Part shown: positions 1 to 58,036 of the stretch, piece by piece
Layout of the letters: every line of letters begins with the position of its first letter
How positions within the stretch are numbered: position 1 is the stretch's first letter
Source: a virus
Length of the DNA: 58,036 bases
Virus record (IMG/VR): IMGVR_UViG_3300028840_000318
Coordinates: 1-58,036 of that record
Direction: 5' to 3' (one strand)
The notes under the pieces: model-generated
Database searches by the model: none
Seen by the model: the letters and a program-made list of their open reading frames with translations, nothing else
What the model was told of the DNA's origin: nothing
Position numbers and translations under genes: made by a program

Positions 1-80
1 ACATACAGCACTTCAACGCTTCCACGGTCACCAGTGCGCACGCCTTCATGCACGTTGGTTGTTTCATCATTTGCTTGCAT
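1..80 (-). CDS. N-terminal fragment of the 118-aa packaging-region protein (repeat copy)
   Basis: Position 80 corresponds to position 57972 in the right-hand copy of the terminal repeat. The first 26 codons of the gene at 57616-57972 therefore appear again here and are cut by the window edge. It is not a second gene. On the closed circle it is the same locus, lying just downstream of TerS. Confidence 0.9.
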   Translation of the reverse strand, partial: MQANDETTNVHEGVRTGDRGSVEVLY

Positions 81-144
81 TGTCTTTGCTCCCCTGTTGG
101 TGGTTGTCAGGCACGTTGCACGTCATGGCCGTTGTCATTGTCCG
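1..144. repeat. Terminal direct repeat, left copy (144 bp)
   Basis: Bases 1-144 are identical to 57893-58036. The repeat cuts through two genes: the start of the 118-aa protein encoded at 57616-57972 and the last codons of TerS. This is what a circular or circularly permuted genome gives when assembled as a linear contig with overlapping ends. A true short terminal repeat is the alternative. Confidence 0.97.
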
Positions 145-751
145 GCGTGTCAATGTCAATGGCTGTGGCCCGCACCCCTTTGGCTGAATCTGCCCATTGG
201 CCTTCATCAAATGCGTTAACAGGAAGTTCACCCGTCACCAACATGCCGCGCACGTTTTGGTTCACGGTCATGTTCTCCCTGTATTCCGGCATGTGCTTTT
301 TCATAACAAACTGCAACAGCGTGTCACTATATTTGCGCTTGCCGCCAATCCGGCCCATTGTGCGCACAACTTTCATGCCTTTGCCGTCAGCCTTTGGCAC
401 TTCTTTTGTGGTGCTTCCAAAGACCGGTTCAACCACGCCCTTGGTTGCACGGCGCACGGCTTCAGCTTCAAGGCTTTCATTGAAGACGTCTTTGGCGTCA
501 TCAATCAAGTTGGCAAAAGCCTTGTCTGCATCATAGTGGCGCTTGGCCGTCATGTATGACACGCCACACGCCTTGGCTGACTGCATGAACAAACCGGTTT
601 TTGCATAATGTTCCAAGAAGCGGGCCTTGCGCTTTGCATCAAACTTGGCAGGCGCACGGTTGCGTCTGCGCTTTGCTGGCGTCAAGTTGTCACCCCATGG
701 AATAACGCCCTGTTCATCAATTTGCTGTTCTATGCTTTTTGGTGCTGCCAT
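107..751 (-). CDS. Terminase small subunit (TerS-like)
   Basis: A 214-aa protein starting MAAPKSIEQQ. I chose the ATG at 751 because GGGAG lies 10 nt upstream; an in-frame start at 814 has no such site. A basic stretch (KRRRNR) is followed by a helix-turn-helix-like segment around FLEHYAKTGLFMQSAKACGV and a later conserved-looking R-x-YSDTLLQFVMKKHMPEY stretch, a pattern seen in phage small terminases and homeodomain-like packaging proteins. Its role would be to recognise the packaging site and hand DNA to TerL. It is the first gene of the late module. One small gene separates it from TerL across the circle junction. The family call rests on pattern and position, not alignment. Confidence 0.72.
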   Translation of the reverse strand: MAAPKSIEQQIDEQGVIPWGDNLTPAKRRRNRAPAKFDAKRKARFLEHYAKTGLFMQSAKACGVSYMTAKRHYDADKAFANLIDDAKDVFNESLEAEAVRRATKGVVEPVFGSTTKEVPKADGKGMKVVRTMGRIGGKRKYSDTLLQFVMKKHMPEYRENMTVNQNVRGMLVTGELPVNAFDEGQWADSAKGVRATAIDIDTPDNDNGHDVQRA

Positions 752-1041
752 ATTTGCGTTGCTCCCTGGTTGGTAGGTCTGCCAATCTATAACAACAGAA
801 GCGTCAATTGGCAAGCCTTTTGGTGGTCAACAGAAGTTACGTGTAACGGCAAGAAAACCACGCCAAAAAACCCAGGGGCGAAAACAGCACACGGTTGGCC
901 AGGGTCAAGCCACCCAGGTGAAGAAGCCCAGGAAGGCAAACAAGGCATTTCACCACCACTGCACAACCATGCACAACTTCAGGCAGTCAAACGTCAAAAG
1001 GTTGTGCAGACCGCAAACTTTCAAATTCATTATAAATATAT

Positions 1042-1074
1042 ACTATATTACTTAACTTACTTAACCTTCTTAAC
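1042..1074 (-). promoter_or_regulatory. Candidate late-module promoter with three 9-bp repeats
   Basis: On the minus strand three tandem 9-mers (GTTAAGAAG, GTTAAGTAA, GTTAAGTAA; plus positions 1048-1074) run directly into TATAGT (1042-1047). The hexamer at -35 spacing is a poor TTGACA match, which would fit an activator-dependent promoter with the repeats as its binding site. TerS starts about 290 bp downstream. An equivalent element stands about 245 bp upstream of the first early gene, at 31254-31286. Confidence 0.4.
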
Positions 1075-1133
1075 TAAATAAAATAAAATAAAAAGAAACA
1101 GGCCACAAAGCCCTTCTTCCTGGGTTCCCTAAT

Positions 1134-1142
1134 TTTTCCACA
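1134..1142 (+). other. DnaA-box-like 9-mer
   Basis: TTTTCCACA matches the relaxed DnaA box TTWTNCACA. It is followed by CAGCAA and, 25 bp on, by CAAGAAGGTTGTGCAG. The same 9-mer in the same setting occurs at 31336-31344. One short match alone would mean little; conservation between the two intermodule regions is the support. Confidence 0.4.
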
Positions 1143-1272
1143 GCAATTTTGCAAAAACGTCAAGAAGGTTGTGCAGGCTGTTATGTAACTGAAATCAAAC
1201 GAAAAAAGTGCAATTTTTTCTGCACAACCCCAATTCATAGGTTGTGCGGTTGTGCAATTGCTGTATATATCT

Positions 1273-1290
1273 GTCATATACCTATATGAC
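1273..1290. repeat. Perfect 8-bp inverted repeat, operator-like
   Basis: GTCATATA-cc-TATATGAC is a perfect inverted repeat with a 2-bp centre in the gene-free region. It could bind a dimeric regulator. I see no second copy elsewhere, so no site family can be defined. Confidence 0.3.
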
Positions 1291-1533
1291 TTTTAACCTG
1301 ACTAAATCAGTCAAGAAGGCTGCACGGCCTTCCATCAGGGCTGTGCAATTTTCCGTCAAAAATGCCCGAAAAACGCGTTTTGGTTCCGTGCATATGCTCA
1401 CAAACCGCAAAAATTGGCAATTTTGCACAGCCTTGCCCTGTTTTTGCACAAGTAATTAGCAATTGGTCAAGCATATCCAAAAAGTGCTTAGAAGCCCGCC
1501 AATGGGCGCTTTGCCCAGGAAACAGGCAAAGTG

Positions 1534-1564
1534 CTGCACAGCCTTCCAAAAATAGGCTGTGCAG
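1534..1564 (-). terminator. 11-bp hairpin downstream of the replication module
   Basis: CTGCACAGCCT and AGGCTGTGCAG are perfect complements separated by 9 bases. On the minus strand it lies about 170 bp past the last early gene. No T-tract follows, so it is at best a weak or factor-assisted terminator. Its arms contain a variant of the GGTTGTGCA motif, so it may instead belong to the repeat array. Confidence 0.35.
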
Positions 1565-1735
1565 GGCGTCAGGGAGCCCACCACCGGCACCAAGCCAGGA
1601 AGGCAACACACAACCATGCAAAGACCGTCACGGCCACGCTGCCAGGGTAAGGCTTGCGCACGCTGACCACCGTGTCACGTATGGCAAGGCCAACCGCAAA
1701 AATGAACATGACCAAGCCCAGGTATGTTGATTGAA

Positions 1736-2476
1736 TCAGCATGACGTTTCAAAACCAAAGTTGCGTGCAATCAGCGCCCGTCTGTGGTCACAACCGGCGC
1801 ACCATGCAGCGTGTTCAAAGCTGTTTTCATTGAAGGTCATGCGGTCACGTTCCCACAGGTCAAAGCCACGCCAAAAGGCAACGGCAATGCACGCCTTCCA
1901 AAAATCACCATACTGTTCAGTCATCAGCTTCCACGGCAGGCCATGAAAGCGTTCAGGCGGGTTGTCAAGCCAATGCTCATACAGCATTTGAAGTTCAGGG
2001 TATGCAAAGAAGCTGCACGCGGTCACGTTGCCGTCAACGCGTTCTTCCGGCACGGGCTCCCCTTCCGGCACGGGCAGTTCACCAAGCGGGCAAAGTTCAG
2101 GGCCACAGTTGCCTTCATGGTCACGCGGGTTGTCACCGTGGTTGCAGTAAACAAGCGTTGGCGTCAAACCCTTTGGCCAATCCGGCCCGTCAGTGTGTTT
2201 GCTGCCTTCAAACTGGCAGCACTGGTTGAAGCACCCCTTGCCAAACCATGACGGGCCTGTGTCATGCCAGTGGGCGTGTTCTTCCACTTCCTTGGGCCTG
2301 TTGGTCTTGAACCATATGGCGGCATATTCATCCAATGTCATCTTGCCGTTGGAATGGTTCACAGCGGCCAGGGCGTCACTTAGGCATGGCCCGCACCCGT
2401 ACAACGTGAAGTCAGGGGTGACCTTGCCGATTGGAAAAACGGCACCACAGTGGTTGTCACACATTGTGCATTTCAT
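1736..2476 (-). CDS. Cysteine-rich protein of unknown function, last gene of the replication module
   Basis: A 246-aa protein, not recognised. The N-terminus carries C3, C6, C10 and a CGPC at 28-31, plausible zinc ligands; more cysteines occur through the middle. The ATG at 2476 is chosen because AAAAGGAG sits 9 nt upstream. An earlier in-frame ATG at 2503 has no site. The start overlaps the end of the preceding zinc-ribbon gene by 20 bp, suggesting coupled translation. Confidence 0.7.
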   Translation of the reverse strand: MKCTMCDNHCGAVFPIGKVTPDFTLYGCGPCLSDALAAVNHSNGKMTLDEYAAIWFKTNRPKEVEEHAHWHDTGPSWFGKGCFNQCCQFEGSKHTDGPDWPKGLTPTLVYCNHGDNPRDHEGNCGPELCPLGELPVPEGEPVPEERVDGNVTACSFFAYPELQMLYEHWLDNPPERFHGLPWKLMTEQYGDFWKACIAVAFWRGFDLWERDRMTFNENSFEHAAWCAGCDHRRALIARNFGFETSC

Positions 2477-2792
2477 TGGCCTGTTCTCCTTTTCTGTTTC
2501 CATGCCTGGGGCAATATCCGTTTTGCTTGCCGGTCATGGGGTGGCAGTGGCACGGCACGGCTTCCTTCAATGGCTCCCCACAATACAGGCAGTTGGTGAA
2601 GCGCCCTTTGTTGACGTGGCCACAGTCTGCACAAACAATGTCACGGTCAAGCGCCGCACTGGCAGCACGTGCCAATTCACGCCGCCACCGTTGCAGGTGG
2701 TCAGCCAAAAAGTCACGGTTGACCTTGTATTCAAGGGCGTCACCCGTAAAGATTGCCGCGTCAACAGCGTCAACTGTTTCTTGAAAACTCAT
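2457..2792 (-). CDS. Small zinc-ribbon protein
   Basis: A 111-aa protein. Residues 54-71 form a clean zinc ribbon (CADC, then CLYC, 10 residues between the pairs); a second cysteine/histidine cluster follows at 81-97. The ATG at 2792 follows AAAGGTGA. It overlaps the stop of the upstream gene by 4 bp (ATGA) and the start of the downstream gene by 20 bp. Such ribbons often bind nucleic acid or protein partners; no specific function can be assigned. Confidence 0.75.
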   Translation of the reverse strand: MSFQETVDAVDAAIFTGDALEYKVNRDFLADHLQRWRRELARAASAALDRDIVCADCGHVNKGRFTNCLYCGEPLKEAVPCHCHPMTGKQNGYCPRHGNRKGEQANEMHNV

Positions 2793-3013
2793 GCTTTCAC
2801 CTTTTCCCATTTGGTTAATTGTTTGACGGCTTGGCCTGAAGCTGACCAACCATTTGGTGCGGTCAGGGTAAAAACTTCATGCGTGGTCATGTCCGTCAGC
2901 TTATAATAACCGGCCACCACCTTTGTCAGCTTGTACATGTTGCCGGTTGCCTTCACGGTCATCACAGTGGCCATTGGCCCGTTTGTGAATTCAATGTCAC
3001 GTTGGTGCGCCAT
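2789..3013 (-). CDS. Hypothetical protein, 74 aa
   Basis: Not recognised. The chosen ATG (MAHQRD) lies one base after the stop of the upstream gene (TGATATG). Upstream in-frame starts would overlap that gene by up to 65 bp. Its stop overlaps the next ATG by 4 bp. It looks like a small beta-rich domain (alternating K/T/V/Y), without cysteines or membrane segments. Confidence 0.65.
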   Translation of the reverse strand: MAHQRDIEFTNGPMATVMTVKATGNMYKLTKVVAGYYKLTDMTTHEVFTLTAPNGWSASGQAVKQLTKWEKVKA

Positions 3014-3014
3014 A

Positions 3015-3287
3015 TCACCAAACCCCGTCTTCATCCGGTTCAGGTTCACTTTGCAGGTGGTCAAGTATTTCATCGGCAATCAGTTCAAGCGCCGCTTCCG
3101 GCAGGTCAAGGGCTCCCCTGGGCGTTGTGACTTTGAAAACGTTCACCTGGGCAGCAAAATGCGGGCTGTGGCGTGTCTGCCGTTCTTCCGGTTCAAATTC
3201 ATATTCAGCGTCAACTTCCACCGTGCTGCCGTCTTCAAGTTCAACGTCAGTGGTGAAGGTGCTTGTGTGGTAAAGTGGTTTCTTCAT
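3015..3287 (-). CDS. Hypothetical acidic protein, 90 aa
   Basis: Not recognised. Rich in Glu/Asp, with a beta-like N-terminal half (FTTDVELEDGSTVEVDAEYE) and a helical C-terminus. AAGGTGA precedes the ATG. It overlaps the upstream stop by 4 bp and is followed after 1 bp by the next start: part of a tightly packed run of small genes from 3999 to 1736. Confidence 0.68.
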   Translation of the reverse strand: MKKPLYHTSTFTTDVELEDGSTVEVDAEYEFEPEERQTRHSPHFAAQVNVFKVTTPRGALDLPEAALELIADEILDHLQSEPEPDEDGVW

Positions 3288-3490
3288 TCCGTCACCTTGA
3301 AGCTTTCATAAATGTCTTCAACTTTCACAAAGCGGATTTCAGGCACGTCAACCGTGACGCCCAGGTCAGCGGCCATGCCGGTCACGTCTGCCTGCATGAC
3401 GTTGGGCAGGCCAACTTTGCGGCACCTGAAGCGTATTGTGTGGCCTATGGGTGCCACCTTCCGTATGCGTTCAACTTTGTCTGCGTTCAC
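3284..3490 (-). CDS. Hypothetical protein, 68 aa (GTG start)
   Basis: Not recognised. A GTG start follows GGGGTGAAAC. The sequence looks like a small beta-barrel (IGHTIRFRCRKVGLP, then DVTGMAADLGVTVDVPE). The stop overlaps the next ATG by 4 bp. Confidence 0.6.
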   Translation of the reverse strand: MNADKVERIRKVAPIGHTIRFRCRKVGLPNVMQADVTGMAADLGVTVDVPEIRFVKVEDIYESFKVTE

Positions 3491-3523
3491 GTTTCACCCC
3501 TTCAATTTGTTATGGCAAAATAT

Positions 3524-3700
3524 TCAACGGCGCTGCCGTTTCACTTCTTCAATTGGTTGCCATTCAGTTACAAGGCGGCAGGCTGTTTTGCTGTTTCTAT
3601 GGATGAAGGCCAAGTTGCGCTTGCGCATGTTCCCTTTGCACTTGTGCGCAACCCTGTCACCAAGGTTGCGCCCACAGTGCATACATTTCCAGGGCTTCAA
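3524..3700 (-). CDS. Tiny zinc-binding protein, 58 aa (TTG start)
   Basis: Open frame from a TTG that overlaps the preceding stop as TTGA, the same 4-bp coupling used elsewhere in this run. GGGGTG lies just upstream. The product has C6, C9 and C21 near the N-terminus and a basic middle (KCKGNMRKRN), consistent with a small zinc-stabilised nucleic-acid binder. An internal ATG (MHCGRN) is an alternative start. It fills what would otherwise be a 206-bp gap. Confidence 0.55.
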   Translation of the reverse strand: MKPWKCMHCGRNLGDRVAHKCKGNMRKRNLAFIHRNSKTACRLVTEWQPIEEVKRQRR

Positions 3701-3999
3701 CGTGGCACCCCAAGTTTGGTCAAGCTGACTTCATAACCACAACTGCTGCATTTGATTGACAACCAGTGGCGTGGCGTGCCTTTGGCAATCACCCAACCGC
3801 CGTCATGTTCATACATGTCAACCTTGCCCATGTTCAGCGTTGCGCCGCAAGACACGCACAGGTCTGACGTGCATTGGTCAACATACTGGCGCAAACTGTC
3901 AAGAATCTGCGCGTTTTGCGCGTCATCAAAAATGGTGCCTTCATCAGTGGTGTAAAATATGGGTGCCTTGTCTTTTTCCGTTGTGTAATGTCTTGCCAT
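3697..3999 (-). CDS. Zinc-ribbon protein, 100 aa
   Basis: C48-x2-C51 and C84-x2-C87 form a widely spaced four-cysteine zinc ribbon. The start follows AAAAGGAG by 9-10 nt. Gene family not identified. First gene of a cluster of seven small overlapping genes that ends the replication module. Confidence 0.72.
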   Translation of the reverse strand: MARHYTTEKDKAPIFYTTDEGTIFDDAQNAQILDSLRQYVDQCTSDLCVSCGATLNMGKVDMYEHDGGWVIAKGTPRHWLSIKCSSCGYEVSLTKLGVPR

Positions 4000-4018
4000 G
4001 GTTCCGTTCTCCTTTTGG

Positions 4019-4044
4019 CCCAGGGCGTTGAAGCCCTGGGCAGT
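4019..4044 (-). terminator. Intergenic hairpin, GCCCAGGG family
   Basis: GCCCAGGG-cgttgaag-CCCTGGGC is an inverted repeat between the 56-aa gene and the zinc-ribbon gene. No T-tract follows on the minus strand. Similar GCCCAGG hairpins occur near 15540, 17020, 31930, 31953 and 44844. Confidence 0.35.
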
Positions 4045-4056
4045 TTGGGGTGGTCG

Positions 4057-4227
4057 TTAGGCGTTTTCAGCTTGGTGCAGCCATGCGGCCATGACTTCAG
4101 GGCTGAAGCTGTTCAGCTTATCAAAGGCCAGGGCCTTGGCTTCTTCAAAGTCAGCGCCCGCGTCAACAAAACGTGCAACCAAGTTCAGGGCAATCAGGCT
4201 GTATTTTTCAAAGTCTTTGTTTTCCAT
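4057..4227 (-). CDS. Small hypothetical protein, 56 aa
   Basis: Open frame starting MENKDFEKYS, with the standard early signal AAAAGGAGCAACAAC directly upstream and its own TTGACA promoter at 4262-4290. Acidic and mostly helical; no motif recognised. Having its own promoter and start signal makes it a real gene despite its size. Confidence 0.75.
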   Translation of the reverse strand: MENKDFEKYSLIALNLVARFVDAGADFEEAKALAFDKLNSFSPEVMAAWLHQAENA

Positions 4228-4261
4228 GTTGTTGCTCCTTTTCTGTGTTAGTGTTGATTCT

Positions 4262-4290
4262 AAGTTAACGCATTGTTAACAGCTTGTCAA
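4262..4290 (-). promoter_or_regulatory. Early promoter, TTGACA-N17-TAACTT
   Basis: The minus strand carries TTGACA (4285-4290), a 17-bp spacer and TAACTT (4262-4267). It belongs to a family of near-identical promoters (5627, 8879, 10684, 16729, 17981). GTTAAC repeats in the spacer recur at several members. It serves the 56-aa gene and the small-gene cluster below it. Confidence 0.75.
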
Positions 4291-4311
4291 CACCTTTTTC
4301 AAGAAAAGTTT

Positions 4312-4331
4312 GGGAGCCCTTGCGGGCTCCC
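4312..4331 (-). terminator. GGGAGCCC hairpin downstream of the 411-aa gene
   Basis: GGGAGCCC/GGGCTCCC inverted repeat, 8-bp stem, 7 bp past the stop codon. On the minus strand it is followed by AAACTTTTCTTG, an imperfect T-rich run, so this copy is the best terminator candidate among five near-identical ones. Confidence 0.5.
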
Positions 4332-4338
4332 TTGCGGC

Positions 4339-5574
4339 TTAGGCTTTCAACACGCCCTTCACGCGGGTCAACATGGTCTGCTTTTCACCCTTGAATTCAT
4401 CATGCTTCTTGACAGTGCCGTCAATGGTCAGGTGGTCACCCTGGCAGGCTCCCCAGGCGTCACCACTGTACCAAGTTTTATAAATGTTGCCGGAAGCGTC
4501 ACGGAAGCTGTACAGGGTTTTCATGCCCCATTCATTTTCAAAGTCACGGTTGTAAATACATTGCACCTTAATGCCCTTCAGGCGTTCACCAACGGCACCA
4601 ACGTGATTGCTTTCACCGTGCTTGGCCTTCATCAATTCACGTTCCTTCAGCTTCAGGGCGTGGCGCTGATAGCTTGAAACCATGCTGACGGCCAAGCCCA
4701 TGTATTTGGCAGGCACAAAGCCAATTTCAATCAGCTTGCAACAGTTCAACAGGTAATCATTGTTTTTGTGTTCAACGGTCTGCCAGTATTCCCAGGCCAA
4801 GCGGGCTTCTTCTTTGTCTTCTTCCGTCACGCCGCCAACCTTCAGTTCTTCCGGCATATTTGGCCAGGGGTTCAGGTTGTCAATTACGTGGTCAGCGGTT
4901 GCGGGTCCGGCTGCATCATTGTGCATGGCCTTGCCGCGTGACATCCAACCCCAATGACGGATACAGGCGGCTGACATGACAAAGGTTTCAGGGAAGTCAT
5001 AACCGTAACAGTCAGAATTGTTTTTGAAACCCTTTTCTTCATCCAGGCAACCAACAATGCCTGAAAGCAGTATGCTGGCCTTGAACATAAAACCGGCAGG
5101 GTCGTGGAAGCCAAAGAAGTCTTTGACACAAGTGGTGCCAACCTGCATGTATTCATTGGTTTCAATGTGGCGCACCAAAATGCTGTGCTTGCGTGCGCGT
5201 TTGTGGCCACAGTGGTCACAGTCAATGCGGTCAAGGTGCTTGTATTTGTCCGGCACCACCTGCCCAGGAACGGCGGCAACCATGACCACGTTGCCAAACA
5301 GGTCAAGGCGTGCAACCAGTTCATACCCGTTCAAGGTAGGAACGGCAAAGGTCAGCGTGGCGTCAATCATGTCAAACTTCCAGGCAGGGTCAAGCTTGCG
5401 GCCATTCAGCGGGTGTTGATTCAATTCTTTGACGTGCGGGTTGTCAAAGGTCAGCACCAACGGGTCACAACCAAGCTTGGCCGCTTTGCGGTTCAGCTTG
5501 TCAATTGCTTTTTGCAGTTCTTGGCGGTTGTAAGCTGGAATGGTTTCTTTTTGGGTGGTCATTTCCTGCGTCAT
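4339..5574 (-). CDS. Zinc-binding protein of a widespread phage/plasmid family, function unknown
   Basis: A 411-aa protein. CDHC (119-122) followed by a basic GHKRARKH stretch and, about 27 residues later, VGTTCVKDFFG (C149) gives a three- or four-ligand zinc site. The C-terminal third (DGTVKKHDEFKGEKQTMLTRVK) resembles an OB-fold-like end I associate with phage and plasmid hypothetical proteins. A nucleic-acid-binding role is an inference only. It has its own promoter (5627-5655), the leader element at 5601-5613 and AAAAGGAG 9 nt before the ATG. Confidence 0.75.
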   Translation of the reverse strand: MTQEMTTQKETIPAYNRQELQKAIDKLNRKAAKLGCDPLVLTFDNPHVKELNQHPLNGRKLDPAWKFDMIDATLTFAVPTLNGYELVARLDLFGNVVMVAAVPGQVVPDKYKHLDRIDCDHCGHKRARKHSILVRHIETNEYMQVGTTCVKDFFGFHDPAGFMFKASILLSGIVGCLDEEKGFKNNSDCYGYDFPETFVMSAACIRHWGWMSRGKAMHNDAAGPATADHVIDNLNPWPNMPEELKVGGVTEEDKEEARLAWEYWQTVEHKNNDYLLNCCKLIEIGFVPAKYMGLAVSMVSSYQRHALKLKERELMKAKHGESNHVGAVGERLKGIKVQCIYNRDFENEWGMKTLYSFRDASGNIYKTWYSGDAWGACQGDHLTIDGTVKKHDEFKGEKQTMLTRVKGVLKA

Positions 5575-5600
5575 GTTGTTTGCTCCTTTTCTGTGTTGTG

Positions 5601-5613
5601 GGCATGTGCCGCC
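5601..5613 (-). promoter_or_regulatory. Conserved leader element GGCATGTGCC
   Basis: GGCATGTGCCGCC lies between the promoter at 5627-5655 and the start codon. The core is a 4-bp inverted repeat around a 2-base centre. The same 13-mer occurs in three other early leaders (10659, 16703, 17955). It could be an operator or an RNA element. Confidence 0.55.
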
Positions 5614-5626
5614 CGTGTTGAGATAT

Positions 5627-5655
5627 AAACTAACAACATGTTAACCCATTGTCAA
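5627..5655 (-). promoter_or_regulatory. Early promoter, TTGACA-N17-TAGTTT
   Basis: TTGACA at 5650-5655, a 17-bp spacer containing GTTAAC, and TAGTTT at 5627-5632, followed by ATATCTCAAC. It drives the 411-aa gene. Confidence 0.75.
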
Positions 5656-5679
5656 CAGGAAAATGCAACTTTTTTCAAA

Positions 5680-5877
5680 TTATTTTTCAAGCTGTTCAAT
5701 TATCCGGTCACCATAACGGTTCAGCGGGAAAATGTCAAAGTGCGTGGCGTCACCCTTGGCAATCCTTGACCGGCACGCGTCAACTTCAACCGTGGCACTT
5801 AGCAAGCCACGGTTGCTGACGTCAAGCAACAGGCGTTTACCATTCCACAATTTGATTCTAACGTCATATGGCTGCAT
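5680..5877 (-). CDS. Hypothetical protein, 65 aa
   Basis: Starts MQPYDVRIKL. The ATG at 5877 lies inside the end of the radical SAM gene (14-bp overlap) behind GGGTGG; a longer version reading 147 bp further into that gene is unlikely. Looks like a small alpha/beta domain. No known motif. Confidence 0.62.
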   Translation of the reverse strand: MQPYDVRIKLWNGKRLLLDVSNRGLLSATVEVDACRSRIAKGDATHFDIFPLNRYGDRIIEQLEK

Positions 5878-6709
5878 AATTACCACCCAACAACTGACCA
5901 CAGGCGGCTTGTATGCTTGCGCCGTCAGTTCTGTAACGTTCCACCACCATGCCACGCCTGCGTAACTGCATGGCAAGGCGTGCAACGGTCTTTTCAGCAC
6001 TTGGCTTGAAGAACACCGTGCCAATGGGGTTGTATTGCGTCAACTTGATTGTCATGCCTTTGAAATATCGGGCCACTTCAACGGCTTCAAGGGCTGTGTC
6101 ATTTATGCCCATGATTGGCATGAAATTCAATTCAATTTGGTCTTGGCTGAAGCCAAGCGCAAACATGTGTTCAACGGCATACAACAGGTTGTTGAATTGT
6201 GGTGCAGGGTTGCCAAACAGGTTGCCGCGCACGTGCCACCTGACGGCATGAAGTGACAACTGCACCTTGAAGGCTTTTGGGTCAACCGTGCCTTGCGCCG
6301 CAATGATGGTTTTGACAAAATATTCAAGTTTTGGCACCATTGTTGCAAATGCCAAGCGGTTGCCGCTTTCAATCATCATTTTGACATATTCAGAAAAATA
6401 CGGGTTCAAGGTTGGTTCACCCACGCCCATGGCTGAATACAACAGCGGCTTGTCATGGCCGGTCATGGCGTGGCAGTTCATCATTCTTGACGTCTGCACA
6501 ACAAGTTCATCAGCGGTCAGGTTGCGCACAAAGCGGCCAGCACGGCAGAAGCGGCAGGCCATGGGGCAACCAATCTGCGTTGAAAGGCACACAATGTTCT
6601 TTTCAGGGCGTTGGACAAAGACGGCTTCAACGTCACGGTCATCATGGGTGGTGAAGACCACCTTGGTGGCGGTCTTCTTCCGGTTCTTCTTCAGGGTCAC
6701 AGGTTCCAT
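5864..6709 (-). CDS. Radical SAM methyltransferase of the RlmN/Cfr family
   Basis: A 281-aa protein with every RlmN/Cfr hallmark I can check: CxxxCxxC iron-sulfur site (C48, C52, C55), the extra cysteine seven residues before it (C41), a GVGEP motif, a SLHA motif and a C-terminal AACGQL with C270, the partner of the methyl-transfer cysteine pair. Family members methylate C2 (RlmN) or C8 (Cfr) of adenine in 23S rRNA or tRNA. At 281 aa it is about 90 residues shorter than bacterial RlmN and lacks most of the N-terminal RNA-binding domain. The ATG at 6709 lies one base after the upstream stop, behind AAGGTGA. The phage substrate is unknown. Confidence 0.88.
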   Translation of the reverse strand: MEPVTLKKNRKKTATKVVFTTHDDRDVEAVFVQRPEKNIVCLSTQIGCPMACRFCRAGRFVRNLTADELVVQTSRMMNCHAMTGHDKPLLYSAMGVGEPTLNPYFSEYVKMMIESGNRLAFATMVPKLEYFVKTIIAAQGTVDPKAFKVQLSLHAVRWHVRGNLFGNPAPQFNNLLYAVEHMFALGFSQDQIELNFMPIMGINDTALEAVEVARYFKGMTIKLTQYNPIGTVFFKPSAEKTVARLAMQLRRRGMVVERYRTDGASIQAACGQLLGGNYAAI

Positions 6710-6710
6710 A

Positions 6711-7598
6711 TTATTCACCTTCCTGGGCCTTGGCAATCAGGCGGTCAATGGTCTTCAGGTGCGCGTTCTCTTGGTCAATGACGGCCTGCAAGGCAATGGG
6801 GTCACGCACGCCGTCAATCTGTTCTTCAATCAGGTCTGCAATGTACGTTGGCGTCAGGGCGTCAAGTTCCCAACTTTCACGGCCATACCGCACAATGTAA
6901 CCTTCTGCCCTGCTATCGGTCAACTTTGTGGGGTTTGGTGGCGGGCCAATTTCATCCACCTGGGGCATGTTCAGGGCAATGCGCCTGACTTCCGTGGCGT
7001 GGCAACCAAACAGCTTCAGGCGGTCACTAATGTCACGGGTCATGTCAATGCCGCTTGGGTCATGGTCACCCAGGTGCAGCACCAACGGCCAAAGCCCTTG
7101 GTCTTCATACTGGCGCAAGCGCATGGCCGCGTTCCACAGTTCTGATTGGCTTGTGTATCCACGGCAACTGAAAAATGCCACGTCATTGCGGTTGCATGGC
7201 TTCTGAATGACGCCAACCAAGGCGTCTTTTTCAATCCACACTTCAACGCGCCGTTCCTGGCCCTGCCAACGGTCCATGAAGAAGCTGTTTTTTGCTGCCC
7301 GCATAACCTGGGAAGGCGTCAGCCAATGGCTTCTTGCTTTCAGGTTGCGGGTGCGGTCAACAACAGCGTTCCATGAAATCAAACCGGCAAGCCTGCCGTC
7401 ACTGACAATGCTGCCAAGGCGCTTGTAATTGCGTTGCTTGTTTTCAAGCCACCCACGGGCAACAAACTGGTAATACAATTGGCGCAAGGTCAGGTCAAAG
7501 CCCTGGCCCGCATATTCATCAATAATGTCATTGGCCTGATTAATGATTGAAAGGCTTGAAGCTGCAAAGCGTTTTTCAATGTACGCAATGTGTGTCAT
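6711..7598 (-). CDS. Toprim protein resembling TopoVI-A/Spo11
   Basis: A 295-aa protein. The Toprim acidic residues are clear: E123 in VWIEKDAL and D178/D180 in HLGDHDPSG. Ahead of them residues 35-85 (TLRQLYYQFVARGWL, then DGRLAGLISWNAVVDRTR) look like the winged-helix part of TopoVI-A/Spo11 proteins. No B-subunit (GHKL ATPase) partner is visible here. It might cut DNA, act in recombination or initiation, or be a conflict-related nuclease. It is co-transcribed with the radical SAM gene (1-bp gap) and overlaps the upstream gene by 4 bp. Confidence 0.75.
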   Translation of the reverse strand: MTHIAYIEKRFAASSLSIINQANDIIDEYAGQGFDLTLRQLYYQFVARGWLENKQRNYKRLGSIVSDGRLAGLISWNAVVDRTRNLKARSHWLTPSQVMRAAKNSFFMDRWQGQERRVEVWIEKDALVGVIQKPCNRNDVAFFSCRGYTSQSELWNAAMRLRQYEDQGLWPLVLHLGDHDPSGIDMTRDISDRLKLFGCHATEVRRIALNMPQVDEIGPPPNPTKLTDSRAEGYIVRYGRESWELDALTPTYIADLIEEQIDGVRDPIALQAVIDQENAHLKTIDRLIAKAQEGE

Positions 7599-7795
7599 TT
7601 GGCTTGCTCCTTTTCTTTATTGTCAAACATCACCAGCACGTCAACATTGCCACAGATGAAGTCAAGCGTGTCAACATACTGCACGTCAAGGTCACCATGG
7701 CAACGTGCAATCACCTTGAAGCGGTCACGGTACACGTCACGTGCAGAAGACCAAAAGGCCACCGGCTTGCTGCACATTTGGCACATAATTTTCAT
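7595..7795 (-). CDS. Small CxxC protein, 66 aa
   Basis: C5-x2-C8 and C32-H33 suggest a small zinc site. Family not recognised. It overlaps both neighbours by 4 bp (ATGA), so it is translated as part of the 8286-to-5680 operon. Confidence 0.65.
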   Translation of the reverse strand: MKIMCQMCSKPVAFWSSARDVYRDRFKVIARCHGDLDVQYVDTLDFICGNVDVLVMFDNKEKEQAK

Positions 7796-8286
7796 TTTTT
7801 GCCTGCTTCCATTTCCAAAAGGGTTACCATGCGGTTAATGCGTTCCTGACGGTCAGCCACGTGATATGGCAAGCGGGCAACAATGCGCCCACTGTTGTCA
7901 GTAATGACCACCGTTGAATTGGGTGGCACAGCGTCACCGTCACGGCTTCTGCGCCACGTCTTGCCCTGGGCTGTGCGTATGCTTGGCATGAAGCGCACAA
8001 CCGGCCTTGGTGCTTCTTCCACTTCCCTGGGCTTGAAGCTTTCAGGGTTCTTGTTGATTGAGTAAAAAACCGCCCGCGTGCCGTTGGTCTTGCGGTCTTT
8101 GGCCAGCACCACGCCATTGGCACACAGGTTTTCAAGTTGCTGCCGCACCTGTGCCGCCGTGAAGCGGTCAACGCCAATGGCCTTGTGAATTTCCACGCGT
8201 TTGGGGTTGCCCAGGAAGGCCACGGCCTGCCGCACTTCTTCACGTAATGCCAACACTTCATGCTTCTTCAGTCTTTTCAATGGCAC
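7792..8286 (-). CDS. Winged-helix DNA-binding protein (putative regulator)
   Basis: A 164-aa protein with a GTG start 8 nt after GGAG. Residues 20-75 look like a winged helix (RVEIHKAIGVDRFTAAQVRQ, then LCANGVVLAKDR and FYSINKN), as in small phage transcription factors. The C-terminal half is basic and flexible, ending in a short helix. First gene of the operon with the Toprim and radical SAM genes. What it binds is unknown. Confidence 0.6.
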   Translation of the reverse strand: MPLKRLKKHEVLALREEVRQAVAFLGNPKRVEIHKAIGVDRFTAAQVRQQLENLCANGVVLAKDRKTNGTRAVFYSINKNPESFKPREVEEAPRPVVRFMPSIRTAQGKTWRRSRDGDAVPPNSTVVITDNSGRIVARLPYHVADRQERINRMVTLLEMEAGKK

Positions 8287-8306
8287 TGTTCATGCTCCTT
8301 TGTTAT

Positions 8307-8326
8307 GGGAGCCCTGGCGGGCTCCC
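8307..8326 (-). terminator. GGGAGCCC hairpin
   Basis: An 8-bp inverted repeat between the 65-aa gene and the winged-helix gene. Minus-strand sequence after it is ATAACAAAGGAG, with no T-tract, so it may be an RNA-processing or stability element rather than a terminator. Confidence 0.35.
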
Positions 8327-8335
8327 TTGGTTGAA

Positions 8336-8533
8336 TTAATGGCTGACGGTCAAACCTTCAGCCACACAGGCGTCAATGAATTGGGTGGTGCCATGGCGCA
8401 ACAGCGTAATGCCGCACACGCCTTGGCCACAGTGACGGACCAAGAAGCGCTTGGCCACTGGCGTCACGGGTTCAACGTCAATGTGGGTGTTGGGGTTGGA
8501 AGTTGCGGAAGGTTTGAAAATGAAGTCAGCCAT
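8336..8533 (-). CDS. Hypothetical protein, 65 aa
   Basis: Starts MADFIFKPSA behind AAAAAAGGAG. Not recognised. Flanked on both sides by GGGAGCCC hairpins, so it forms its own small transcript segment. Confidence 0.65.
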   Translation of the reverse strand: MADFIFKPSATSNPNTHIDVEPVTPVAKRFLVRHCGQGVCGITLLRHGTTQFIDACVAEGLTVSH

Positions 8534-8553
8534 GTGACGGCTCCTTTTTTAGT

Positions 8554-8573
8554 GGGAGCCCTTGCGGGCTCCC
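8554..8573 (-). terminator. GGGAGCCC hairpin
   Basis: An 8-bp inverted repeat 8 bp past the stop of the 86-aa gene. It is followed on the minus strand by ACTAAAAAAGGAG, with no T-tract. Confidence 0.35.
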
Positions 8574-8581
8574 TGTTAATG

Positions 8582-8842
8582 TTAAGCGGTTGCGCGTTTG
8601 CGGGCCGCGTCATACAGTGGGTGGTCTTCAAACAGCACAACCTTGCCCTTTTCATGGTAATCAGTCATTATGTCACTGTTGTTGCTGTACTCGTCAGAAA
8701 AAATCAGGTGAAGGTCATTCATGTAATCTTTGGCATAAATGGTGACACACTTGCGGTTGTCAATGCGGTTGTCAACTGCATAGTGAACACGGCTTTTGTT
8801 GGTTCCGTCAGTTACGTTGAATTTGTTGAATTTGATTGACAT
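8582..8842 (-). CDS. Hypothetical protein, 86 aa
   Basis: Starts MSIKFNKFNV, with a perfect early start signal and its own promoter at 8879-8907. No known motif. Mixed charged, probably a small soluble domain. Promoter-proximal position suggests immediate expression and perhaps host takeover (inference). Confidence 0.7.
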   Translation of the reverse strand: MSIKFNKFNVTDGTNKSRVHYAVDNRIDNRKCVTIYAKDYMNDLHLIFSDEYSNNSDIMTDYHEKGKVVLFEDHPLYDAARKRATA

Positions 8843-8878
8843 GTTGTTTGCTCCTTTTCTGTGTTGTTGTTGAGATAT

Positions 8879-8907
8879 AAACTAACAGCTTGTTAACGCT
8901 TTGTCAA
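8879..8907 (-). promoter_or_regulatory. Early promoter, TTGACA-N17-TAGTTT
   Basis: TTGACA at 8902-8907, 17-bp spacer with GTTAACAAGCTGT, TAGTTT at 8879-8884, then ATATCTCAAC. It lacks the GGCATGTGCC leader found at four other members. Confidence 0.75.
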
Positions 8908-8938
8908 CACCAAATTCAACATTTTTTCATTTTTTTTT

Positions 8939-9376
8939 TCACAGGTCTTTTTTGGTCAGGTAATATGAACAGATAACGCCAACGTCATCCAATTCATGTA
9001 TGTACATGAAGCTGAAGCGCAAGCCCTGTTTCACCCATTCCTGAAGCTTGGGGTTTCTTTGCAGGTCAGCAATGTCAGCGTCATAAAAGAAGTTGCGCAA
9101 ATATGTCTTGTAAACTTCTGTATTGTTGCGGGCCACGTGGTCAAGCTTGCCACCGTCACTTGCAACCACACAGTACATGCTGACGGTGCCGCCAAGGGCG
9201 TTGACGCCAACCAAGTACAAGTTTGTGCGGTCAAGCTTCATCGGCAGCTTGTCTTGGAACATGTCAGCCAAATACTTGGCCCTGGCTTCCACGTCAACAG
9301 GGTCAGCGGCCAGGGCAGCACCCAGGTTGAAGAAGAACAGCACGGCCATGGCCAACACTAAGGTCTTTTTCTTCAT
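8939..9376 (-). CDS. Secreted protein with signal peptide
   Basis: A 145-aa protein with a classical signal peptide: MKKK, a hydrophobic core, and likely cleavage after ALA at residue 23. The mature part is mostly alpha-helical with two cysteines and no motif I recognise. The ATG at 9376 follows GAAGGAGC. An early phage protein sent to the periplasm or cell surface could block superinfection or remodel the envelope (inference). Confidence 0.72.
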   Translation of the reverse strand: MKKKTLVLAMAVLFFFNLGAALAADPVDVEARAKYLADMFQDKLPMKLDRTNLYLVGVNALGGTVSMYCVVASDGGKLDHVARNNTEVYKTYLRNFFYDADIADLQRNPKLQEWVKQGLRFSFMYIHELDDVGVICSYYLTKKDL

Positions 9377-9630
9377 TTTTCTTGCTCCTTCTTTTTTGGT
9401 TTTGAAATACACAATTCACAGACCAACAGGCAGATAATGGCTGACGTGCAACCCCACTGCACGCCCACTTTCCAATTCCAGCCACCACCAAACCTGCCCA
9501 TTAAACCGGTTGCATCACGCCACGTGAAGTGAAAGCGCCAACCAAACCACTGCCACTTCTTGTCAACGTAATAAGGTGACGCCCAGGTGCTTGGGCGCTG
9601 CCTGCTAAAAAGGTTCAGGAATTTGCCCAC
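9373..9630 (-). CDS. Small membrane protein, 85 aa (GTG start)
   Basis: One membrane segment near the C-terminus (GCTSAIICLLVCELCIS) after a Trp-rich stretch. I chose the GTG at 9630, 7 nt after GGAAGG; a TTG at 9651 is the alternative. It overlaps the secreted-protein gene by 4 bp, so the two are probably made together. Confidence 0.5.
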   Translation of the reverse strand: MGKFLNLFSRQRPSTWASPYYVDKKWQWFGWRFHFTWRDATGLMGRFGGGWNWKVGVQWGCTSAIICLLVCELCISKPKKKEQEK

Positions 9631-9880
9631 GTCTTTGCCTTCCTTCCACAATTAGGGTTTCAACATGCCACATGGCGTGTTGTTTGTTTGGTTGCGTGCC
9701 ATGATTCTTGAAGGGTTGCGTTGTCCATACAGACCAAGCGCCGTCAGGTTCACGTTCTACCCATCCAAGTGAATCTTGGAGCATGACCGTGGCACCCTTT
9801 GCGCGTTCTTCTTCAAACAGGGCCACGGTCTGCTTCTTGGTTTCTGTGGTCAAATATAACCAATACAACATGCGCTTCAT
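9605..9880 (-). CDS. Hypothetical protein, 91 aa
   Basis: Starts MKRMLYWLYL behind AAGGTGGTGAA. An in-frame ATG at 9931 lies inside the upstream gene. Not recognised. Its start overlaps the stop of the 42-aa gene by 4 bp, and its end overlaps the next gene by 26 bp. Confidence 0.62.
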   Translation of the reverse strand: MKRMLYWLYLTTETKKQTVALFEEERAKGATVMLQDSLGWVEREPDGAWSVWTTQPFKNHGTQPNKQHAMWHVETLIVEGRQRRGQIPEPF

Positions 9881-10005
9881 TTCACCACCTTCCCCTTGAC
9901 GTCTTGTTGAAGAACAGCCAACACCATCCATTCAGGCGGCTTCTGCTTGCCTGCCAATTTGTTGGCCAACCTGACAAACCTTGGTGAAAATTCCTTGTGT
10001 TCCAT
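9877..10005 (-). CDS. Micro-protein, 42 aa
   Basis: Open frame MEHKEFSPRF to KGKVVK, behind AAAGGAGCCCAGGCAG. The stop overlaps the next ATG by 4 bp. Basic (about nine K/R), no motif. The start signal and overlap support translation. Confidence 0.62.
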   Translation of the reverse strand: MEHKEFSPRFVRLANKLAGKQKPPEWMVLAVLQQDVKGKVVK

Positions 10006-10022
10006 CTGCCTGGGCTCCTTTG

Positions 10023-10259
10023 TTAGCATTTGTTCCACGTGTTCTTGTAATCATCAGCGTTCACCAGGGGTGCGCCGTCATCACCAGTTTTGACAAGCAC
10101 GGCCACGCTGCCAAACTTGTTTCTATACAGCACTTCAATGCTTTTGCGGTTGATCTTCACAACCTTGCCCTTGACGTGACGGCCACGCAAGTGCCTGGGG
10201 TATTTTATGCTGTTGGGAATTAGCACGGTCATTTCTTGCTGAATTTTGGGTGCGGCCAT
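10023..10259 (-). CDS. Hypothetical basic protein, 78 aa
   Basis: Starts MAAPKIQQEM with AAAAGGAGCAAGACC upstream. The middle (GRHVKGKVVKINRKSIEVLY) resembles a small SH3-like or KOW-like barrel, but that is only an impression. Followed by a 42-aa gene; preceded by a GGGAGCCC hairpin. Confidence 0.66.
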   Translation of the reverse strand: MAAPKIQQEMTVLIPNSIKYPRHLRGRHVKGKVVKINRKSIEVLYRNKFGSVAVLVKTGDDGAPLVNADDYKNTWNKC

Positions 10260-10283
10260 GGTCTTGCTCCTTTTCTTGGTGTT

Positions 10284-10303
10284 GGGAGCCCTGGCGGGCT
10301 CCC
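10284..10303 (-). terminator. GGGAGCCC hairpin
   Basis: An 8-bp inverted repeat 9 bp past the stop of the 106-aa gene, followed by AACACCAAGAAAAGGAG on the minus strand, so without a T-tract. Confidence 0.35.
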
Positions 10304-10312
10304 TGTGGCGTT

Positions 10313-10633
10313 TTAACAGCAATAGGCGGTCACGTCATAGCGTTCAAGCGGGTCTTTGACGCTGCCCGCGCCTGCCGCCGTGATAATGGCGAAAAGCGGC
10401 TTGCCCTTGGGCGCTTTGATTTCAAACGTCCAAACCTTGCGGCAGGGCGTGCCGTTTTCATCATGTTCATACTTGGTGCCGGTCAGGCTGTATTCAATGC
10501 CGTTTTCAGCAAGAAGCTTCAGCGTGTCATTAACAGGGGTCCAAAAGTCATCAGTGAAGAAGCCCTTGGTATGAAAGCCAAGAAGCTTGTTGACGTGGTT
10601 TTTGAAGGCGTTGCGGGTTTTTGGGGTTGCCAT
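10313..10633 (-). CDS. Hypothetical protein, 106 aa
   Basis: Starts MATPKTRNAF with the full early start signal and its own promoter at 10684-10712. A helical N-terminus is followed by a beta-rich half. C-terminal CC. No family recognised. Confidence 0.7.
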   Translation of the reverse strand: MATPKTRNAFKNHVNKLLGFHTKGFFTDDFWTPVNDTLKLLAENGIEYSLTGTKYEHDENGTPCRKVWTFEIKAPKGKPLFAIITAAGAGSVKDPLERYDVTAYCC

Positions 10634-10658
10634 GTTGTTGCTCCTTTTCTAAGGTTCC

Positions 10659-10671
10659 GGCATGTGCCGCC
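10659..10671 (-). promoter_or_regulatory. Conserved leader element GGCATGTGCC
   Basis: Second copy of GGCATGTGCCGCC, 12 bp downstream of the -10 box of the promoter at 10684-10712. Confidence 0.55.
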
Positions 10672-10683
10672 GTGTTGAGATAT

Positions 10684-10712
10684 AAGCTAACAGCTTGTTA
10701 ACGGTCTGTCAA
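10684..10712 (-). promoter_or_regulatory. Early promoter, TTGACA-N17-TAGCTT
   Basis: TTGACA (10707-10712), 17-bp spacer, TAGCTT (10684-10689). The -35 box lies inside the last codons of the 42-aa gene at 10698-10826. Confidence 0.75.
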
Positions 10713-10826
10713 CCCCTTTTTTGCATGTTCAAGGTCAAGGCGTGCAATTTTTGCTTCTAAAGCCTGAATATACTGAAGAAGGTGAATGTGTTGGGGTTTG
10801 TTGTTGGCTTTGTTGTTGGCTTTCAT
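10698..10826 (-). CDS. Micro-protein with coiled-coil tendency, 42 aa
   Basis: Starts MKANNKANNK behind AAAAGGAGCAAACAAC. A repeated KANN is followed by an amphipathic helix (LLQYIQALEAKIARLDLEHA). It is the first gene downstream of the operator pair at 10932-10968, and its end overlaps the next promoter, so the two transcription units are nested. Confidence 0.68.
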   Translation of the reverse strand: MKANNKANNKPQHIHLLQYIQALEAKIARLDLEHAKKGLTDR

Positions 10827-10931
10827 GTTGTTTGCTCCTTTTCTTGGTTGTTGCCTTCTGTATATGCAGACCGCGTGCCAACTTTTCAGGTCAGCAAATA
10901 CAGGCACTTACAACAACACTGCCACCAAACC

Positions 10932-10968
10932 TGACAAACTTTGTCACAATTCCTGACAAAGTTTGTCA
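10932..10968. promoter_or_regulatory. Paired 15-bp palindromic operators
   Basis: TGACAAACTTTGTCA (10932-10946) and TGACAAAGTTTGTCA (10954-10968), centre to centre 22 bp, about two helical turns. The same pair with the same spacing occurs at 18096-18132. It stands about 105 bp upstream of the 42-aa gene. This is the signature of cooperative binding by a dimeric regulator. Confidence 0.75.
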
Positions 10969-10987
10969 TGGGGCATGGCCGCTTTTG

Positions 10988-11263
10988 CTACTTTTCCCCA
11001 GGTTGCCCAGGGGTGACGCGCACGCCACTTGGCTTGGCCAACGGGTTGGCCGTGGCCTTCTGCCGTGGCGGGTATGTCTTTGGCTGAAAAGGCGCTTTGA
11101 ATGTGTATTTGACCATTGCCTGTGCAAACATGGCAGCGCCGCCAACCCAATTGACGGATATGGAAGCACCACCAAACGGCACAAAGCCTTCTTTGATCTT
11201 TTCTTGCACCTTATATTTCAACTGTTCACGGCTTCCGGTCACAAGTTCATAGTCAACCTTCAC
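10988..11263 (-). CDS. DUF1737-like protein
   Basis: A 91-aa protein with a GTG start behind GGGAGCCC. The pattern KVDYELVTGSREQLKYKVQE, then IKEGFVPFGGASIS and FAQAMVK matches the short DUF1737 domain, usually a stand-alone 50-60 aa unit of unknown function. A Pro/Lys-rich tail follows. It overlaps the upstream gene by 4 bp (GTGA). Confidence 0.65.
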   Translation of the reverse strand: MKVDYELVTGSREQLKYKVQEKIKEGFVPFGGASISVNWVGGAAMFAQAMVKYTFKAPFQPKTYPPRQKATANPLAKPSGVRVTPGQPGEK

Positions 11264-11580
11264 TTTTTGGGCTCCCTTCTGACAAACCTGGGGTCAAGCC
11301 GTTTGCCTTCCGTTTGTGCGCACCTGGGGCAAAGCCAAATATGGCTGCAACCTTTTGGAAGGTAACGCGGGTCAGTGGTGGCAATCCAACCGTCAGCATA
11401 TATGGCAGCACTGTTGAAATAACGCTTTGCTGCAATTGCGTCACATTTGGCCGTGCCTTGCCCTGGCCTGATTGACGTGTGTGCGCTTCCGGCGCAAGCA
11501 TACACGCGGTCAACTGACGGCCCGTTTGGCTTGGCGGTTGTATAGATGAAAAAACGTATTGAATCAGCTTTCAGCGGCAT
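11260..11580 (-). CDS. Cysteine-containing hypothetical protein, 106 aa
   Basis: Five cysteines, including a C-terminal CPRC, may bind zinc. The ATG at 11580 follows AAGGGG and overlaps the previous gene by 17 bp. Not recognised. Confidence 0.6.
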   Translation of the reverse strand: MPLKADSIRFFIYTTAKPNGPSVDRVYACAGSAHTSIRPGQGTAKCDAIAAKRYFNSAAIYADGWIATTDPRYLPKGCSHIWLCPRCAQTEGKRLDPRFVRREPKK

Positions 11581-11755
11581 TTGTTAACCCCTTGTCAACC
11601 AACGCTTCAAGCAGATAGAAGGTTGCGTTGCATTTTTGGTTGTTGCACCTGAAGCCCATTAATTTGGCAGCTTCCGGCGTGCTGGCAATCACCAACAACA
11701 GGTCATCATTGTCATAACCAACAACACGTTTTGACTTGCAAATTGGGCAGTTCAT
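11564..11755 (-). CDS. Zinc-ribbon protein, 63 aa
   Basis: C3-x2-C6 and C37-x4-C42 flank a DNDDLLLVIAS stretch, a small zinc ribbon like those in phage transcription-associated proteins. The ATG at 11755 follows AAGGTGG. Part of the chain 12638 to 10988 with overlapping starts. Confidence 0.68.
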   Translation of the reverse strand: MNCPICKSKRVVGYDNDDLLLVIASTPEAAKLMGFRCNNQKCNATFYLLEALVDKGLTNAAES

Positions 11756-11946
11756 TTTTCCACCTTGACCATGTAACGGAAAAGCCAAAGGAAGATGAAG
11801 CGCACAAAGCTGACGCGCACCCATTCACCACCTTCCGTGGTTCCAAAGTAACGGTTCACAAAGCTGTTCTTGTATCCATAGAAGCGCATACCAAAAAGCC
11901 CTTCACCAAAATAAATGCGTGTTCTTCTGAAGGCTGAAAGCTTCAT
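11752..11946 (-). CDS. Small basic protein, 64 aa
   Basis: Starts MKLSAFRRTR, with the ATG overlapping the ThyX stop by 4 bp. Rich in Arg, Phe and Tyr; a C-terminal hydrophobic run (FVRFIFLWLFRYMV) could be membrane-associated. Not recognised. Confidence 0.6.
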   Translation of the reverse strand: MKLSAFRRTRIYFGEGLFGMRFYGYKNSFVNRYFGTTEGGEWVRVSFVRFIFLWLFRYMVKVEK

Positions 11947-12638
11947 TGCTTCACCCAAAAGCAGTGGTCAGGAAGGTCTTCAAAAAATTCAGGGTATGCC
12001 GTCAAAAGCTGATTGCCTGCTAACCGCATAAGGTGCCTAATTTGCGGGTGCGCTGCCTTGGCCGTTCTTTGCTTCAGCACGTGCCGCCACTGCCGGAAGT
12101 TGTACGTTGTGCATATTTCCGTTTTCAGGGCGTTGCCAAGCACTTCACGGGCCTGTTCAGGCTTCCAACCGGCCTGAAGAAGCCAACCATAGCTGCGTTC
12201 ATCATCCAGGCAGGCGGCAACAAATAAATATTCAGCTTCTTCTTGTGGCGTCTTCTGCCTGTGGTTGAATTTAATGACTTTTTCAAGGTTCCATTGGCCA
12301 AGATGCACGTCATTCACCCAAACGGGCAAAATGAATTGCATTGGCCCGCCACCATAATTGACATAACGGGTTGACTCTTGGCTGTAAGCTGCAATTCTAT
12401 GGCGCACCATTTCATGCGTCACGCTTCTGTTGGTAATGAAGCGCACGGTTGCACACAGGTGTTCAATGACTGAAAGGTGGCCGCTTTTGATAATGCGCTT
12501 GATAAAGGCGGCAGCACTGTCAGGCGTCTTCTTTGCTTCTGACTTGTAACAGGTGCGGCCAATGTCTTCCACAGCCCTGGCGGCTGCATGGCGTTCCGGC
12601 CCAACTTCAAGAATGGCTTGCTGTTTAATTAATTCCAT
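11943..12638 (-). CDS. thyX: Flavin-dependent thymidylate synthase
   Basis: A 231-aa protein matching ThyX in length and motif: R79-H80-R81 followed after seven residues by S89 and then R91. The first serine of the longer RHRxxS form is alanine here. The enzyme makes dTMP from dUMP with methylene-tetrahydrofolate, FAD and NADPH. The ATG at 12638 follows AAAAGGGAGCAACAGC. A ThyX-like paralogue without this motif lies at 28182-28673. A dNMP kinase lies three genes upstream, so nucleotide supply is a theme. Confidence 0.93.
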   Translation of the reverse strand: MELIKQQAILEVGPERHAAARAVEDIGRTCYKSEAKKTPDSAAAFIKRIIKSGHLSVIEHLCATVRFITNRSVTHEMVRHRIAAYSQESTRYVNYGGGPMQFILPVWVNDVHLGQWNLEKVIKFNHRQKTPQEEAEYLFVAACLDDERSYGWLLQAGWKPEQAREVLGNALKTEICTTYNFRQWRHVLKQRTAKAAHPQIRHLMRLAGNQLLTAYPEFFEDLPDHCFWVKQ

Positions 12639-12820
12639 GCTGTTGCTCCCTTTTCTAAGGTTGAAGAAGCCCAGGGGTGACGCACGCACTGCCCACCGAC
12701 CAAAGTTTGACAGTGCGCCCAAACGCTGCACCCCTGGGCAATATAAGTTGCCCAAGGTTGACCGTTCCGGCGGGCTCCTTTTTCCCACCTTCCCCAACGG
12801 CCACCCTTGGGCGTTCCCCT

Positions 12821-13453
12821 TTATTCAACGGCCCGTTCAGCAAGCCGTATGCCGCGCCACTTGCGGTCAATGCGTTCATTGGGTTGCCACAGGCGGCACG
12901 TGTCAATCATTTCATTCCCTGGCACGGGTGACACAGTGACCGGTTGCAGGTGGTCAATGGGGTCCATGTGCCATTCTTGCGGGCCTTCCTTGAAGGCCAA
13001 GAATATTGATTCACTGCAAAATAGCTGTGCTTCATCAGCGGGCTTGACAGTGGCGTCAGCCAACCGTTCAAAACCAAACCGCCGATACAAGGCACCACGG
13101 TTGGAAAGGCACCCTGACCAATCATAAGGCACGCCCTGGCGGTCAAGAAGCCAAGCGGCAGCGGCCTTGGCACATTCCCTGTAATCAGGTTTCAACGGGA
13201 AGACGTCAACATGCCCTTCATATGCTTCCATCAGGGTTGACAACCGATACATGAAAAGCCCGTTGTCAAGCGCTTCAATACTGTACACGTGGTTGGAATA
13301 TTCACCCAGGCGCAACAAGAAGCTTGCATGGTTGTAATACTCTTTTGTTCCGTGCCTGATTATGTGGCTGAATGGATAGTCACCACGCCACTGTAACAGG
13401 TCACCAGTGTTCAGGCCGTCACGCATCTGTTCATAGTTGGTCAATTTGGCCAT
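12821..13453 (-). CDS. Papain-like (NlpC/P60- or YiiX-like) hydrolase
   Basis: A 210-aa protein. GDLLQWRG at 17-24, an early histidine in YYNHASFLL and a later cysteine in LFCSES give the order His then Cys seen in permuted papain-like YiiX/LRAT-type folds. Such enzymes cleave peptide or acyl bonds; in phages they are sometimes linked to the cell wall or lipids. I chose the ATG at 13453 behind GGAGAACTTGACC. Its place in the nucleotide-metabolism segment, not beside lysis genes, makes an endolysin role less likely. Confidence 0.6.
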   Translation of the reverse strand: MAKLTNYEQMRDGLNTGDLLQWRGDYPFSHIIRHGTKEYYNHASFLLRLGEYSNHVYSIEALDNGLFMYRLSTLMEAYEGHVDVFPLKPDYRECAKAAAAWLLDRQGVPYDWSGCLSNRGALYRRFGFERLADATVKPADEAQLFCSESIFLAFKEGPQEWHMDPIDHLQPVTVSPVPGNEMIDTCRLWQPNERIDRKWRGIRLAERAVE

Positions 13454-13467
13454 GGTCAAGTTCTCCT

Positions 13468-14046
13468 TTATTTGTGCAGGTTGGCCCAGGTGGCTGACTT
13501 CCACATGGTAGCAAAGCCAAGCGCCTTGGCACGCAAGTCTTCCGGCGTGCCGTCATTGTTGATTTCAATGTCATAGTCAAATGCTTCCACATTGCGGTCA
13601 GCGGGGTTGTTGTACTTTTTGGCCTTCTTGCAGCCACGCACAAAAACAGTCACAATGTTGAAGTCATTTATGGTGCCAAACCGGCCCTTGAATTCACGCA
13701 AAATGTCTTCAAGGTTGTGTGGCTCCCTGACGTGATAAAACAGCAACAAGCTGCCTTGTGTATAGTGAAACACGTTGGCCGTTCTGTGCATACAGTGGTT
13801 GACCGTTCCCTGATAATACTTATCCCAGGCGGCTTTGATTGCAGCCATGCAAGCACGGTCATGCGCTTCTTTGCTTTCACCATCCCAACCAAGGAAGGTC
13901 TGCATGGCCTTCTTCACAGGGTCAATGCTTGACTCATTGAACACCAAGGCGTCACTGCGTTCATGCAACTGGCGTTGCACATAGTCAATGAACGTGTCTT
14001 TTCCGTTTTCTGCCGCGCCATTAATCAAAGCCAAAGTCTTCTGCAT
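13468..14046 (-). CDS. Deoxynucleoside monophosphate kinase
   Basis: A 192-aa P-loop kinase with INGAAENGKDT at 8-18, typical of T4 gp1-like phage dNMP kinases. It phosphorylates dNMPs, sometimes modified ones, to diphosphates. With ThyX and MazG it forms a nucleotide supply set. Its ATG lies just after the upstream stop; the next gene starts 14 bp downstream. Confidence 0.8.
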   Translation of the reverse strand: MQKTLALINGAAENGKDTFIDYVQRQLHERSDALVFNESSIDPVKKAMQTFLGWDGESKEAHDRACMAAIKAAWDKYYQGTVNHCMHRTANVFHYTQGSLLLFYHVREPHNLEDILREFKGRFGTINDFNIVTVFVRGCKKAKKYNNPADRNVEAFDYDIEINNDGTPEDLRAKALGFATMWKSATWANLHK

Positions 14047-14049
14047 CTA

Positions 14050-14364
14050 TCACCCCAAAATGTCAGGAAAGCGGTTAACTTCACGGGCAACAATTGCCCT
14101 GCCCTGGCCACCAAAGCCCTGCACCACGCGCCGTGGTTCTTCAGTCATGCCGTCACGGGCAACGGAAGCCAACAAGCGCCGCCCGTTTTCATGGCCAATC
14201 AGCATGACCGGCCCGCCGCACATGGTGCAGCGGTTGCGGTCTTCTATCTGAACGGCAGCGTGCGCCATTTTCCGGCACTGGCCACATAAAAACATTGTGT
14301 CATTGCGCATCTTGGTCAAGCCTTCTGCCCGTTGTGCGTCAATGAATTCCCTGAAGGTCTGCAT
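14050..14364 (-). CDS. Zinc-ribbon protein, 104 aa
   Basis: C27-x2-C30 and C46-x2-C49 form a compact zinc ribbon; the C-terminal half is basic. I chose the ATG at 14364 behind GGAGAACTTGACC rather than the TTG two codons upstream. Unknown function. Confidence 0.7.
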   Translation of the reverse strand: MQTFREFIDAQRAEGLTKMRNDTMFLCGQCRKMAHAAVQIEDRNRCTMCGGPVMLIGHENGRRLLASVARDGMTEEPRRVVQGFGGQGRAIVAREVNRFPDILG

Positions 14365-14381
14365 GGTCAAGTTCTCCTTTT

Positions 14382-14465
14382 CTATACCATGGAAGCGGTC
14401 ATAATAAGGCCAATCACAATGCCGCCCATGATAAAACCCAACAAAAATGACTTGATCTTTTCCAT
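14382..14465 (-). CDS. Single-pass membrane micro-protein, 27 aa
   Basis: ATG behind AAAAAGGAGAACTTCACC, coding MEKIKS and then about 20 hydrophobic residues with GG and G spacing, ending in TASMV. A short charged head plus one TM helix is the usual shape of regulatory or toxin-like micro-proteins. It sits between two genes with identical start signals, which supports translation. Confidence 0.6.
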   Translation of the reverse strand: MEKIKSFLLGFIMGGIVIGLIMTASMV

Positions 14466-14481
14466 GGTGAAGTTCTCCTTT

Positions 14482-14799
14482 TTAGTTGATCGGAATGACG
14501 CCAACCGGATACAGCTTGACGTTGTGTTTTTCAATGTGGCGCTTGACGCCATGGCCACTGAAATACAGGCTTGACGCCTTGCTTATGGCACTGCGCCCAT
14601 TGCTGTGAATGACGCTAACCCTGACGGTCTTGCCGTTGATTGCTTCAACAACACCACTGCCACGGCCAACACCCATGTCAAAGGTGCAAAACTGGCGTTC
14701 ATTCAGGTCTGCACGCTTAACCTTGGTCATGTTGTCCATGTTGGTTGTCTTGAAACGCGGGTTGCCTTTGGTGCGGTTGTTTGTGGGGTGCTTTTGCAT
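14482..14799 (-). CDS. Hypothetical basic protein, 105 aa
   Basis: Starts MQKHPTNNRT behind AAAAGGAGAACTGAAACA. A disordered basic N-terminus (about 30 residues) is followed by a beta-rich domain. Basic charge suggests nucleic-acid binding; the family is not recognised. Confidence 0.65.
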   Translation of the reverse strand: MQKHPTNNRTKGNPRFKTTNMDNMTKVKRADLNERQFCTFDMGVGRGSGVVEAINGKTVRVSVIHSNGRSAISKASSLYFSGHGVKRHIEKHNVKLYPVGVIPIN

Positions 14800-14803
14800 T
14801 GTT

Positions 14804-15139
14804 TCAGTTCTCCTTTTCTTGTGTGAAGTGGTGGCCACAGTCAAAGCATTTAAAAATGGCCATGTTATATATTGCTTCAACGTGCAGCGGGTCAACAAGG
14901 TCATGCACTTCATTCACCATTTCCGTATTAACACCGCCGCATTTTTCGCATGGTTTGACGCGGGCAATGAAGTTGACAATTGCTTCACGTATGCTTTTGA
15001 CTGCCTTGGGTTCTCTGCTTTCATTCAACAGTATGCCACGCCCTTGCGTGTTCTCCCTGGCAACCACCCTGCCTGAATAGCGCTTGCGGTCCAACATGGC
15101 TTGCAAGAAGTCAAGCAGTTCAGTGTCAGTCAAGGTCAT
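14804..15139 (-). CDS. Zinc-ribbon protein, 111 aa
   Basis: C64-EK-C67 and C98-FD-C101, 30 residues apart, form a split zinc ribbon. The ATG at 15139 overlaps the upstream stop by one base (TAATG). The N-terminal 60 residues are helical and charged. Confidence 0.66.
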   Translation of the reverse strand: MTLTDTELLDFLQAMLDRKRYSGRVVARENTQGRGILLNESREPKAVKSIREAIVNFIARVKPCEKCGGVNTEMVNEVHDLVDPLHVEAIYNMAIFKCFDCGHHFTQEKEN

Positions 15140-15468
15140 TATTTCAACGGGTTCCTGTGCGCATCCCAACGCTTATATTGGGCCATGGTTGCTTCATCAA
15201 AGAAGCTGCCAATATCTTCACCAAAAAACTTGGTCAGGTTCATTTGTGCCTTGACTGACATTGAGCCCAAAAAGACGCCAAACACGTCAACCGCCCTGTA
15301 CGGCATAAGGCGCTTCAACAGCACCTTCAACAGTGCAATCAGAAGGCTGTACGTGTAAACATTGGAATATTCAAAAGCGTTCTTGGCAAGCGTGCGCTTG
15401 GCAGGCTGACATTCACCCAAGTCTTCAATAAGGGCCTTCAGTTGCTTGTCAGGGTTCCGGCGTTTCAT
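15139..15468 (-). CDS. Hypothetical protein, 109 aa
   Basis: Starts MKRRNPDKQL behind AAAAGGAGCAACGCCC. Mainly helical, with a hydrophobic middle (TYSLLIALLKVLLKRL) that is amphipathic rather than clearly membrane-spanning. A possible promoter (15492-15520) lies just upstream. Confidence 0.66.
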   Translation of the reverse strand: MKRRNPDKQLKALIEDLGECQPAKRTLAKNAFEYSNVYTYSLLIALLKVLLKRLMPYRAVDVFGVFLGSMSVKAQMNLTKFFGEDIGSFFDEATMAQYKRWDAHRNPLK

Positions 15469-15491
15469 GGGCGTTGCTCCTTTTCTTTGTC

Positions 15492-15520
15492 TGTGTATTT
15501 GAAAGTTTAACTTTTGTCAA
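15492..15520 (-). promoter_or_regulatory. Possible promoter, TTGACA-N17-TACACA
   Basis: TTGACA at 15515-15520 with a weak -10 (TACACA, 15492-15497) at 17-bp spacing. It follows the hairpin at 15531-15559, which would make the 109-aa gene a new transcription unit. Confidence 0.4.
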
Positions 15521-15530
15521 GTGGTTTGTT

Positions 15531-15559
15531 GTCACCCTGGGCAGATTGCCCAGGGTGAC
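15531..15559 (-). terminator. Strong intergenic hairpin, GCCCAGGG family
   Basis: GTCACCCTGGGC-agatt-GCCCAGGGTGAC, a 12-bp perfect stem between the 77-aa and 109-aa genes. No T-tract follows, but a TTGACA promoter lies directly downstream, so a terminator-then-promoter boundary is plausible. Confidence 0.45.
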
Positions 15560-15570
15560 GGCGTTGAAGG

Positions 15571-15804
15571 TTAACGGCTGACTGCATACCTGCGTTGGCC
15601 CGTTTCCTTGTGCGTGTAATCAAATTGCGGTTCACGGCCACAGGTGCGGCCATGGAACATGCCGCCGTTGTACGTGTGGCCCGCTGCCGCAATTTCTTTG
15701 CCGCGTTCAATGGCACGTTCTTCAGTGTCAAAGTATTCCAGGCCAAAGCAAATGCGCCCTTCATATTCAACGCGGTCTTCTGCCAGTTCCAACATTCTTG
15801 CCAT
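15571..15804 (-). CDS. Hypothetical protein, 77 aa
   Basis: Two ATGs are close together (15810, 15804); the second (MARMLELAED) has better spacing (7 nt) from AAAAGGAG. The middle (LEYFDTEERAIERGKEIAAAG) looks like a small alpha/beta domain. Not recognised. Confidence 0.64.
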   Translation of the reverse strand: MARMLELAEDRVEYEGRICFGLEYFDTEERAIERGKEIAAAGHTYNGGMFHGRTCGREPQFDYTHKETGQRRYAVSR

Positions 15805-15864
15805 GTTCATGCTCCTTTTCTGTGGGGTGAATGGTATGGCGGGCAGTCACGCCCGCCATTGGTA

Positions 15865-16170
15865 TTATATCGCGCTGACGTCACCGGTCAGCACGTTGAC
15901 CACTTTGGCACCAGGGCCATGCACGTTGCGCAATTCAGCCAGTTCTTCACCACCCAAAAAGCTTGGCTTGTAATTGGCCAGGGCCATGCGTTCAAATTCC
16001 TGGCGGGCTGCAAGCTGACCTTCCGGCATGGTCAATTCATGTTCAGTGAAAAACCAATCAGGCACAACGTGGCCGTTGCTTTTCCAATAGTAAACACCGT
16101 CAATTTTGCGGGCGTCTTTCAACAGTTCTTCAATGCCTTTGAATTGCAATTTGGTCAGGGTCAAATCCAT
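15865..16170 (-). CDS. Hypothetical protein, 101 aa
   Basis: Starts MDLTLTKLQF behind AAAAGGAGAACTTGAAA; an in-frame ATG further up at 16206 lacks a site. Helical, moderately acidic. A 9-bp hairpin (15838-15859) lies just past its stop. Not recognised. Confidence 0.64.
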   Translation of the reverse strand: MDLTLTKLQFKGIEELLKDARKIDGVYYWKSNGHVVPDWFFTEHELTMPEGQLAARQEFERMALANYKPSFLGGEELAELRNVHGPGAKVVNVLTGDVSAI

Positions 16171-16199
16171 TTTCAAGTTCTCCTTTTCTGACGTTCCGG

Positions 16200-16394
16200 T
16201 TAGCAATAAGCGGCCAGGGTCTTGGCTGTTTCTTCACGGCCCTGGCAGGTGTTCATGGCCTTGTACAGTTCCAACAGTGTGTCAGTGTTCAGCTTCCTGG
16301 CCCTTGGGTCAACGGCCTTGGCTTCTTCAAACGTGAAGCCCTTGCGGTATGCCCTTAGTTTAATGCGGGTCAAAAGGTCTTCTTTGCGTGACAT
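16200..16394 (-). CDS. Small helical protein, 64 aa
   Basis: Starts MSRKEDLLTR with the standard early start signal (AAAAGGAGCAACCAAC). Charged and helical, similar in style to small host-takeover proteins. A GGGAGCCC hairpin lies upstream of its start signal. Confidence 0.66.
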   Translation of the reverse strand: MSRKEDLLTRIKLRAYRKGFTFEEAKAVDPRARKLNTDTLLELYKAMNTCQGREETAKTLAAYC

Positions 16395-16421
16395 GTTGGT
16401 TGCTCCTTTTCTTGGTGAAGT

Positions 16422-16441
16422 GGGAGCCCTTGCGGGCTCCC
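16422..16441 (-). terminator. GGGAGCCC hairpin
   Basis: An 8-bp inverted repeat 9 bp past the stop of the acidic 74-aa gene and upstream of the next ribosome binding site. No T-tract. Confidence 0.35.
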
Positions 16442-16450
16442 TGTTGAGTA

Positions 16451-16675
16451 TTAAGCAAAAATGCCGCGTGCAGCTTCCATCTGTTCTTGCAAGCGGGCTT
16501 CATCATATCCACGGTTTTCCCAATACTGTTCACATGCACGTTCTGCCGCAAGGTCATTTTCAACTTCCAGCACGCCCGCTTGATATTCCCAAACTTCTTC
16601 AAGGGAGTCAAACAAGAAGCCACTGTTGTACGCTTCAAGGTCTGCTTCAAAGTCTGCTTTGCTGTAACGTTCCAT
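16451..16675 (-). CDS. Highly acidic small protein, 74 aa
   Basis: Starts MERYSKADFE. About 22 Asp/Glu against 7 Lys/Arg gives a strong negative charge, as in DNA-mimic anti-restriction or anti-nuclease proteins. It is the first gene after the promoter at 16729-16757 and lies close to the ArdC-like gene. The mimic role is an inference; no sequence family is recognised. Confidence 0.68.
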   Translation of the reverse strand: MERYSKADFEADLEAYNSGFLFDSLEEVWEYQAGVLEVENDLAAERACEQYWENRGYDEARLQEQMEAARGIFA

Positions 16676-16702
16676 GTGGTTGCTCCTTTTCTTGGTGTTG
16701 TG

Positions 16703-16715
16703 GGCATGTGCCGCC
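16703..16715 (-). promoter_or_regulatory. Conserved leader element GGCATGTGCC
   Basis: Third copy of GGCATGTGCCGCC, 13 bp downstream of the -10 box at 16729-16734. Confidence 0.55.
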
Positions 16716-16728
16716 CTTGTTGAGATAT

Positions 16729-16757
16729 AAGTTAACACCACCAACCAAGCTTGTCAA
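16729..16757 (-). promoter_or_regulatory. Early promoter, TTGACA-N17-TAACTT
   Basis: TTGACA at 16752-16757, 17-bp spacer, TAACTT at 16729-16734, then ATATCTCAAC. The spacer differs from other members, so the conserved parts (-35, -10 and the ATATCTCAAC start region) stand out. Confidence 0.75.
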
Positions 16758-16765
16758 CACCTTTT

Positions 16766-16975
16766 TCAACTTTTTTCTGCAACTGTCAGACCGGCAAGCC
16801 AAGCTTGCGGGCAATGTTCTTCAGGGTGTTTCTTTTCATTTTCCCTGCGTTGCGCTGCCTGCCATTCAAAGGTTTCACGGGCCTTGCGCAAGCTAACAAC
16901 ACCCATTTCACGCAAGTGGTTGATTTCTGCCTTGGTCAATTTTTTCATCCAACGGGCTTTGTTTGTTGCTGCCAT
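16766..16975 (-). CDS. Small basic helical protein, 69 aa
   Basis: Starts MAATNKARWM behind AAAAGGAGCAAGACC. Residues 12-45 (KLTKAEINHLREMGVVSLRK) look like a short helix-turn-helix-like segment. Possibly DNA binding; the family is not recognised. Confidence 0.62.
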   Translation of the reverse strand: MAATNKARWMKKLTKAEINHLREMGVVSLRKARETFEWQAAQRRENEKKHPEEHCPQAWLAGLTVAEKS

Positions 16976-17019
16976 GGTCTTGCTCCTTTTCTATGGCCGT
17001 CAAGCGGCCTGTGGTGGCT

Positions 17020-17043
17020 CCCCTGGGCATTTCTGCCCAGGGG
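17020..17043 (-). terminator. Strong 10-bp hairpin downstream of the ArdC-like gene
   Basis: CCCCTGGGCA-tttc-TGCCCAGGGG, a perfect 10-bp stem with a 4-base loop, 9 bp past the stop. No T-tract on the minus strand. It fits the GCCCAGGG hairpin family. Confidence 0.45.
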
Positions 17044-17052
17044 TGAAGGGTT

Positions 17053-17925
17053 CTATTGGTTCAGGATGAAGTCAGCGGCTTTTTGCGCCCTGGCAGCGGC
17101 CTGAATGACCATCTTGGGTTGGTCTTTCAGCTTCTTTGACCATCCGTGAATGTATGCAGCGCTGTTGTCCAGGGTTTTGTTTTCAATTCCGGCCACGCCA
17201 CACAGAAAACATGCAGTCATTTCAGCGGTCAGTTCTTCATGGCTGTATGACTCTGAACCAAAGGCTGCAAGCGGTTCATCAACCTTGAAGCGGTTCAAGC
17301 GGCTGTGGTGGCCAGTGCTGTGGCCAAGTTCATGGAATAAGGTGCTGTAAAATTCAGCGTTGCCTTCAAAGTCTTCAATCTTGGGGTTTTTCACAATGTC
17401 CTTTGCCGGAATGTAACAGGCAGCGCTTCCACCAAACTGAATGACGGGTGCGTTGGGCATGTTGGCCACAATGGCTTCACAAGCTTCAATCGGTTCCGGC
17501 ACTTCAACTTCTTCCTGGCCGTCAACCTTGGGTTCTTCCAGGCCGTCACACTGTTCAATATTGAAGACCGTGTAATACCGCAAAATGAAGGTCTTTTTGA
17601 TTTCTTTTTCGCCGTCTTCATTTTCAATTTCTTTGTCTTTGATGTTCCAAAAGACCACCTGCGTGCCACATTCACCCTTGCGCACCTGACCGCCCTTGGT
17701 CTTGGCCTGTTTGTAGGTCACCCAATAGGGTGAAGCGTAACCATTTGACAGTGCGGTAATGGTCAACAGAAAAGGGTTGATTCCACGGTAAGGCTTGCCA
17801 CTGACCAAGTTTTTGTGTGCGCCACTGGCTGAATTCCAAGGCTTGTGCCAGGGAATGACGCCCTTTTCCAACTGGTCAATAATCTTGTCAGTAATCATCT
17901 GATAAACTTTGTTTGCCTGTGCCAT
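17053..17925 (-). CDS. ArdC-like anti-restriction protein (ssDNA-binding domain plus zincin metallopeptidase)
   Basis: A 290-aa protein with the two-domain ArdC layout. The N-terminal part (KVYQMITDKIIDQLEKGVIP through GKPYRGIN) matches the ssDNA-binding domain, and a zincin-like peptidase follows with H198-E199-x2-H202 in FHELGHSTGHHSRLNR. Plasmid ArdC protects incoming DNA from restriction. It has a strong promoter, the GGCATGTGCC leader and an upstream operator pair, which suggests tight early control. Confidence 0.82.
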   Translation of the reverse strand: MAQANKVYQMITDKIIDQLEKGVIPWHKPWNSASGAHKNLVSGKPYRGINPFLLTITALSNGYASPYWVTYKQAKTKGGQVRKGECGTQVVFWNIKDKEIENEDGEKEIKKTFILRYYTVFNIEQCDGLEEPKVDGQEEVEVPEPIEACEAIVANMPNAPVIQFGGSAACYIPAKDIVKNPKIEDFEGNAEFYSTLFHELGHSTGHHSRLNRFKVDEPLAAFGSESYSHEELTAEMTACFLCGVAGIENKTLDNSAAYIHGWSKKLKDQPKMVIQAAARAQKAADFILNQ

Positions 17926-17954
17926 GTTGTTTGCTCCTTTTCTTGTTTGTTGTG

Positions 17955-17967
17955 GGCATGTGCCGCC
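17955..17967 (-). promoter_or_regulatory. Conserved leader element GGCATGTGCC
   Basis: Fourth copy of GGCATGTGCCGCC, 13 bp downstream of the -10 box at 17981-17986. Confidence 0.55.
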
Positions 17968-17980
17968 CGTTCATGGTTAT

Positions 17981-18009
17981 AACTTAATACAAGCCACGTG
18001 CCATGTCAA
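17981..18009 (-). promoter_or_regulatory. Early promoter, TTGACA-N17-TAAGTT
   Basis: TTGACA at 18004-18009, 17-bp spacer, TAAGTT at 17981-17986, driving the ArdC-like gene. Confidence 0.72.
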
Positions 18010-18036
18010 CACTTTTCTGCAAATTTTTTATTTTCA

Positions 18037-18066
18037 AGTATAACAACAACTTAACGCTTTTGCCAA
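18037..18066 (-). promoter_or_regulatory. Second promoter upstream of the ArdC-like gene, TTGGCA-N18-TATACT
   Basis: TTGGCA (18061-18066), 18-bp spacer, and TATACT (18037-18042) preceded by TGT as an extended -10. Its -35 box lies 29 bp from the operator pair at 18096-18132. A regulated promoter stacked above the constitutive-looking one is plausible. Confidence 0.5.
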
Positions 18067-18095
18067 AACTGGCCAGCAACAGGCTTGCCGGAATG

Positions 18096-18132
18096 TGACA
18101 AAGTTTGTCAGCAATTGTGACAAAGTTTGTCA
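18096..18132. promoter_or_regulatory. Paired 15-bp palindromic operators
   Basis: TGACAAAGTTTGTCA at 18096-18110 and again at 18118-18132, centres 22 bp apart, as at 10932-10968. They lie in a 233-bp gene-free stretch upstream of two promoters for the ArdC-like gene. The repressor or activator is not known; the tandem-HTH protein at 21778-22143 is a candidate. Confidence 0.78.
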
Positions 18133-18244
18133 CCAAACGCAAAAAGGCCACAGGGCGTTGCGTTCCCTGTGGCCTTAGTTTGACCGGTTGGTTGCACGTG
18201 CGGGCCACCATTTACCCGCAACCGGTCACTGCTTCAACTGATTT

Positions 18245-18601
18245 TTATTTTTCTTCATCAATGCGCCAGCACCGGACAAAAAAGCCTTTGCCTTCCGTCA
18301 TGGTGCGGGTGGTGAATTTCTTGCCGGAAGCCTTGCCAAAACGGCTTGCAGCGCTTCCGATTGACCGGCCAAGCTTGGTGGCGGCTTCTTTGTTCAGCAC
18401 GCCTTCAAGGGGAGCCCTGAAGCTTTGGCCAACGGCCATGTCACGAAAAGGGTACTTATTCACGGCGGTCTGCCGTGAAGGAATGGCCACGCCGTCTTCA
18501 AGCTTGAATTCAGCGGGTGCGGCTTCCGTGGTCTTGGCCTGGGTGGTGTTCTTGGTCAATGCGCCTTTGCCTGTGGGTGCAGCGGGTTTCTTGGTTGCCA
18601 T
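18245..18601 (-). CDS. Basic hypothetical protein, 118 aa
   Basis: Starts MATKKPAAPT, 8 nt after GGAG. The first 35 residues are Lys/Ala/Thr-rich and probably disordered. The rest (KYPFRDMAVGQSFRAP, KLGRSIGSAASRFGKASGKK, then GFFVRCWRI) resembles a small DNA-binding domain seen in phage hypothetical proteins. Function unknown. Confidence 0.66.
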   Translation of the reverse strand: MATKKPAAPTGKGALTKNTTQAKTTEAAPAEFKLEDGVAIPSRQTAVNKYPFRDMAVGQSFRAPLEGVLNKEAATKLGRSIGSAASRFGKASGKKFTTRTMTEGKGFFVRCWRIDEEK

Positions 18602-18673
18602 TGTCAATGCTCCTTCTTATAGGGTTACGGGTTAAACAACACAAATGTTGTCCGGCATACACGTCAACATAAT

Positions 18674-19231
18674 TCAGTGGTCAAACCTTGTCAAGCCATT
18701 TCTGACACATTCTTGACATTTGCAAGGGCCTTTCCAACGCCAACGTTCATCAGCGCCCATGACGCACACAAATGGCACGTCAAGGTCAAGCACACTGTCA
18801 TGCGCCCTGTGGCCATTTCTAAGGTTGAAGCGGCCAACACGGTCAACATACCTGCCAAATGACGTGCGCAAGTCAGTGTCAGTCAGGTGAATGTTGTACG
18901 TGTAGTGGCTGAACCACGTTAAAAGCCACACGTCATGCCGTATCAATTCAGTGTCCATATGCGTGAATTGCATGTTGGCTTCAATGTTGGTCTTGCCCTT
19001 CAATTCACCGTGCCTGATTTTTTGGTCAAGGTGCTTTTCCCAAACACCTGCCGCAAAGTCTTCACCCTGGGCCAAGTCTGCGTTGACGTCCGGCAACATG
19101 AAGTTGTGAACATTATGCCCAGGGGTTTCAAGGTCATCACGGGTGAATTGCACAATGCTTCTGAATATCGGGTAAACTTTTTCACCTTCAATCAGTTCTT
19201 CAGGCTTGGGTGTTTCAAGTTCTCTTTTCAA
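18674..19231 (-). CDS. Hypothetical protein, 185 aa (TTG start)
   Basis: Starts at TTG (MKRELETPKP) 8 nt after GGAG; its start overlaps the stop of the upstream gene by 4 bp (TTGA). The C-terminus has CKCQECV, a possible metal site. It contains several HxH-like pairs but no catalytic motif I can name. Confidence 0.66.
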   Translation of the reverse strand: MKRELETPKPEELIEGEKVYPIFRSIVQFTRDDLETPGHNVHNFMLPDVNADLAQGEDFAAGVWEKHLDQKIRHGELKGKTNIEANMQFTHMDTELIRHDVWLLTWFSHYTYNIHLTDTDLRTSFGRYVDRVGRFNLRNGHRAHDSVLDLDVPFVCVMGADERWRWKGPCKCQECVRNGLTRFDH

Positions 19232-19410
19232 GGTCTGTTCTCCTTTTCTCTTTTTCGTTTTTCAATACCGTACAAGACAAGCGGCCACGCAAGAACGGCC
19301 ACCAAAAAATTCACAAAAGGGCTGTTGCCTGATTGACCAATGCGCACGGCTTCCGATACAGCAAAGGCAGCGCCAAGCCAAAAGGCCAGGGCGTGTGTCA
19401 AGTATTCCAT
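19228..19410 (-). CDS. Small membrane protein, 60 aa
   Basis: Two hydrophobic segments (LTHALAFWLGAAFAVSEAV and FVNFLVAVLAWPLVLYGI) and a basic tail. The ATG overlaps the primase stop by one base (TGATG). Holin-like in shape, but it lies in the replication module, so it may anchor replication or modify the membrane early (inference). Confidence 0.64.
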   Translation of the reverse strand: MEYLTHALAFWLGAAFAVSEAVRIGQSGNSPFVNFLVAVLAWPLVLYGIEKRKREKENRP

Positions 19411-21818
19411 CAAAAGGGCCTTTCACTTGTGTTGGTCAATTTGCCTTCTTCAGCGGCCACGGGTTGCCAATCATACGGGCCACCGTATTGGTCATCAAAA
19501 TACTGACGGCACTTGGCCAGGGAAGGAAACAGGTGGCACCATCGGCGGGCGTGCGTGACCTTAACACCACCATATTGCGGGTCTTCCCAACGTTCTTCAA
19601 CTGTGCGTTGCTTCTTTTCAAGGCCAGGGCATACCTTCTTCAAAAACATGCCAAGCATGGTTTCATTGGCACGCCTGTTGTTGCCTGTTGCCTGTTGCGT
19701 TGAAATGAAGTCTTGATAAATGTCTTTTGACTTCATCCATTCTGACCATGGCTTGTCTTCTATTACATAACCTTGTTGAAGGCATTTATACCACCAAGCC
19801 ACGTCAGGTGCAAAGCTTAACTTCTTTTGGTCTTGCAGTGCTTCCGTTGCTGGTGCCTTGCGCACGTTGAAGTCTTGCAGGTCAACATTCAACAGCATGT
19901 GCAACAATGCTTCACGCCCGCCATTTTTGTGCATGAAGGCGTGCAGCTTTGCAAAATATGCGTTGTCCTGACGCCGCTTGTCAGACACGTCAAGCACAAA
20001 AAAGCGCCGTTCATCCGTTCCGGCAGGCACCACCCAATCACTATTTGAAGCCAACAAAATGTGCGTATAGTTTGGCCCTGGTTCAGCGTCAACGCCCTTG
20101 GCTTCAAAAGTTATTAGTTCTTCAGTGATTAACATTTTTAAAACGCTTTCATGCTTCTTGTCACCTGCAAAAAATGCTTCATCACCAAACAACACCACAC
20201 AGTCACGCAAGTGCGCATTGAATGAGCCCACCAAGTGCTTGGGGTCACTGACGGCCAAGTAATGTCTGCCCCACAGTGAACCAAACATTTTCACCATGAA
20301 GCTTTTGCCCGTGCCACGCTTGCCACGCATCACAACGGCTGTTTCACCTGGGCAATCAGGCTTTTGCACGGCCCTGGCCATCCATTTTATCAAATAGTCA
20401 TAATATTCAGCATTACCGCAACAGATGTTTTCAAGTACATGGTCAAGGAAGGGCTGACAGTCACCGGCAATGGCTTCACAGTTGAAGCCTTTCCAAAGGT
20501 TGTATGCGTCAGTCAGTTCTTGCCCAGGTGCAAAGGCAATGGTTTCAAATTGACGCCGTTGCGGGTGTTCCAACCACCACTTGCCCAGGGGTTTCATTAC
20601 TGGTGCGCCGTCTTTGTTCTTGCCAACTTCAACCTTGGTGTTCATGTATCGGTTGCGGAAGTTCTCAAAAGATTGACGTGAAAGCCTTGGCCTTTTTAAC
20701 GCGTGGTCAAACACTTCTGACACTGTAAGGCATTTTCCACCAAGGTCACTTATGACGGCATGGCGTTTGTTCAGTTCCATCAGCTTGGGGTCAACGGCAT
20801 TTTCTTTGGCCTGTTCAATCTGCCTTAGTGCGTAACGTTCTGCCGTCCGGCCCTTTTCAAGCACGCTTTCACTGATTGCAAAGTCAGGGTCAGTAATAAC
20901 TGAATATATTACCTTGTCAGGCACTTCACGGCGGGCCAATTCACAGCACACGGCAAAAAGCGCTTCACTTCTTGACGGGTACTTGTGCGGGTCATTTGGG
21001 TCTTGGCCAGTTACAATGACGGCCTTGCACCAATCCGGCACGGGTCCGGCCTTGGCGTGCTTGTCAAGTTCCTTGTCTGCATCATCCAGCCTGGGAAGTT
21101 CTCCACTGACGTCAACGGTGTTGCCCGTGAAGCCTGTGTCATCTTTTGTTTGAATCAGGGGTGCGGGCGTGAATGACTTCAGCGGGTAAACGTTGTCAGG
21201 GTTGAATTCAACAAGCTTGGCCAATTGCTTCTTTTGGCCTTTTTTGATCTTCTTTGCATTGGGAAGGTTAAGCGTTCCAGGCAACCGCATAATGCGGTCA
21301 ATGTTGTGGCATTGGTCAGCGCCAAAATTCAATTCAAGCTGTATATTATAGCGCTTTGCATCTTCTGCTTTGCTCAAGTCACCGTGAATTGGAATTGCTT
21401 CTTGAAGCTTCCAAAAACCCTGATAACCACCACCACTGAAAACAATGACTGTTGGTGGTGGTATGTCATTTGGTGGCGCTTTCAACAGCTTCAGCGCACG
21501 CGCCTGTTCTTCTTGAAAGTCTTCACCTGCACGCGGGTCAATGTCAATGTGCAGCCAAGCCACTTCACGCACGTCTTCACGTTCAGCCTTGCGCTTCATG
21601 TCCTTGATGCAAGGGTTGACATGAAAATAAATGTTGCGCGTGCCGTTGTGGGTTTGAAGCCACTTTTGAAGTTCTCCTTTGGCTTCTTCCCTGAAGGTCT
21701 TGGTTTCTATCTTGCGCCGGTCCAATGTGATTGCTGTTAACACCCACGGGCCACCGGCTTGCCACTTCTGCAAAAAGTCATATGCTGCTTTGTTGTCCGG
21801 CTTTGGTTTGGTTGCCAT
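19410..21818 (-). CDS. Primase-helicase (AEP primase domain plus SF3-type ATPase)
   Basis: An 802-aa protein. The N-terminal third has archaeo-eukaryotic primase features: WLHIDID with D92/D94, a SGGGYQGFW motif near 128-136 and HNIDRIMRLPGT near 171-182. The C-terminal half carries an SF3/virus-type ATPase: GKRGTGKS at 499-506, VVLFGDEAFF with D546/E547, and a sensor-like ILLASNSDW. It would prime and unwind the phage DNA together with the family A polymerase. The ATG at 21818 overlaps the HTH gene by 41 bp and has only a weak TTGGAT site, so its translation may be coupled. Confidence 0.85.
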   Translation of the reverse strand: MATKPKPDNKAAYDFLQKWQAGGPWVLTAITLDRRKIETKTFREEAKGELQKWLQTHNGTRNIYFHVNPCIKDMKRKAEREDVREVAWLHIDIDPRAGEDFQEEQARALKLLKAPPNDIPPPTVIVFSGGGYQGFWKLQEAIPIHGDLSKAEDAKRYNIQLELNFGADQCHNIDRIMRLPGTLNLPNAKKIKKGQKKQLAKLVEFNPDNVYPLKSFTPAPLIQTKDDTGFTGNTVDVSGELPRLDDADKELDKHAKAGPVPDWCKAVIVTGQDPNDPHKYPSRSEALFAVCCELARREVPDKVIYSVITDPDFAISESVLEKGRTAERYALRQIEQAKENAVDPKLMELNKRHAVISDLGGKCLTVSEVFDHALKRPRLSRQSFENFRNRYMNTKVEVGKNKDGAPVMKPLGKWWLEHPQRRQFETIAFAPGQELTDAYNLWKGFNCEAIAGDCQPFLDHVLENICCGNAEYYDYLIKWMARAVQKPDCPGETAVVMRGKRGTGKSFMVKMFGSLWGRHYLAVSDPKHLVGSFNAHLRDCVVLFGDEAFFAGDKKHESVLKMLITEELITFEAKGVDAEPGPNYTHILLASNSDWVVPAGTDERRFFVLDVSDKRRQDNAYFAKLHAFMHKNGGREALLHMLLNVDLQDFNVRKAPATEALQDQKKLSFAPDVAWWYKCLQQGYVIEDKPWSEWMKSKDIYQDFISTQQATGNNRRANETMLGMFLKKVCPGLEKKQRTVEERWEDPQYGGVKVTHARRWCHLFPSLAKCRQYFDDQYGGPYDWQPVAAEEGKLTNTSERPF

Positions 21819-22143
21819 ATGTATCCAATCCCCAATAGTTCAACAAACGTTCAATGCGCAATTTCCCATGTTCCATCATGGCAATGACCGGCTTCTTGAC
21901 GCCAAGGTCACGGCCAACCTGCCACTGCTTCTTGCCTGCCCGCTTGCGCATAATCACGCAAACTTCACACGGCTTCAACGGCCTGCCACCCAGGTGAATG
22001 GTTGGCGGCTTGTCATGCTTTGCAAACTGGCCACGGGTCCAACACCTATACTTGGCATATGAAAGGCCAAGGTGTTCTGCCATTTGCATCTGCGTCAGAC
22101 CAAGACGCCGCCGCTTGACAAACATTTTTTCAGTATATGTCAA
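21778..22143 (-). CDS. Tandem helix-turn-helix DNA-binding protein
   Basis: About 121 aa. One XRE-like HTH lies in RRRLGLTQMQMAEHLGLSYA and a second in MRKRAGKKQWQVGRDLGVKK. Two HTH units suit the paired palindromes at 10932 and 18096, but that link is only an inference. The start is uncertain: a TTG at 22143 overlaps the upstream stop as TTGA; an ATG at 22125 and a TTG at 22194 are alternatives. Confidence 0.66.
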   Translation of the reverse strand: MTYTEKMFVKRRRLGLTQMQMAEHLGLSYAKYRCWTRGQFAKHDKPPTIHLGGRPLKPCEVCVIMRKRAGKKQWQVGRDLGVKKPVIAMMEHGKLRIERLLNYWGLDTYGNQTKAGQQSSI

Positions 22144-22547
22144 ATGTCTTGGAAACACTTCAACAGTTCCAGTTTTGAAGGTTTGGTTGGCCAATAGACA
22201 AGGGCGTTGTCAACCAATTCTTGATACAGCACACGGCCAACCTTCTGTGCTGCAAACCGGCCACCAAACAAAAACCATTCATTGCCAACCTGCAAAAGAA
22301 GAAAAACTTTGCCACCCTTCAGGTGGCGCTTCAATATCCATGCACGCTGTTGCTTGGTGTAATGTTGTATTTTAACTTTTGTACAGTGCAATTTTTTTGG
22401 CAATGTGTCAAGGCTTTTTAATTCAATCCACCCTTCAATGTAATTCACGTCAGGCGTGCCAGGGTAAACAGGGTTTTCAACCGCAATGGCGTCAAGCGGC
22501 TTCAGGGCGTCAATCACAAAGCGCCGTTGGTGTTTTTCACGGGCCAT
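22140..22547 (-). CDS. PD-(D/E)XK nuclease-like protein (VRR-NUC or resolvase type)
   Basis: A 135-aa protein with D33 in PGTPDVN and E42-x-K44 in GWIELK, the core of a PD-(D/E)XK nuclease, followed by a basic helix and KVFLLLQVGNEWFLFGG. Small phage enzymes of this type trim or resolve DNA branches. The ATG at 22547 is in a GGTTGATGAA context; an upstream ATG would overlap the small membrane gene. It lies between the polymerase and primase genes, which supports a replication or recombination role. Confidence 0.72.
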   Translation of the reverse strand: MAREKHQRRFVIDALKPLDAIAVENPVYPGTPDVNYIEGWIELKSLDTLPKKLHCTKVKIQHYTKQQRAWILKRHLKGGKVFLLLQVGNEWFLFGGRFAAQKVGRVLYQELVDNALVYWPTKPSKLELLKCFQDI

Positions 22548-22551
22548 TTCA

Positions 22552-22710
22552 TCAACCCCAAGCGCCCAAGAAAAGAGTGACAAACCATTCAACCACATGG
22601 AAGCCAAAGCCAAAGGCAGCGCCAATCAACACGTATTTGAACAGGTCTTGAAAGGTATATGCTGCGTTGTCACCAATGCGTTTCACTGCTTCAAGTTTTC
22701 TGTTTGCCAT
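22552..22710 (-). CDS. Small membrane protein, 52 aa
   Basis: Starts MANRKLEAVK behind AAAAGGAGCGTGCCAAA. The C-terminal half (FKYVLIGAAFGFGFHVVEWF, then VTLFLGAW) is one long or two short TM helices. It overlaps the GIY-YIG gene by 28 bp. Unknown role. Confidence 0.6.
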   Translation of the reverse strand: MANRKLEAVKRIGDNAAYTFQDLFKYVLIGAAFGFGFHVVEWFVTLFLGAWG

Positions 22711-22982
22711 TTTGGCACGCTCCTTTTGTTTCTTCCGCACAGTTTGCACCATTTGCAAACGTCACGGCGGTTTTTCAATTTGCGTTCAAAGTTCCGGTCA
22801 GCGCCTTTGAAAACATGCGCAACTTCTATTTTGCAGCCTGCCGCAACAGCGGCCTTGACCAACGGGTTGCCATTGCCGTTGCAGTGCGTGGCAAGGCGTG
22901 TGCTGACTTCTTTTTCACAGAAGCCAATGTAATGGCGTGCGTGCTTGTATGGCGGGTCAAAGTGCAACACATACACTGTCAT
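22683..22982 (-). CDS. GIY-YIG-type nuclease domain protein
   Basis: A 99-aa protein. VYVLHF (3-8) and HYIGFC (17-22) form the two GIY-YIG strands, followed by a conserved-looking Arg (STRLATH), GNGNPLVKAA and ADRNFERKLKN with the expected Glu. C-terminal CKWCKLC is probably a zinc knuckle. Small phage members are often stand-alone nucleases of unknown target. It sits just downstream of the DNA polymerase gene. Confidence 0.75.
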   Translation of the reverse strand: MTVYVLHFDPPYKHARHYIGFCEKEVSTRLATHCNGNGNPLVKAAVAAGCKIEVAHVFKGADRNFERKLKNRRDVCKWCKLCGRNKRSVPKWQTENLKQ

Positions 22983-22997
22983 GGTCTTTTTCTCCTT

Positions 22998-24914
22998 TTA
23001 TGCAGCTTCACCCCAACTTGGCCCAACTTCAACGTCAACTTTTGAAGGCACTGAAAGCTTGTATGCTTCACACATAATGCGGCCAATTTCTTCTGCCTGG
23101 GCTTTGCTTTCAGCGGTTCCGTCAATTTCATCATGCACCTGAAGTTGCATATAGTGGCCCGCTTTGTCCACGTCCACCAAGGCACGCTTGGTTTGGTCAC
23201 CGGCACTGCCCTGAATTAACCGGTTCAGTGCCTTGTATGTCCAATCATAACGGCCCTTGGCATCTTCAGGGAAGCGGCAGCGCCGCCCGCTTAACGTGAT
23301 AATATAACCGCGCCGCAAGGCGGCTTTTTCAGCCTTCTTGGCAACGTCTTTGATATAAGGCGCATGAGCATTGAACGTGTCAAGAATGGCCTGGGCTTCA
23401 TCACCTGCAATTTCAATCATGTTGCCAAACCGGTTTTCAACCCAGGCGGTTGGAAGGCCCAGGGAAGCGGCAAGCTTTGCGCCGCCCATACCATAACACA
23501 GGCCAAGAAATATCTGCTTGGCGTCTTTGCGCTTCAGGCCGGTCAGTTCAGCCATGAAGTCATGGTTGTCTGTGTTGGGGTCATCAATGTACTTTTGCAC
23601 GGCCTTGCCCGCTGCCCTGCATCCGGCCATGTATGCAAAATGGGTGGTCAATCGTGGTTCTTGCTGTGAATAGTCATCTGCATACCAAATGCCGCCTTCA
23701 TCCGGCACGTAAATTTTGCGCCACATTGGGCCAAGTTCTTCATCACGGCTTGGTTGTTGTTGCAGGTTGGGTTTTTCGGAAGACAAGCGGCCAAAGGCAG
23801 CGCCCTTGATACCATTGCGGTCTTCATTGCGTAACTGATTAAAGTGGCAGTGTATGCGGCCATTCACAAGGTGTTCACGTATGGAATGGGCAAAGGTGGT
23901 GCGCACCTTGTTGACGGTCCTGGCACGCAATATGCAATCAGCAACTTTGTGGTTCACCTTCTTCAGCACAAATTTGTCAATGTTGGGCGTGCCGTTCTTG
24001 TTGATTGCAGGCTTGAAGCCAATTGCTTTCAGGGCAGGTGCAACAGCGGCACCCTTCCAAACGTTGCCAACACCAATGTCAACGCCTGTGCGTTCCTTGA
24101 CTATTTTTAACGCTTTGACTTCTTCCGCATATGTGTGCTTTTCAACAAGTTCAAGTTGCTTCAGGTCAACCCTGACGCCACGGCGCTTCATCTTCAGAAG
24201 CACGGGCATGACGTCACTTTCAAGGTCATACACTTCCCACAGGTCTTGGTCATCAATTATGCGTTCCTGACGCCGCAACAACTGCAATGGCAAGCGCACG
24301 TCACCTTCACCATACGCGCCAACGTAACGCGCCGGAAGCTTCCACAGGTCTGCTTTTGGGTCAATGTTGAAATCACGGGCAGCTTCACGCAAAAGCGTTT
24401 CATCTTTTGGTGGCAGTTGGTGCCTTTTCAGCACAGCGTTCAGGCTGTAACGGTGTTGCAGTTCATCAATAAGCGGTTCAGCAATTAGCACGTCACGGAA
24501 GCGCTTGACCTTGGGAAAAGTCAAACCGGCTTCCATCATGTAATCAAGGTCATATTGCAGATTGGCACCCACAATTTCACCGTCAAAGTCATTCAAGCGG
24601 TCTTGCAGGTAATTCAGCACGTGGCCACGGTCAAGGTTGTCACCACCTTCATGGGCAAAAGGCATGTAGTGGCTTGGCCCGTCTTCTATGCCAAAAGAAA
24701 TGCCGCACATGAAGCCGTCACGGCGCACGGCAGGGCCAAGGCCACCACGCTTCAACCCTGGGTCACAGCCTTCAATGTCCAGGGCCACACGTTTGGCGTT
24801 TGTCCACATGGGCAGCTTGTCAACTGGCGTTGGCTTCCAACTGCTTTTTGGCTTCCAACTGCTTTTTGGCGTGAACATTGGCATTTGTCCAGGCAAGGGC
24901 TTCCGGTATGCCAT
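22998..24914 (-). CDS. DNA polymerase, family A, with 3'-5' exonuclease
   Basis: A 638-aa protein. Exonuclease motifs: D46-I-E48, N118 to D122, and Y201 with D205. Polymerase motifs: DDYSQQEPR (413-421, motif A), R462-x3-K466-x7-Y474-G (motif B) and V593-H-D-E (motif C). It is the phage replicase. The ATG at 24914 lies one base after the helicase stop, behind AAGGGG. Residues 18-28 contain SSWKPKSSWKP, from an exact 18-bp tandem duplication (24835-24870). Confidence 0.93.
   Translation of the reverse strand: MAYRKPLPGQMPMFTPKSSWKPKSSWKPTPVDKLPMWTNAKRVALDIEGCDPGLKRGGLGPAVRRDGFMCGISFGIEDGPSHYMPFAHEGGDNLDRGHVLNYLQDRLNDFDGEIVGANLQYDLDYMMEAGLTFPKVKRFRDVLIAEPLIDELQHRYSLNAVLKRHQLPPKDETLLREAARDFNIDPKADLWKLPARYVGAYGEGDVRLPLQLLRRQERIIDDQDLWEVYDLESDVMPVLLKMKRRGVRVDLKQLELVEKHTYAEEVKALKIVKERTGVDIGVGNVWKGAAVAPALKAIGFKPAINKNGTPNIDKFVLKKVNHKVADCILRARTVNKVRTTFAHSIREHLVNGRIHCHFNQLRNEDRNGIKGAAFGRLSSEKPNLQQQPSRDEELGPMWRKIYVPDEGGIWYADDYSQQEPRLTTHFAYMAGCRAAGKAVQKYIDDPNTDNHDFMAELTGLKRKDAKQIFLGLCYGMGGAKLAASLGLPTAWVENRFGNMIEIAGDEAQAILDTFNAHAPYIKDVAKKAEKAALRRGYIITLSGRRCRFPEDAKGRYDWTYKALNRLIQGSAGDQTKRALVDVDKAGHYMQLQVHDEIDGTAESKAQAEEIGRIMCEAYKLSVPSKVDVEVGPSWGEAA
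24835..24870. repeat. Tandem 18-bp duplication in the polymerase N-terminus
   Basis: TTCCAACTGCTTTTTGGC occurs twice in a row, adding six residues (SSWKPK repeated). It lies before the exonuclease domain and keeps frame. A recent slippage event or an assembly artefact are both possible. Confidence 0.85.
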
Positions 24915-24915
24915 A

Positions 24916-26145
24916 TCAATACCCCTTCACAATTGTGACTTTTTCCGCTGCCCGTGTCACGGCAGTGTACAGCCAGTTGGTGCGGTTGGCTTTGAAAGCT
25001 GCACTTTCATCAAATATCAAGACGTCATCCCATTGACTGCCCTGGGCTTTGTGACACGTCAGTGCATAACCATAGTCAAATTCATCTGCAAGCTTCCTAT
25101 CCCACCACGGCATTTTCAGGTCTTTGCCTTCAAAAATGCTTCTGTGCGCCATGGTTTCAATGCCGTTGCTCTTTGCTTCCACTGTGTCAGGCAGCACGGT
25201 CAATTCAACGTAACTGTCATCATGGTAACCAACGTCAGCAACGCGCCACAAACTGCCGTTCAAAAAACCTTCATCATAGTTGTTGCGCAAGCACACAAGC
25301 TTGTCATTGACCACCGGCAGCGGGTCAGTATTGCCGCCAAGTTCTCTTATTCGATTATTGCAGGCACGGCGGGTGTTGTTACGACCAACAAGAATTTGGT
25401 CAACCTGGGTGGCCATGTCTTGCTGAATTTCAGCACGCTGAATGACTGCACTGTCACCATACTTGCCATATTGCAGCTTGTTGCCTTTGCGTATATCTGT
25501 GGCAATTCTTATGATTGGATTGTCAGCGGCCTGCCTGTGGATTTCTGAAAGCATCATGTGCGGTTTGCCCAGGGTGAAAAAGCCACCGTCACCAACCGGC
25601 GGCAGTTGGGCAGGGTCACCAAGCACCAAAATGGGCGTGCCAAAGTCAAGAAGGTCTTGGCCCATTTGCTTGCCCACCATTGAACACTCGTCTATTATCA
25701 CAAGGTCAGCGCTTTTGACCACACTGTCATGGTTGACGCGGAAGAACGGCTTTGAAAGTTCAAGTTCTTCTTTGTCAATGTCACGCTTCAGCTTCAGCAC
25801 TTCCTTGCTGCCTGCAAGGTCATCACCCTGGCGTTGCAGTTGGTCAACAACTTCAGCCAGGGCTTGCTTCAATTCAAGAAGTTTTTCTTTGCTTTTGTCA
25901 GCGGTATGGTAACACAAGGAATGGATGGTTGAAGCGCCAATGCAGCCCTTTTGCTGAAGAACATATGCGGCCTTGCCAGTGTATGCGGCAAAGATAACAT
26001 TGCCACCAACGTCTTCTGCAATTGTCTTGGCCAGGGTGGTCTTGCCGGTTCCGGCATATCCAAAAAGCTTGTACAGGGGTTCACGGGCTCCAAACCATTT
26101 TTTGATTGACTGCAAGGCTTGGTCTTGTTGCGGGCTCCACTTCAT
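24916..26145 (-). CDS. RecD/Dda-like SF1 helicase
   Basis: A 409-aa protein. GYAGTGKTT (29-37), D152-E-C-S, GDPAQLPPVG, and the C-terminal ALTCHKAQGSQW and YTAVTRA are the RecD2/Dda-type SF1B motifs, implying 5'-3' unwinding. It shares an operon with the polymerase. The ATG follows the standard signal AAAAGGAGCAACACCA. Confidence 0.88.
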   Translation of the reverse strand: MKWSPQQDQALQSIKKWFGAREPLYKLFGYAGTGKTTLAKTIAEDVGGNVIFAAYTGKAAYVLQQKGCIGASTIHSLCYHTADKSKEKLLELKQALAEVVDQLQRQGDDLAGSKEVLKLKRDIDKEELELSKPFFRVNHDSVVKSADLVIIDECSMVGKQMGQDLLDFGTPILVLGDPAQLPPVGDGGFFTLGKPHMMLSEIHRQAADNPIIRIATDIRKGNKLQYGKYGDSAVIQRAEIQQDMATQVDQILVGRNNTRRACNNRIRELGGNTDPLPVVNDKLVCLRNNYDEGFLNGSLWRVADVGYHDDSYVELTVLPDTVEAKSNGIETMAHRSIFEGKDLKMPWWDRKLADEFDYGYALTCHKAQGSQWDDVLIFDESAAFKANRTNWLYTAVTRAAEKVTIVKGY

Positions 26146-26179
26146 TGGTGTTGCTCCTTTTCTAATAGGTTGAAAGCTG

Positions 26180-26209
26180 CCACGGGAAGCATTGCCGTGC
26201 TTCCCGTGG
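26180..26209 (-). terminator. Strong hairpin between the SSB-like and helicase genes
   Basis: A 12-bp perfect stem (CCACGGGAAGCA with TGCTTCCCGTGG) and a 6-base loop, about 50 bp past the SSB-like stop. No T-tract follows. It may cap the SSB-like mRNA and lower readthrough into the helicase gene. Confidence 0.45.
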
Positions 26210-26259
26210 TCTTATGCGGGCCTGTATGGCCTTGGCATGGTCAATGCCATGTCAAGCTA

Positions 26260-27123
26260 TTAGAACGGCGGTTTGCCACCGGAAGTGGAAGCGGCACCAC
26301 CTTCAGCGCCTTCAGTTGCAGCGCCCTGTTGCGTTTCATAAGAAGCACGGGCAACACCACTGTCAACCATGTCCTTGCAGGCCACGGCGGCTTCAAAACG
26401 CGGGTCATTGGGTGGCAGTAAACTGTCACGCACGGTGTTGTTGGCGGGTTGCAGGCTGACGTTGAAGAATTTGCCCTTGTTGTTTTTGTCAGCCACGGAA
26501 GTCAGGCGGGTCATGTGGGCAAACATCGGCGGCTTGATCTTCCGGCCTTCATCCGTCTTCAGCATGAACATTGAAAGCTTGGTGTTCCAACGCTTATACA
26601 CTTTGATTTTTGTGGAAGTGAAGGCCAGCACAGCCAGTTCTGTGGGGTCTTCCGGTTCTTCACCACAGGTCACCCCGTACACATAGAAGGTTTCAACAAG
26701 GTCATTTTCACCAACCCTGTACTTGCCAAAGTCATCTGCTTCAGCCTTGGCGTCAGCCACAATTTGACTTGTTGGGTCATGCACGGCCACAAAGCCACCA
26801 CCCGCGTCACGTGGCACCCATTCAACAAACACGTGCTGTGTCATGGCAGGCACAAACAAGACGCCTTCTTTGCCTTCATACAGTTCTTCAGTCACGGTGT
26901 TGTAAATCATACCAGCTTTGGCACCTTCAATGCCACCCTGGTCAACGTCTTCCACCTGGGGTGAAAGCGCCTGCAAGATACCAAGAAAAGGTATTGCCAA
27001 GTCATCTGCCGTTTGGTTTTCAAACCCCTGGCCGTCATAGTCTGCATAATCAGACACAACAACGTCACCAGCTTGCCGTTTGGCCACTTCTTTGCCCTTT
27101 GCCGCGTTTTTCTTTGCTGCCAT
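26260..27123 (-). CDS. Putative single-stranded DNA-binding protein
   Basis: A 287-aa protein with a Lys-rich N-terminus, a beta-rich core (DLAIPFLGILQALSPQ, then KAGMIYNTVT, then VEWVPRDAGGGFV) and a Gly/Ser-rich tail ending GGKPPF, like the acidic or aromatic tips of SSB proteins. I recognise the core as a phage family found beside replication genes. The SSB role is inferred from position and tail. The ATG follows AAAGGAGTATTATC. Confidence 0.62.
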   Translation of the reverse strand: MAAKKNAAKGKEVAKRQAGDVVVSDYADYDGQGFENQTADDLAIPFLGILQALSPQVEDVDQGGIEGAKAGMIYNTVTEELYEGKEGVLFVPAMTQHVFVEWVPRDAGGGFVAVHDPTSQIVADAKAEADDFGKYRVGENDLVETFYVYGVTCGEEPEDPTELAVLAFTSTKIKVYKRWNTKLSMFMLKTDEGRKIKPPMFAHMTRLTSVADKNNKGKFFNVSLQPANNTVRDSLLPPNDPRFEAAVACKDMVDSGVARASYETQQGAATEGAEGGAASTSGGKPPF

Positions 27124-27241
27124 GATAATACTCCTTTGAAAATGATTTTTTATGGCTCCCTTTTACGTGCAGCCATGCAAGGCACGTTTGCCCAACGGGC
27201 AACCCCTTCACCACTTTGCAGGTGACGCAAGCTGTATTTTC

Positions 27242-27838
27242 TCATTTAACTTTTGTCACACGTTGCCTGAAAACACCAAGAATGTCAAGCGGTACTTCTT
27301 CACCTTCTTCAAGAAGTTTTTTGACAAGGCTGGAAAGCGTGCCAGCATGTACGCTTGATTCATCCGTCAGGTTCAGCACGCCGCCAAGGCGTTCAACGGT
27401 CTTGGGGTCATCCAGCAAGTGCTTCAACGCATCTGCCTGGGCTTCTTCACCCTTGCCAAACTGCACCTTGACAAGCCGTTTTATAATGGCGTCATGTCCG
27501 TTTTCACGCAACCACGCAAAACCACGGGCCTGATTCTTTTTGGCAATGCTGGCCCGCACCTTTTCACTGACTTCAATTTCAAGCCCGTCCACCGTTTTGA
27601 ATTGCTCAAGCTTCAAGCGGTCCATGACTTCCGGCAATTCAATTTCATTCACCTGCCGCAAGTTCTCTTTGGCCTTGCGCAAGTCTTCTTCAGCTTTTAT
27701 CACCTGGGCTTCAAGTGACACTTGCCGTGCGGCCAGGGTTGAAAGCTTTTTCAGGTCATCAACTTCCGGTTCTGCCTGATAGTCTGAATAATCAAAAGCG
27801 GGTGGATTGATTTCATTGTGTTCTTCTTTTTTGGCCAT
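27242..27838 (-). CDS. Coiled-coil replication-region protein, 198 aa
   Basis: An acidic N-terminus and a long coiled coil (about 28-75) are followed by a compact domain (GLEIEVSEKVRASIAKKNQA, then FAWLRENGHDAIIKRLVKV). Genes of this shape often sit next to the SSB-like gene in phages; function unknown. Start at MAKKEE behind AAAAGGAGAACGGCC. Confidence 0.68.
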   Translation of the reverse strand: MAKKEEHNEINPPAFDYSDYQAEPEVDDLKKLSTLAARQVSLEAQVIKAEEDLRKAKENLRQVNEIELPEVMDRLKLEQFKTVDGLEIEVSEKVRASIAKKNQARGFAWLRENGHDAIIKRLVKVQFGKGEEAQADALKHLLDDPKTVERLGGVLNLTDESSVHAGTLSSLVKKLLEEGEEVPLDILGVFRQRVTKVK

Positions 27839-27868
27839 GGCCGTTCTCCTTTTCTGCCCAGGGGTTTG

Positions 27869-28195
27869 CTATTCACTGACGCCGTTGGCGTTGTGCTTCT
27901 TCCAATCACGTTGAAACACTGACGCACACGTGTCTTCAATTATGCTTTCAATGTCAAATTCCATGCCGTTGCAAAAGGCCATTAGATACACAAAAATGTC
28001 ACCAACAGCGTCTTTCATGTTGGCCACGTGGTCTTCATTGCCACGGATACCCTGCAAGCTTTTCAACCGTGCGTGTGACAGTTCACCAAGTTCTTCTTGC
28101 AGGCCAAGCAACATCAGGTTGGGGTCAATTTCAGGGCCAAAGTTCTTCACGCTGAAAGCTAACTGAAGCGCCTGAAGTTCTCTAATTGTTTTCAT
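27869..28195 (-). CDS. MazG-like nucleotide pyrophosphohydrolase
   Basis: A 108-aa protein with E34-E35-x2-E38 and K61-D62-x3-D66 (KDAVGDIFVYL), the MazG/all-alpha NTP-PPase metal site. Phage versions hydrolyse (d)NTPs or ppGpp-like alarmones or clean up unwanted dNTPs. The ATG at 28195 lies 9 nt after GGAG. It overlaps the ThyX-like gene by 14 bp. Confidence 0.75.
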   Translation of the reverse strand: MKTIRELQALQLAFSVKNFGPEIDPNLMLLGLQEELGELSHARLKSLQGIRGNEDHVANMKDAVGDIFVYLMAFCNGMEFDIESIIEDTCASVFQRDWKKHNANGVSE

Positions 28196-28673
28196 TTGCA
28201 AGTTCTCCAAAAAGTTGTGTCATCATGTTCTTGAAGAAGTTACGCAAGAACGGGCATTTTTGATGGTACATAAAAAGAATCTTCCAGGCGGGCAGGCTTC
28301 CAATAATGGTGCAGACGTGTGCCACGTTGGAAGGCAACACGGTCTTGGCTTCTTGCGGCTTCATGCCACCGTTCAACAGCATCATGTATGCCTTTTCACA
28401 ACGTTCCATTGTGCGCTTCCAAATATGCTGTTCATTGGGAAGCCAATCACGGAAGTTGACCGGCTGCACCATGCGCATGGTGCCGTTGTCCGTCAGGTCA
28501 ACATATTCAATCAACAGTTCAGGTGCAAAGTGGTGCCAAGCGGCCATGTGGTCAGTGCGGTACTTATGCACCAAGGTCACCCAATCCCGTTCATCCATTA
28601 TGCACCTGAAGCCAACCGTGCCGTCATCCGGTTGAATGTCAAGACGTTCAACACTTCTTTTAATTATTTCCAT
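28182..28673 (-). CDS. ThyX-like paralogue lacking the catalytic signature
   Basis: A 163-aa protein. The stretch AYMMLLNGGMKPQEAKTVLP, then WKILFMYHQK resembles the ThyX C-terminal half, and the phage ThyX has the matching YGWLLQAGWKPEQAREVLG. However, no RHRx7S motif is present. It might be an inactive scaffold, a partner subunit, or an altered enzyme acting on a modified nucleotide. Start at 28673 behind AGGAGCAAAGTAA. Confidence 0.6.
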   Translation of the reverse strand: MEIIKRSVERLDIQPDDGTVGFRCIMDERDWVTLVHKYRTDHMAAWHHFAPELLIEYVDLTDNGTMRMVQPVNFRDWLPNEQHIWKRTMERCEKAYMMLLNGGMKPQEAKTVLPSNVAHVCTIIGSLPAWKILFMYHQKCPFLRNFFKNMMTQLFGELANENN

Positions 28674-29061
28674 TTACTTTGCTCCTGTCATATGACAACA
28701 CGGCCATGCAAAGTGCGTCACTGACCATTTTTGTGGTTTGCTTCTTGCCAAATACTTTGGCAAGGCGTTCAGGGTCAACCAACCACTTCTTTTCATTTTC
28801 TTCATTCTTTAAAAAGTACAACGTGGCGTGGCGGGTCATGCCATACCCCAGGCCAACCATGCCGTTGGCCATTTGCACGTTGACCGGCCCGTCACGGTAC
28901 ACAATAACCACTTCAAGCACAAGGTGCTTGAAAGCGGCCATGACAAAGGCGTCACGCATCCATTTCAAAACAGTTTTTGGCACGTGCTTGAAGGTCTTGT
29001 GAAAAAGTGGGTTGCGGGTGCGGGTGCGGCCAACTAAGAATTTGAAGCCGTCATGTTCCAT
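28660..29061 (-). CDS. Hypothetical protein, 133 aa
   Basis: Starts MEHDGFKFLV with AAAAGGAGCAACCGCAA upstream and its own promoter at 29093-29121. Basic helices in the first half, then a beta stretch (EVVIVYRDGPVNVQMANGMV). It overlaps the ThyX-like gene by 14 bp. Not recognised. Confidence 0.66.
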   Translation of the reverse strand: MEHDGFKFLVGRTRTRNPLFHKTFKHVPKTVLKWMRDAFVMAAFKHLVLEVVIVYRDGPVNVQMANGMVGLGYGMTRHATLYFLKNEENEKKWLVDPERLAKVFGKKQTTKMVSDALCMAVLSYDRSKVNGNN

Positions 29062-29092
29062 TTGCGGTTGCTCCTTTTCTGTTGTTTTGCCT

Positions 29093-29121
29093 ACCCTATA
29101 CACGGCAAAATTTTTTGTCAA
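29093..29121 (-). promoter_or_regulatory. Early promoter, TTGACA-N17-TAGGGT
   Basis: TTGACA at 29116-29121, an A/T-rich 17-bp spacer and TAGGGT at 29093-29098. The -35 box overlaps the stop region of the 130-aa gene upstream. It would restart transcription for 29061 and below. Confidence 0.7.
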
Positions 29122-29510
29122 TAGGTTTCTGCCGAAATTTTCAAATATGCTTGGTCTTTGCCGGACCACTGCAACAGGTTCACCCTGCCGTTGTTGTAAT
29201 GTGCGGCCACGGTCACGGCAAAGCCAATCAAACACGGGTTGCCAATCAACAGAAGGTGGTCTTTGCTGCTATACTTGACCAACCGCCTGTGCAAGTCATC
29301 CAACACGCTTTGCGGCTTGAACGGGCTTGCTGAAGGTGAAAGCAGATATTCAAAACGGCCAAACTGTTCTGCCGGTTCAAGGTCAAACCGTGGCACCAGT
29401 TCACCCGCGTCACGGTCAAACCGCATTTGCTTCTGTACAATGTACACAACGGGTGCGTCAGGGCCTTCAAAGTTGCCCTTGATTCCATTTTCTAAAGTTC
29501 TCTTTTTCAT
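29118..29510 (-). CDS. Hypothetical protein, 130 aa
   Basis: The ATG overlaps the helicase stop by one base (TAATG), behind AAAGGA. The sequence is alpha/beta (KDHLLLIGNPCLIGFAVTVA in the C-terminal half) without a clear motif. It is translationally coupled to the SNF2-like helicase. Confidence 0.66.
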   Translation of the reverse strand: MKKRTLENGIKGNFEGPDAPVVYIVQKQMRFDRDAGELVPRFDLEPAEQFGRFEYLLSPSASPFKPQSVLDDLHRRLVKYSSKDHLLLIGNPCLIGFAVTVAAHYNNGRVNLLQWSGKDQAYLKISAETY

Positions 29511-31009
29511 TATAACCAATCCTTTGCGTCATCCCCTAAAATTATGTCACTTATTTCCACTTTTTTCACCAAGTTTTTGACAATGCGCAAGTCAACCGTG
29601 TCTTCCGCAATTATGTCAATATAGCCAACCTGGGAAGTGGTGCCAATACCATGTGCGCGGTCTTCTGACTGCAAGCGTTCAATCAGTTTGAAGCTGTTGT
29701 TGAAATATATGACGCTTTTGGCCATTTTCAGGCTTAACCCTTCCGCGCCTGCCTGGGCGTTGCCAACAAAATACTTTGCTTCACCCTTTTGAAAGGCCAA
29801 TTTATTTGCTGCCCGTTCATCATCACCAACATGACCGTCATACCTGACGGCTTCACCCTTCAGTTCACGCATTATTTTGTCAATGTCCAAAGTGAACCTT
29901 GCCCAAATGATTGCTTGGTGCGGTATGTCTTTTAACAGGTCAAGCAAACAGTCAAGGCGCACGTCATTCCCTGGGTCAATTTCAACTGTGGGTTCATCTT
30001 CTTCAGGGTTGTCAGTTGGCACATAATTTGACGTTATTTGATGAAGACGCAACCACCGCACCATTGCAAGCGGTTCACTCAATACCTGCCCACTGTCAAG
30101 TTCAACAATGTATTCATTTTTGAATTCATCATACACGGCCCGTTGTTTGGGCGTCAGTTCAAAATACTTTTTGCTGTACACTTTGTCAGGGAGCCCAGGC
30201 AGGGCAGTCTTCTTGGTCACACGGCTTGCAATGGGCTTCAATATGTCATGCAACTGTTCAAGCCGTTGGTAACCAACCACATATTCAAATTCTTGCGGTT
30301 CACCTTCACTGCCGTCTTCTTGCCAAGTTCTCTTTTGGCCTGTGCGATATATGCCAAAGTGGTGCCGGAAGGTGACAAACTTCCTGAAGCCAAACCTGAA
30401 CCAAAATTCAGGTGACAAGAAGCGCATTGGTGCGTACACGTCAAACGGCCCGCAACTGACGGGCGTGCCGGTCATTATTCTTTTATAGCCTGCAAACTTT
30501 CCTGACAACACAATGCTGCGCGTGCGTTTTGCACTTGGCGTTTTAATTCTGTGCGCTTCATCCAGCACATACAACATGCTTCTGTTCTGCATGAATTTCC
30601 ACACAGCGGCCTTGCCCTTCTTAGTGACAAAGGCGTCATATGTCATGGTCAGGATTGACAAACCCTTGAAGGAGCAAACACGGTTAACTTCTTTTTGGTG
30701 CCACTTGGTGCTTGCGCGTTTGGATTGATAGAAGTGCATGTAACAGTCTGCAAGTATTGGGTCAGGCATGTGTATTGGTATTTCATCAGTAACCCAATTT
30801 CTATGAACACCGTTGGGCGCAACCACCAACATGCCGTTCAACACGCCTTTCATATAGTTATAACAAAGCGTGTCAATTATGACTTTGGTTTTGCCGGTCT
30901 GTTGCTCCCAAAATATTGCACGTATTTTGGCGTCTTTTGAAAGCTGGAATTCAGTGGCTTGGTGCGGGAATGGTGAAGTCTTTGGAAGGTAATGAACATC
31001 AGGCTGCAT
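29510..31009 (-). CDS. SNF2/DEAD-type superfamily 2 helicase
   Basis: A 499-aa protein. QQTGKT (36-41, motif I), DEAH (150-153, motif II), IMTGTP (motif III) and QSEDRAHGIG (motif VI) define an SF2 SNF2-like ATPase, common in phage early regions. It may remodel DNA-protein complexes or assist recombination. First gene of the early module, with AAAAGGAGAACACGCAA upstream and intermodule region 2 as its promoter source. Confidence 0.86.
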   Translation of the reverse strand: MQPDVHYLPKTSPFPHQATEFQLSKDAKIRAIFWEQQTGKTKVIIDTLCYNYMKGVLNGMLVVAPNGVHRNWVTDEIPIHMPDPILADCYMHFYQSKRASTKWHQKEVNRVCSFKGLSILTMTYDAFVTKKGKAAVWKFMQNRSMLYVLDEAHRIKTPSAKRTRSIVLSGKFAGYKRIMTGTPVSCGPFDVYAPMRFLSPEFWFRFGFRKFVTFRHHFGIYRTGQKRTWQEDGSEGEPQEFEYVVGYQRLEQLHDILKPIASRVTKKTALPGLPDKVYSKKYFELTPKQRAVYDEFKNEYIVELDSGQVLSEPLAMVRWLRLHQITSNYVPTDNPEEDEPTVEIDPGNDVRLDCLLDLLKDIPHQAIIWARFTLDIDKIMRELKGEAVRYDGHVGDDERAANKLAFQKGEAKYFVGNAQAGAEGLSLKMAKSVIYFNNSFKLIERLQSEDRAHGIGTTSQVGYIDIIAEDTVDLRIVKNLVKKVEISDIILGDDAKDWL

Positions 31010-31253
31010 TTGCGTGTTCTCCTTTTCTTATGCTGGAAGTGGGCAGGCGGTTGGTGGTCCAGGCCAACCGCCTGCCCTGGCTCCAGGCAGTAGCGCCAAA
31101 CAGTGAGGAAAGGAATGGCAATGTCTGTGTTGATACCAAGGCCAAGCGCCCAGGGCAAGCGGGCATTGCACTTTTTTCTGAATGTCACAACCTTGGTCAT
31201 GGGTTGTGCATGACGTTGTGCAGGCCCAAGGTGCTGGAATTATATTGTATTAT

Positions 31254-31286
31254 ATTATATTACTTAACCTTCTTAACCTTCTTAAC
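31254..31286 (-). promoter_or_regulatory. Candidate early-module promoter with three 9-bp repeats
   Basis: On the minus strand GTTAAGAAG, GTTAAGAAG and GTTAAGTAA (plus positions 31260-31286) run directly into a perfect TATAAT (31254-31259); more TATAAT copies follow. The -35 position is not TTGACA-like. The first early gene starts about 245 bp downstream. Confidence 0.45.
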
Positions 31287-31335
31287 TTAAAATAAAGAAA
31301 AAGAAAAAAGAAGGGGTTCCACCTGCCTGGGTGAT

Positions 31336-31344
31336 TTTTCCACA
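31336..31344 (+). other. DnaA-box-like 9-mer, second copy
   Basis: TTTTCCACA followed by GCAA, in the same context and orientation as 1134-1142. Confidence 0.4.
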
Positions 31345-31389
31345 GCAAATTGTTTTTGTGCCAAGAAGGTTGTTAGGTTGTGCAAACTA

Positions 31390-31441
31390 TTGATATTAAA
31401 AAGAAAAACCCTGCACAACCTGGGTTTCAGGGTTGTGCAGG
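31390..31441 (-). terminator. Rho-independent terminator of the late module
   Basis: On the minus strand CCTGCACAACC pairs with GGTTGTGCAGG (31431-31441 with 31410-31420, loop 10) and is followed by GTTTTTCTTTTTAA. This is the clearest terminator in the window, 46 bp past the last late gene. Its arms are themselves two opposed GGTTGTGCA copies. Confidence 0.75.
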
Positions 31442-31486
31442 GTTGTGCAGCACGGCCACGCCATTGGGTTTGGCGGGCGTGACCGG

Positions 31487-31900
31487 TCACTGTGCAGGTG
31501 GCGTGTACGGGCCAACAATGACGTTTGTGGGTCCGGTCAGATAAATATACGTGACTTCATCTGAATCAGGGCTTTGTTGGTCACCGATATACGCACGCAC
31601 CACAAAGGCAAGCACCCTGTTGTCAGGAATGGTCAGGTTGTTGGCTTCATTGGCTTCACCTTCCCAAATTGGCGCTTCATAGTCATACACGCCGTCATTG
31701 TACACGCGCATGAATACCCTGTAACCCTTTTCACCAGGGTTGGCGGGTGGTTCATAGTCCGGCAGTGCAGGGTCAAACGTGCTGTTGTGATCCCATTGCA
31801 CTGACACTGTGCCTGCCTGGGCCAAGAATGGAAAGGCCACAACAGCCAAAATTGTCAGGGCCATGACGGCCACGGCAGCGGTCCAAAATTGTCTTTTCAT
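31487..31900 (-). CDS. Secreted fibronectin-III-like protein
   Basis: A 137-aa protein with a signal peptide (MKRQ, hydrophobic core, cleavage likely after AQA at 29) and then one beta-sandwich-like domain (VSVQWDHNS, GYRVFMRVYNDG, LAFVVRAYIG) as in FN3/Ig-like modules. Last gene of the late module, next to lysis-type genes. It could modify the cell surface at the end of infection or bind the envelope. Function inferred only from layout. Confidence 0.65.
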   Translation of the reverse strand: MKRQFWTAAVAVMALTILAVVAFPFLAQAGTVSVQWDHNSTFDPALPDYEPPANPGEKGYRVFMRVYNDGVYDYEAPIWEGEANEANNLTIPDNRVLAFVVRAYIGDQQSPDSDEVTYIYLTGPTNVIVGPYTPPAQ

Positions 31901-31926
31901 AGTCCGGTTCTCCTTTTTGGTTTGGC

Positions 31927-31985
31927 CTGGGCGTCATTTGCCCAGGGTATGAAGCCCAGGGCAACAAGGTTGCTGCGCCTGGGCT
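31927..31985 (-). terminator. Two adjacent GCCCAGG hairpins
   Basis: CCTGGGC-gtcattt-GCCCAGG (31927-31947) and AGCCCAGG with CCTGGGCT (31953-31985) stand side by side in a 136-bp gap. No T-tract. They may separate the secreted-protein message from the lysis genes. Confidence 0.4.
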
Positions 31986-32036
31986 TTGATCTATACTGTG
32001 ACATGTCTTTTGCCAAGAACGTCCAAATTTGGGCTT

Positions 32037-32372
32037 CTAAGGCGTTTTTGGCGTTTCAATAAACGTTTTTGACGTGGCAGCGTCACCCAATGCAACGGTT
32101 TCTTGCTTGACGGCCCATTTGGAGCCCGTGACAATGCCCACAATGCCACCAACTGCCGTGGCCACGATATTGACCAAGGCCAGTATAAGCACGTTGGTGG
32201 TTTCACTTTCAGGCAGCATCTTGGCCATGACCACCATGGCAAACAGCATGGCCACAATAATGAACGTCAGGCACTTCAAGCCAGTGTTCTTGTCATCAAA
32301 AACACGTGGCTTGACGGGCTTGACCGGTTTGACCGGCCCTGGCATTGGTACTGTTTCAGGTTTCTGCATCAT
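32037..32372 (-). CDS. Two-TM membrane protein, holin candidate
   Basis: A 111-aa protein with a Pro/Val/Lys repeat (PVKPVKPVKP) and two hydrophobic helices (LTFIIVAMLFAMVVMA and VLILALVNIVATAVGGIVGIV). The ATG overlaps the peptidase stop by 4 bp. Size, topology and location beside a peptidoglycan peptidase fit a holin; no sequence family is recognised. Confidence 0.58.
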   Translation of the reverse strand: MMQKPETVPMPGPVKPVKPVKPRVFDDKNTGLKCLTFIIVAMLFAMVVMAKMLPESETTNVLILALVNIVATAVGGIVGIVTGSKWAVKQETVALGDAATSKTFIETPKTP

Positions 32373-32869
32373 TTTCCCCTTCTGTCAACTTTGTTGTTTT
32401 GCACTATCATGCGTATAAATTCAATATTGACGTATTGGCTCCAAAAGGCTTCAGCCTTCTTGCCGTATGTCCAAAAGCGCCCACAGCGCTTGTCAACGTG
32501 AATGAATGTTTGGGCCAAGCCAATGCTTGTGAAGCCTGCCGTGATACATGCGGCAAGCAGGTGGTGGGGTGGTTTTGAAAACTGTGTCAGTGAAAGGTCA
32601 AAGGCAAGGCGCAAGTGCTGGCTTGTTGTGGCCTGCTTCTGATTGCTGACGGCAGCGTTGTGTTCTGCGCACCTGTGGCCTGAATTAACTATGATCGGCA
32701 CGCCAACAATGTCACGGGCGTGTTGCAGTGAATCAAAATAACTTTCATCATACCAAAATTCACCACAGTGGTGGCAGGCAAGGCGCTTTTTGTCTGTCAC
32801 AAAGTTTGGCCACCTGCTATCATCCCAGGGAGCCAAGCCGTAATGGTAAAATTTACCCCTTGTTGTCAT
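32369..32869 (-). CDS. M15-type peptidoglycan peptidase (endolysin or virion peptidase)
   Basis: A 166-aa protein with NSGHRCAEHN, then SQH (H85), AFD (D91) and IHVD (H124): the zinc ligands of M15A/VanY-like DD- or L,D-peptidases. An N-terminal CHHC (32-35) is extra. It has no signal peptide, so it would need a holin for release. Neighbouring membrane genes support lysis. Confidence 0.8.
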   Translation of the reverse strand: MTTRGKFYHYGLAPWDDSRWPNFVTDKKRLACHHCGEFWYDESYFDSLQHARDIVGVPIIVNSGHRCAEHNAAVSNQKQATTSQHLRLAFDLSLTQFSKPPHHLLAACITAGFTSIGLAQTFIHVDKRCGRFWTYGKKAEAFWSQYVNIEFIRMIVQNNKVDRRGK

Positions 32870-33353
32870 GCTGCACGGCTTCCTTGTATGCTTTCATTTC
32901 AGCCTGAAGTGCAATAATGGTTTCATTGAGTTTGCCAAACAGGGCCAACAGTGCGCTTTTGCTTTCTTCCCGTTTTTCATCCATGGCCTTCAGGTCTTTT
33001 GACAACCTTGAAAAACCGGCATCCATTGTGCTTTGACACTTTTCCCGTTCAACTGCACAAGATGCACGTGGCATTAATATTGTTTCACCCGTGTCAGGTT
33101 GAAATAACACGCCCTTGACATACCTTTCAAGGTCTTTCACTGCGCCGGTCAAGCCTTTGTTCATTTCTTTTATATCACTGCGTATGTCAGCACGGTCTTC
33201 TTCAAGCTTCTTCAGCCTGAATTTGACCAACGCGTATGAAGTGACAAAGGCAATCAACGCGGTCAACAGCGTATAGGCACCAATAATGACGCCCAAAAGC
33301 ATTGAAACGTTTGACAGTGTGAATTGAAGCGGATTGGCAGCACTTGGTTCCAT
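32853..33353 (-). CDS. Membrane-anchored coiled-coil protein
   Basis: A 166-aa protein starting MEPSAANPLQ (AAGGA 10 nt upstream; a TTG further up is possible). One TM helix (MLLGVIIGAYTLLTALIAFV) is followed by a long charged coiled coil to the end. This resembles spanin-like or holin-accessory proteins. It overlaps the peptidase gene by 17 bp. Confidence 0.6.
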   Translation of the reverse strand: MEPSAANPLQFTLSNVSMLLGVIIGAYTLLTALIAFVTSYALVKFRLKKLEEDRADIRSDIKEMNKGLTGAVKDLERYVKGVLFQPDTGETILMPRASCAVEREKCQSTMDAGFSRLSKDLKAMDEKREESKSALLALFGKLNETIIALQAEMKAYKEAVQHDNKG

Positions 33354-33378
33354 GTGGTCAGATTCCTTGTCACATTTA

Positions 33379-36285
33379 TCACACAATTTTGGTCAACGTG
33401 AATACTCTATTGGCTGTATATGCCACATAGCCCGTGGCGTCAATAGTTGCTGCATCATTTCCACTTTTGGTATATGAAGCGGCACCCGTGACGCCGCCAC
33501 TGTCATATGAAGCGTTGGCCGCTGTGTAATAAATGGCCAAGACCAAATTCTTGGTGCGGTCAAGGTCATAGGTCACAGGGTCAGCCTGTATGGTGGTGCC
33601 TGCCGCAATGGTCTTGCCCGCACTGCCACCGTCAAAGAACACCTGCACTGCGTCACTGTCAAAGTCATAGGCGTCACCGGCAGCGGCTTGGTGGCCAAGC
33701 CACATTTCACCAATGGTGATTGCATTGCCTGCCAGGGCAGACAAGTCAAGGGTGATTTCACCGTCATACGCACTGTCAAGAATGGCTGAAGCTGGTATAA
33801 CGTTCCGCACAGTCAAACCGTTGACCGTGGCGTCATTACTGTCAATTGTCTGCGTAAAAATATTTTGCAGCCTTGCTTTGCGTATTTGGCTGAATTTGCT
33901 TTGCGTGACCGCAACACTGTCAACAGCGTATGCCGTGGCTTCAATGGCAGCGGGTGCAGTGCCACCGTTGTCTGCCGTGTACGTGGCGGCAGGGTAATTG
34001 TAAAAAAGCGCCGTCAATCCGGTCACAGTTCTGATTGTTGTGCCTGCTTCATTTTTGAAAACAATGGTATAGGTGACATTGGCTTCAAGCGTGCCTGTGT
34101 TGTCAGTCTGTGTTTGCAGCACGTCAATTGACCGTTGCCTGTGCGCCCAGGTATAACTTAGTTGCACCAAGCCCAAAATGCCGGTTGGCCACTGCACGCC
34201 GTTCACATAGAAGCGCCCTGGCGGGTATGGTTGGGCTTCCCGTGGCCCTGGGCCTGTTGTACCCAAGTCATGTGTACTGTCAGAAATAGTGCCAATGTCA
34301 AATTCACCCGTTTGGGTGACGGCCTGCAAACGGTACTTGACTTGCGCCAAGGTTCCCCAGGTCCGTGGGCTTGTGCCAACATTGTCCAAAAACCAACAGT
34401 CAGTGTCAGCGTCAAAGTCAAGCGCAACCGTGTCACACATGCCACGTTCAACACCGCTGAAAATATAGTCACCCGTTCCACCGTCAATGGTGAAAGCCTG
34501 AAAGCCAACAACTTCATGCTGCGTTTCACTGACGTACAGCATGACAAGGTTGTCACCGTCTTCCAACAATTGCTGTTGTGTGATTGCAGCAAGGCCAAAC
34601 GCATCTGAAATGCCTTTCATGCGCAAGTTGGCCGTGTTCTCTTTGTCCAGGGCAATGGCAAGTTGGGCCTTGTTGGTATATGGCGCTTTTTCTGCCGTAA
34701 TGGCAAGCACGTCACTACCAATGGTATTGTCACGGGCGTGAATATTATACCCTTCACTGTCACCGTTGCGTTGCTGTGCGCACCACATCATTTTGACCGG
34801 CGCTTCAGTCTGTTGAAACCAAAAAGGTGCGTCAAATGCAATAAAGTTCAGTATTTCAAGCGGGTCCGTTACAACCGGCACCCAACCACTGTCAGGGTTG
34901 TCATCAAATATGGCGTCACCGGTTCCAAAAACGTCTTCAACGGCTGAAATGGTAACCTTGCCATTTTCAAGGCTTCCAATATCAACGGCCTTGACGCGCA
35001 TGATTAGTTGCTCAATGTTTAACGGGCTCCAAACAAACTTGAACACCTGCCCAGGGAAGAAGTCTGACGCGTCACGGTTGGTGGTAATTGTGGCCTGTGC
35101 CAAGTAGGCACCAAGGGTGCGCAAGTCACGCAATGAAACCTTGGCAGCGGCAGAAGGCGTTGAAAAACCCCAAAAGTCAAGCGTGCGTGAATTGGCCTTG
35201 CCAAGTATTTGCCGCGTGCCTGTGTCAATGGCCACGCCAACGCGGTCCTTGTAATTGGCTGCACGGTCTGTGTAACGCACCTTGACTTCAGTTACCAAGT
35301 TGGTGGTGCTTGTGCGGCTGAAGTTCTTCACGGCAGTGACGTTGGTTTCATCCAGCACGGGCAGATTGGCAATTACATAGTCATCACGTATCAACTTCAG
35401 CTTTATTTTGCCGTCTTGCGGGTCAAAGTATATGTTGGCGTTCATGTGCTGTTCAAGCTGTTTGATAATTTGCGCACAGTCAACCTTTTGGTCAAACAAG
35501 AAGGAAACACCAAGCCCTTCTGCCTTGACGGTTGTTGCAGCGGTCTGAAAAGATAACAAGTCAACATATGAAGCATTAAGACCACGGCCAAATTCATCAT
35601 TGGTCAACATTTCATAAAGGCAATATGCAGGGTTGGCGTCACCGTTTATTTCAACTTCAGCGCCGCCACCACCTGACGGGTCAGGGTAACGTTCAACAAC
35701 AAAGCTGAACGGGCGCAAGCCTGTGGTGTTGCCAACATAACCGCCATACCAAACAAAGTATGCAACGCCTTTAAACCCTGGCTGTTGTCTTATGCGGGCG
35801 TTCAGGTATGGGTCACTTGCCTGGGCGTCTGAACCATTATAAAAAACAAAGCTGCCCTGTATGCCGCCGTCACTATCCCTGCCACCGTACAGGTTGGGCA
35901 AGTTAATGCTTCCCGCGCCAACAGGTAATGTGCCGGTCCATACGGTATAGTCACCCGCGTCAATCTGCCGCAAGGTGGCTTCACCGTAACAAATAGACAA
36001 GGCAATATCTAAATAATACATGTACCCAACGGTCACACGGTCAGAAGAAAACATGCCGGTTTTGACTTTTTCCGTAATTGCCACAGTGACCAAGTTGCCA
36101 TAGGCAAAGACGTTTGGCCCGCTGACGCGCCGCCTGCCCCATACCAACGGCACGTTTCTTGACTCGCTGACGGTTGGCAAGTTGAAGTCTTCAAGGCCAC
36201 TTGCCTGGGCGTCTTCAATCTTAGGCTTGGGCGTCAGAAGTGCAACGGCCAGTGAAATGACAAATGAAATCAGAATACCCCACAC
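33379..36285 (-). CDS. Tail tip / central fibre protein (gpJ-like hub)
   Basis: A 968-aa protein with a GTG start after GGGGA. A hydrophobic N-terminus is followed by SESRNVPLVWGRRRVSGPNV, typical of the N-terminal part of large phage tail tip proteins; later parts (TNLVTEVKVRYTDR, FFPGQVFKFVWSP) fit hub-like domains, and the C-terminal 300 residues are beta-rich and probably host-facing. It follows the DUF2163/BR0599-like gene, as in many siphophages and gene transfer agents. Confidence 0.75.
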   Translation of the reverse strand: MWGILISFVISLAVALLTPKPKIEDAQASGLEDFNLPTVSESRNVPLVWGRRRVSGPNVFAYGNLVTVAITEKVKTGMFSSDRVTVGYMYYLDIALSICYGEATLRQIDAGDYTVWTGTLPVGAGSINLPNLYGGRDSDGGIQGSFVFYNGSDAQASDPYLNARIRQQPGFKGVAYFVWYGGYVGNTTGLRPFSFVVERYPDPSGGGGAEVEINGDANPAYCLYEMLTNDEFGRGLNASYVDLLSFQTAATTVKAEGLGVSFLFDQKVDCAQIIKQLEQHMNANIYFDPQDGKIKLKLIRDDYVIANLPVLDETNVTAVKNFSRTSTTNLVTEVKVRYTDRAANYKDRVGVAIDTGTRQILGKANSRTLDFWGFSTPSAAAKVSLRDLRTLGAYLAQATITTNRDASDFFPGQVFKFVWSPLNIEQLIMRVKAVDIGSLENGKVTISAVEDVFGTGDAIFDDNPDSGWVPVVTDPLEILNFIAFDAPFWFQQTEAPVKMMWCAQQRNGDSEGYNIHARDNTIGSDVLAITAEKAPYTNKAQLAIALDKENTANLRMKGISDAFGLAAITQQQLLEDGDNLVMLYVSETQHEVVGFQAFTIDGGTGDYIFSGVERGMCDTVALDFDADTDCWFLDNVGTSPRTWGTLAQVKYRLQAVTQTGEFDIGTISDSTHDLGTTGPGPREAQPYPPGRFYVNGVQWPTGILGLVQLSYTWAHRQRSIDVLQTQTDNTGTLEANVTYTIVFKNEAGTTIRTVTGLTALFYNYPAATYTADNGGTAPAAIEATAYAVDSVAVTQSKFSQIRKARLQNIFTQTIDSNDATVNGLTVRNVIPASAILDSAYDGEITLDLSALAGNAITIGEMWLGHQAAAGDAYDFDSDAVQVFFDGGSAGKTIAAGTTIQADPVTYDLDRTKNLVLAIYYTAANASYDSGGVTGAASYTKSGNDAATIDATGYVAYTANRVFTLTKIV

Positions 36286-36295
36286 AGCGCTTCCC

Positions 36296-37123
36296 CTATA
36301 TTTGAGATTTCAGGCCGTCACCTGTAAAAATGTTAACTTGCGGCACGTCCGTCCAACCAAGATAGTTTTCAAAATTGCCCAGGGTGATACACTCTGACCG
36401 CAAATTGCGGCAGGCACGGCCAAGGCTGACCGTGGCACCAAGAAATAGGTCAGGTATTGGCCTGAATATTTCCACCACGTCACCGCTGTGCGCCACTATC
36501 ATCACCCACACGTCAGTTCCAAACCGCAACAGCCCGCCCTTGTAAAAGTTGGCAGGCTTCCCACTAACACCGCCAAGGGTCAGTTGCTTGCCGTCTGTCG
36601 ATATGCCACCAACGGCATAGTCATCTTTTAACGTGTCAAAGTTCAAACCGCATCTTGGCGTGTATATTGTGTGGTTGCACCTGCCTTGGTAGCGCCAACG
36701 CATACCTTCAGTTTTTAAAGATGCAAGCAGGCTTTCACATTCAAGCTTGGCGTTTGCAACCCCGTCCGGCCAATTGGCGTCAAGCACTTTTCCCCTGAAC
36801 AGGTAACGCGTGTCAGGTGCGCCCAGGTCATCAAAGTGCAGCCTGAACACGTCAACAAAAATTTCATAGAATGGCGGTTGCTGTTTGAACAGTTCCGCAA
36901 TTGCATTATTCTTGCCAACTTCAATGACAAGCCTGTCACGGGCTTCTTCCTGGCTTTGGCTGACGCTTCCACGCTTAATGTAATCACTGACATATGTTAT
37001 GCTTTGCAGCGTGTAATCACTGTCAGCGCTTGTATAATAGTGAAAGGCAGGGCCAACTTGGAATTGGTAAAATTCAAGCGGGTGGCCACTGTCAATGCTT
37101 TGTTCAAGTGCATCATATGCCAT
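36296..37123 (-). CDS. Tail assembly/baseplate protein, BR0599 (DUF2163)-like
   Basis: A 275-aa protein. The central CNHTIYTPRCGLNFD and the C-terminal RACRNLRSECITLGNFENYL match the cysteine pattern of the phage BR0599 family, which lies just before the tail tip hub in many siphophages. It probably bridges the distal tail and the hub. Confidence 0.72.
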   Translation of the reverse strand: MAYDALEQSIDSGHPLEFYQFQVGPAFHYYTSADSDYTLQSITYVSDYIKRGSVSQSQEEARDRLVIEVGKNNAIAELFKQQPPFYEIFVDVFRLHFDDLGAPDTRYLFRGKVLDANWPDGVANAKLECESLLASLKTEGMRWRYQGRCNHTIYTPRCGLNFDTLKDDYAVGGISTDGKQLTLGGVSGKPANFYKGGLLRFGTDVWVMIVAHSGDVVEIFRPIPDLFLGATVSLGRACRNLRSECITLGNFENYLGWTDVPQVNIFTGDGLKSQI

Positions 37124-37128
37124 TTGTC

Positions 37129-38826
37129 TTAGCTCGCTTCAGGGTACTTGATTGAGATTAACGGCACGGTCACTGAAGTCACAATGCCGTCACCAATAGT
37201 GTGTTCAAGCACAATATTGTCAGTGTCAAAGCGCACCAACCGCATAATGCTTATGCGTTCAATATCTTCAGGCAACACGTCCACGCCAATGCTTGCGTCA
37301 AATTCAATTTCTTCTGTTCTTGCCGCAAGGTCTTCAGCTTGCAGCCCAACATAGTCACGATATTCCACGCTTCCGTCAGTAAACACAAACTTCAACGCAT
37401 ACCCCAACGCTGCAATGTCCAAAAACTTTTGGTTGCTGTATTTCACCACCATGGTCACGGCTGAAGCGCCAATGGTCTGCACAAGTTCATAGTCTTCACG
37501 GTATGATTCCAGCCAAAACGGCTTCAAGCGGCCAAGGCGTCTGTACAGGTATTTTTTCAAGTTCAACCGTTCTGCCGCACCCCTGACAACAAAGCCTTGC
37601 AAGTTGGTTTCTTCTGTAATGCTGCGCGTTGGGTATGCCCTAAAATACCCTGTTTGGTTGTCAAGGAATTTCAACGGCAACACAACACTGCTATTGATTG
37701 AACCAAATTGGGCGTTCAGGTCATCCCACACTTCATATGACTTGTATGTTGTCCATGTGACAGATTGGCCGTCAATGTTGGTGTTGTCCATTCCCCTGAA
37801 GGTTATGGTGCTGCGTGTGTCATCCATACGGCCAATCTGACGCCGCAAGCCACCTTGCGCACGGCAGCGCAACAATGGAATAATTAACGCGCCGTCATCA
37901 TAGTTGTTGACCACTTCACGCAAAAGCACCAACCGGTCAGCTTGCACAGTGTCAATTTCAACGGCTTCATTCCAAATATCATCAGTCCAAATAAGTGCAA
38001 GGCCACCGTCACGGAAGTCAAGGTTTGCCGTGTCAATAAATATTTCAGTGTCAAGGGCAGATATGGGTGCAACGTGCTTGACAACATCAGGCCAATATGG
38101 CAGGGCAAAAACCTTGTCTTGCCACCCGTACATAATTGAATTCAACCGCGTCTGCACTTCACCGTCAGCCTGCGTGACAAATTCAAAAACCTGCCGTGCG
38201 TCATTGCGCAACCGCACCCGCTGTTCACCACTATATGCCTTGTGTACGTCTGTCAGCCAACGCAAAGATTCTTGCAGCTTTGTGTCAGGTTCAAATGCAA
38301 AAACACTAAGGCGGCTTCCAATAATGTTGACCGTGCCTTCATCGGCACTGAATACCCAGGAAAGGAAGGCGTCAATGGTTGGCGGGCCGTCTGCCAATAC
38401 AGTTATGTCATACACACTTGAATGAAGCTGAAGGAAGGTTGCACCAACCGGAAGGCCACCGCTGACAACAATGCCGTCAGCATTAACCTTATTCAATGCT
38501 GTATGCTGCCGGTTGGCAAAGAAGCCGTTCCACACTTCAACTTGAAATTGCTGCGCACTTGAAACACTGCCCGCGTCAATGAATGATGGAAGCACGGCAA
38601 TGCGGTTGTAAAAAATGTCAGTGAATTCCCAAACTTTATCAGCGTTCAAGTGCCGTGGGTCAACCGTGGTTGGCACCTTGACCATTTGGGAAGCGTTCAG
38701 GCCAATGGCATATTGGTCAGGGCCATACACGCCGCCTGGGCTCCCCTGAAGAAGCCTGTGGTGCAGCGGTATTGCCCAATTTTCTGCAATTGGGTCAATG
38801 GTGGCTTGTGCTGTTATGACGGCCAT
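37129..38826 (-). CDS. Distal tail protein, 565 aa
   Basis: Beta-rich, with repeated FRG/YRD/VEI-type strands and no enzymatic motif. Position between the paralogous tail proteins and the BR0599-like gene suggests a distal tail or baseplate role. The ATG follows AAGGTGCGGGC. Family not named with confidence. Confidence 0.62.
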   Translation of the reverse strand: MAVITAQATIDPIAENWAIPLHHRLLQGSPGGVYGPDQYAIGLNASQMVKVPTTVDPRHLNADKVWEFTDIFYNRIAVLPSFIDAGSVSSAQQFQVEVWNGFFANRQHTALNKVNADGIVVSGGLPVGATFLQLHSSVYDITVLADGPPTIDAFLSWVFSADEGTVNIIGSRLSVFAFEPDTKLQESLRWLTDVHKAYSGEQRVRLRNDARQVFEFVTQADGEVQTRLNSIMYGWQDKVFALPYWPDVVKHVAPISALDTEIFIDTANLDFRDGGLALIWTDDIWNEAVEIDTVQADRLVLLREVVNNYDDGALIIPLLRCRAQGGLRRQIGRMDDTRSTITFRGMDNTNIDGQSVTWTTYKSYEVWDDLNAQFGSINSSVVLPLKFLDNQTGYFRAYPTRSITEETNLQGFVVRGAAERLNLKKYLYRRLGRLKPFWLESYREDYELVQTIGASAVTMVVKYSNQKFLDIAALGYALKFVFTDGSVEYRDYVGLQAEDLAARTEEIEFDASIGVDVLPEDIERISIMRLVRFDTDNIVLEHTIGDGIVTSVTVPLISIKYPEAS

Positions 38827-38838
38827 GCCCGCACCTTG

Positions 38839-40032
38839 TTAGTTGTTTTTAATGGCCAAGCCCGTGCCATGACTGCGCAAGTTGCGGCTTGATATAGTCA
38901 CAACATCATTGGTAAATGGCACATACTTTTGGTTGATCGGCAACACAATGAACGTGTCACTGCCAAACGTCAACACCTGCTTTGGCGTCAGGTCACGCAT
39001 GTTCACCAAGTATGTGTCAGGAAGGGTGCCAAGTAACGTCATTTCAGGCGTTGACGTGTTTGAAGTATTAACGGCACGCTGCCAAAAGAATTGAATTGGT
39101 AAAAATTCCGTCACAAGGTTTGAACTATTGGCTGACCGCTTCATTATGTTGTCTTTTATCTGCAAATCATGGCCAGGACAACCCAGGTATTGACTTGTTG
39201 AAATTGAACCAACACTTGATACCACGGTTGACCAATCACCGCTGCCCGTGTACGTGCTGTTGGTGGTTCCATTGCCCATTGGGCCAAGCCAACCATTTGC
39301 ACCACCATGCAGGGCAGGGTCAAGCTGAAAAAACATATTGTGCAGATTGTTGGTAACGTTGTTAACGCTATAAAATGCCGTATAGTGTTGAAAAGGGTGC
39401 GTTACCAACCTATAAAAGCTGTACGGGTCAGGCCAACCGTAATATGGTGACGTGCCGCCATAGTATGACAATGGTGCATGTTGGTTGGTACAGCCTGCAT
39501 AGAATTGACCGCCCGTATAACTTCCCGCACCCGTCTTGTCAACTTCACCAAAACAAAACATGGTATAAAAGCCAAGCGTGTGTTCAACAAACACACAAAC
39601 ATATTCAGGTGAAGAACGTTGAAAAAACCAATACGTTGGCACGTTCCCATTGCCACCAACGTACAAGCCTGTACGTGGTACAGATGTTAAATTGCCGCTT
39701 GACACGCCGTTGGTTTGATATGACCATCTTGATTCACCGGCATTGTAGCCTTTTGACAAGTTCATTGCCAAACCATCAATAAGATTCCACTGTGACACAT
39801 TAAATATGCCCGTTGTGCCATTCCAAATGTTTGTTGCCGTGTCACCAATGAATGATTTCAGGTTAAGGTATATGGTGCCAAAGCTACCTGCTTTTTGCAG
39901 GTGCGCTTTTTGTCCGGTTGCTTCACCAACTGACGTCTTGGCGTTCTGTGTCCAACCGTTTGTTGTCAAGAAGGTGACAAGGTTGTCAAGAAGTGCGTCA
40001 AAGCTGATTGCCGTGCCTGTTTGATAATTCAT
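38839..40032 (-). CDS. Tail protein, paralogue A (candidate receptor-binding/adhesin)
   Basis: A 397-aa protein. The start YQTGTAISFDALLDNLVTFL matches a common opening in phage virion proteins. The remainder is rich in Gly, Asn, Thr, Tyr and Trp (e.g. PLSYYGGTSPYYGW), as in carbohydrate- or surface-binding parts. It shares its N-terminal layout with the next gene (40044-41375). Confidence 0.6.
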   Translation of the reverse strand: MNYQTGTAISFDALLDNLVTFLTTNGWTQNAKTSVGEATGQKAHLQKAGSFGTIYLNLKSFIGDTATNIWNGTTGIFNVSQWNLIDGLAMNLSKGYNAGESRWSYQTNGVSSGNLTSVPRTGLYVGGNGNVPTYWFFQRSSPEYVCVFVEHTLGFYTMFCFGEVDKTGAGSYTGGQFYAGCTNQHAPLSYYGGTSPYYGWPDPYSFYRLVTHPFQHYTAFYSVNNVTNNLHNMFFQLDPALHGGANGWLGPMGNGTTNSTYTGSGDWSTVVSSVGSISTSQYLGCPGHDLQIKDNIMKRSANSSNLVTEFLPIQFFWQRAVNTSNTSTPEMTLLGTLPDTYLVNMRDLTPKQVLTFGSDTFIVLPINQKYVPFTNDVVTISSRNLRSHGTGLAIKNN

Positions 40033-40043
40033 ATTATCTGCCT

Positions 40044-41375
40044 TTAGTTCAATTCTATTGCGGCATAATCTTCAAGCGCCGTTTCATTTGCTGACCTTAC
40101 CACCAACCACGTGTTGCCACCGTCAGTGAACGTGTTTTCAGATTGATTGTCCACCCCACTAATTGCACGTATTCCGTCAAGAACACCAAAGCACACGGTT
40201 GGGTCAGCACTTAGTGTCATGCGGTCATACAATTTGATTGGCCATGTTGGGTATGTTCCATCAATATTCTTGGTCACTTTACGCATACCACGCTTGAAAT
40301 ATGGCCAAACAGTTGCAGGGTAAAAACCGTCAACCTGATAAGCTGATACCTCTGCCGGTATTGAATCACCTTTTGTGCCTTGGCCCAACATAAAGCCACG
40401 CCAATCACCACCAGGGGTGTAAATCCGGCCCGTGCTTAAATGGTCAGCTTCTTCAATCGTGTTCAACACGTCAATCATTGGAAACCAAAAAGATTGATTA
40501 TATGCGTTGACGTCTGAATAACGCACGTCATCATTGTCAAAACTGGCATTGCCGCCAATATAAAGCGGGTAATTCCACTGTGCTGGCGTGTAATAAGGCA
40601 AAATCCACCCCAGGTATGTGACATTAAAAAACGCTTCAAACGTTGCGGCCATGATAATGCGCCGCCCGTTGGCCACAAACCAGTAATCAATTTCATTGGG
40701 GTCTTTGACAAATGTTGAAAAAGGCGTGTTGACTTCCAGGGTTGAGCCCACCCCGTTCCATCCGGCTTTTGGGATTGCCCCAGGCTGTTCATGGAAGGCT
40801 TCAGAAGCTTGGTATGCCGTATAACCTTGAAGGCTCCAATTGTAAATGTCTGACGCTGAATTGTGGTAATTGGCTATACCAACAAAAATTTCATCAGTTC
40901 CGGCGGGTGCGCCTGGGCCTGCAAGAATCAGTTCTTGGGTGCCGGTTGCGTTCAGGTTGGCGCTGACGTCACGTTTGATTGTCCAGGCTTCCGTTGAAGT
41001 GGTCATGGCACCTGTGGCATAGGTAAACACCCATTGGTCACCAACCACGCAATTGTAAGCCAACGGCCCTGTAATCAAAAAGCGTATAATGCCGTTGTCA
41101 TACACTGTGCCTGCCGTTGCTGCCGCCTGGGCTCCTGAAGTGCTGCCGGTCACCGAAAAGACCGCAACACCATCACCACCACCCGTGGTGCAAACAATTG
41201 TCCACGTTTCAAGTGGCGTGGTGGCAACAGGGCCTTTGGCCCGTATATACTTGATTTCAGGGTTGCCCGTCAGGGTTGGCGTCACAGCACCATGTTGCGG
41301 CCAACCGGCCACAAACTGCTTCAACGCATCCATCAAGTCAAGGTAACCGTATGCACTGCCTATTTCAAACGCCAT
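40044..41375 (-). CDS. Tail protein, paralogue B
   Basis: A 443-aa protein starting MAFEIGSAYGYLDLMDALKQ, the same G-x-A then D-x-L-x3-L pattern as its neighbour. A Gly/Ala/Thr domain (60-150) precedes an aromatic-rich half. It follows the tape measure gene by 5 bp and is probably part of the tail tip or side fibres. Confidence 0.6.
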   Translation of the reverse strand: MAFEIGSAYGYLDLMDALKQFVAGWPQHGAVTPTLTGNPEIKYIRAKGPVATTPLETWTIVCTTGGGDGVAVFSVTGSTSGAQAAATAGTVYDNGIIRFLITGPLAYNCVVGDQWVFTYATGAMTTSTEAWTIKRDVSANLNATGTQELILAGPGAPAGTDEIFVGIANYHNSASDIYNWSLQGYTAYQASEAFHEQPGAIPKAGWNGVGSTLEVNTPFSTFVKDPNEIDYWFVANGRRIIMAATFEAFFNVTYLGWILPYYTPAQWNYPLYIGGNASFDNDDVRYSDVNAYNQSFWFPMIDVLNTIEEADHLSTGRIYTPGGDWRGFMLGQGTKGDSIPAEVSAYQVDGFYPATVWPYFKRGMRKVTKNIDGTYPTWPIKLYDRMTLSADPTVCFGVLDGIRAISGVDNQSENTFTDGGNTWLVVRSANETALEDYAAIELN

Positions 41376-41380
41376 GTCAT

Positions 41381-43609
41381 TTACCTTTGAATTCTTTGCG
41401 CAATTTCATTGACATTGTTGTCAAGCCAATTGGTGATAACTTTTTCACCTGCCGTTGACGCCATGACGCCAAGCACCTGTTCTTCACTGGTAACATTTAA
41501 CACCTTTAAATTCAACCCTTCACCACCCTGCCCAGGGGCAGGCGCATTGTTGGCCATTGCAGCCTGTTGGGAAGGTGTTGAAACGTCCACACGTTCACCA
41601 GGGGTGGCCCTGAAAGCCACCGTTTGTGAATCAGTGCCGCCTTGGCCACCAACCTTGAAGCTGCCGCCGTCAGCAAAGCCTGAAAGGCTTGAACCTGCAA
41701 GGCCACCAAGAAGGCCACCAATGCCGCCACCACCCGCGCCGCCAATGCCACCAAGAAGGCTTTGAATTCCCTTTTGCAAAAACAATTTGGCAAGGTCTGA
41801 CAACATGCTTGTAATCAACTGCCGGAAGTTAACTTGACCGGTCTGTGTGAATTCAAGCAGTGCGTCACCTGCCCTGTTGAAAGCATCACCAACACCTTCA
41901 TTGACCACTTCACCCAGGGTGATAAGTTCTGATTTCACGGCCTTGATTTTTTCAACGTCCTTGTCAACACTGGCCGCACCTTCTGCCGCGCCTGGGCGTG
42001 CAACCGCCTGTGGCGCAATAGCCAGGGCTTCAAAATTCGCCTGTTCATTGGCAATCAATTCCTTTTGCGCTGCAACACGTTCAACGGCAATCTGGTCAGC
42101 ACGGTCAAAAGTAGCGTTCACAAAGTCTTCAAAACCGCTGAAGCTTAACCCTTCCATCAAACCAGCTTCCACAGCGGCACCAATGCGTTCAGTGCCACCT
42201 TCAAAGACGTTTGTGTAACGGGCAAGCTGCACCTTGGCCACAGGTTCAAGGTCAAGAAGTGCAAACGGTTTGTTGATTGCTTCAATTATCGTGTTGACTG
42301 AAGCTTCAGCCAAGTCAATAATCTTATTCAACCCCTGCAAGAAGATGTCACCAAGTGCGGCAGGCACGTTTTTGAAAGCTGCAACCACGCCCTTGGCTGT
42401 GGCTGAATACACGCCAATAATGCCGTCAGCGGTCTGCGCTGCAATCAACACCACGTTCTTGAAGGTCAGGTCAACGTCACCAAAGGCGTCTTCAAACAGG
42501 TTGCCAAGCCCTGAAATGGCAGGGCCAAAAGTGGCAATGAAGAAGTTGGCCAGGGTGGTGGCCGCTGACACAATGTTTTCAAACACGGCCTTGGCCAAGT
42601 CTGCCAGGGTGGTCAGCCCGTTGCCGGTCACAAAAATTTGGTCTGAAAAGGTAATCAGCGCCGCAATTGCGGCAGTGGCAGCAACGGCCAGGGCTCCCAA
42701 TGGATTGGCTGCAATGGCCACGGTCAGCGCCTTCACGCCTGCAATGGCCTTTGGTATGGCCTTGGCCGCAAGGGTGACGCCAATGACAATGGCCAGGGCT
42801 CCCACTGCCCTGGCAAGGGTTTCAATGTTCTTGGCCGTGAACAGAAGGCCCTTGGCAAAGGTTGTTGAAATGCCGGTTGCCGCGTCAAGGCTTCCAACCA
42901 CCCGCACCACTTGGTTGCGTAACACCTGAAAACTTTGACCGATAGTTGGCACGGCCTTTGCAAAGCGGTCAATCAGTTCTTCACGGGCGTTTTTGAAAGC
43001 GTCAAGCACAATGCCCGCCGTTATTTTGCCTTCTTGGCCCATGGCCCGCAATTCACCACGCGTGACGCCCAATTCCTTGGCAATGACGTCAGCAACAACA
43101 GGAAGCTGTTCAAGCACACTGCGCAATTCATCACCACGCAATGCGCCGGAAGCCAAACCCTGTGACAACTGAATCAAACCGTTTTGCGCTTCCTGTGCGC
43201 TTGCACCTGACAGAAGCACGGCTTGGTTCAAGCTTTCACTAAAGCGCAACGTTTGCTGTTGGCTTATACCCAATTCCTTGACGGCCAAGCCAACACGTGC
43301 GTACACTTCCGCTGTGCCTTCAAAACTTGACCGCGTGCGGTTGGATATTTCAAACAATTCCTTGGTGACGGCGTTCAGTTCACCCGTGCTGTTGGTCACG
43401 GTCTTCAGCCTGTTCTGAATATTGGTGAACGTGTCAGCCAACCGTGTCAACCCGCGTATGATAACACCGGCAGAAATAAAGCCCAAGGCTCTTTGGAGGA
43501 GCTTCAAAGAACCTTGGGCAGTCTTTGCGGAAGAACCAATTGATTCTATGTTGCGCCGGACAACACGGCTCCCCCGTTCAGACACTTCAATGCGTAAATT
43601 TTCAGCCAT
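41381..43609 (-). CDS. Tail tape measure protein
   Basis: A 742-aa protein. Residues 60-230 fit the tape-measure domain (LNAVTKELFEISNRTRSSFE, GLIQLSQGLASGALRGDELR), followed by long hydrophobic helices and a C-terminal FADGGSF...GERVDVSTP element common in siphophage tape measures. Using about 1.5 angstrom per residue, the tail would be roughly 110 nm (inference). I chose the ATG at 43609 (TTGACCATG) behind AAAAGGGG. Confidence 0.9.
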   Translation of the reverse strand: MAENLRIEVSERGSRVVRRNIESIGSSAKTAQGSLKLLQRALGFISAGVIIRGLTRLADTFTNIQNRLKTVTNSTGELNAVTKELFEISNRTRSSFEGTAEVYARVGLAVKELGISQQQTLRFSESLNQAVLLSGASAQEAQNGLIQLSQGLASGALRGDELRSVLEQLPVVADVIAKELGVTRGELRAMGQEGKITAGIVLDAFKNAREELIDRFAKAVPTIGQSFQVLRNQVVRVVGSLDAATGISTTFAKGLLFTAKNIETLARAVGALAIVIGVTLAAKAIPKAIAGVKALTVAIAANPLGALAVAATAAIAALITFSDQIFVTGNGLTTLADLAKAVFENIVSAATTLANFFIATFGPAISGLGNLFEDAFGDVDLTFKNVVLIAAQTADGIIGVYSATAKGVVAAFKNVPAALGDIFLQGLNKIIDLAEASVNTIIEAINKPFALLDLEPVAKVQLARYTNVFEGGTERIGAAVEAGLMEGLSFSGFEDFVNATFDRADQIAVERVAAQKELIANEQANFEALAIAPQAVARPGAAEGAASVDKDVEKIKAVKSELITLGEVVNEGVGDAFNRAGDALLEFTQTGQVNFRQLITSMLSDLAKLFLQKGIQSLLGGIGGAGGGGIGGLLGGLAGSSLSGFADGGSFKVGGQGGTDSQTVAFRATPGERVDVSTPSQQAAMANNAPAPGQGGEGLNLKVLNVTSEEQVLGVMASTAGEKVITNWLDNNVNEIAQRIQR

Positions 43610-43611
43610 GG

Positions 43612-44043
43612 TCAAACCCCTTTTAGCAACTTGAATTTGCGCAACACGTCACGTGCCGCCTGCACCATAAAAGCTGACATGCCGCTTGGTGCTTGCGGGC
43701 TTGTGCCTTCATCCAACGGCACAATATATTCAACGTTGTTGGTTATGAAAATGCTGCCAAGGCGTGTCTTGTATCCACGTGTTGCCTGACGTGCCTGGGC
43801 CAATGCTTCAGCGGTTCCGGCGGCAGGGTTGTCAGGCGTGTCAACTGTTTCTGTGGTGGGCTCCCCAATACTGACCAACCAATTGGCCCGCGCACGCCCT
43901 GTGTCAACAGGGGTGCGCAAGACGCCAACTTGGTCTGCTTCAAGTGCAGCTTGGCGCACAACGTCATTGGTGTTTTTGCCAATAGTGTCTGCAACAACCT
44001 TCATGCGTTTTGAAAAGTCTTTCAACCCTATTGGCCGCGCCAT
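43612..44043 (-). CDS. HK97 gp10-like minor tail / neck protein
   Basis: A 143-aa protein with TPVDTGRARANWLVS and IFITNNVEYIVPLDEGTS, the hallmark of gp10-like proteins. Usually it lies between the head-tail connector and the tail tube genes; here it lies between the chaperones and the tape measure, a less usual order. Confidence 0.75.
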   Translation of the reverse strand: MARPIGLKDFSKRMKVVADTIGKNTNDVVRQAALEADQVGVLRTPVDTGRARANWLVSIGEPTTETVDTPDNPAAGTAEALAQARQATRGYKTRLGSIFITNNVEYIVPLDEGTSPQAPSGMSAFMVQAARDVLRKFKLLKGV

Positions 44044-44044
44044 G

Positions 44045-44401
44045 TTACAACCTTTTCAGCAATGACTGTTTGGTTTTGATTTCAGCTTGAATCAAAGCTG
44101 TTTTCTTTTGTATGAAGGCGTTGTCAACTTGCCGCATGATATAGTGCAGGCTTTCATGTTGGTCTTGGTCTAACTCATTGACAACCGCCCAATGTTCTAT
44201 TGCATACCAGGGAATTGGATGCACCACCCCGTCACCGGTTGGCCTGCATGTGTCCAAATCCCAAAAGGCACCCCAATATAGATACAGCCCAAAATTCAAT
44301 TCGGGTGCGTTCTGTATCTTCTTTGGAAGTGGCTTGTTTTCGCGCATACATTGTTTTATCACCGCTTCTTCATGCTTGCCTTGCTCCACGGTATAAAGCA
44401 A
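44045..44401 (-). CDS. Tail assembly chaperone, downstream (T) frame
   Basis: About 118 aa in the -1 frame relative to the upstream chaperone. The only start in range is a TTG without a ribosome binding site, so it is best read as the C-terminal part of a frameshift product: the -1 frame is open from CTA at 44413 through this region. The fusion would be about 258 aa. The motif IPWYAIEHWAVVNELDQ suits gpT-like tails. Confidence 0.72.
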   Translation of the reverse strand: MLYTVEQGKHEEAVIKQCMRENKPLPKKIQNAPELNFGLYLYWGAFWDLDTCRPTGDGVVHPIPWYAIEHWAVVNELDQDQHESLHYIMRQVDNAFIQKKTALIQAEIKTKQSLLKRL

Positions 44402-44419
44402 GACGTCAATTAGTTTTTT
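44378..44419 (-). promoter_or_regulatory. Programmed -1 frameshift signal (A AAA AAC plus stem-loop)
   Basis: The slippery heptamer A-AAA-AAC (44419-44413) is in the correct frame just before the TAA of the upstream chaperone. Eight bases later a 7-bp stem (GTCTTGC with GCAAGGC, one G-U pair, 13-base loop) can form. The spacing matches known -1 signals. It joins 44410-44820 to the frame ending at 44045. Confidence 0.78.
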
Positions 44420-44820
44420 GCGTCAGCTTCCGCGTCTTCAATCTTGAAATTGACAAAGCTTTCAGCCTGGGCCTTGACGTCTTCAAACAGGTCCGGCAGG
44501 CGTTGAAAAAGCGCAAGGCAATTGGCCGCTGAAAACTGCAAAGGCGTCTTGCCGTCAGTGTCAACCATGCCAGGGCCACCCCAATCAAGCACAACGGCCT
44601 TGGCATACACTTCCTTCAGGATTTCATTGGCCTTGTCATTGGGCAGGGTGCCGTTGGCAATTGCGCGTCTGTACGGCTTGCTGACGGCTTCCAACACACG
44701 GTTGTATTTCTTGTTTGCGCCGCCCGCCCTGGCCACTTTAATCCAAAAGTCACCATAATCAAGTTCAATGCCCTGGGTTTCAACGTTCTTGTCAGTTCCA
44801 AAAAAGGTGTTCACGTTCAT
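44410..44820 (-). CDS. Tail assembly chaperone, upstream (G) frame
   Basis: A 136-aa protein starting MNVNTFFGTD behind AAGGGGAGCAAATACC. Located between tail tube and tape measure, as gpG-like chaperones are. It ends in GCA-AAA-AAC-TAA, which carries the frameshift signal. Confidence 0.75.
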   Translation of the reverse strand: MNVNTFFGTDKNVETQGIELDYGDFWIKVARAGGANKKYNRVLEAVSKPYRRAIANGTLPNDKANEILKEVYAKAVVLDWGGPGMVDTDGKTPLQFSAANCLALFQRLPDLFEDVKAQAESFVNFKIEDAEADAKN

Positions 44821-44843
44821 GGTATTTGCTCCCCTTGTGAATA

Positions 44844-44874
44844 TGCCCAGGCGCAAGCGTGTTGCACCTGGGCA
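44844..44874 (-). terminator. Hairpin downstream of the tail tube gene
   Basis: TGCCCAGG and CCTGGGCA enclose a 15-base loop, 26 bp past the tail tube stop. No T-tract. It could raise tube mRNA relative to the chaperone mRNA. Confidence 0.4.
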
Positions 44875-44900
44875 AGTTATGGTTGGCTGACCGTTCCGGC

Positions 44901-46433
44901 TTACAGGTCAGCAAGGTCAGGCAGGTAATCAAAGAAGACCATCAACAGCGTGTGGTCTTGGTTGGCGTTGACTTTGGCACCCGTGGCCGCGTCAGTGGTC
45001 ACAGGCAGGGTGATTGGTTGATCTTGCTCCACGTTCAAGCGCCCGTCACCCAGGGCAATCAGCGGCACGTCAACCACAATGCCCTGATTGGCTTTGACCA
45101 ATGACATGTCAAGGGTAATGTCAGCATTGGCCCTGACGGCGGCAACAGCGGCCACCGTTGAAAAATATGCAGTAATGTTGCCACTGACTGCAAAGGTTCC
45201 GGCGGTCACTTCAAAGCTGCCCAACACGCCAAGGGCCTTGTTGCCCGTGACGTTGTTGTTAATGTTCAGCGTCATTTCAGTGACAAAGGCAAACAGCGGG
45301 TTGGGGAAGGCGTCACCGGCTGTGACTTCTGCAAGCTTAATGCGTGAAAAGTCAGAAGACGTGTTGAAGGCGTCTGCTTCCACAATGGCGGGCCGTGTGC
45401 CGCTTTTGGGTCCGGTTGCAGCGTCAACCTGTTCATTGTCAGCGCTGACAAAGGAAAGGTCAACCGTGATCTTGTCAGCGGTTGGCATGTTCAAGGCAAG
45501 TTCTGACGGTACACTGCCGGTCAGGTATTCAGCTTGAATGTCTGAAGGTGCCGCGTCATCAGGTGCGCCAAGGGTCCGTTCAACATTGTACGTGCGCCGC
45601 TGAATCAAGGTTTGGTCTGACTCATTTTTCAGCACACGGCCAAAGAACAGGCGCACAGTCAAGCCCGTGCCGGTTTCATTGGTCATGGTGGCAGCGGTCT
45701 TGTCAAATTCAATGTATGTGGCTGCAACAGCCCGCACACGGCACATGCCGTTGTTGTTGGAGCCAACAAAGGCTTCACCCGCGCCGTCACCACCAATGAA
45801 AATGAATTCACCTGACACAAGGCCCAGGGTGGTGAAGTCAAAGGTGCCACTGGCACGGGTCAGGCGTGGCCATGTTCCGCTGACGTCAATGTCAACTTCA
45901 CCGCTGCCCATTTCATGCCCCACTTTTGAAATGGTGCCTGTTTGGGTTGCGGCAGTTACCAGGGTTTCAGCCACGGTCACGGAAGCGGCCACGGCAGCGG
46001 TCACCGTCTTCAGGCCATTGTTGGCCGTGTCATCAAAGCCCTTGGCAAAAAGAAGGTCATCCACAACGTAACCATCACCACCACTGGCGGGTTCATAGTC
46101 ATTGCCAGTGCCGTCAACCGTGGCAACGTCAAGTTCATCCTTTTTGCGCAAACTGGCAAAGAAGAAACCTTGCAACAGGTCTTGCAAGTTCTCTTGCGTA
46201 ATATCCATATTGAAGCCACCACTTGCGTCAAGGTCTGTCACAACGCCCTTTTTGCGCTGACGGCTTGGGTTAATGGGGTTACGCGCCACAGTGGTCAATT
46301 CACCACCAAAGTCTGCGTAACTGTTGGGCTCCAACGGCTTCCACACAGGGCTTCCAGGCAGCACCTTAAAACTTGCTTCTTCAGCATAGCGCAAGCCTGT
46401 GACGTTACTGTCAATTTTTTGAAGGGTGGCCAT
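44901..46433 (-). CDS. Major tail tube protein
   Basis: A 510-aa protein. Position, size and the pattern VTGLRYAEEASFKVLPGSPV at the start, then a long beta-rich body (EVDIDVSGTWPRLTRASGTF, AEYLTGSVPSELALNMPTAD) fit siphophage tail tube proteins with an inserted surface domain. I chose the ATG at 46433 behind AAAAGGAGAACTTGACC. Confidence 0.78.
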   Translation of the reverse strand: MATLQKIDSNVTGLRYAEEASFKVLPGSPVWKPLEPNSYADFGGELTTVARNPINPSRQRKKGVVTDLDASGGFNMDITQENLQDLLQGFFFASLRKKDELDVATVDGTGNDYEPASGGDGYVVDDLLFAKGFDDTANNGLKTVTAAVAASVTVAETLVTAATQTGTISKVGHEMGSGEVDIDVSGTWPRLTRASGTFDFTTLGLVSGEFIFIGGDGAGEAFVGSNNNGMCRVRAVAATYIEFDKTAATMTNETGTGLTVRLFFGRVLKNESDQTLIQRRTYNVERTLGAPDDAAPSDIQAEYLTGSVPSELALNMPTADKITVDLSFVSADNEQVDAATGPKSGTRPAIVEADAFNTSSDFSRIKLAEVTAGDAFPNPLFAFVTEMTLNINNNVTGNKALGVLGSFEVTAGTFAVSGNITAYFSTVAAVAAVRANADITLDMSLVKANQGIVVDVPLIALGDGRLNVEQDQPITLPVTTDAATGAKVNANQDHTLLMVFFDYLPDLADL

Positions 46434-46448
46434 GGTCAAGTTCTCCTT

Positions 46449-46892
46449 TTAACGTAATTGGTCAAATTCAAATTCAGCAACCACGTTGCTTCTGAAATAC
46501 TGACCGCGTTGGCCAATGTCAACGGGCCGCACATTTCTGAACCAAACACCGTTTGCATTTTTGCCTTCAAATGCTGACAAGCAAATTTCAAGCAGTTGGT
46601 CATTCAACACCTGACCGGTTCCAAACGGCGCATGAATCTGAAGCGTTACAATGCCGCGCCGGTCAAACCGTGCTTGCCCGTCTTGGTCTGCAAACGTTGC
46701 TTGCCCGCCACCGTTGAAGGCAGCGTGCGCCACAATGTACGGGTCAGCGGCTTCCGTCAAAGCGTCTTGGGTCTTTGGCACGTCCTGGCCAACATCCCAA
46801 TACAGCACCTTGATTGGTGCGCTTATCGGGTCACCGTCCAACGTGGTCTTAATCTGTGAATATATGGCGTCACGCCCTTGGGTCACGTTCAC
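46449..46892 (-). CDS. Tail terminator protein
   Basis: A 147-aa protein starting at GTG. TQGRDAIYSQIKTTLDG, then QIHAPFGTGQVLNDQLLEIC and the end VAEFEFDQLR match tail completion (gpU-like/DUF4128-type) proteins. It overlaps the previous gene by 4 bp (GTGA) and lies directly upstream of the tube gene, as expected. Confidence 0.68.
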   Translation of the reverse strand: MNVTQGRDAIYSQIKTTLDGDPISAPIKVLYWDVGQDVPKTQDALTEAADPYIVAHAAFNGGGQATFADQDGQARFDRRGIVTLQIHAPFGTGQVLNDQLLEICLSAFEGKNANGVWFRNVRPVDIGQRGQYFRSNVVAEFEFDQLR

Positions 46893-47299
46893 CGTTTCAC
46901 CCCTATTGCATAAAGTATGCGTGTGCTTCCAGGCTTGAGCAATTCAACACCGGTTATGCGCCACCGTGTGTTGACTGCATCTTCAGGGTCAATGACTTCA
47001 TTGAAGTCTTCAACCTTATACCCCACAACGCCCGCCGCTGCAACCAAAAGAATCTGTTCAGAAGTCTTCACCAATTCACTATCTTCTGACATAAAACCAA
47101 GCCCGCTGCCGGAAGGTGGCACAAACACGCCAAAGGCGGCTTCTTCTGCTTCCGGCACTGTGCGGTTGGTGGTGTTGCTGCGCCACGGCTTGTTGACGTC
47201 ACCTGGGGTTTGGCCAAGCTTGACCAACGTGATTGCACGCCCGTTTTCTTCAATCAGGCGCAAGGCCAAGGCGGCAGCTTTTGCATAATCAACGGCCAT
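46889..47299 (-). CDS. Head-tail connector / stopper-like protein
   Basis: A 136-aa protein. The N-terminal ALALRLIEENGRAITLVKLG and the C-terminal VNTRWRITGVELLKPGSTRI fit a small beta-barrel stopper like SPP1 gp16-type proteins. Position between adaptor and terminator supports this. AAGGGGTTAACC precedes the ATG. Confidence 0.62.
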   Translation of the reverse strand: MAVDYAKAAALALRLIEENGRAITLVKLGQTPGDVNKPWRSNTTNRTVPEAEEAAFGVFVPPSGSGLGFMSEDSELVKTSEQILLVAAAGVVGYKVEDFNEVIDPEDAVNTRWRITGVELLKPGSTRILYAIGVKR

Positions 47300-47301
47300 G
47301 G

Positions 47302-47931
47302 TTAACCCCTTCCAAGGTCACGTGAAATGGTGCTTTCAATCAGTTCTTCAATCAGCATGTCAGCGGCAGGGTATGCCACGATATACAGCCCAGGCACTTG
47401 GCTGTTGCCTTTTGAAGTGAAGTTGCCAGGGGTGTTCAATGACTGACTGACGGGTGAAAAACCAAGTTCTTCTTCAACAGGGCCAACCTTTGACTTCTGC
47501 TTGATTAATTCACCACCCGTGGCAGCGGTTGTGGTGCCGCCTGTGACGGTGTTGTCTTTGGTGGCAAACCCAATGGCAGGGTCAGGCGCTAACGGCCCGT
47601 TAGCAAGCGCACGCAAGGCATATTCAGCACATGCCTGTTGCAGCTTCCTGGGTATAATGTCCACCCCGTCAAAGGCAAAGCCGTCATTGTCATACGCGTC
47701 AAGGCGTGGCCATTCAAGCGCTTGGTCTTTGGCCCGTCTGTAACCCCTGAACAGGTTGCCAAACCGTTTGTCAATATAGTCCGTGGCCCGTATAAGTGCC
47801 GTTTCCTTCACGGCGTCTGCGCCCGTCCAACCAGCATTGCCACGGTCAAGGTGGTATGTATCGGCAAAGGCAACGGCCACATACGCATTGGCGTCACTTT
47901 TTCCGCTTCCGTCTTCAGCAACAAAGGCCAT
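47302..47931 (-). CDS. Head-tail adaptor, DnaT_2-like
   Basis: A 209-aa protein. DANAYVAVAFADTYHLDRG, then ETALIRATDYIDKRFG and YRRAKDQALEWPR fit the phage family annotated as DnaT-like, now usually seen as a head-tail adaptor. It is helical with a variable middle. Confidence 0.7.
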   Translation of the reverse strand: MAFVAEDGSGKSDANAYVAVAFADTYHLDRGNAGWTGADAVKETALIRATDYIDKRFGNLFRGYRRAKDQALEWPRLDAYDNDGFAFDGVDIIPRKLQQACAEYALRALANGPLAPDPAIGFATKDNTVTGGTTTAATGGELIKQKSKVGPVEEELGFSPVSQSLNTPGNFTSKGNSQVPGLYIVAYPAADMLIEELIESTISRDLGRG

Positions 47932-47945
47932 GGTTCAATGCTCCC

Positions 47946-48461
47946 CTATGTATCCAGATAAACGCCATGCACAGTGGCTTCAAACCGGTCAAGGCTTGTC
48001 AGGTCATCAAAGACCGTCATGCAGATTGCATGGTCAGCCTTCAACACCGTTGCAAAGAAGTTGCCTGACAGTGCAAGGCGTGCAGTCAGCACGTTCATTT
48101 TGTCCGTGCGGTCAATGTTCCAATCCATTCCACAAAGGTGCGACCAATCCCAATTCTTTTTGATCTTAATGCCTGCACCAAGGTCACAAACTTGCTTTGT
48201 TGCATCTGCCTGCACGTTCAACGTCAAACCATTTGTCAGACCGCCAACAATGCCACCAAAGTCACCCGCGTCAATGCTCCTGTCAACAACAATGACGTCA
48301 AAAGATAAAAGCAAAAACTGTTTGTGTGGCCCTGGCGTGAAGCTGAAAGGCACGGGCGTCACACTGCCGTCAACGTTTATTGCGTGGTTGTCATCAGCGT
48401 CTTTTATGTAAACGTTGCACAAGTCACGCGGGTCAATTACAATGGGCATGTATTCAGGCAT
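47946..48461 (-). CDS. Virion-associated protein, paralogue 1
   Basis: A 171-aa protein that shares with its neighbour the pattern NGSVTPV (here DGSVTPV), GDFGxIxxGLTNG, and DDLTSL near the C-terminus. Beta-rich. In the head-tail region, so probably a decoration, spike or head-fibre protein. Its own role is unknown. Confidence 0.62.
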   Translation of the reverse strand: MPEYMPIVIDPRDLCNVYIKDADDNHAINVDGSVTPVPFSFTPGPHKQFLLLSFDVIVVDRSIDAGDFGGIVGGLTNGLTLNVQADATKQVCDLGAGIKIKKNWDWSHLCGMDWNIDRTDKMNVLTARLALSGNFFATVLKADHAICMTVFDDLTSLDRFEATVHGVYLDT

Positions 48462-48473
48462 AACGTCACCCCA

Positions 48474-49010
48474 TCAAAGTGGGTTGTCTTTCACGTCAAG
48501 AAAATAACCCTGCAACATACATTCAGCACTTGGCAAAGATGTTAAATCATCTTGCACAACAGTCTGAATGAATTGCCCTGGCGTCAGTTTGATTGCACGG
48601 CCTGCCTTTGAAAACGTCCAACGCACAGTCACCGCGCCGTCACCACCCTGGGCAGTTGCAAGCGACCAATCCGGCCCTGCAAGCACGCCAAAAATTCTGT
48701 TCTGTTTGATTGCATTGCCGTCAGTCAAATCAACCATGACGCTGCCGTTGGCATCATGCAGCTTCCATGCCATCCCGTTGGTCAAGCCGTTGGCAATGTC
48801 ACCAAAGTCACTGCCAATTGGCGTGGTCAGGGTACATAGGTTGATTAATATGCGGCTCAAATACGTGTTGCGGTTTGGCGGGCATGTGAAGCGGTAATTG
48901 ACAGGCGTGACACTGCCGTTGACTGCCATGTCAAACGCATCATTGTCAGGGTTGCGCATGTATCGGTACAAGACGCCACGCCCTGTTGCAAATTGCTTGT
49001 TGCTTCCCAT
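48474..49010 (-). CDS. Virion-associated protein, paralogue 2
   Basis: A 178-aa protein with NGSVTPV, GSDFGDIANGLTNG and VVQDDLTSL as in the next gene. A tandem duplication with strong divergence. The ATG follows AAGGAGCCAGTGAC; a hairpin precedes it at 49029-49054. Confidence 0.62.
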   Translation of the reverse strand: MGSNKQFATGRGVLYRYMRNPDNDAFDMAVNGSVTPVNYRFTCPPNRNTYLSRILINLCTLTTPIGSDFGDIANGLTNGMAWKLHDANGSVMVDLTDGNAIKQNRIFGVLAGPDWSLATAQGGDGAVTVRWTFSKAGRAIKLTPGQFIQTVVQDDLTSLPSAECMLQGYFLDVKDNPL

Positions 49011-49028
49011 GTCACTGGCTCCTTGGAA

Positions 49029-49054
49029 GGGTGCCGCCCGTGAAGGCGGCACCC
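49029..49054 (-). terminator. 10-bp GC-rich hairpin
   Basis: GGGTGCCGCC-cgtgaa-GGCGGCACCC between the 57-aa basic gene and paralogue 2. No T-tract, so its termination effect is uncertain. Confidence 0.4.
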
Positions 49055-49066
49055 GTTCCGGTTAGG

Positions 49067-49240
49067 TTACCGCAACGTGGCGGCTGTGCGGGTTGCTCTG
49101 AACAGGCGCTTGGCACCACCCCATTGGGAGCCCTGGCGCTTGGCACGCGTGGTGACGTTCTTGTTGCCACCGGTTGCCGGTCTGCTATTGCTGGCCACAC
49201 GCATGAAATGCTTGGCCTTGGTGGTTGTGGTCTTTGTCAT
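49067..49240 (-). CDS. Small basic head-region protein, 57 aa
   Basis: Starts MTKTTTTKAK 8 nt after GGAG. About 15 Lys/Arg and almost no acidic residues; probably disordered and DNA- or capsid-binding. It could be an internal head protein (inference). Confidence 0.62.
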   Translation of the reverse strand: MTKTTTTKAKHFMRVASNSRPATGGNKNVTTRAKRQGSQWGGAKRLFRATRTAATLR

Positions 49241-49295
49241 GGCTTTCACTCCTTGGTTGGTTGGTTATTGAGCCCAGGGGTGGCAGCTTTGCCGG

Positions 49296-49955
49296 TTAAT
49301 CAACGGCAGGCTTGTTGGCCTGGGCCATTTCACGGTTCCAATTTGGCAATTCAGCTTCAACCTGCTTGCGCGTAATGTCCGTTGAACCATAAGCGGCTTC
49401 AACAGCGGCCATGGCAGGCAGGCCCGCGCCGGTCCAATGCTCGTCATTGTCAGGGTCAAGTGACATGACGGCCTTGGCCAGTTTGGTCAACGTCTGCGCC
49501 GCGTCTTGCCCTTGCGCCTGCGTGCCGTCATCCGGCCTGGGGTCCGGTAATCCGTTCCCACTGGCGTCAGGTTCCGTCTGCCCTGGCGCACCCGCGTCAT
49601 CTGTGCCGCTGACTTGGGCGTCTTCCGTGGCAGGCCCTTCCCCAACCGGCTGAAGGTTGCTTGCATCTTCACTTGGCGGGTCCGGCTGTTCTTCATCGGT
49701 TTCAATATCACTGACGCCATGGCCGTTCTCCTTTGCACAATAGGCTTCCCAGGCGGCACGGGCTTCTTCCAATTCAATGCTGCCCTGTGGATATGCTTGA
49801 TAACAGCGGGCCATGTACGTGAACAGGTGCCGCAAGCTTTCAGGTTCACCCTGCACCACGCACACGCCTTGGTCAAAAAAGTGACCGTTCAACGTCACGG
49901 TCTTGCCCGTGTAAGGTCCGGTTAGAATCAATCTGACTTCTACAAATTTCGGCAT
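49296..49955 (-). CDS. Head-region protein with acidic linker, 219 aa
   Basis: The N-terminal 75 residues form a small alpha/beta domain (RLILTGPYTGKTVTLNGHFF). Residues 80-160 are Asp/Glu/Pro/Gly/Ala-rich and disordered. The last 50 (HWTGAGLPAMAAVEAAYGST, then RKQVEAELPNW) resemble an HeH/LEM-like mini-domain. Such mini-domains may bind DNA or capsid. Expected decoration or head-completion role. Confidence 0.6.
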   Translation of the reverse strand: MPKFVEVRLILTGPYTGKTVTLNGHFFDQGVCVVQGEPESLRHLFTYMARCYQAYPQGSIELEEARAAWEAYCAKENGHGVSDIETDEEQPDPPSEDASNLQPVGEGPATEDAQVSGTDDAGAPGQTEPDASGNGLPDPRPDDGTQAQGQDAAQTLTKLAKAVMSLDPDNDEHWTGAGLPAMAAVEAAYGSTDITRKQVEAELPNWNREMAQANKPAVD

Positions 49956-49996
49956 TTTAATTGCTCCCCTTTGAAGGTTTCTATGTCAACCGGCAA

Positions 49997-50563
49997 TTAA
50001 CCGGTCACGGCGGCTGTTACATTGGCAATGACGTTGGCAGGCACCAGGGCAACGGACAAAGCTGCACCCGCCGCGCCTTCATCAGTAATGGTGCCAATGA
50101 ATGTGGGAATGGGTTGCGGGTCAGCATAGGTGACCGGCGGCAGCATTTCAACGCTGACCTTCTTGTCACCAAGGGCGTCACCGGCAGCGGCAATGGTCAG
50201 GTTGGGTGTTGCATAGGCTGCACCTGCAATCTGACTGTCAGCGTTCAGGGCAATGACCATGGCGTCACCAAGGTCATCAACAGTGTCAGCAACACCACCC
50301 GTGACAGTGACGTCAATGGGCGTTGGTGCGTCATGGACAACCACACGCAAGCGCCAACCTTCCATGTCAGCGTCAGCCACAATTTCAGTCACCGTGGTCA
50401 AGGCGCTTGCAGCAAGTTGCGCGTTGACGTCACCCTGCACGTATGAAGCTGCAATGGCCCTTGCGTCAGCGGCATTGGCTGCAAACACAACAAAGGCGTC
50501 TTTGCCGTTAAGAAGGTTTTTGGCGGGTGTTTCTTTTGATAGTTGGACTAAATAAGCAGGCAT
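49997..50563 (-). CDS. Capsid-region structural protein, 188 aa
   Basis: Alanine- and valine-rich, beta-type, starting MPAYLVQLSK behind AAAAGGAGC. Directly downstream of the major capsid gene, a common place for head decoration proteins. No family recognised. Confidence 0.6.
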   Translation of the reverse strand: MPAYLVQLSKETPAKNLLNGKDAFVVFAANAADARAIAASYVQGDVNAQLAASALTTVTEIVADADMEGWRLRVVVHDAPTPIDVTVTGGVADTVDDLGDAMVIALNADSQIAGAAYATPNLTIAAAGDALGDKKVSVEMLPPVTYADPQPIPTFIGTITDEGAAGAALSVALVPANVIANVTAAVTG

Positions 50564-50659
50564 GTTGCACGCTCCTTTTTAGGTGGTAAGAAGCGTTTCA
50601 ATGGGCAGGGGTGGTGCAGGGCCAACCGTTGAAATGGTTACGGGTCAGCGCATGGCCAC

Positions 50660-50718
50660 AACCCCGTTGCCACCTGCCCAGGTGGGCAGGTGGCCATGAC
50701 CATCAAAACGGGGTTGGT
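50660..50718 (-). terminator. Nested hairpin downstream of the major capsid gene
   Basis: An inner perfect 10-bp stem (CCACCTGCCC with GGGCAGGTGG, 50670-50693) sits between outer arms CAACCCCGTT and AACGGGGTTG. No T-tract. A strong RNA structure here could stabilise capsid mRNA or reduce readthrough. Confidence 0.5.
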
Positions 50719-51683
50719 TAGTCAAGGATACCATCGGCATATGCAACGCCCTTTTCACTGAACAGGGCAAGACCGGAATACCACTTGACACGCCAAATGT
50801 GTTCATCTTTGGTTTCACTTTCACCAACGTCAACCACCACAATGCCGCTTTCTTCTTCAGCGGTCAGACCGGCAATCCCGTGCTGACGGCTTCCGTCATC
50901 AAAGGTGCCTGCAAAAATGGTGGTGGTGCTGGTGCCGGTTCCCTTGGTCTGATTGGTTGGAATGTAATCATTGCGGAAGATCGGAATACCGGCATAGCTT
51001 GGCACTTCCGCGCCTGAAGGCAATTCAACCACTTCCATGATTGCAGCGCCGCCCAGGCCACGCAACAGCTTCCTGTATGCGCGAATTGTGCGGGCGTGCA
51101 TGGTGTAATAATCAACCATGCCGTCTTTGTCCACAACAAGGTCAGACAATTCATCCAGAATGTCAAAAGACAAGGCACTGCCGTTGACGCCCGTGGTGGC
51201 CTGTTCAACGGCCAGGGAAAGCAGGCCAGGAAACGTGTGGTTGGTGCCGTCACCATTAATCAGCATATCCTGATATTTCCGGCCCGCACTTTTGGCCTTG
51301 CTGGCAATCTGAATGGCGGTTTGGTCATTCCCGTCACTTGAACGGGTGGCCTGAATCAAGCCGTTGACTTCCGCGTCACCCAAAATGGTGGTCAGGCTTG
51401 ACGTCACCTGGGTGAAGGTTGCAGCGTTCTTGGCGGCTTGGCGTTCCGCTTGGTTGGTGCCTGCCGTGGCACCCGCGCCAATGACGCCTTCAGTGTCACC
51501 AACACCAACAGTGGCCACAGGGCCAAGGGCGTTTTCACGGTTGTATGCCAGGGCGTTGCCGCTGATACCATCAAACGGCAGCACTTCAAACATACGGTTG
51601 ACAGTAATGATGTTCTCAATAACACCGGCAATCAGTTCATTTTGGGCAAGTTTGGCACTTTCGGCCAAGGTTACGGTAGGCAT
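50718..51683 (-). CDS. Major capsid protein (HK97-fold type)
   Basis: A 321-aa protein preceded by a scaffold gene and starting MPTVTLAESAKL, with FEVLPFDGISGNALAYNREN, KYQDMLINGDG and YAGIPIFRNDYIP, typical of short HK97-type coat proteins of siphophages. Strong AGGGGG start site. It forms the capsid shell. Confidence 0.85.
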   Translation of the reverse strand: MPTVTLAESAKLAQNELIAGVIENIITVNRMFEVLPFDGISGNALAYNRENALGPVATVGVGDTEGVIGAGATAGTNQAERQAAKNAATFTQVTSSLTTILGDAEVNGLIQATRSSDGNDQTAIQIASKAKSAGRKYQDMLINGDGTNHTFPGLLSLAVEQATTGVNGSALSFDILDELSDLVVDKDGMVDYYTMHARTIRAYRKLLRGLGGAAIMEVVELPSGAEVPSYAGIPIFRNDYIPTNQTKGTGTSTTTIFAGTFDDGSRQHGIAGLTAEEESGIVVVDVGESETKDEHIWRVKWYSGLALFSEKGVAYADGILD

Positions 51684-51889
51684 AAGAAACCCCCTGAAAA
51701 ATGTGAAGTTATTGGTGACCGCATCACGCGGAAGGTTTTAAATTCCGTTGACGCCTTGGCCGTTTCACACTTTCAAGGGGTCTTGGCACTGCAAAAGCTT
51801 GATATTGGTTGATAAACGCGCCGCATCACGCGCCGCTTGTTAGTTACGTGACCAATTGGTTAACACGCAAAAACAAAAAGTGCAAGCCC

Positions 51890-52678
51890 TTATTTGCGGG
51901 CGTGCTGGCCTTTGCTCAAGCCTGCACTAATCTTCTGCACGCTTGTCAATTCTTTTCCAGGCGTCTGCATGGTCTTCCTGGCTCCTGGCTTGAAGCCTGG
52001 GCCACTTGGCGTTTCACTTTCAAACAGCTTGCCATACTTTTCTTGGCCCTTCATTTCGGCAACCAATTCTTTGATTGTCATTGGCACGCCTGTGGTGCCG
52101 GAATAACGGCGTTCATTGTCACTGTCAACAACAAACACCTTGAATTTTCCATCTTCTTCAACAGGTGCCACCTGCTTCTTGATAAACGGCATAAGCAATT
52201 CAACGTCACCCTTTTCAGCGGCAATGGCTGACGTGGCGGCTGTTTCCACCATCATGCCATATAACTGACCGGTCAACGCTTCAATGCGCGTGTCTTTGCT
52301 TTTCAGGTCATTGGCGTGTGCCTTGGCCAAGTCTTCCTTGATCTTGTCAAGATTCAGCTTGGCACCTTCACCCTTGGCAAGTTCATCTTCAAATGTCTTC
52401 ACCTTGTCTGCAACTGCCTGGGCAATTTCTTCCGGCGTGCTGCCATAGTCTGACAACGGCGTCAAATCCACCTGCCCTGACTTCAGGGTCTTGACTTCAC
52501 CCCTTGACTTATTCAGGGCTTCATTCAGCCTGACCACGGCGGCAACGGCGCTTTGCACGCCCGCGTCATCTGACTTCAAACTGTACTTGCCGTCAGCTTC
52601 CGTGTACAAGCCACGGAAGTCTTGCGGCACTGATTCAATACTGTCAACGGTCTGATTGGTTGCAAAATCAAATTTCAT
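51890..52678 (-). CDS. Scaffolding protein
   Basis: A 262-aa charged protein with a long coiled-coil centre (NEALNKSRGEVKTLKSG to AKAHANDLKSKDTRIEALTG) and a basic C-terminus, upstream of the coat gene. It fits GP20/DUF4355-like phage scaffolds. Upstream of the coat gene lies a 206-bp gap (51684-51889) in which I see a repeated GCATCACGCG but no gene. Confidence 0.78.
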   Translation of the reverse strand: MKFDFATNQTVDSIESVPQDFRGLYTEADGKYSLKSDDAGVQSAVAAVVRLNEALNKSRGEVKTLKSGQVDLTPLSDYGSTPEEIAQAVADKVKTFEDELAKGEGAKLNLDKIKEDLAKAHANDLKSKDTRIEALTGQLYGMMVETAATSAIAAEKGDVELLMPFIKKQVAPVEEDGKFKVFVVDSDNERRYSGTTGVPMTIKELVAEMKGQEKYGKLFESETPSGPGFKPGARKTMQTPGKELTSVQKISAGLSKGQHARK

Positions 52679-52724
52679 TTTTCAATTCCTTCCATGCGTT
52701 TGAATCACTCAAAATGTTAAAAAG

Positions 52725-52865
52725 TCACTTTTCAACAAGTTGCACGGTTTTCCATGCTCCCCATAAGTTAAAAAGTTCCGGCGTGATATGTTCACCATGC
52801 ACCAAGCACGGGTTGTTGTATCCAATGACTTTATTATTAGAATTCACCAGGGTCAAGCCCTGCAT
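52725..52865 (-). CDS. Possible micro-protein, 46 aa
   Basis: An open frame (MQGLTLVNSN to VQLVEK) overlaps the end of the minor head gene by 29 bp and fills the 158-bp gap to the scaffold gene. Its composition (GYNNPCLVHGEHITPELFNL) looks coding. The weak point is the start: the ATG at 52865 lacks a site; a GTG six codons later is possible. Confidence 0.4.
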   Translation of the reverse strand: MQGLTLVNSNNKVIGYNNPCLVHGEHITPELFNLWGAWKTVQLVEK

Positions 52866-54117
52866 TTATAAAAGCGTCAGGTTTGGTCTTGGCCAACTGT
52901 GCAAGCGTCAGTTCTTCACCACGGCGGTCAATGAATTTGTCAAGGGTCAAGCCACCCTTCCTGAACAGCTTGGCCTTGGTCACGCCCAACACTTCAGCCT
53001 GAAAGTCTGCCGGTTGTCTGCGCATCCAATCATCATATGTCACGTCCGGCGGCACTTGGCCAATGTTACGTGTTGCCCAATTCTTGCGGTTCTTGGCAAT
53101 TATCCCGTCACGCTGCCCAGGTGAAAGCTTGCGCCATTCCTTCATGCCGCCAACTTCTGCAATGGCTTCTTGCCTGAAATTCTTTTCACGTTCACCACGG
53201 CGTTGCGCTGACCGGACAAAGGGCCTTGCACCTGCTTTGTTCATAACACCGGCAGGGTCAAACACCGCCACCATGACTGACCGGCAATTTGGGTGCGCGG
53301 GTGGCCTTGCCCCAGGTGGTGAAAGCTTGGGTGAAAGGTTCCTTGGCAGGGGTTTGGAGCCCACAGGGGCAAAAGCGCCGTCACGGCCACGGCAGGTGGC
53401 ACTTGTGCGCCCGTCAAGCGTGGCGTTCCACTTCAGGGCTTCAATTATGTCTTGGTTGGCAACAAAGGTGGCTTCACGTGCCTTGTTGCTGACAAAGTTG
53501 AAGAAGGTGCGCGTGATTGCTTCAGCATTGCGGGCAGTCAGGGCCATAACACCGTTTGTGTATCCGGCGCTTGCAGTTCCGGCAACCCTGGCCATGGCCT
53601 GCGTGACACTTTCACCTTGAACAGTGGAAAGCTGCAACGCTTCAATCAACCTGTTTTGGTCTGCCGTGGCCAAGCCTTCAAACCACTGTTGCAAGTTGCG
53701 TGCCGCGTTGGCACCACCTGCAAAGGGCGTGCTGGCCAATGACGCATGAAGCTGTTCAAGGTTGACCGTGGCAAAGTCAATGTTGATTGGCAGCGCCGCC
53801 TTCATCATGCGCGTTTCAAAGTCAACTTCAAGGTCACTGAAGGCGTTGCCCTGGGCTTTGGTTCCTTTGAAAAGCTTTTGCCACAATTCCTTGCGGGCAA
53901 CCTTTATGTCATCAACAAGAAGCTTCCAACGTGCGCTTCTGTAATCAATCGGGCCGTCACCCAGGGCTTCAAGCCTTGCACGCAATTTGACGCGCAAGTC
54001 ACGGTCAGCCTTTTCAATCAAGGCCAAGGCACGCTTGACTTCACCGGAAGTGAAGCGCCGCACGCCCATTTGGTGCCGCAACTGCGCGTCAAAATATTCC
54101 TGATTGGCATTGGCCAT
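52837..54117 (-). CDS. Minor head / head morphogenesis protein (SPP1 gp7- or Mu gpF-like)
   Basis: A 426-aa protein. WNATLDGRTSATCRGRDG followed by PPAHPNCRSV is the gpF/gp7 signature. The N-terminal half is helical. It acts in DNA ejection or head assembly with the portal. Confidence 0.85.
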   Translation of the reverse strand: MANANQEYFDAQLRHQMGVRRFTSGEVKRALALIEKADRDLRVKLRARLEALGDGPIDYRSARWKLLVDDIKVARKELWQKLFKGTKAQGNAFSDLEVDFETRMMKAALPINIDFATVNLEQLHASLASTPFAGGANAARNLQQWFEGLATADQNRLIEALQLSTVQGESVTQAMARVAGTASAGYTNGVMALTARNAEAITRTFFNFVSNKAREATFVANQDIIEALKWNATLDGRTSATCRGRDGAFAPVGSKPLPRNLSPKLSPPGARPPAHPNCRSVMVAVFDPAGVMNKAGARPFVRSAQRRGEREKNFRQEAIAEVGGMKEWRKLSPGQRDGIIAKNRKNWATRNIGQVPPDVTYDDWMRRQPADFQAEVLGVTKAKLFRKGGLTLDKFIDRRGEELTLAQLAKTKPDAFINAGLDPGEF

Positions 54118-54119
54118 GA

Positions 54120-54578
54120 CTATTCACCAAGCCCTGCCGCAAGCCCTTTGCATACGTTCACCGCACCCGTCTTGAAGGCACCAAGTTCAAAGCCGTCCAT
54201 GGCCGTGGCCGTGTTGGTAACAAAGTCAAGGTTGACGCCAAGCCGTTTGGCCTGTTGCACAAGAAAAGCTTGGGTGACTTCCTTCTGTGCGGGCGTCATG
54301 TTGTCAAAGTGGTCTTCAACCAACTGTTCTGTGATATAGTTCAGCACAGCATCTTCTGACTGAAGCAACACAATGGCCTTGCAACCCTTCTGCATCTTTT
54401 CTGCACTTGCAGGCCGTTGCCATGCGTACATCATGCCCGCCATTTGCAGTGTTGCAGGGTCATTCATAATGTCTTCAATGACCACCACGTCAGGCTTCTG
54501 CACGTCACCACCGGTTGAACAGGCCACGGTCAAAACCGCGCCAAGAATGACCAAAATTAAAAAGCATGTGAATTTCAT
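54120..54578 (-). CDS. Lipoprotein encoded inside the head operon
   Basis: A 152-aa protein with a basic N-terminus, hydrophobic core and VAC-S (C20), a lipobox-like site; an acidic linker follows, then a helical domain. The ATG follows AAAAGGGGAGCCC. A lipoprotein between portal and minor head genes is unusual. Superinfection exclusion or envelope targeting is plausible but unproven; a virion role is the alternative. Confidence 0.65.
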   Translation of the reverse strand: MKFTCFLILVILGAVLTVACSTGGDVQKPDVVVIEDIMNDPATLQMAGMMYAWQRPASAEKMQKGCKAIVLLQSEDAVLNYITEQLVEDHFDNMTPAQKEVTQAFLVQQAKRLGVNLDFVTNTATAMDGFELGAFKTGAVNVCKGLAAGLGE

Positions 54579-54603
54579 GGGCTCCCCTTTTCAGTGTGTG
54601 GTA

Positions 54604-56058
54604 TTATTCATCATCTTCAGTGCCGCCTTCACCGTCATCTAATTCAACGGCGGGCGCACCTGAAAGCGTCAGCGCTTCCTGTTCAATGTTGCCAAGTTCT
54701 TCATCAATGTCAAAGTCTTCCGGCAGCACGTCACGGCGCTTCAGTTCTGACAAGTATGTCTTGCGTGATATGTCACGGTTCTTGCGGGCTTCCGTCAACG
54801 GCTTCAACCCTTCCATTTCATCTGATTCAGGGCCAAAGTCATTGTGAATCTGAACACCGCCAGTGAATTCCTTGGCCAACCATTCAGCGGTCATGGCCAG
54901 GGCAGTGTTGACGGAATCTTGAAAACGGTTGGTTGCGTCTTGAAGCGGGCTTGTGGCTTCCGCTGCATCCAGCACACGGCCCGTGGCCGTTTCACCTGAC
55001 ACACGCTTTTTCATGTAGTCAGCGCCATAACGGGCCATCTGTTCTTCAAGGTCTTTCATGTCATCACGCCCTGACTTCAGGGCCATGCCCTTATGCTCCA
55101 CATAGTAAAACTTGCTTTGCGGGTCAGGGCTATACAGCCATTTACGCGGGCCAACCGTCAGTTTGTTCTTTTCATCCACGCCACCTGACAAGGCCAGGAT
55201 TGGAAAGCGGGCCACGGTCAGTGTTGCGCGTTGGTCACTGCTTGACTGCCAATGTGTTATGTTCAGGTCTGCAAGGTCATCCAAAGGCGGCTTGCCAAGC
55301 ATAAGGTCTTGGCGGTCTGCATAGAAGGTGACAAAGGGAATGAAGCCAAGGTCATACGTTTCTGTTGATTCAAGTTGCCAAACGTCCTTGCCGCCACGCT
55401 TGCGCTTGGCCTTCTTGTATGTGTCCACCTGCCCAGGGGTCAACACTCTAATCTTGGGCGTGATAACTTCCGCAAAGCCGTCAAGTTCAACCACGTGGTC
55501 AAGTATGCGCACCTGTGTCAACATTTCTTGGCCGTTGACCATTTCTGACGCCATGAAAAGCACGCGTTCCGGTTCTATCTGTATCCAGTATGGGCGCAAG
55601 TTTTCTTTGCGGTCATCATCCAGGGTGCGGGCCTTGCCGTCTGCCCTGGCCATTGCTTTTGGGAAGTCAATCAAGACGTGTGAAAAGGCTTTTGCAATGC
55701 CTGACTTGAACCAGTTGCGGGCAAAGACGTCAATGTTGTTGCCCTGCAAGTCAAGGTCATCAAACAGGTTGACAAGTTCAGGCGTTGTGTCATCCAAAAT
55801 GGTGATTGGTTCACTGAAGGGCTTGCCAACCCATGTGTTCAACGTCAGTTCAGTGGCGTTGAACAGGGTGGTGGCTGCAAGGCGTTCATCATACGTGGCG
55901 TTGGCTTCATTGTCATGCTGTGGAAGGTAATCAACGCCCGCCGCACGCATGGTTTCAGTGCCACCAAGCAAGGCGTCAATTTTTGACCACCTGGGTGCCA
56001 TAATGTCATAATTGAAGGAAGTGGTTGCCGGACTATTAGCGTCTTTTTTGTTGGCCAT
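54604..56058 (-). CDS. Portal protein (DUF4055-like)
   Basis: A 484-aa protein. LLGGTETMRAAGVDYLPQHD, then YDERLAATTLFNATELTLNT and GKPFSEP match the DUF4055 portal family; the C-terminus is acidic. I chose the ATG at 56058 (TTGACCATG). It lies directly downstream of TerL with a 2-bp gap. Confidence 0.85.
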   Translation of the reverse strand: MANKKDANSPATTSFNYDIMAPRWSKIDALLGGTETMRAAGVDYLPQHDNEANATYDERLAATTLFNATELTLNTWVGKPFSEPITILDDTTPELVNLFDDLDLQGNNIDVFARNWFKSGIAKAFSHVLIDFPKAMARADGKARTLDDDRKENLRPYWIQIEPERVLFMASEMVNGQEMLTQVRILDHVVELDGFAEVITPKIRVLTPGQVDTYKKAKRKRGGKDVWQLESTETYDLGFIPFVTFYADRQDLMLGKPPLDDLADLNITHWQSSSDQRATLTVARFPILALSGGVDEKNKLTVGPRKWLYSPDPQSKFYYVEHKGMALKSGRDDMKDLEEQMARYGADYMKKRVSGETATGRVLDAAEATSPLQDATNRFQDSVNTALAMTAEWLAKEFTGGVQIHNDFGPESDEMEGLKPLTEARKNRDISRKTYLSELKRRDVLPEDFDIDEELGNIEQEALTLSGAPAVELDDGEGGTEDDE

Positions 56059-56060
56059 GG

Positions 56061-57605
56061 TCAAAAATCTCCTTGCATTGCCTGAATGTTCTTGAACATT
56101 ACCCTATATCTGACTTCATCACCAACATGGTCTTCAGCGTCAGTGTTCACGTCATCAAGGTCTTTGTGACTTCTTGGCAGCACTGGCACTGTGCGCTTGA
56201 ATTGGTCACAACGGTCAAACACAAACAGTCCGGCGTCTTCACGTGTTTGACCAAATTGCTTGTGACCGTTCTGTAACATCTTCCGCATACGTTGCCAACC
56301 CTGTTTTCTGCTTCCTGGCTTTTTGTTGCTTTTTCGCCACGTCACGCCAACGCTTGACATGTCACCTGCAACGCTTTTGTCAGGGTCATAATCATCAAAT
56401 ATTGAATTGTCAGCGGGTCCGGCCTGCACCCTGCCGGTTAAACCCCAATCTGCTTCACGGTCAAGAATACCTTGCGCAATCTTGTCACCGGTCATGCGCA
56501 CGCCAACATTGGCTTCAAACGTCCAGCCATACCATTCACCAATGCGGAAAAGATCGCCAGGAATATACCCGTATAGCTTCCCTTCCCATTCAATCGGTTC
56601 ACCGTTGCTTTCAGCCCACCAACCAACGCTGAACGGCTTGCTTTGGCCATGGTCGTATGATCGGTTGATTGTCCATGTGCGTGGTATTTCGCTGAAGGGT
56701 ATATTTGGCACAAGGTTATATTTGGGCAACCAAACGTCATCAAACATGCCACCCGCCACAATGTTCCAATCACCATGCACCCACGCCTTCAGTTCTTGCG
56801 GGTTCCTGGCCGCTGCCTTAATACGCATGATGTAATCAGGGTCAGCGTGAAGAAGCACACGGTTTTCATCCAACGTGCCACGGATTGCAACCCGTGGTGG
56901 TTCAAGGTCACCTTCCTTGTTGCGGGCGTCTTTGATTATTGGGCCAATATACTTGTTGTGTGGGATTGGAAGCCTGAAGCGTTCTTTTACCCAATTGTGG
57001 CCAACGCCATACGGGTTGGCTGTGGCCCTGTAACGTTTTGGCACGTTGGCCACGGAAGACCGGCAACATGACATCATGCGCAAATAACATTGCGCGTCAG
57101 GCCAGTTTGTCAGTTCTTCCCAACCAATCCACGGGTATGCGTGGCCGTGATAATTCCAATAGTCTTCAGGGTTTGACATGAAGCTGAAAATAAGCTGTTC
57201 ACCCGTTGGCCATTCCCAAAAGTGGTCTGAACGGTTGTAACGGGCGTCAGGCCATATCTGCTTGAACCACTTCAATGACTTGGCAATGACGTCCTTCAGT
57301 TGCGGGTATGTTTCCCTGAACAGTATGCCGCGCCATTCCTGGCCAAGACCACGGCCACAGAATTGGGCAAAGTCCATCAACAACGCATCTGTTTTGCCTG
57401 GGCCACGCGTGCCTTCATACAGGGCTTCATACACAGGGCAATTCAGAAATATCTGTTGACTTCCTGGCTGTGGGCTCCACGTGATTGGCACAAAGCGCCC
57501 GTCATAATATTTTATGAATGACTTCAACTGGCCGTCATTGGGGTCAACTTGCCAAATGACGTCAGCTTTGCCCTTCAGGTCTTCTTCATATTTCAGGCTT
57601 GGCAT
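56061..57605 (-). CDS. Terminase large subunit
   Basis: A 514-aa protein. ATPase: GTRGPGKT (65-72) and a WIGWEE Walker B (159-164). Nuclease: D318 (SYDHG), D399 (GPADN) and the D492/D496 pair in EDHVGDE. It packages DNA through the portal. The ATG follows AAGG by 8 nt. Confidence 0.92.
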   Translation of the reverse strand: MPSLKYEEDLKGKADVIWQVDPNDGQLKSFIKYYDGRFVPITWSPQPGSQQIFLNCPVYEALYEGTRGPGKTDALLMDFAQFCGRGLGQEWRGILFRETYPQLKDVIAKSLKWFKQIWPDARYNRSDHFWEWPTGEQLIFSFMSNPEDYWNYHGHAYPWIGWEELTNWPDAQCYLRMMSCCRSSVANVPKRYRATANPYGVGHNWVKERFRLPIPHNKYIGPIIKDARNKEGDLEPPRVAIRGTLDENRVLLHADPDYIMRIKAAARNPQELKAWVHGDWNIVAGGMFDDVWLPKYNLVPNIPFSEIPRTWTINRSYDHGQSKPFSVGWWAESNGEPIEWEGKLYGYIPGDLFRIGEWYGWTFEANVGVRMTGDKIAQGILDREADWGLTGRVQAGPADNSIFDDYDPDKSVAGDMSSVGVTWRKSNKKPGSRKQGWQRMRKMLQNGHKQFGQTREDAGLFVFDRCDQFKRTVPVLPRSHKDLDDVNTDAEDHVGDEVRYRVMFKNIQAMQGDF

Positions 57606-57615
57606 TGGTGGTGCC

Positions 57616-57972
57616 TTACTGAATAATCAATTTGCGCTGTTCTTCACCACGCACTTTGCGCTTCAATAGCCGGAAGCCTTCAACCGCTGCCGCTGCCGCT
57701 TCACTTGGGTCAATGGTTTCACTGTACTGTTCACAGTGACGTTCACACAAGGCACCACCAAGGCGGGCAACCATGATTTCAAGGTCATCTGCGTCAGCGG
57801 GAATGTCACCCATTGAAATGATGTTCATTAAATGTGGCGCTTTTGAACGGAAGCGCACGCGCACAAAGTTCTTCTTCAACACCTTGTCATGCACATACAG
57901 CACTTCAACGCTTCCACGGTCACCAGTGCGCACGCCTTCATGCACGTTGGTTGTTTCATCATTTGCTTGCAT
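57616..57972 (-). CDS. Packaging-region protein, 118 aa
   Basis: Between TerS and TerL on the circle. Starts MQANDETTNV after GGGGAGCAAAGACA. A beta-rich first half (DRGSVEVLYVHDKVLKKNFV) and a helical second half with two cysteines. Not recognised; linkage suggests a packaging or head-start role. The start of the gene is repeated at 1-80. Confidence 0.7.
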   Translation of the reverse strand: MQANDETTNVHEGVRTGDRGSVEVLYVHDKVLKKNFVRVRFRSKAPHLMNIISMGDIPADADDLEIMVARLGGALCERHCEQYSETIDPSEAAAAAVEGFRLLKRKVRGEEQRKLIIQ

Positions 57973-58036
57973 TGTCTTTGCTCCCCTGTTGGTGGTTGTC
58001 AGGCACGTTGCACGTCATGGCCGTTGTCATTGTCCG
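57893..58036. repeat. Terminal direct repeat, right copy (144 bp)
   Basis: Identical to 1-144. It contains the first 80 bp of the 118-aa gene and, at 57999-58036, the last codons of TerS, which is complete only at the left end. Joining the copies restores continuous genes on a 57,892-bp circle. Confidence 0.97.

Follow-up and report, generated by a model that had tools for sequence, protein, structure and literature searches.

RlmN and Cfr serve as the model for how unreactive carbons of adenine are methylated by a radical route, and a short relative of theirs is encoded in a viral DNA record of 58,036 nucleotides (IMG/VR record IMGVR_UViG_3300028840_000318; the whole of this stretch is called the window below). 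The question raised by the locus is what a phage might do with an enzyme of this kind that has no N-terminal accessory domain. A minimal core with a full catalytic set would show the purpose of that domain, and a phage "mini-RlmN" would indicate a hitherto unstudied means by which phages change host RNA. Literature searches turned up no work on RlmN-like enzymes encoded by phages; database entries already label some of them COG0820 or RlmN. Our preferred reading, given about an even chance, is that the gene, carried as an accessory gene, encodes a stand-alone adenine methyltransferase that uses methyl-cysteine radical-SAM chemistry and recognises RNA in a changed way. Within this reading the predicted radical methyl-transfer chemistry is well supported by the residues that are kept, and the substrate and role are inferred.

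The gene and its setting

The RlmN-like frame lies on the minus strand of the window (5864-6709), running from an ATG at 6709 to a stop codon at 5864-5866 and encoding 281 amino acids; translation of the same interval on the plus strand meets many stops. The original prediction named no strand. Codon scoring of the frame is clearly positive, and its codon use is phage-like. The start is preceded by a good Shine-Dalgarno sequence, AGGAAGG TGAATAAT ATG, and this region (6710-6727, minus strand) falls inside the gene upstream, at its 3' end. That gene encodes a 295-residue TopoVI-A/Spo11-like protein (6711-7598, minus strand) and stops one base short of the ATG of the RlmN-like frame. The pair belongs to a close-packed string of minus-strand genes at the non-structural end. 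Two further upstream ORFs of 66 and 164 amino acids (7595-8286, minus strand) are part of the same string, with 4-base overlaps, and a small downstream ORF of 65 amino acids (5680-5877, minus strand) has its ATG among the final codons of the RlmN-like frame.

Family, fold and catalytic residues

A search of the NCBIfam profiles placed the protein closest to RlmN (TIGR00048; E 9.3e-33, 113.6 bits), with the alignment covering profile positions 73-343 of 355, and phmmer against the solved structures of the PDB returned only RlmN proteins, then Cfr. Together these put the match to RlmN far beyond chance, and the original prediction of an RlmN/Cfr-like radical SAM enzyme holds. The score falls short of the TIGR00048 equivalog cut-off of 290 bits. 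The general radical SAM family (PF04055) gave 24.4 bits, under its gathering score of 29.5, and the Cfr profiles (TIGR04432/NF000424) gave 65.9 bits against cut-offs of 550/530, which are not reached. An AlphaFold2 model of the protein is of modest confidence (pLDDT 57, pTM 0.58); its six best PDB matches, the sole significant ones, are all of RlmN type, with 6fz6, 4pl2 and 3rfa the best.

The catalytic residues listed in the original prediction are all confirmed by alignment. C41, C48, C52, C55 and C270 correspond to C118, C125, C129, C132 and C355 of E. coli RlmN, and to C105, C112, C116, C119 and C338 of CfrA. C41 and the [4Fe-4S]-binding CX3CX2C motif (C41 LSTQIG C48 PMA C52 RF C55) are encoded at 6545-6589 on the minus strand, and C270, the counterpart of the methyl-accepting cysteine of E. 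coli RlmN, lies within an AACGQL motif encoded at 5891-5908 on the same strand; the MGVGEP and QLSLHA motifs are present as well. Of 42 core positions that are near-invariant in a set of 11 RlmN/Cfr proteins, 33 are kept, among them every cysteine, E105, GEP, SLH, N286, N312 and CGQL; relatives that have lost one or both methyl-transfer cysteines keep 24-29 of the 42. The earlier expectation of catalytic completeness thus gains by this comparison, and the phage protein is, as predicted from its kept residues, a catalytically complete cousin of RlmN.

The absent N-terminal domain

Only 40 residues precede C41, compared with 117 before the equivalent cysteine of E. coli RlmN and 104 in both Cfr(A) and Cfr(D), a shortfall of approximately 77 residues relative to E. 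coli RlmN and 64 relative to Cfr. The absence noted in the original prediction is real, and its size is 64-77 residues, not the roughly 90 first estimated. No different start restores the N-terminus: a TGA 10 codons 5' of the ATG closes the frame, the sole alternative start, a TTG, adds just 9 amino acids, and the frames upstream of the ATG hold nothing but the intact 3' end of the TopoVI-A-like gene. Since the profile match begins at position 73, the frame is closed upstream and an intact gene abuts the start, the accessory domain is, as read from the DNA, truly absent from the window protein. Structure prediction of the 40 residues that remain, which had been proposed as a check, gives strands (pLDDT 71-82) within the model of modest overall confidence.

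Substrate recognition is regarded as a likely task of the N-terminal accessory domain of Cfr, and a shortened Cfr isoform without it makes no contribution to resistance (PMC8752094). In our comparison, the domain was poorly conserved even among true RlmN proteins, with one nearly invariant column, and its loss may therefore matter less for target choice than has been assumed.

Short relatives in phages and plasmids

That short RlmN-like proteins are a recurrent phage and plasmid type was missed in the original prediction. A scan of IMG/VR with the motif QxGCP[MV][AG]CxFC yielded 26 contigs, the proteins of 24 of which match the window protein; most are about 276-338 amino acids long, with 41-69 residues before the C118 equivalent. 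The short form recurs in phages of 33-460 kb and also on plasmids. Named phages that carry it are Salmonella phage Arash, Aeromonas phage Ahp1, Vibrio phage 166E36-1 and LR756500; entries B3FJU2 (phage 201phi2-1) and A0A6J5RTK8 of the fold library, and phrog_27142, are of the same form. The window protein shares no more than about 30% identity with any relative found. Close relatives were not found by single-protein scans of viral or genome collections, by motif scans or by a multi-family alignment query, some of which used exact patterns, so that closer relatives may exist.

Several other matches were set aside. Some phage RlmN matches in the databases are host contamination, the Klebsiella and Acinetobacter records in question showing an ndk-rlmN-rodZ-ispG neighbourhood (the window is unaffected); full-length RlmN proteins in faecal "phage" records are host-like; and a SPASM radical SAM match (L158) is unrelated.

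Most of the short phage proteins form one clade (support 99/97, 23 members), and in that tree the window protein falls outside it. Members of the clade resemble the window protein in the missing N-terminus and in keeping both methyl-transfer cysteines; they differ from it in their QFSVHE motif and GQDDIGGGCGQLW ending, and are at most 29% identical to it. In most of the unrelated phages found, the protein lacks the N-terminus and keeps the cysteines, so the short form is probably a selected form and not a damaged gene. This bears on the view that the window gene is a captured host rlmN, truncated by recombination and now decaying, to which the missing N-terminus and the status of a singleton among sampled relatives would be well suited. 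We consider decay highly improbable: the frame is intact and has its own Shine-Dalgarno sequence, with a start one base past the upstream stop; codon use is phage-like and the catalytic residues are all kept; and many unrelated phages share the same truncation.

The nearest relative by identity is a protein from a plasmid of Variovorax sp. RA8 (WP_162590546), also of the short form, which shares the pattern LSLHAxRxHVRxxLxGNxAP with the window protein. On this 425-kb plasmid (positions 2902-3711 of locus L322) the cluster motif of the protein is kept and the equivalents of C118 and C355 are both lost. A plasmid protein of Acidiphilium multivorum (WP_174501885) is likewise of the short form and has a tyrosine where C118 is expected. 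In the Pseudomonas jumbo phages RVTF4 (L008, 3034-3927) and D6 (L009, 2908-3801) a short RlmN-like gene directly follows a tRNA array, and in both proteins a tyrosine replaces C118 and also the histidine of SLH. Both methyl-transfer cysteines are lost in the crAss-like phage Kehishuvirus tikkala (L366, 2336-3124) and in Vibrio phage D479 (L367, 2339-3184), whose proteins pair in the tree (100/99). Losses of this kind suggest that methyl transfer could have been abandoned in the window lineage too, in favor of another radical reaction or of dependence on a partner protein: the Variovorax protein, its nearest relative, is without both cysteines, as are the tikkala and D479 proteins. The window protein retains both, together with AACGQL, and a departure from methyl transfer seems quite improbable for it.

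Placement among RlmN and Cfr proteins

In the best trees, which sample just 11 RlmN/Cfr sequences, the window protein falls outside that sample on a long branch. It joins the Variovorax plasmid protein with support of 93/89 in one tree and 85/76 in another, a join that may be false, both being long branches. Cfr(A) and Cfr(D) pair together among the RlmN proteins, and the window protein does not group with them. Trees in which it is forced together with RlmN/Cfr survive the AU test (p 0.052 and 0.233), as does one in which it is forced into the short phage clade (AU p 0.054). An ordinary place in a host RlmN clade, with the N-terminus restored by another start, had been named as the finding that would overturn the original prediction. 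No start restores it; the placement outside RlmN/Cfr, for its part, is not significant at these AU values. Overall, the window protein is not an ordinary host RlmN, and it is not the only one of its kind; in the best trees it forms a separate long-branched lineage.

The same results bear on whether the protein functions simply as an RlmN, making m2A at 23S A2503 and/or at A37 of some tRNAs without the N-terminal domain and so topping up the modification in infection. RlmN is the best profile, the catalytic residues are all kept and the AU test does not reject a grouping with RlmN/Cfr (p 0.233). Its 113.6 bits are far under the cut-off, the accessory domain is missing and the long branch lies outside the RlmN/Cfr sample. 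Recognition by these enzymes is also demanding, since nearly all swaps of segments between RlmN and Cfr abolish activity (PMC4689488). On balance we regard a plain RlmN function as unlikely.

The carrier phage

The window is a virus record whose structural and replication genes are YuA-like, which bears out the phage origin first assigned to the gene. Similarity to Pseudomonas phage MP1412 (genus Yuavirus) is seen in the portal, major capsid (77%), terminase, tail, primase and polymerase genes; the carrier phage is related to Pseudomonas phage YuA and lies near Yuavirus/Mesyanzhinovviridae. The RlmN-like gene is absent from 46 records related by major capsid protein, many of which are fragments, and a gene missing from a record says less than one missing from a genome. 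The best explanation is that it is a lone accessory gene among the relatives of this phage, picked up by it.

No tRNA genes were found in the window. A linkage of short RlmN-like genes to tRNAs was hinted at by RVTF4, D6 and one contig (L038); a control that compared near and far positions in 20 records did not bear it out, with tRNAs near the gene in 4 of the 20 and far from it in 3 (19 vs 19 tRNAs). Elsewhere the window encodes an ArdC-like anti-restriction protein with ArdcN and MPTase-PolyVal domains (17053-17925, minus strand), and this one phage has both a full ThyX and a second, partial ThyX-like ORF (11943-12797 and 28182-28673, minus strand).

An adenine of the phage DNA or of the nucleotide pool might also be modified, as a form of anti-restriction chemistry. 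We find this improbable: none of the RlmN relatives known to us acts on DNA, the window proteins that were scanned include no recognised modification gene set, and the 46 records of related phages are without an RlmN-like gene. The phage does have the ArdC-like gene and ThyX, and the protein lacks an RNA-recognition domain. Modified DNA is a known trait of Yuavirus-type phages. The idea is kept because DNA modification is reported in Mesyanzhinovviridae (PMC11946847), near which this phage lies.

The TopoVI-A/Spo11-like neighbor

The gene upstream of the RlmN-like frame matches a DNA topoisomerase family (phrog_6247, E 1e-104). The AlphaFold2 model of its product (pLDDT 86) has TopoVI-A, 1d3y, as its sole significant PDB match, with poor superposition (TM 0.39), and the Toprim and catalytic tyrosine motifs are both present, GDHDPSGIDM and R-Q-x-Y-Y-Q being invariant. 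The protein seems to be a counterpart of the viral "Mini-A" proteins that PMC11302465 cites. The gene occurs in at least 584 viral loci with varying neighbors, and in isolates is often near ThyX (relatives L078-L157).

Co-transcription with this gene had been put forward as needing explanation. The two genes are indeed adjacent, but the pairing does not recur: there is no RlmN-like gene within 10 kb of 84 other loci of the topoisomerase gene or in 47 whole records of those loci, and the topoisomerase gene is found in 0 of 26 records with RlmN-like candidates. It is present in 2 of the 46 records whose major capsid protein links them to the window phage, and the gene that follows it differs across the 20 loci inspected. 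Many of all these records are fragments, which makes the absences weaker evidence. A conserved RlmN-topoisomerase module is thus rejected, for want of recurrence in the sampled loci and records; with no RlmN-like gene at the other loci and a downstream gene that varies, the adjacency is positional only and, as far as sampled, incidental.

Proposed function

To return to the preferred reading, a stand-alone adenine methyltransferase with changed RNA recognition, C270 would first be methylated by one molecule of SAM. A second SAM, cleaved at the [4Fe-4S] cluster, would yield a 5'-deoxyadenosyl radical; activated by it, the methyl would add to an adenine ring carbon, C2 or C8. C118 of RlmN is the resolving cysteine, and C41 would resolve the covalent adduct here. 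This course is modeled on RlmN/Cfr chemistry (PMC5130265, PMC4689488). Altered recognition is proposed because the accessory domain, which helps RlmN and Cfr recognise RNA, has been lost naturally; the target may be an RNA whose presentation differs from that of naked 23S A2503, and would most likely be a translation-apparatus RNA, of host or phage, acted on during infection. Precedent for rRNA modification by a phage enzyme with a partner protein comes from a phage rRNA methyltransferase of a different family, which needs a second subunit to direct it to 16S rRNA (PMC10810198). A broader and more tentative proposal is that a minimal RlmN core, freed of the domain for RNA recognition, has been retained by phages time and again, forming a family of adenine C-methyltransferases that serve new nucleic-acid substrates during infection, of which the window protein would be one independent lineage.

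Comparison with RlmN and Cfr

Among known systems, the window protein is closest to RlmN (TIGR00048; PDB 3RFA from E. coli, 6FZ6 from Sphaerobacter), its best match in both sequence and fold. The two share the radical-SAM core, CX3CX2C, both methyl-transfer cysteines, and the GEP, SLHA and CGQL motifs; the phage protein differs in the missing accessory domain, with some 77 residues fewer than the E. coli enzyme, and in a score of 113.6 vs 290 bits. Cfr, which confers resistance to many ribosome-targeting drugs, has the same core and cysteines as the window protein, which differs from it in a weaker profile match (65.9 bits to TIGR04432 and NF000424) and in being 64 residues shorter at the N-terminus.
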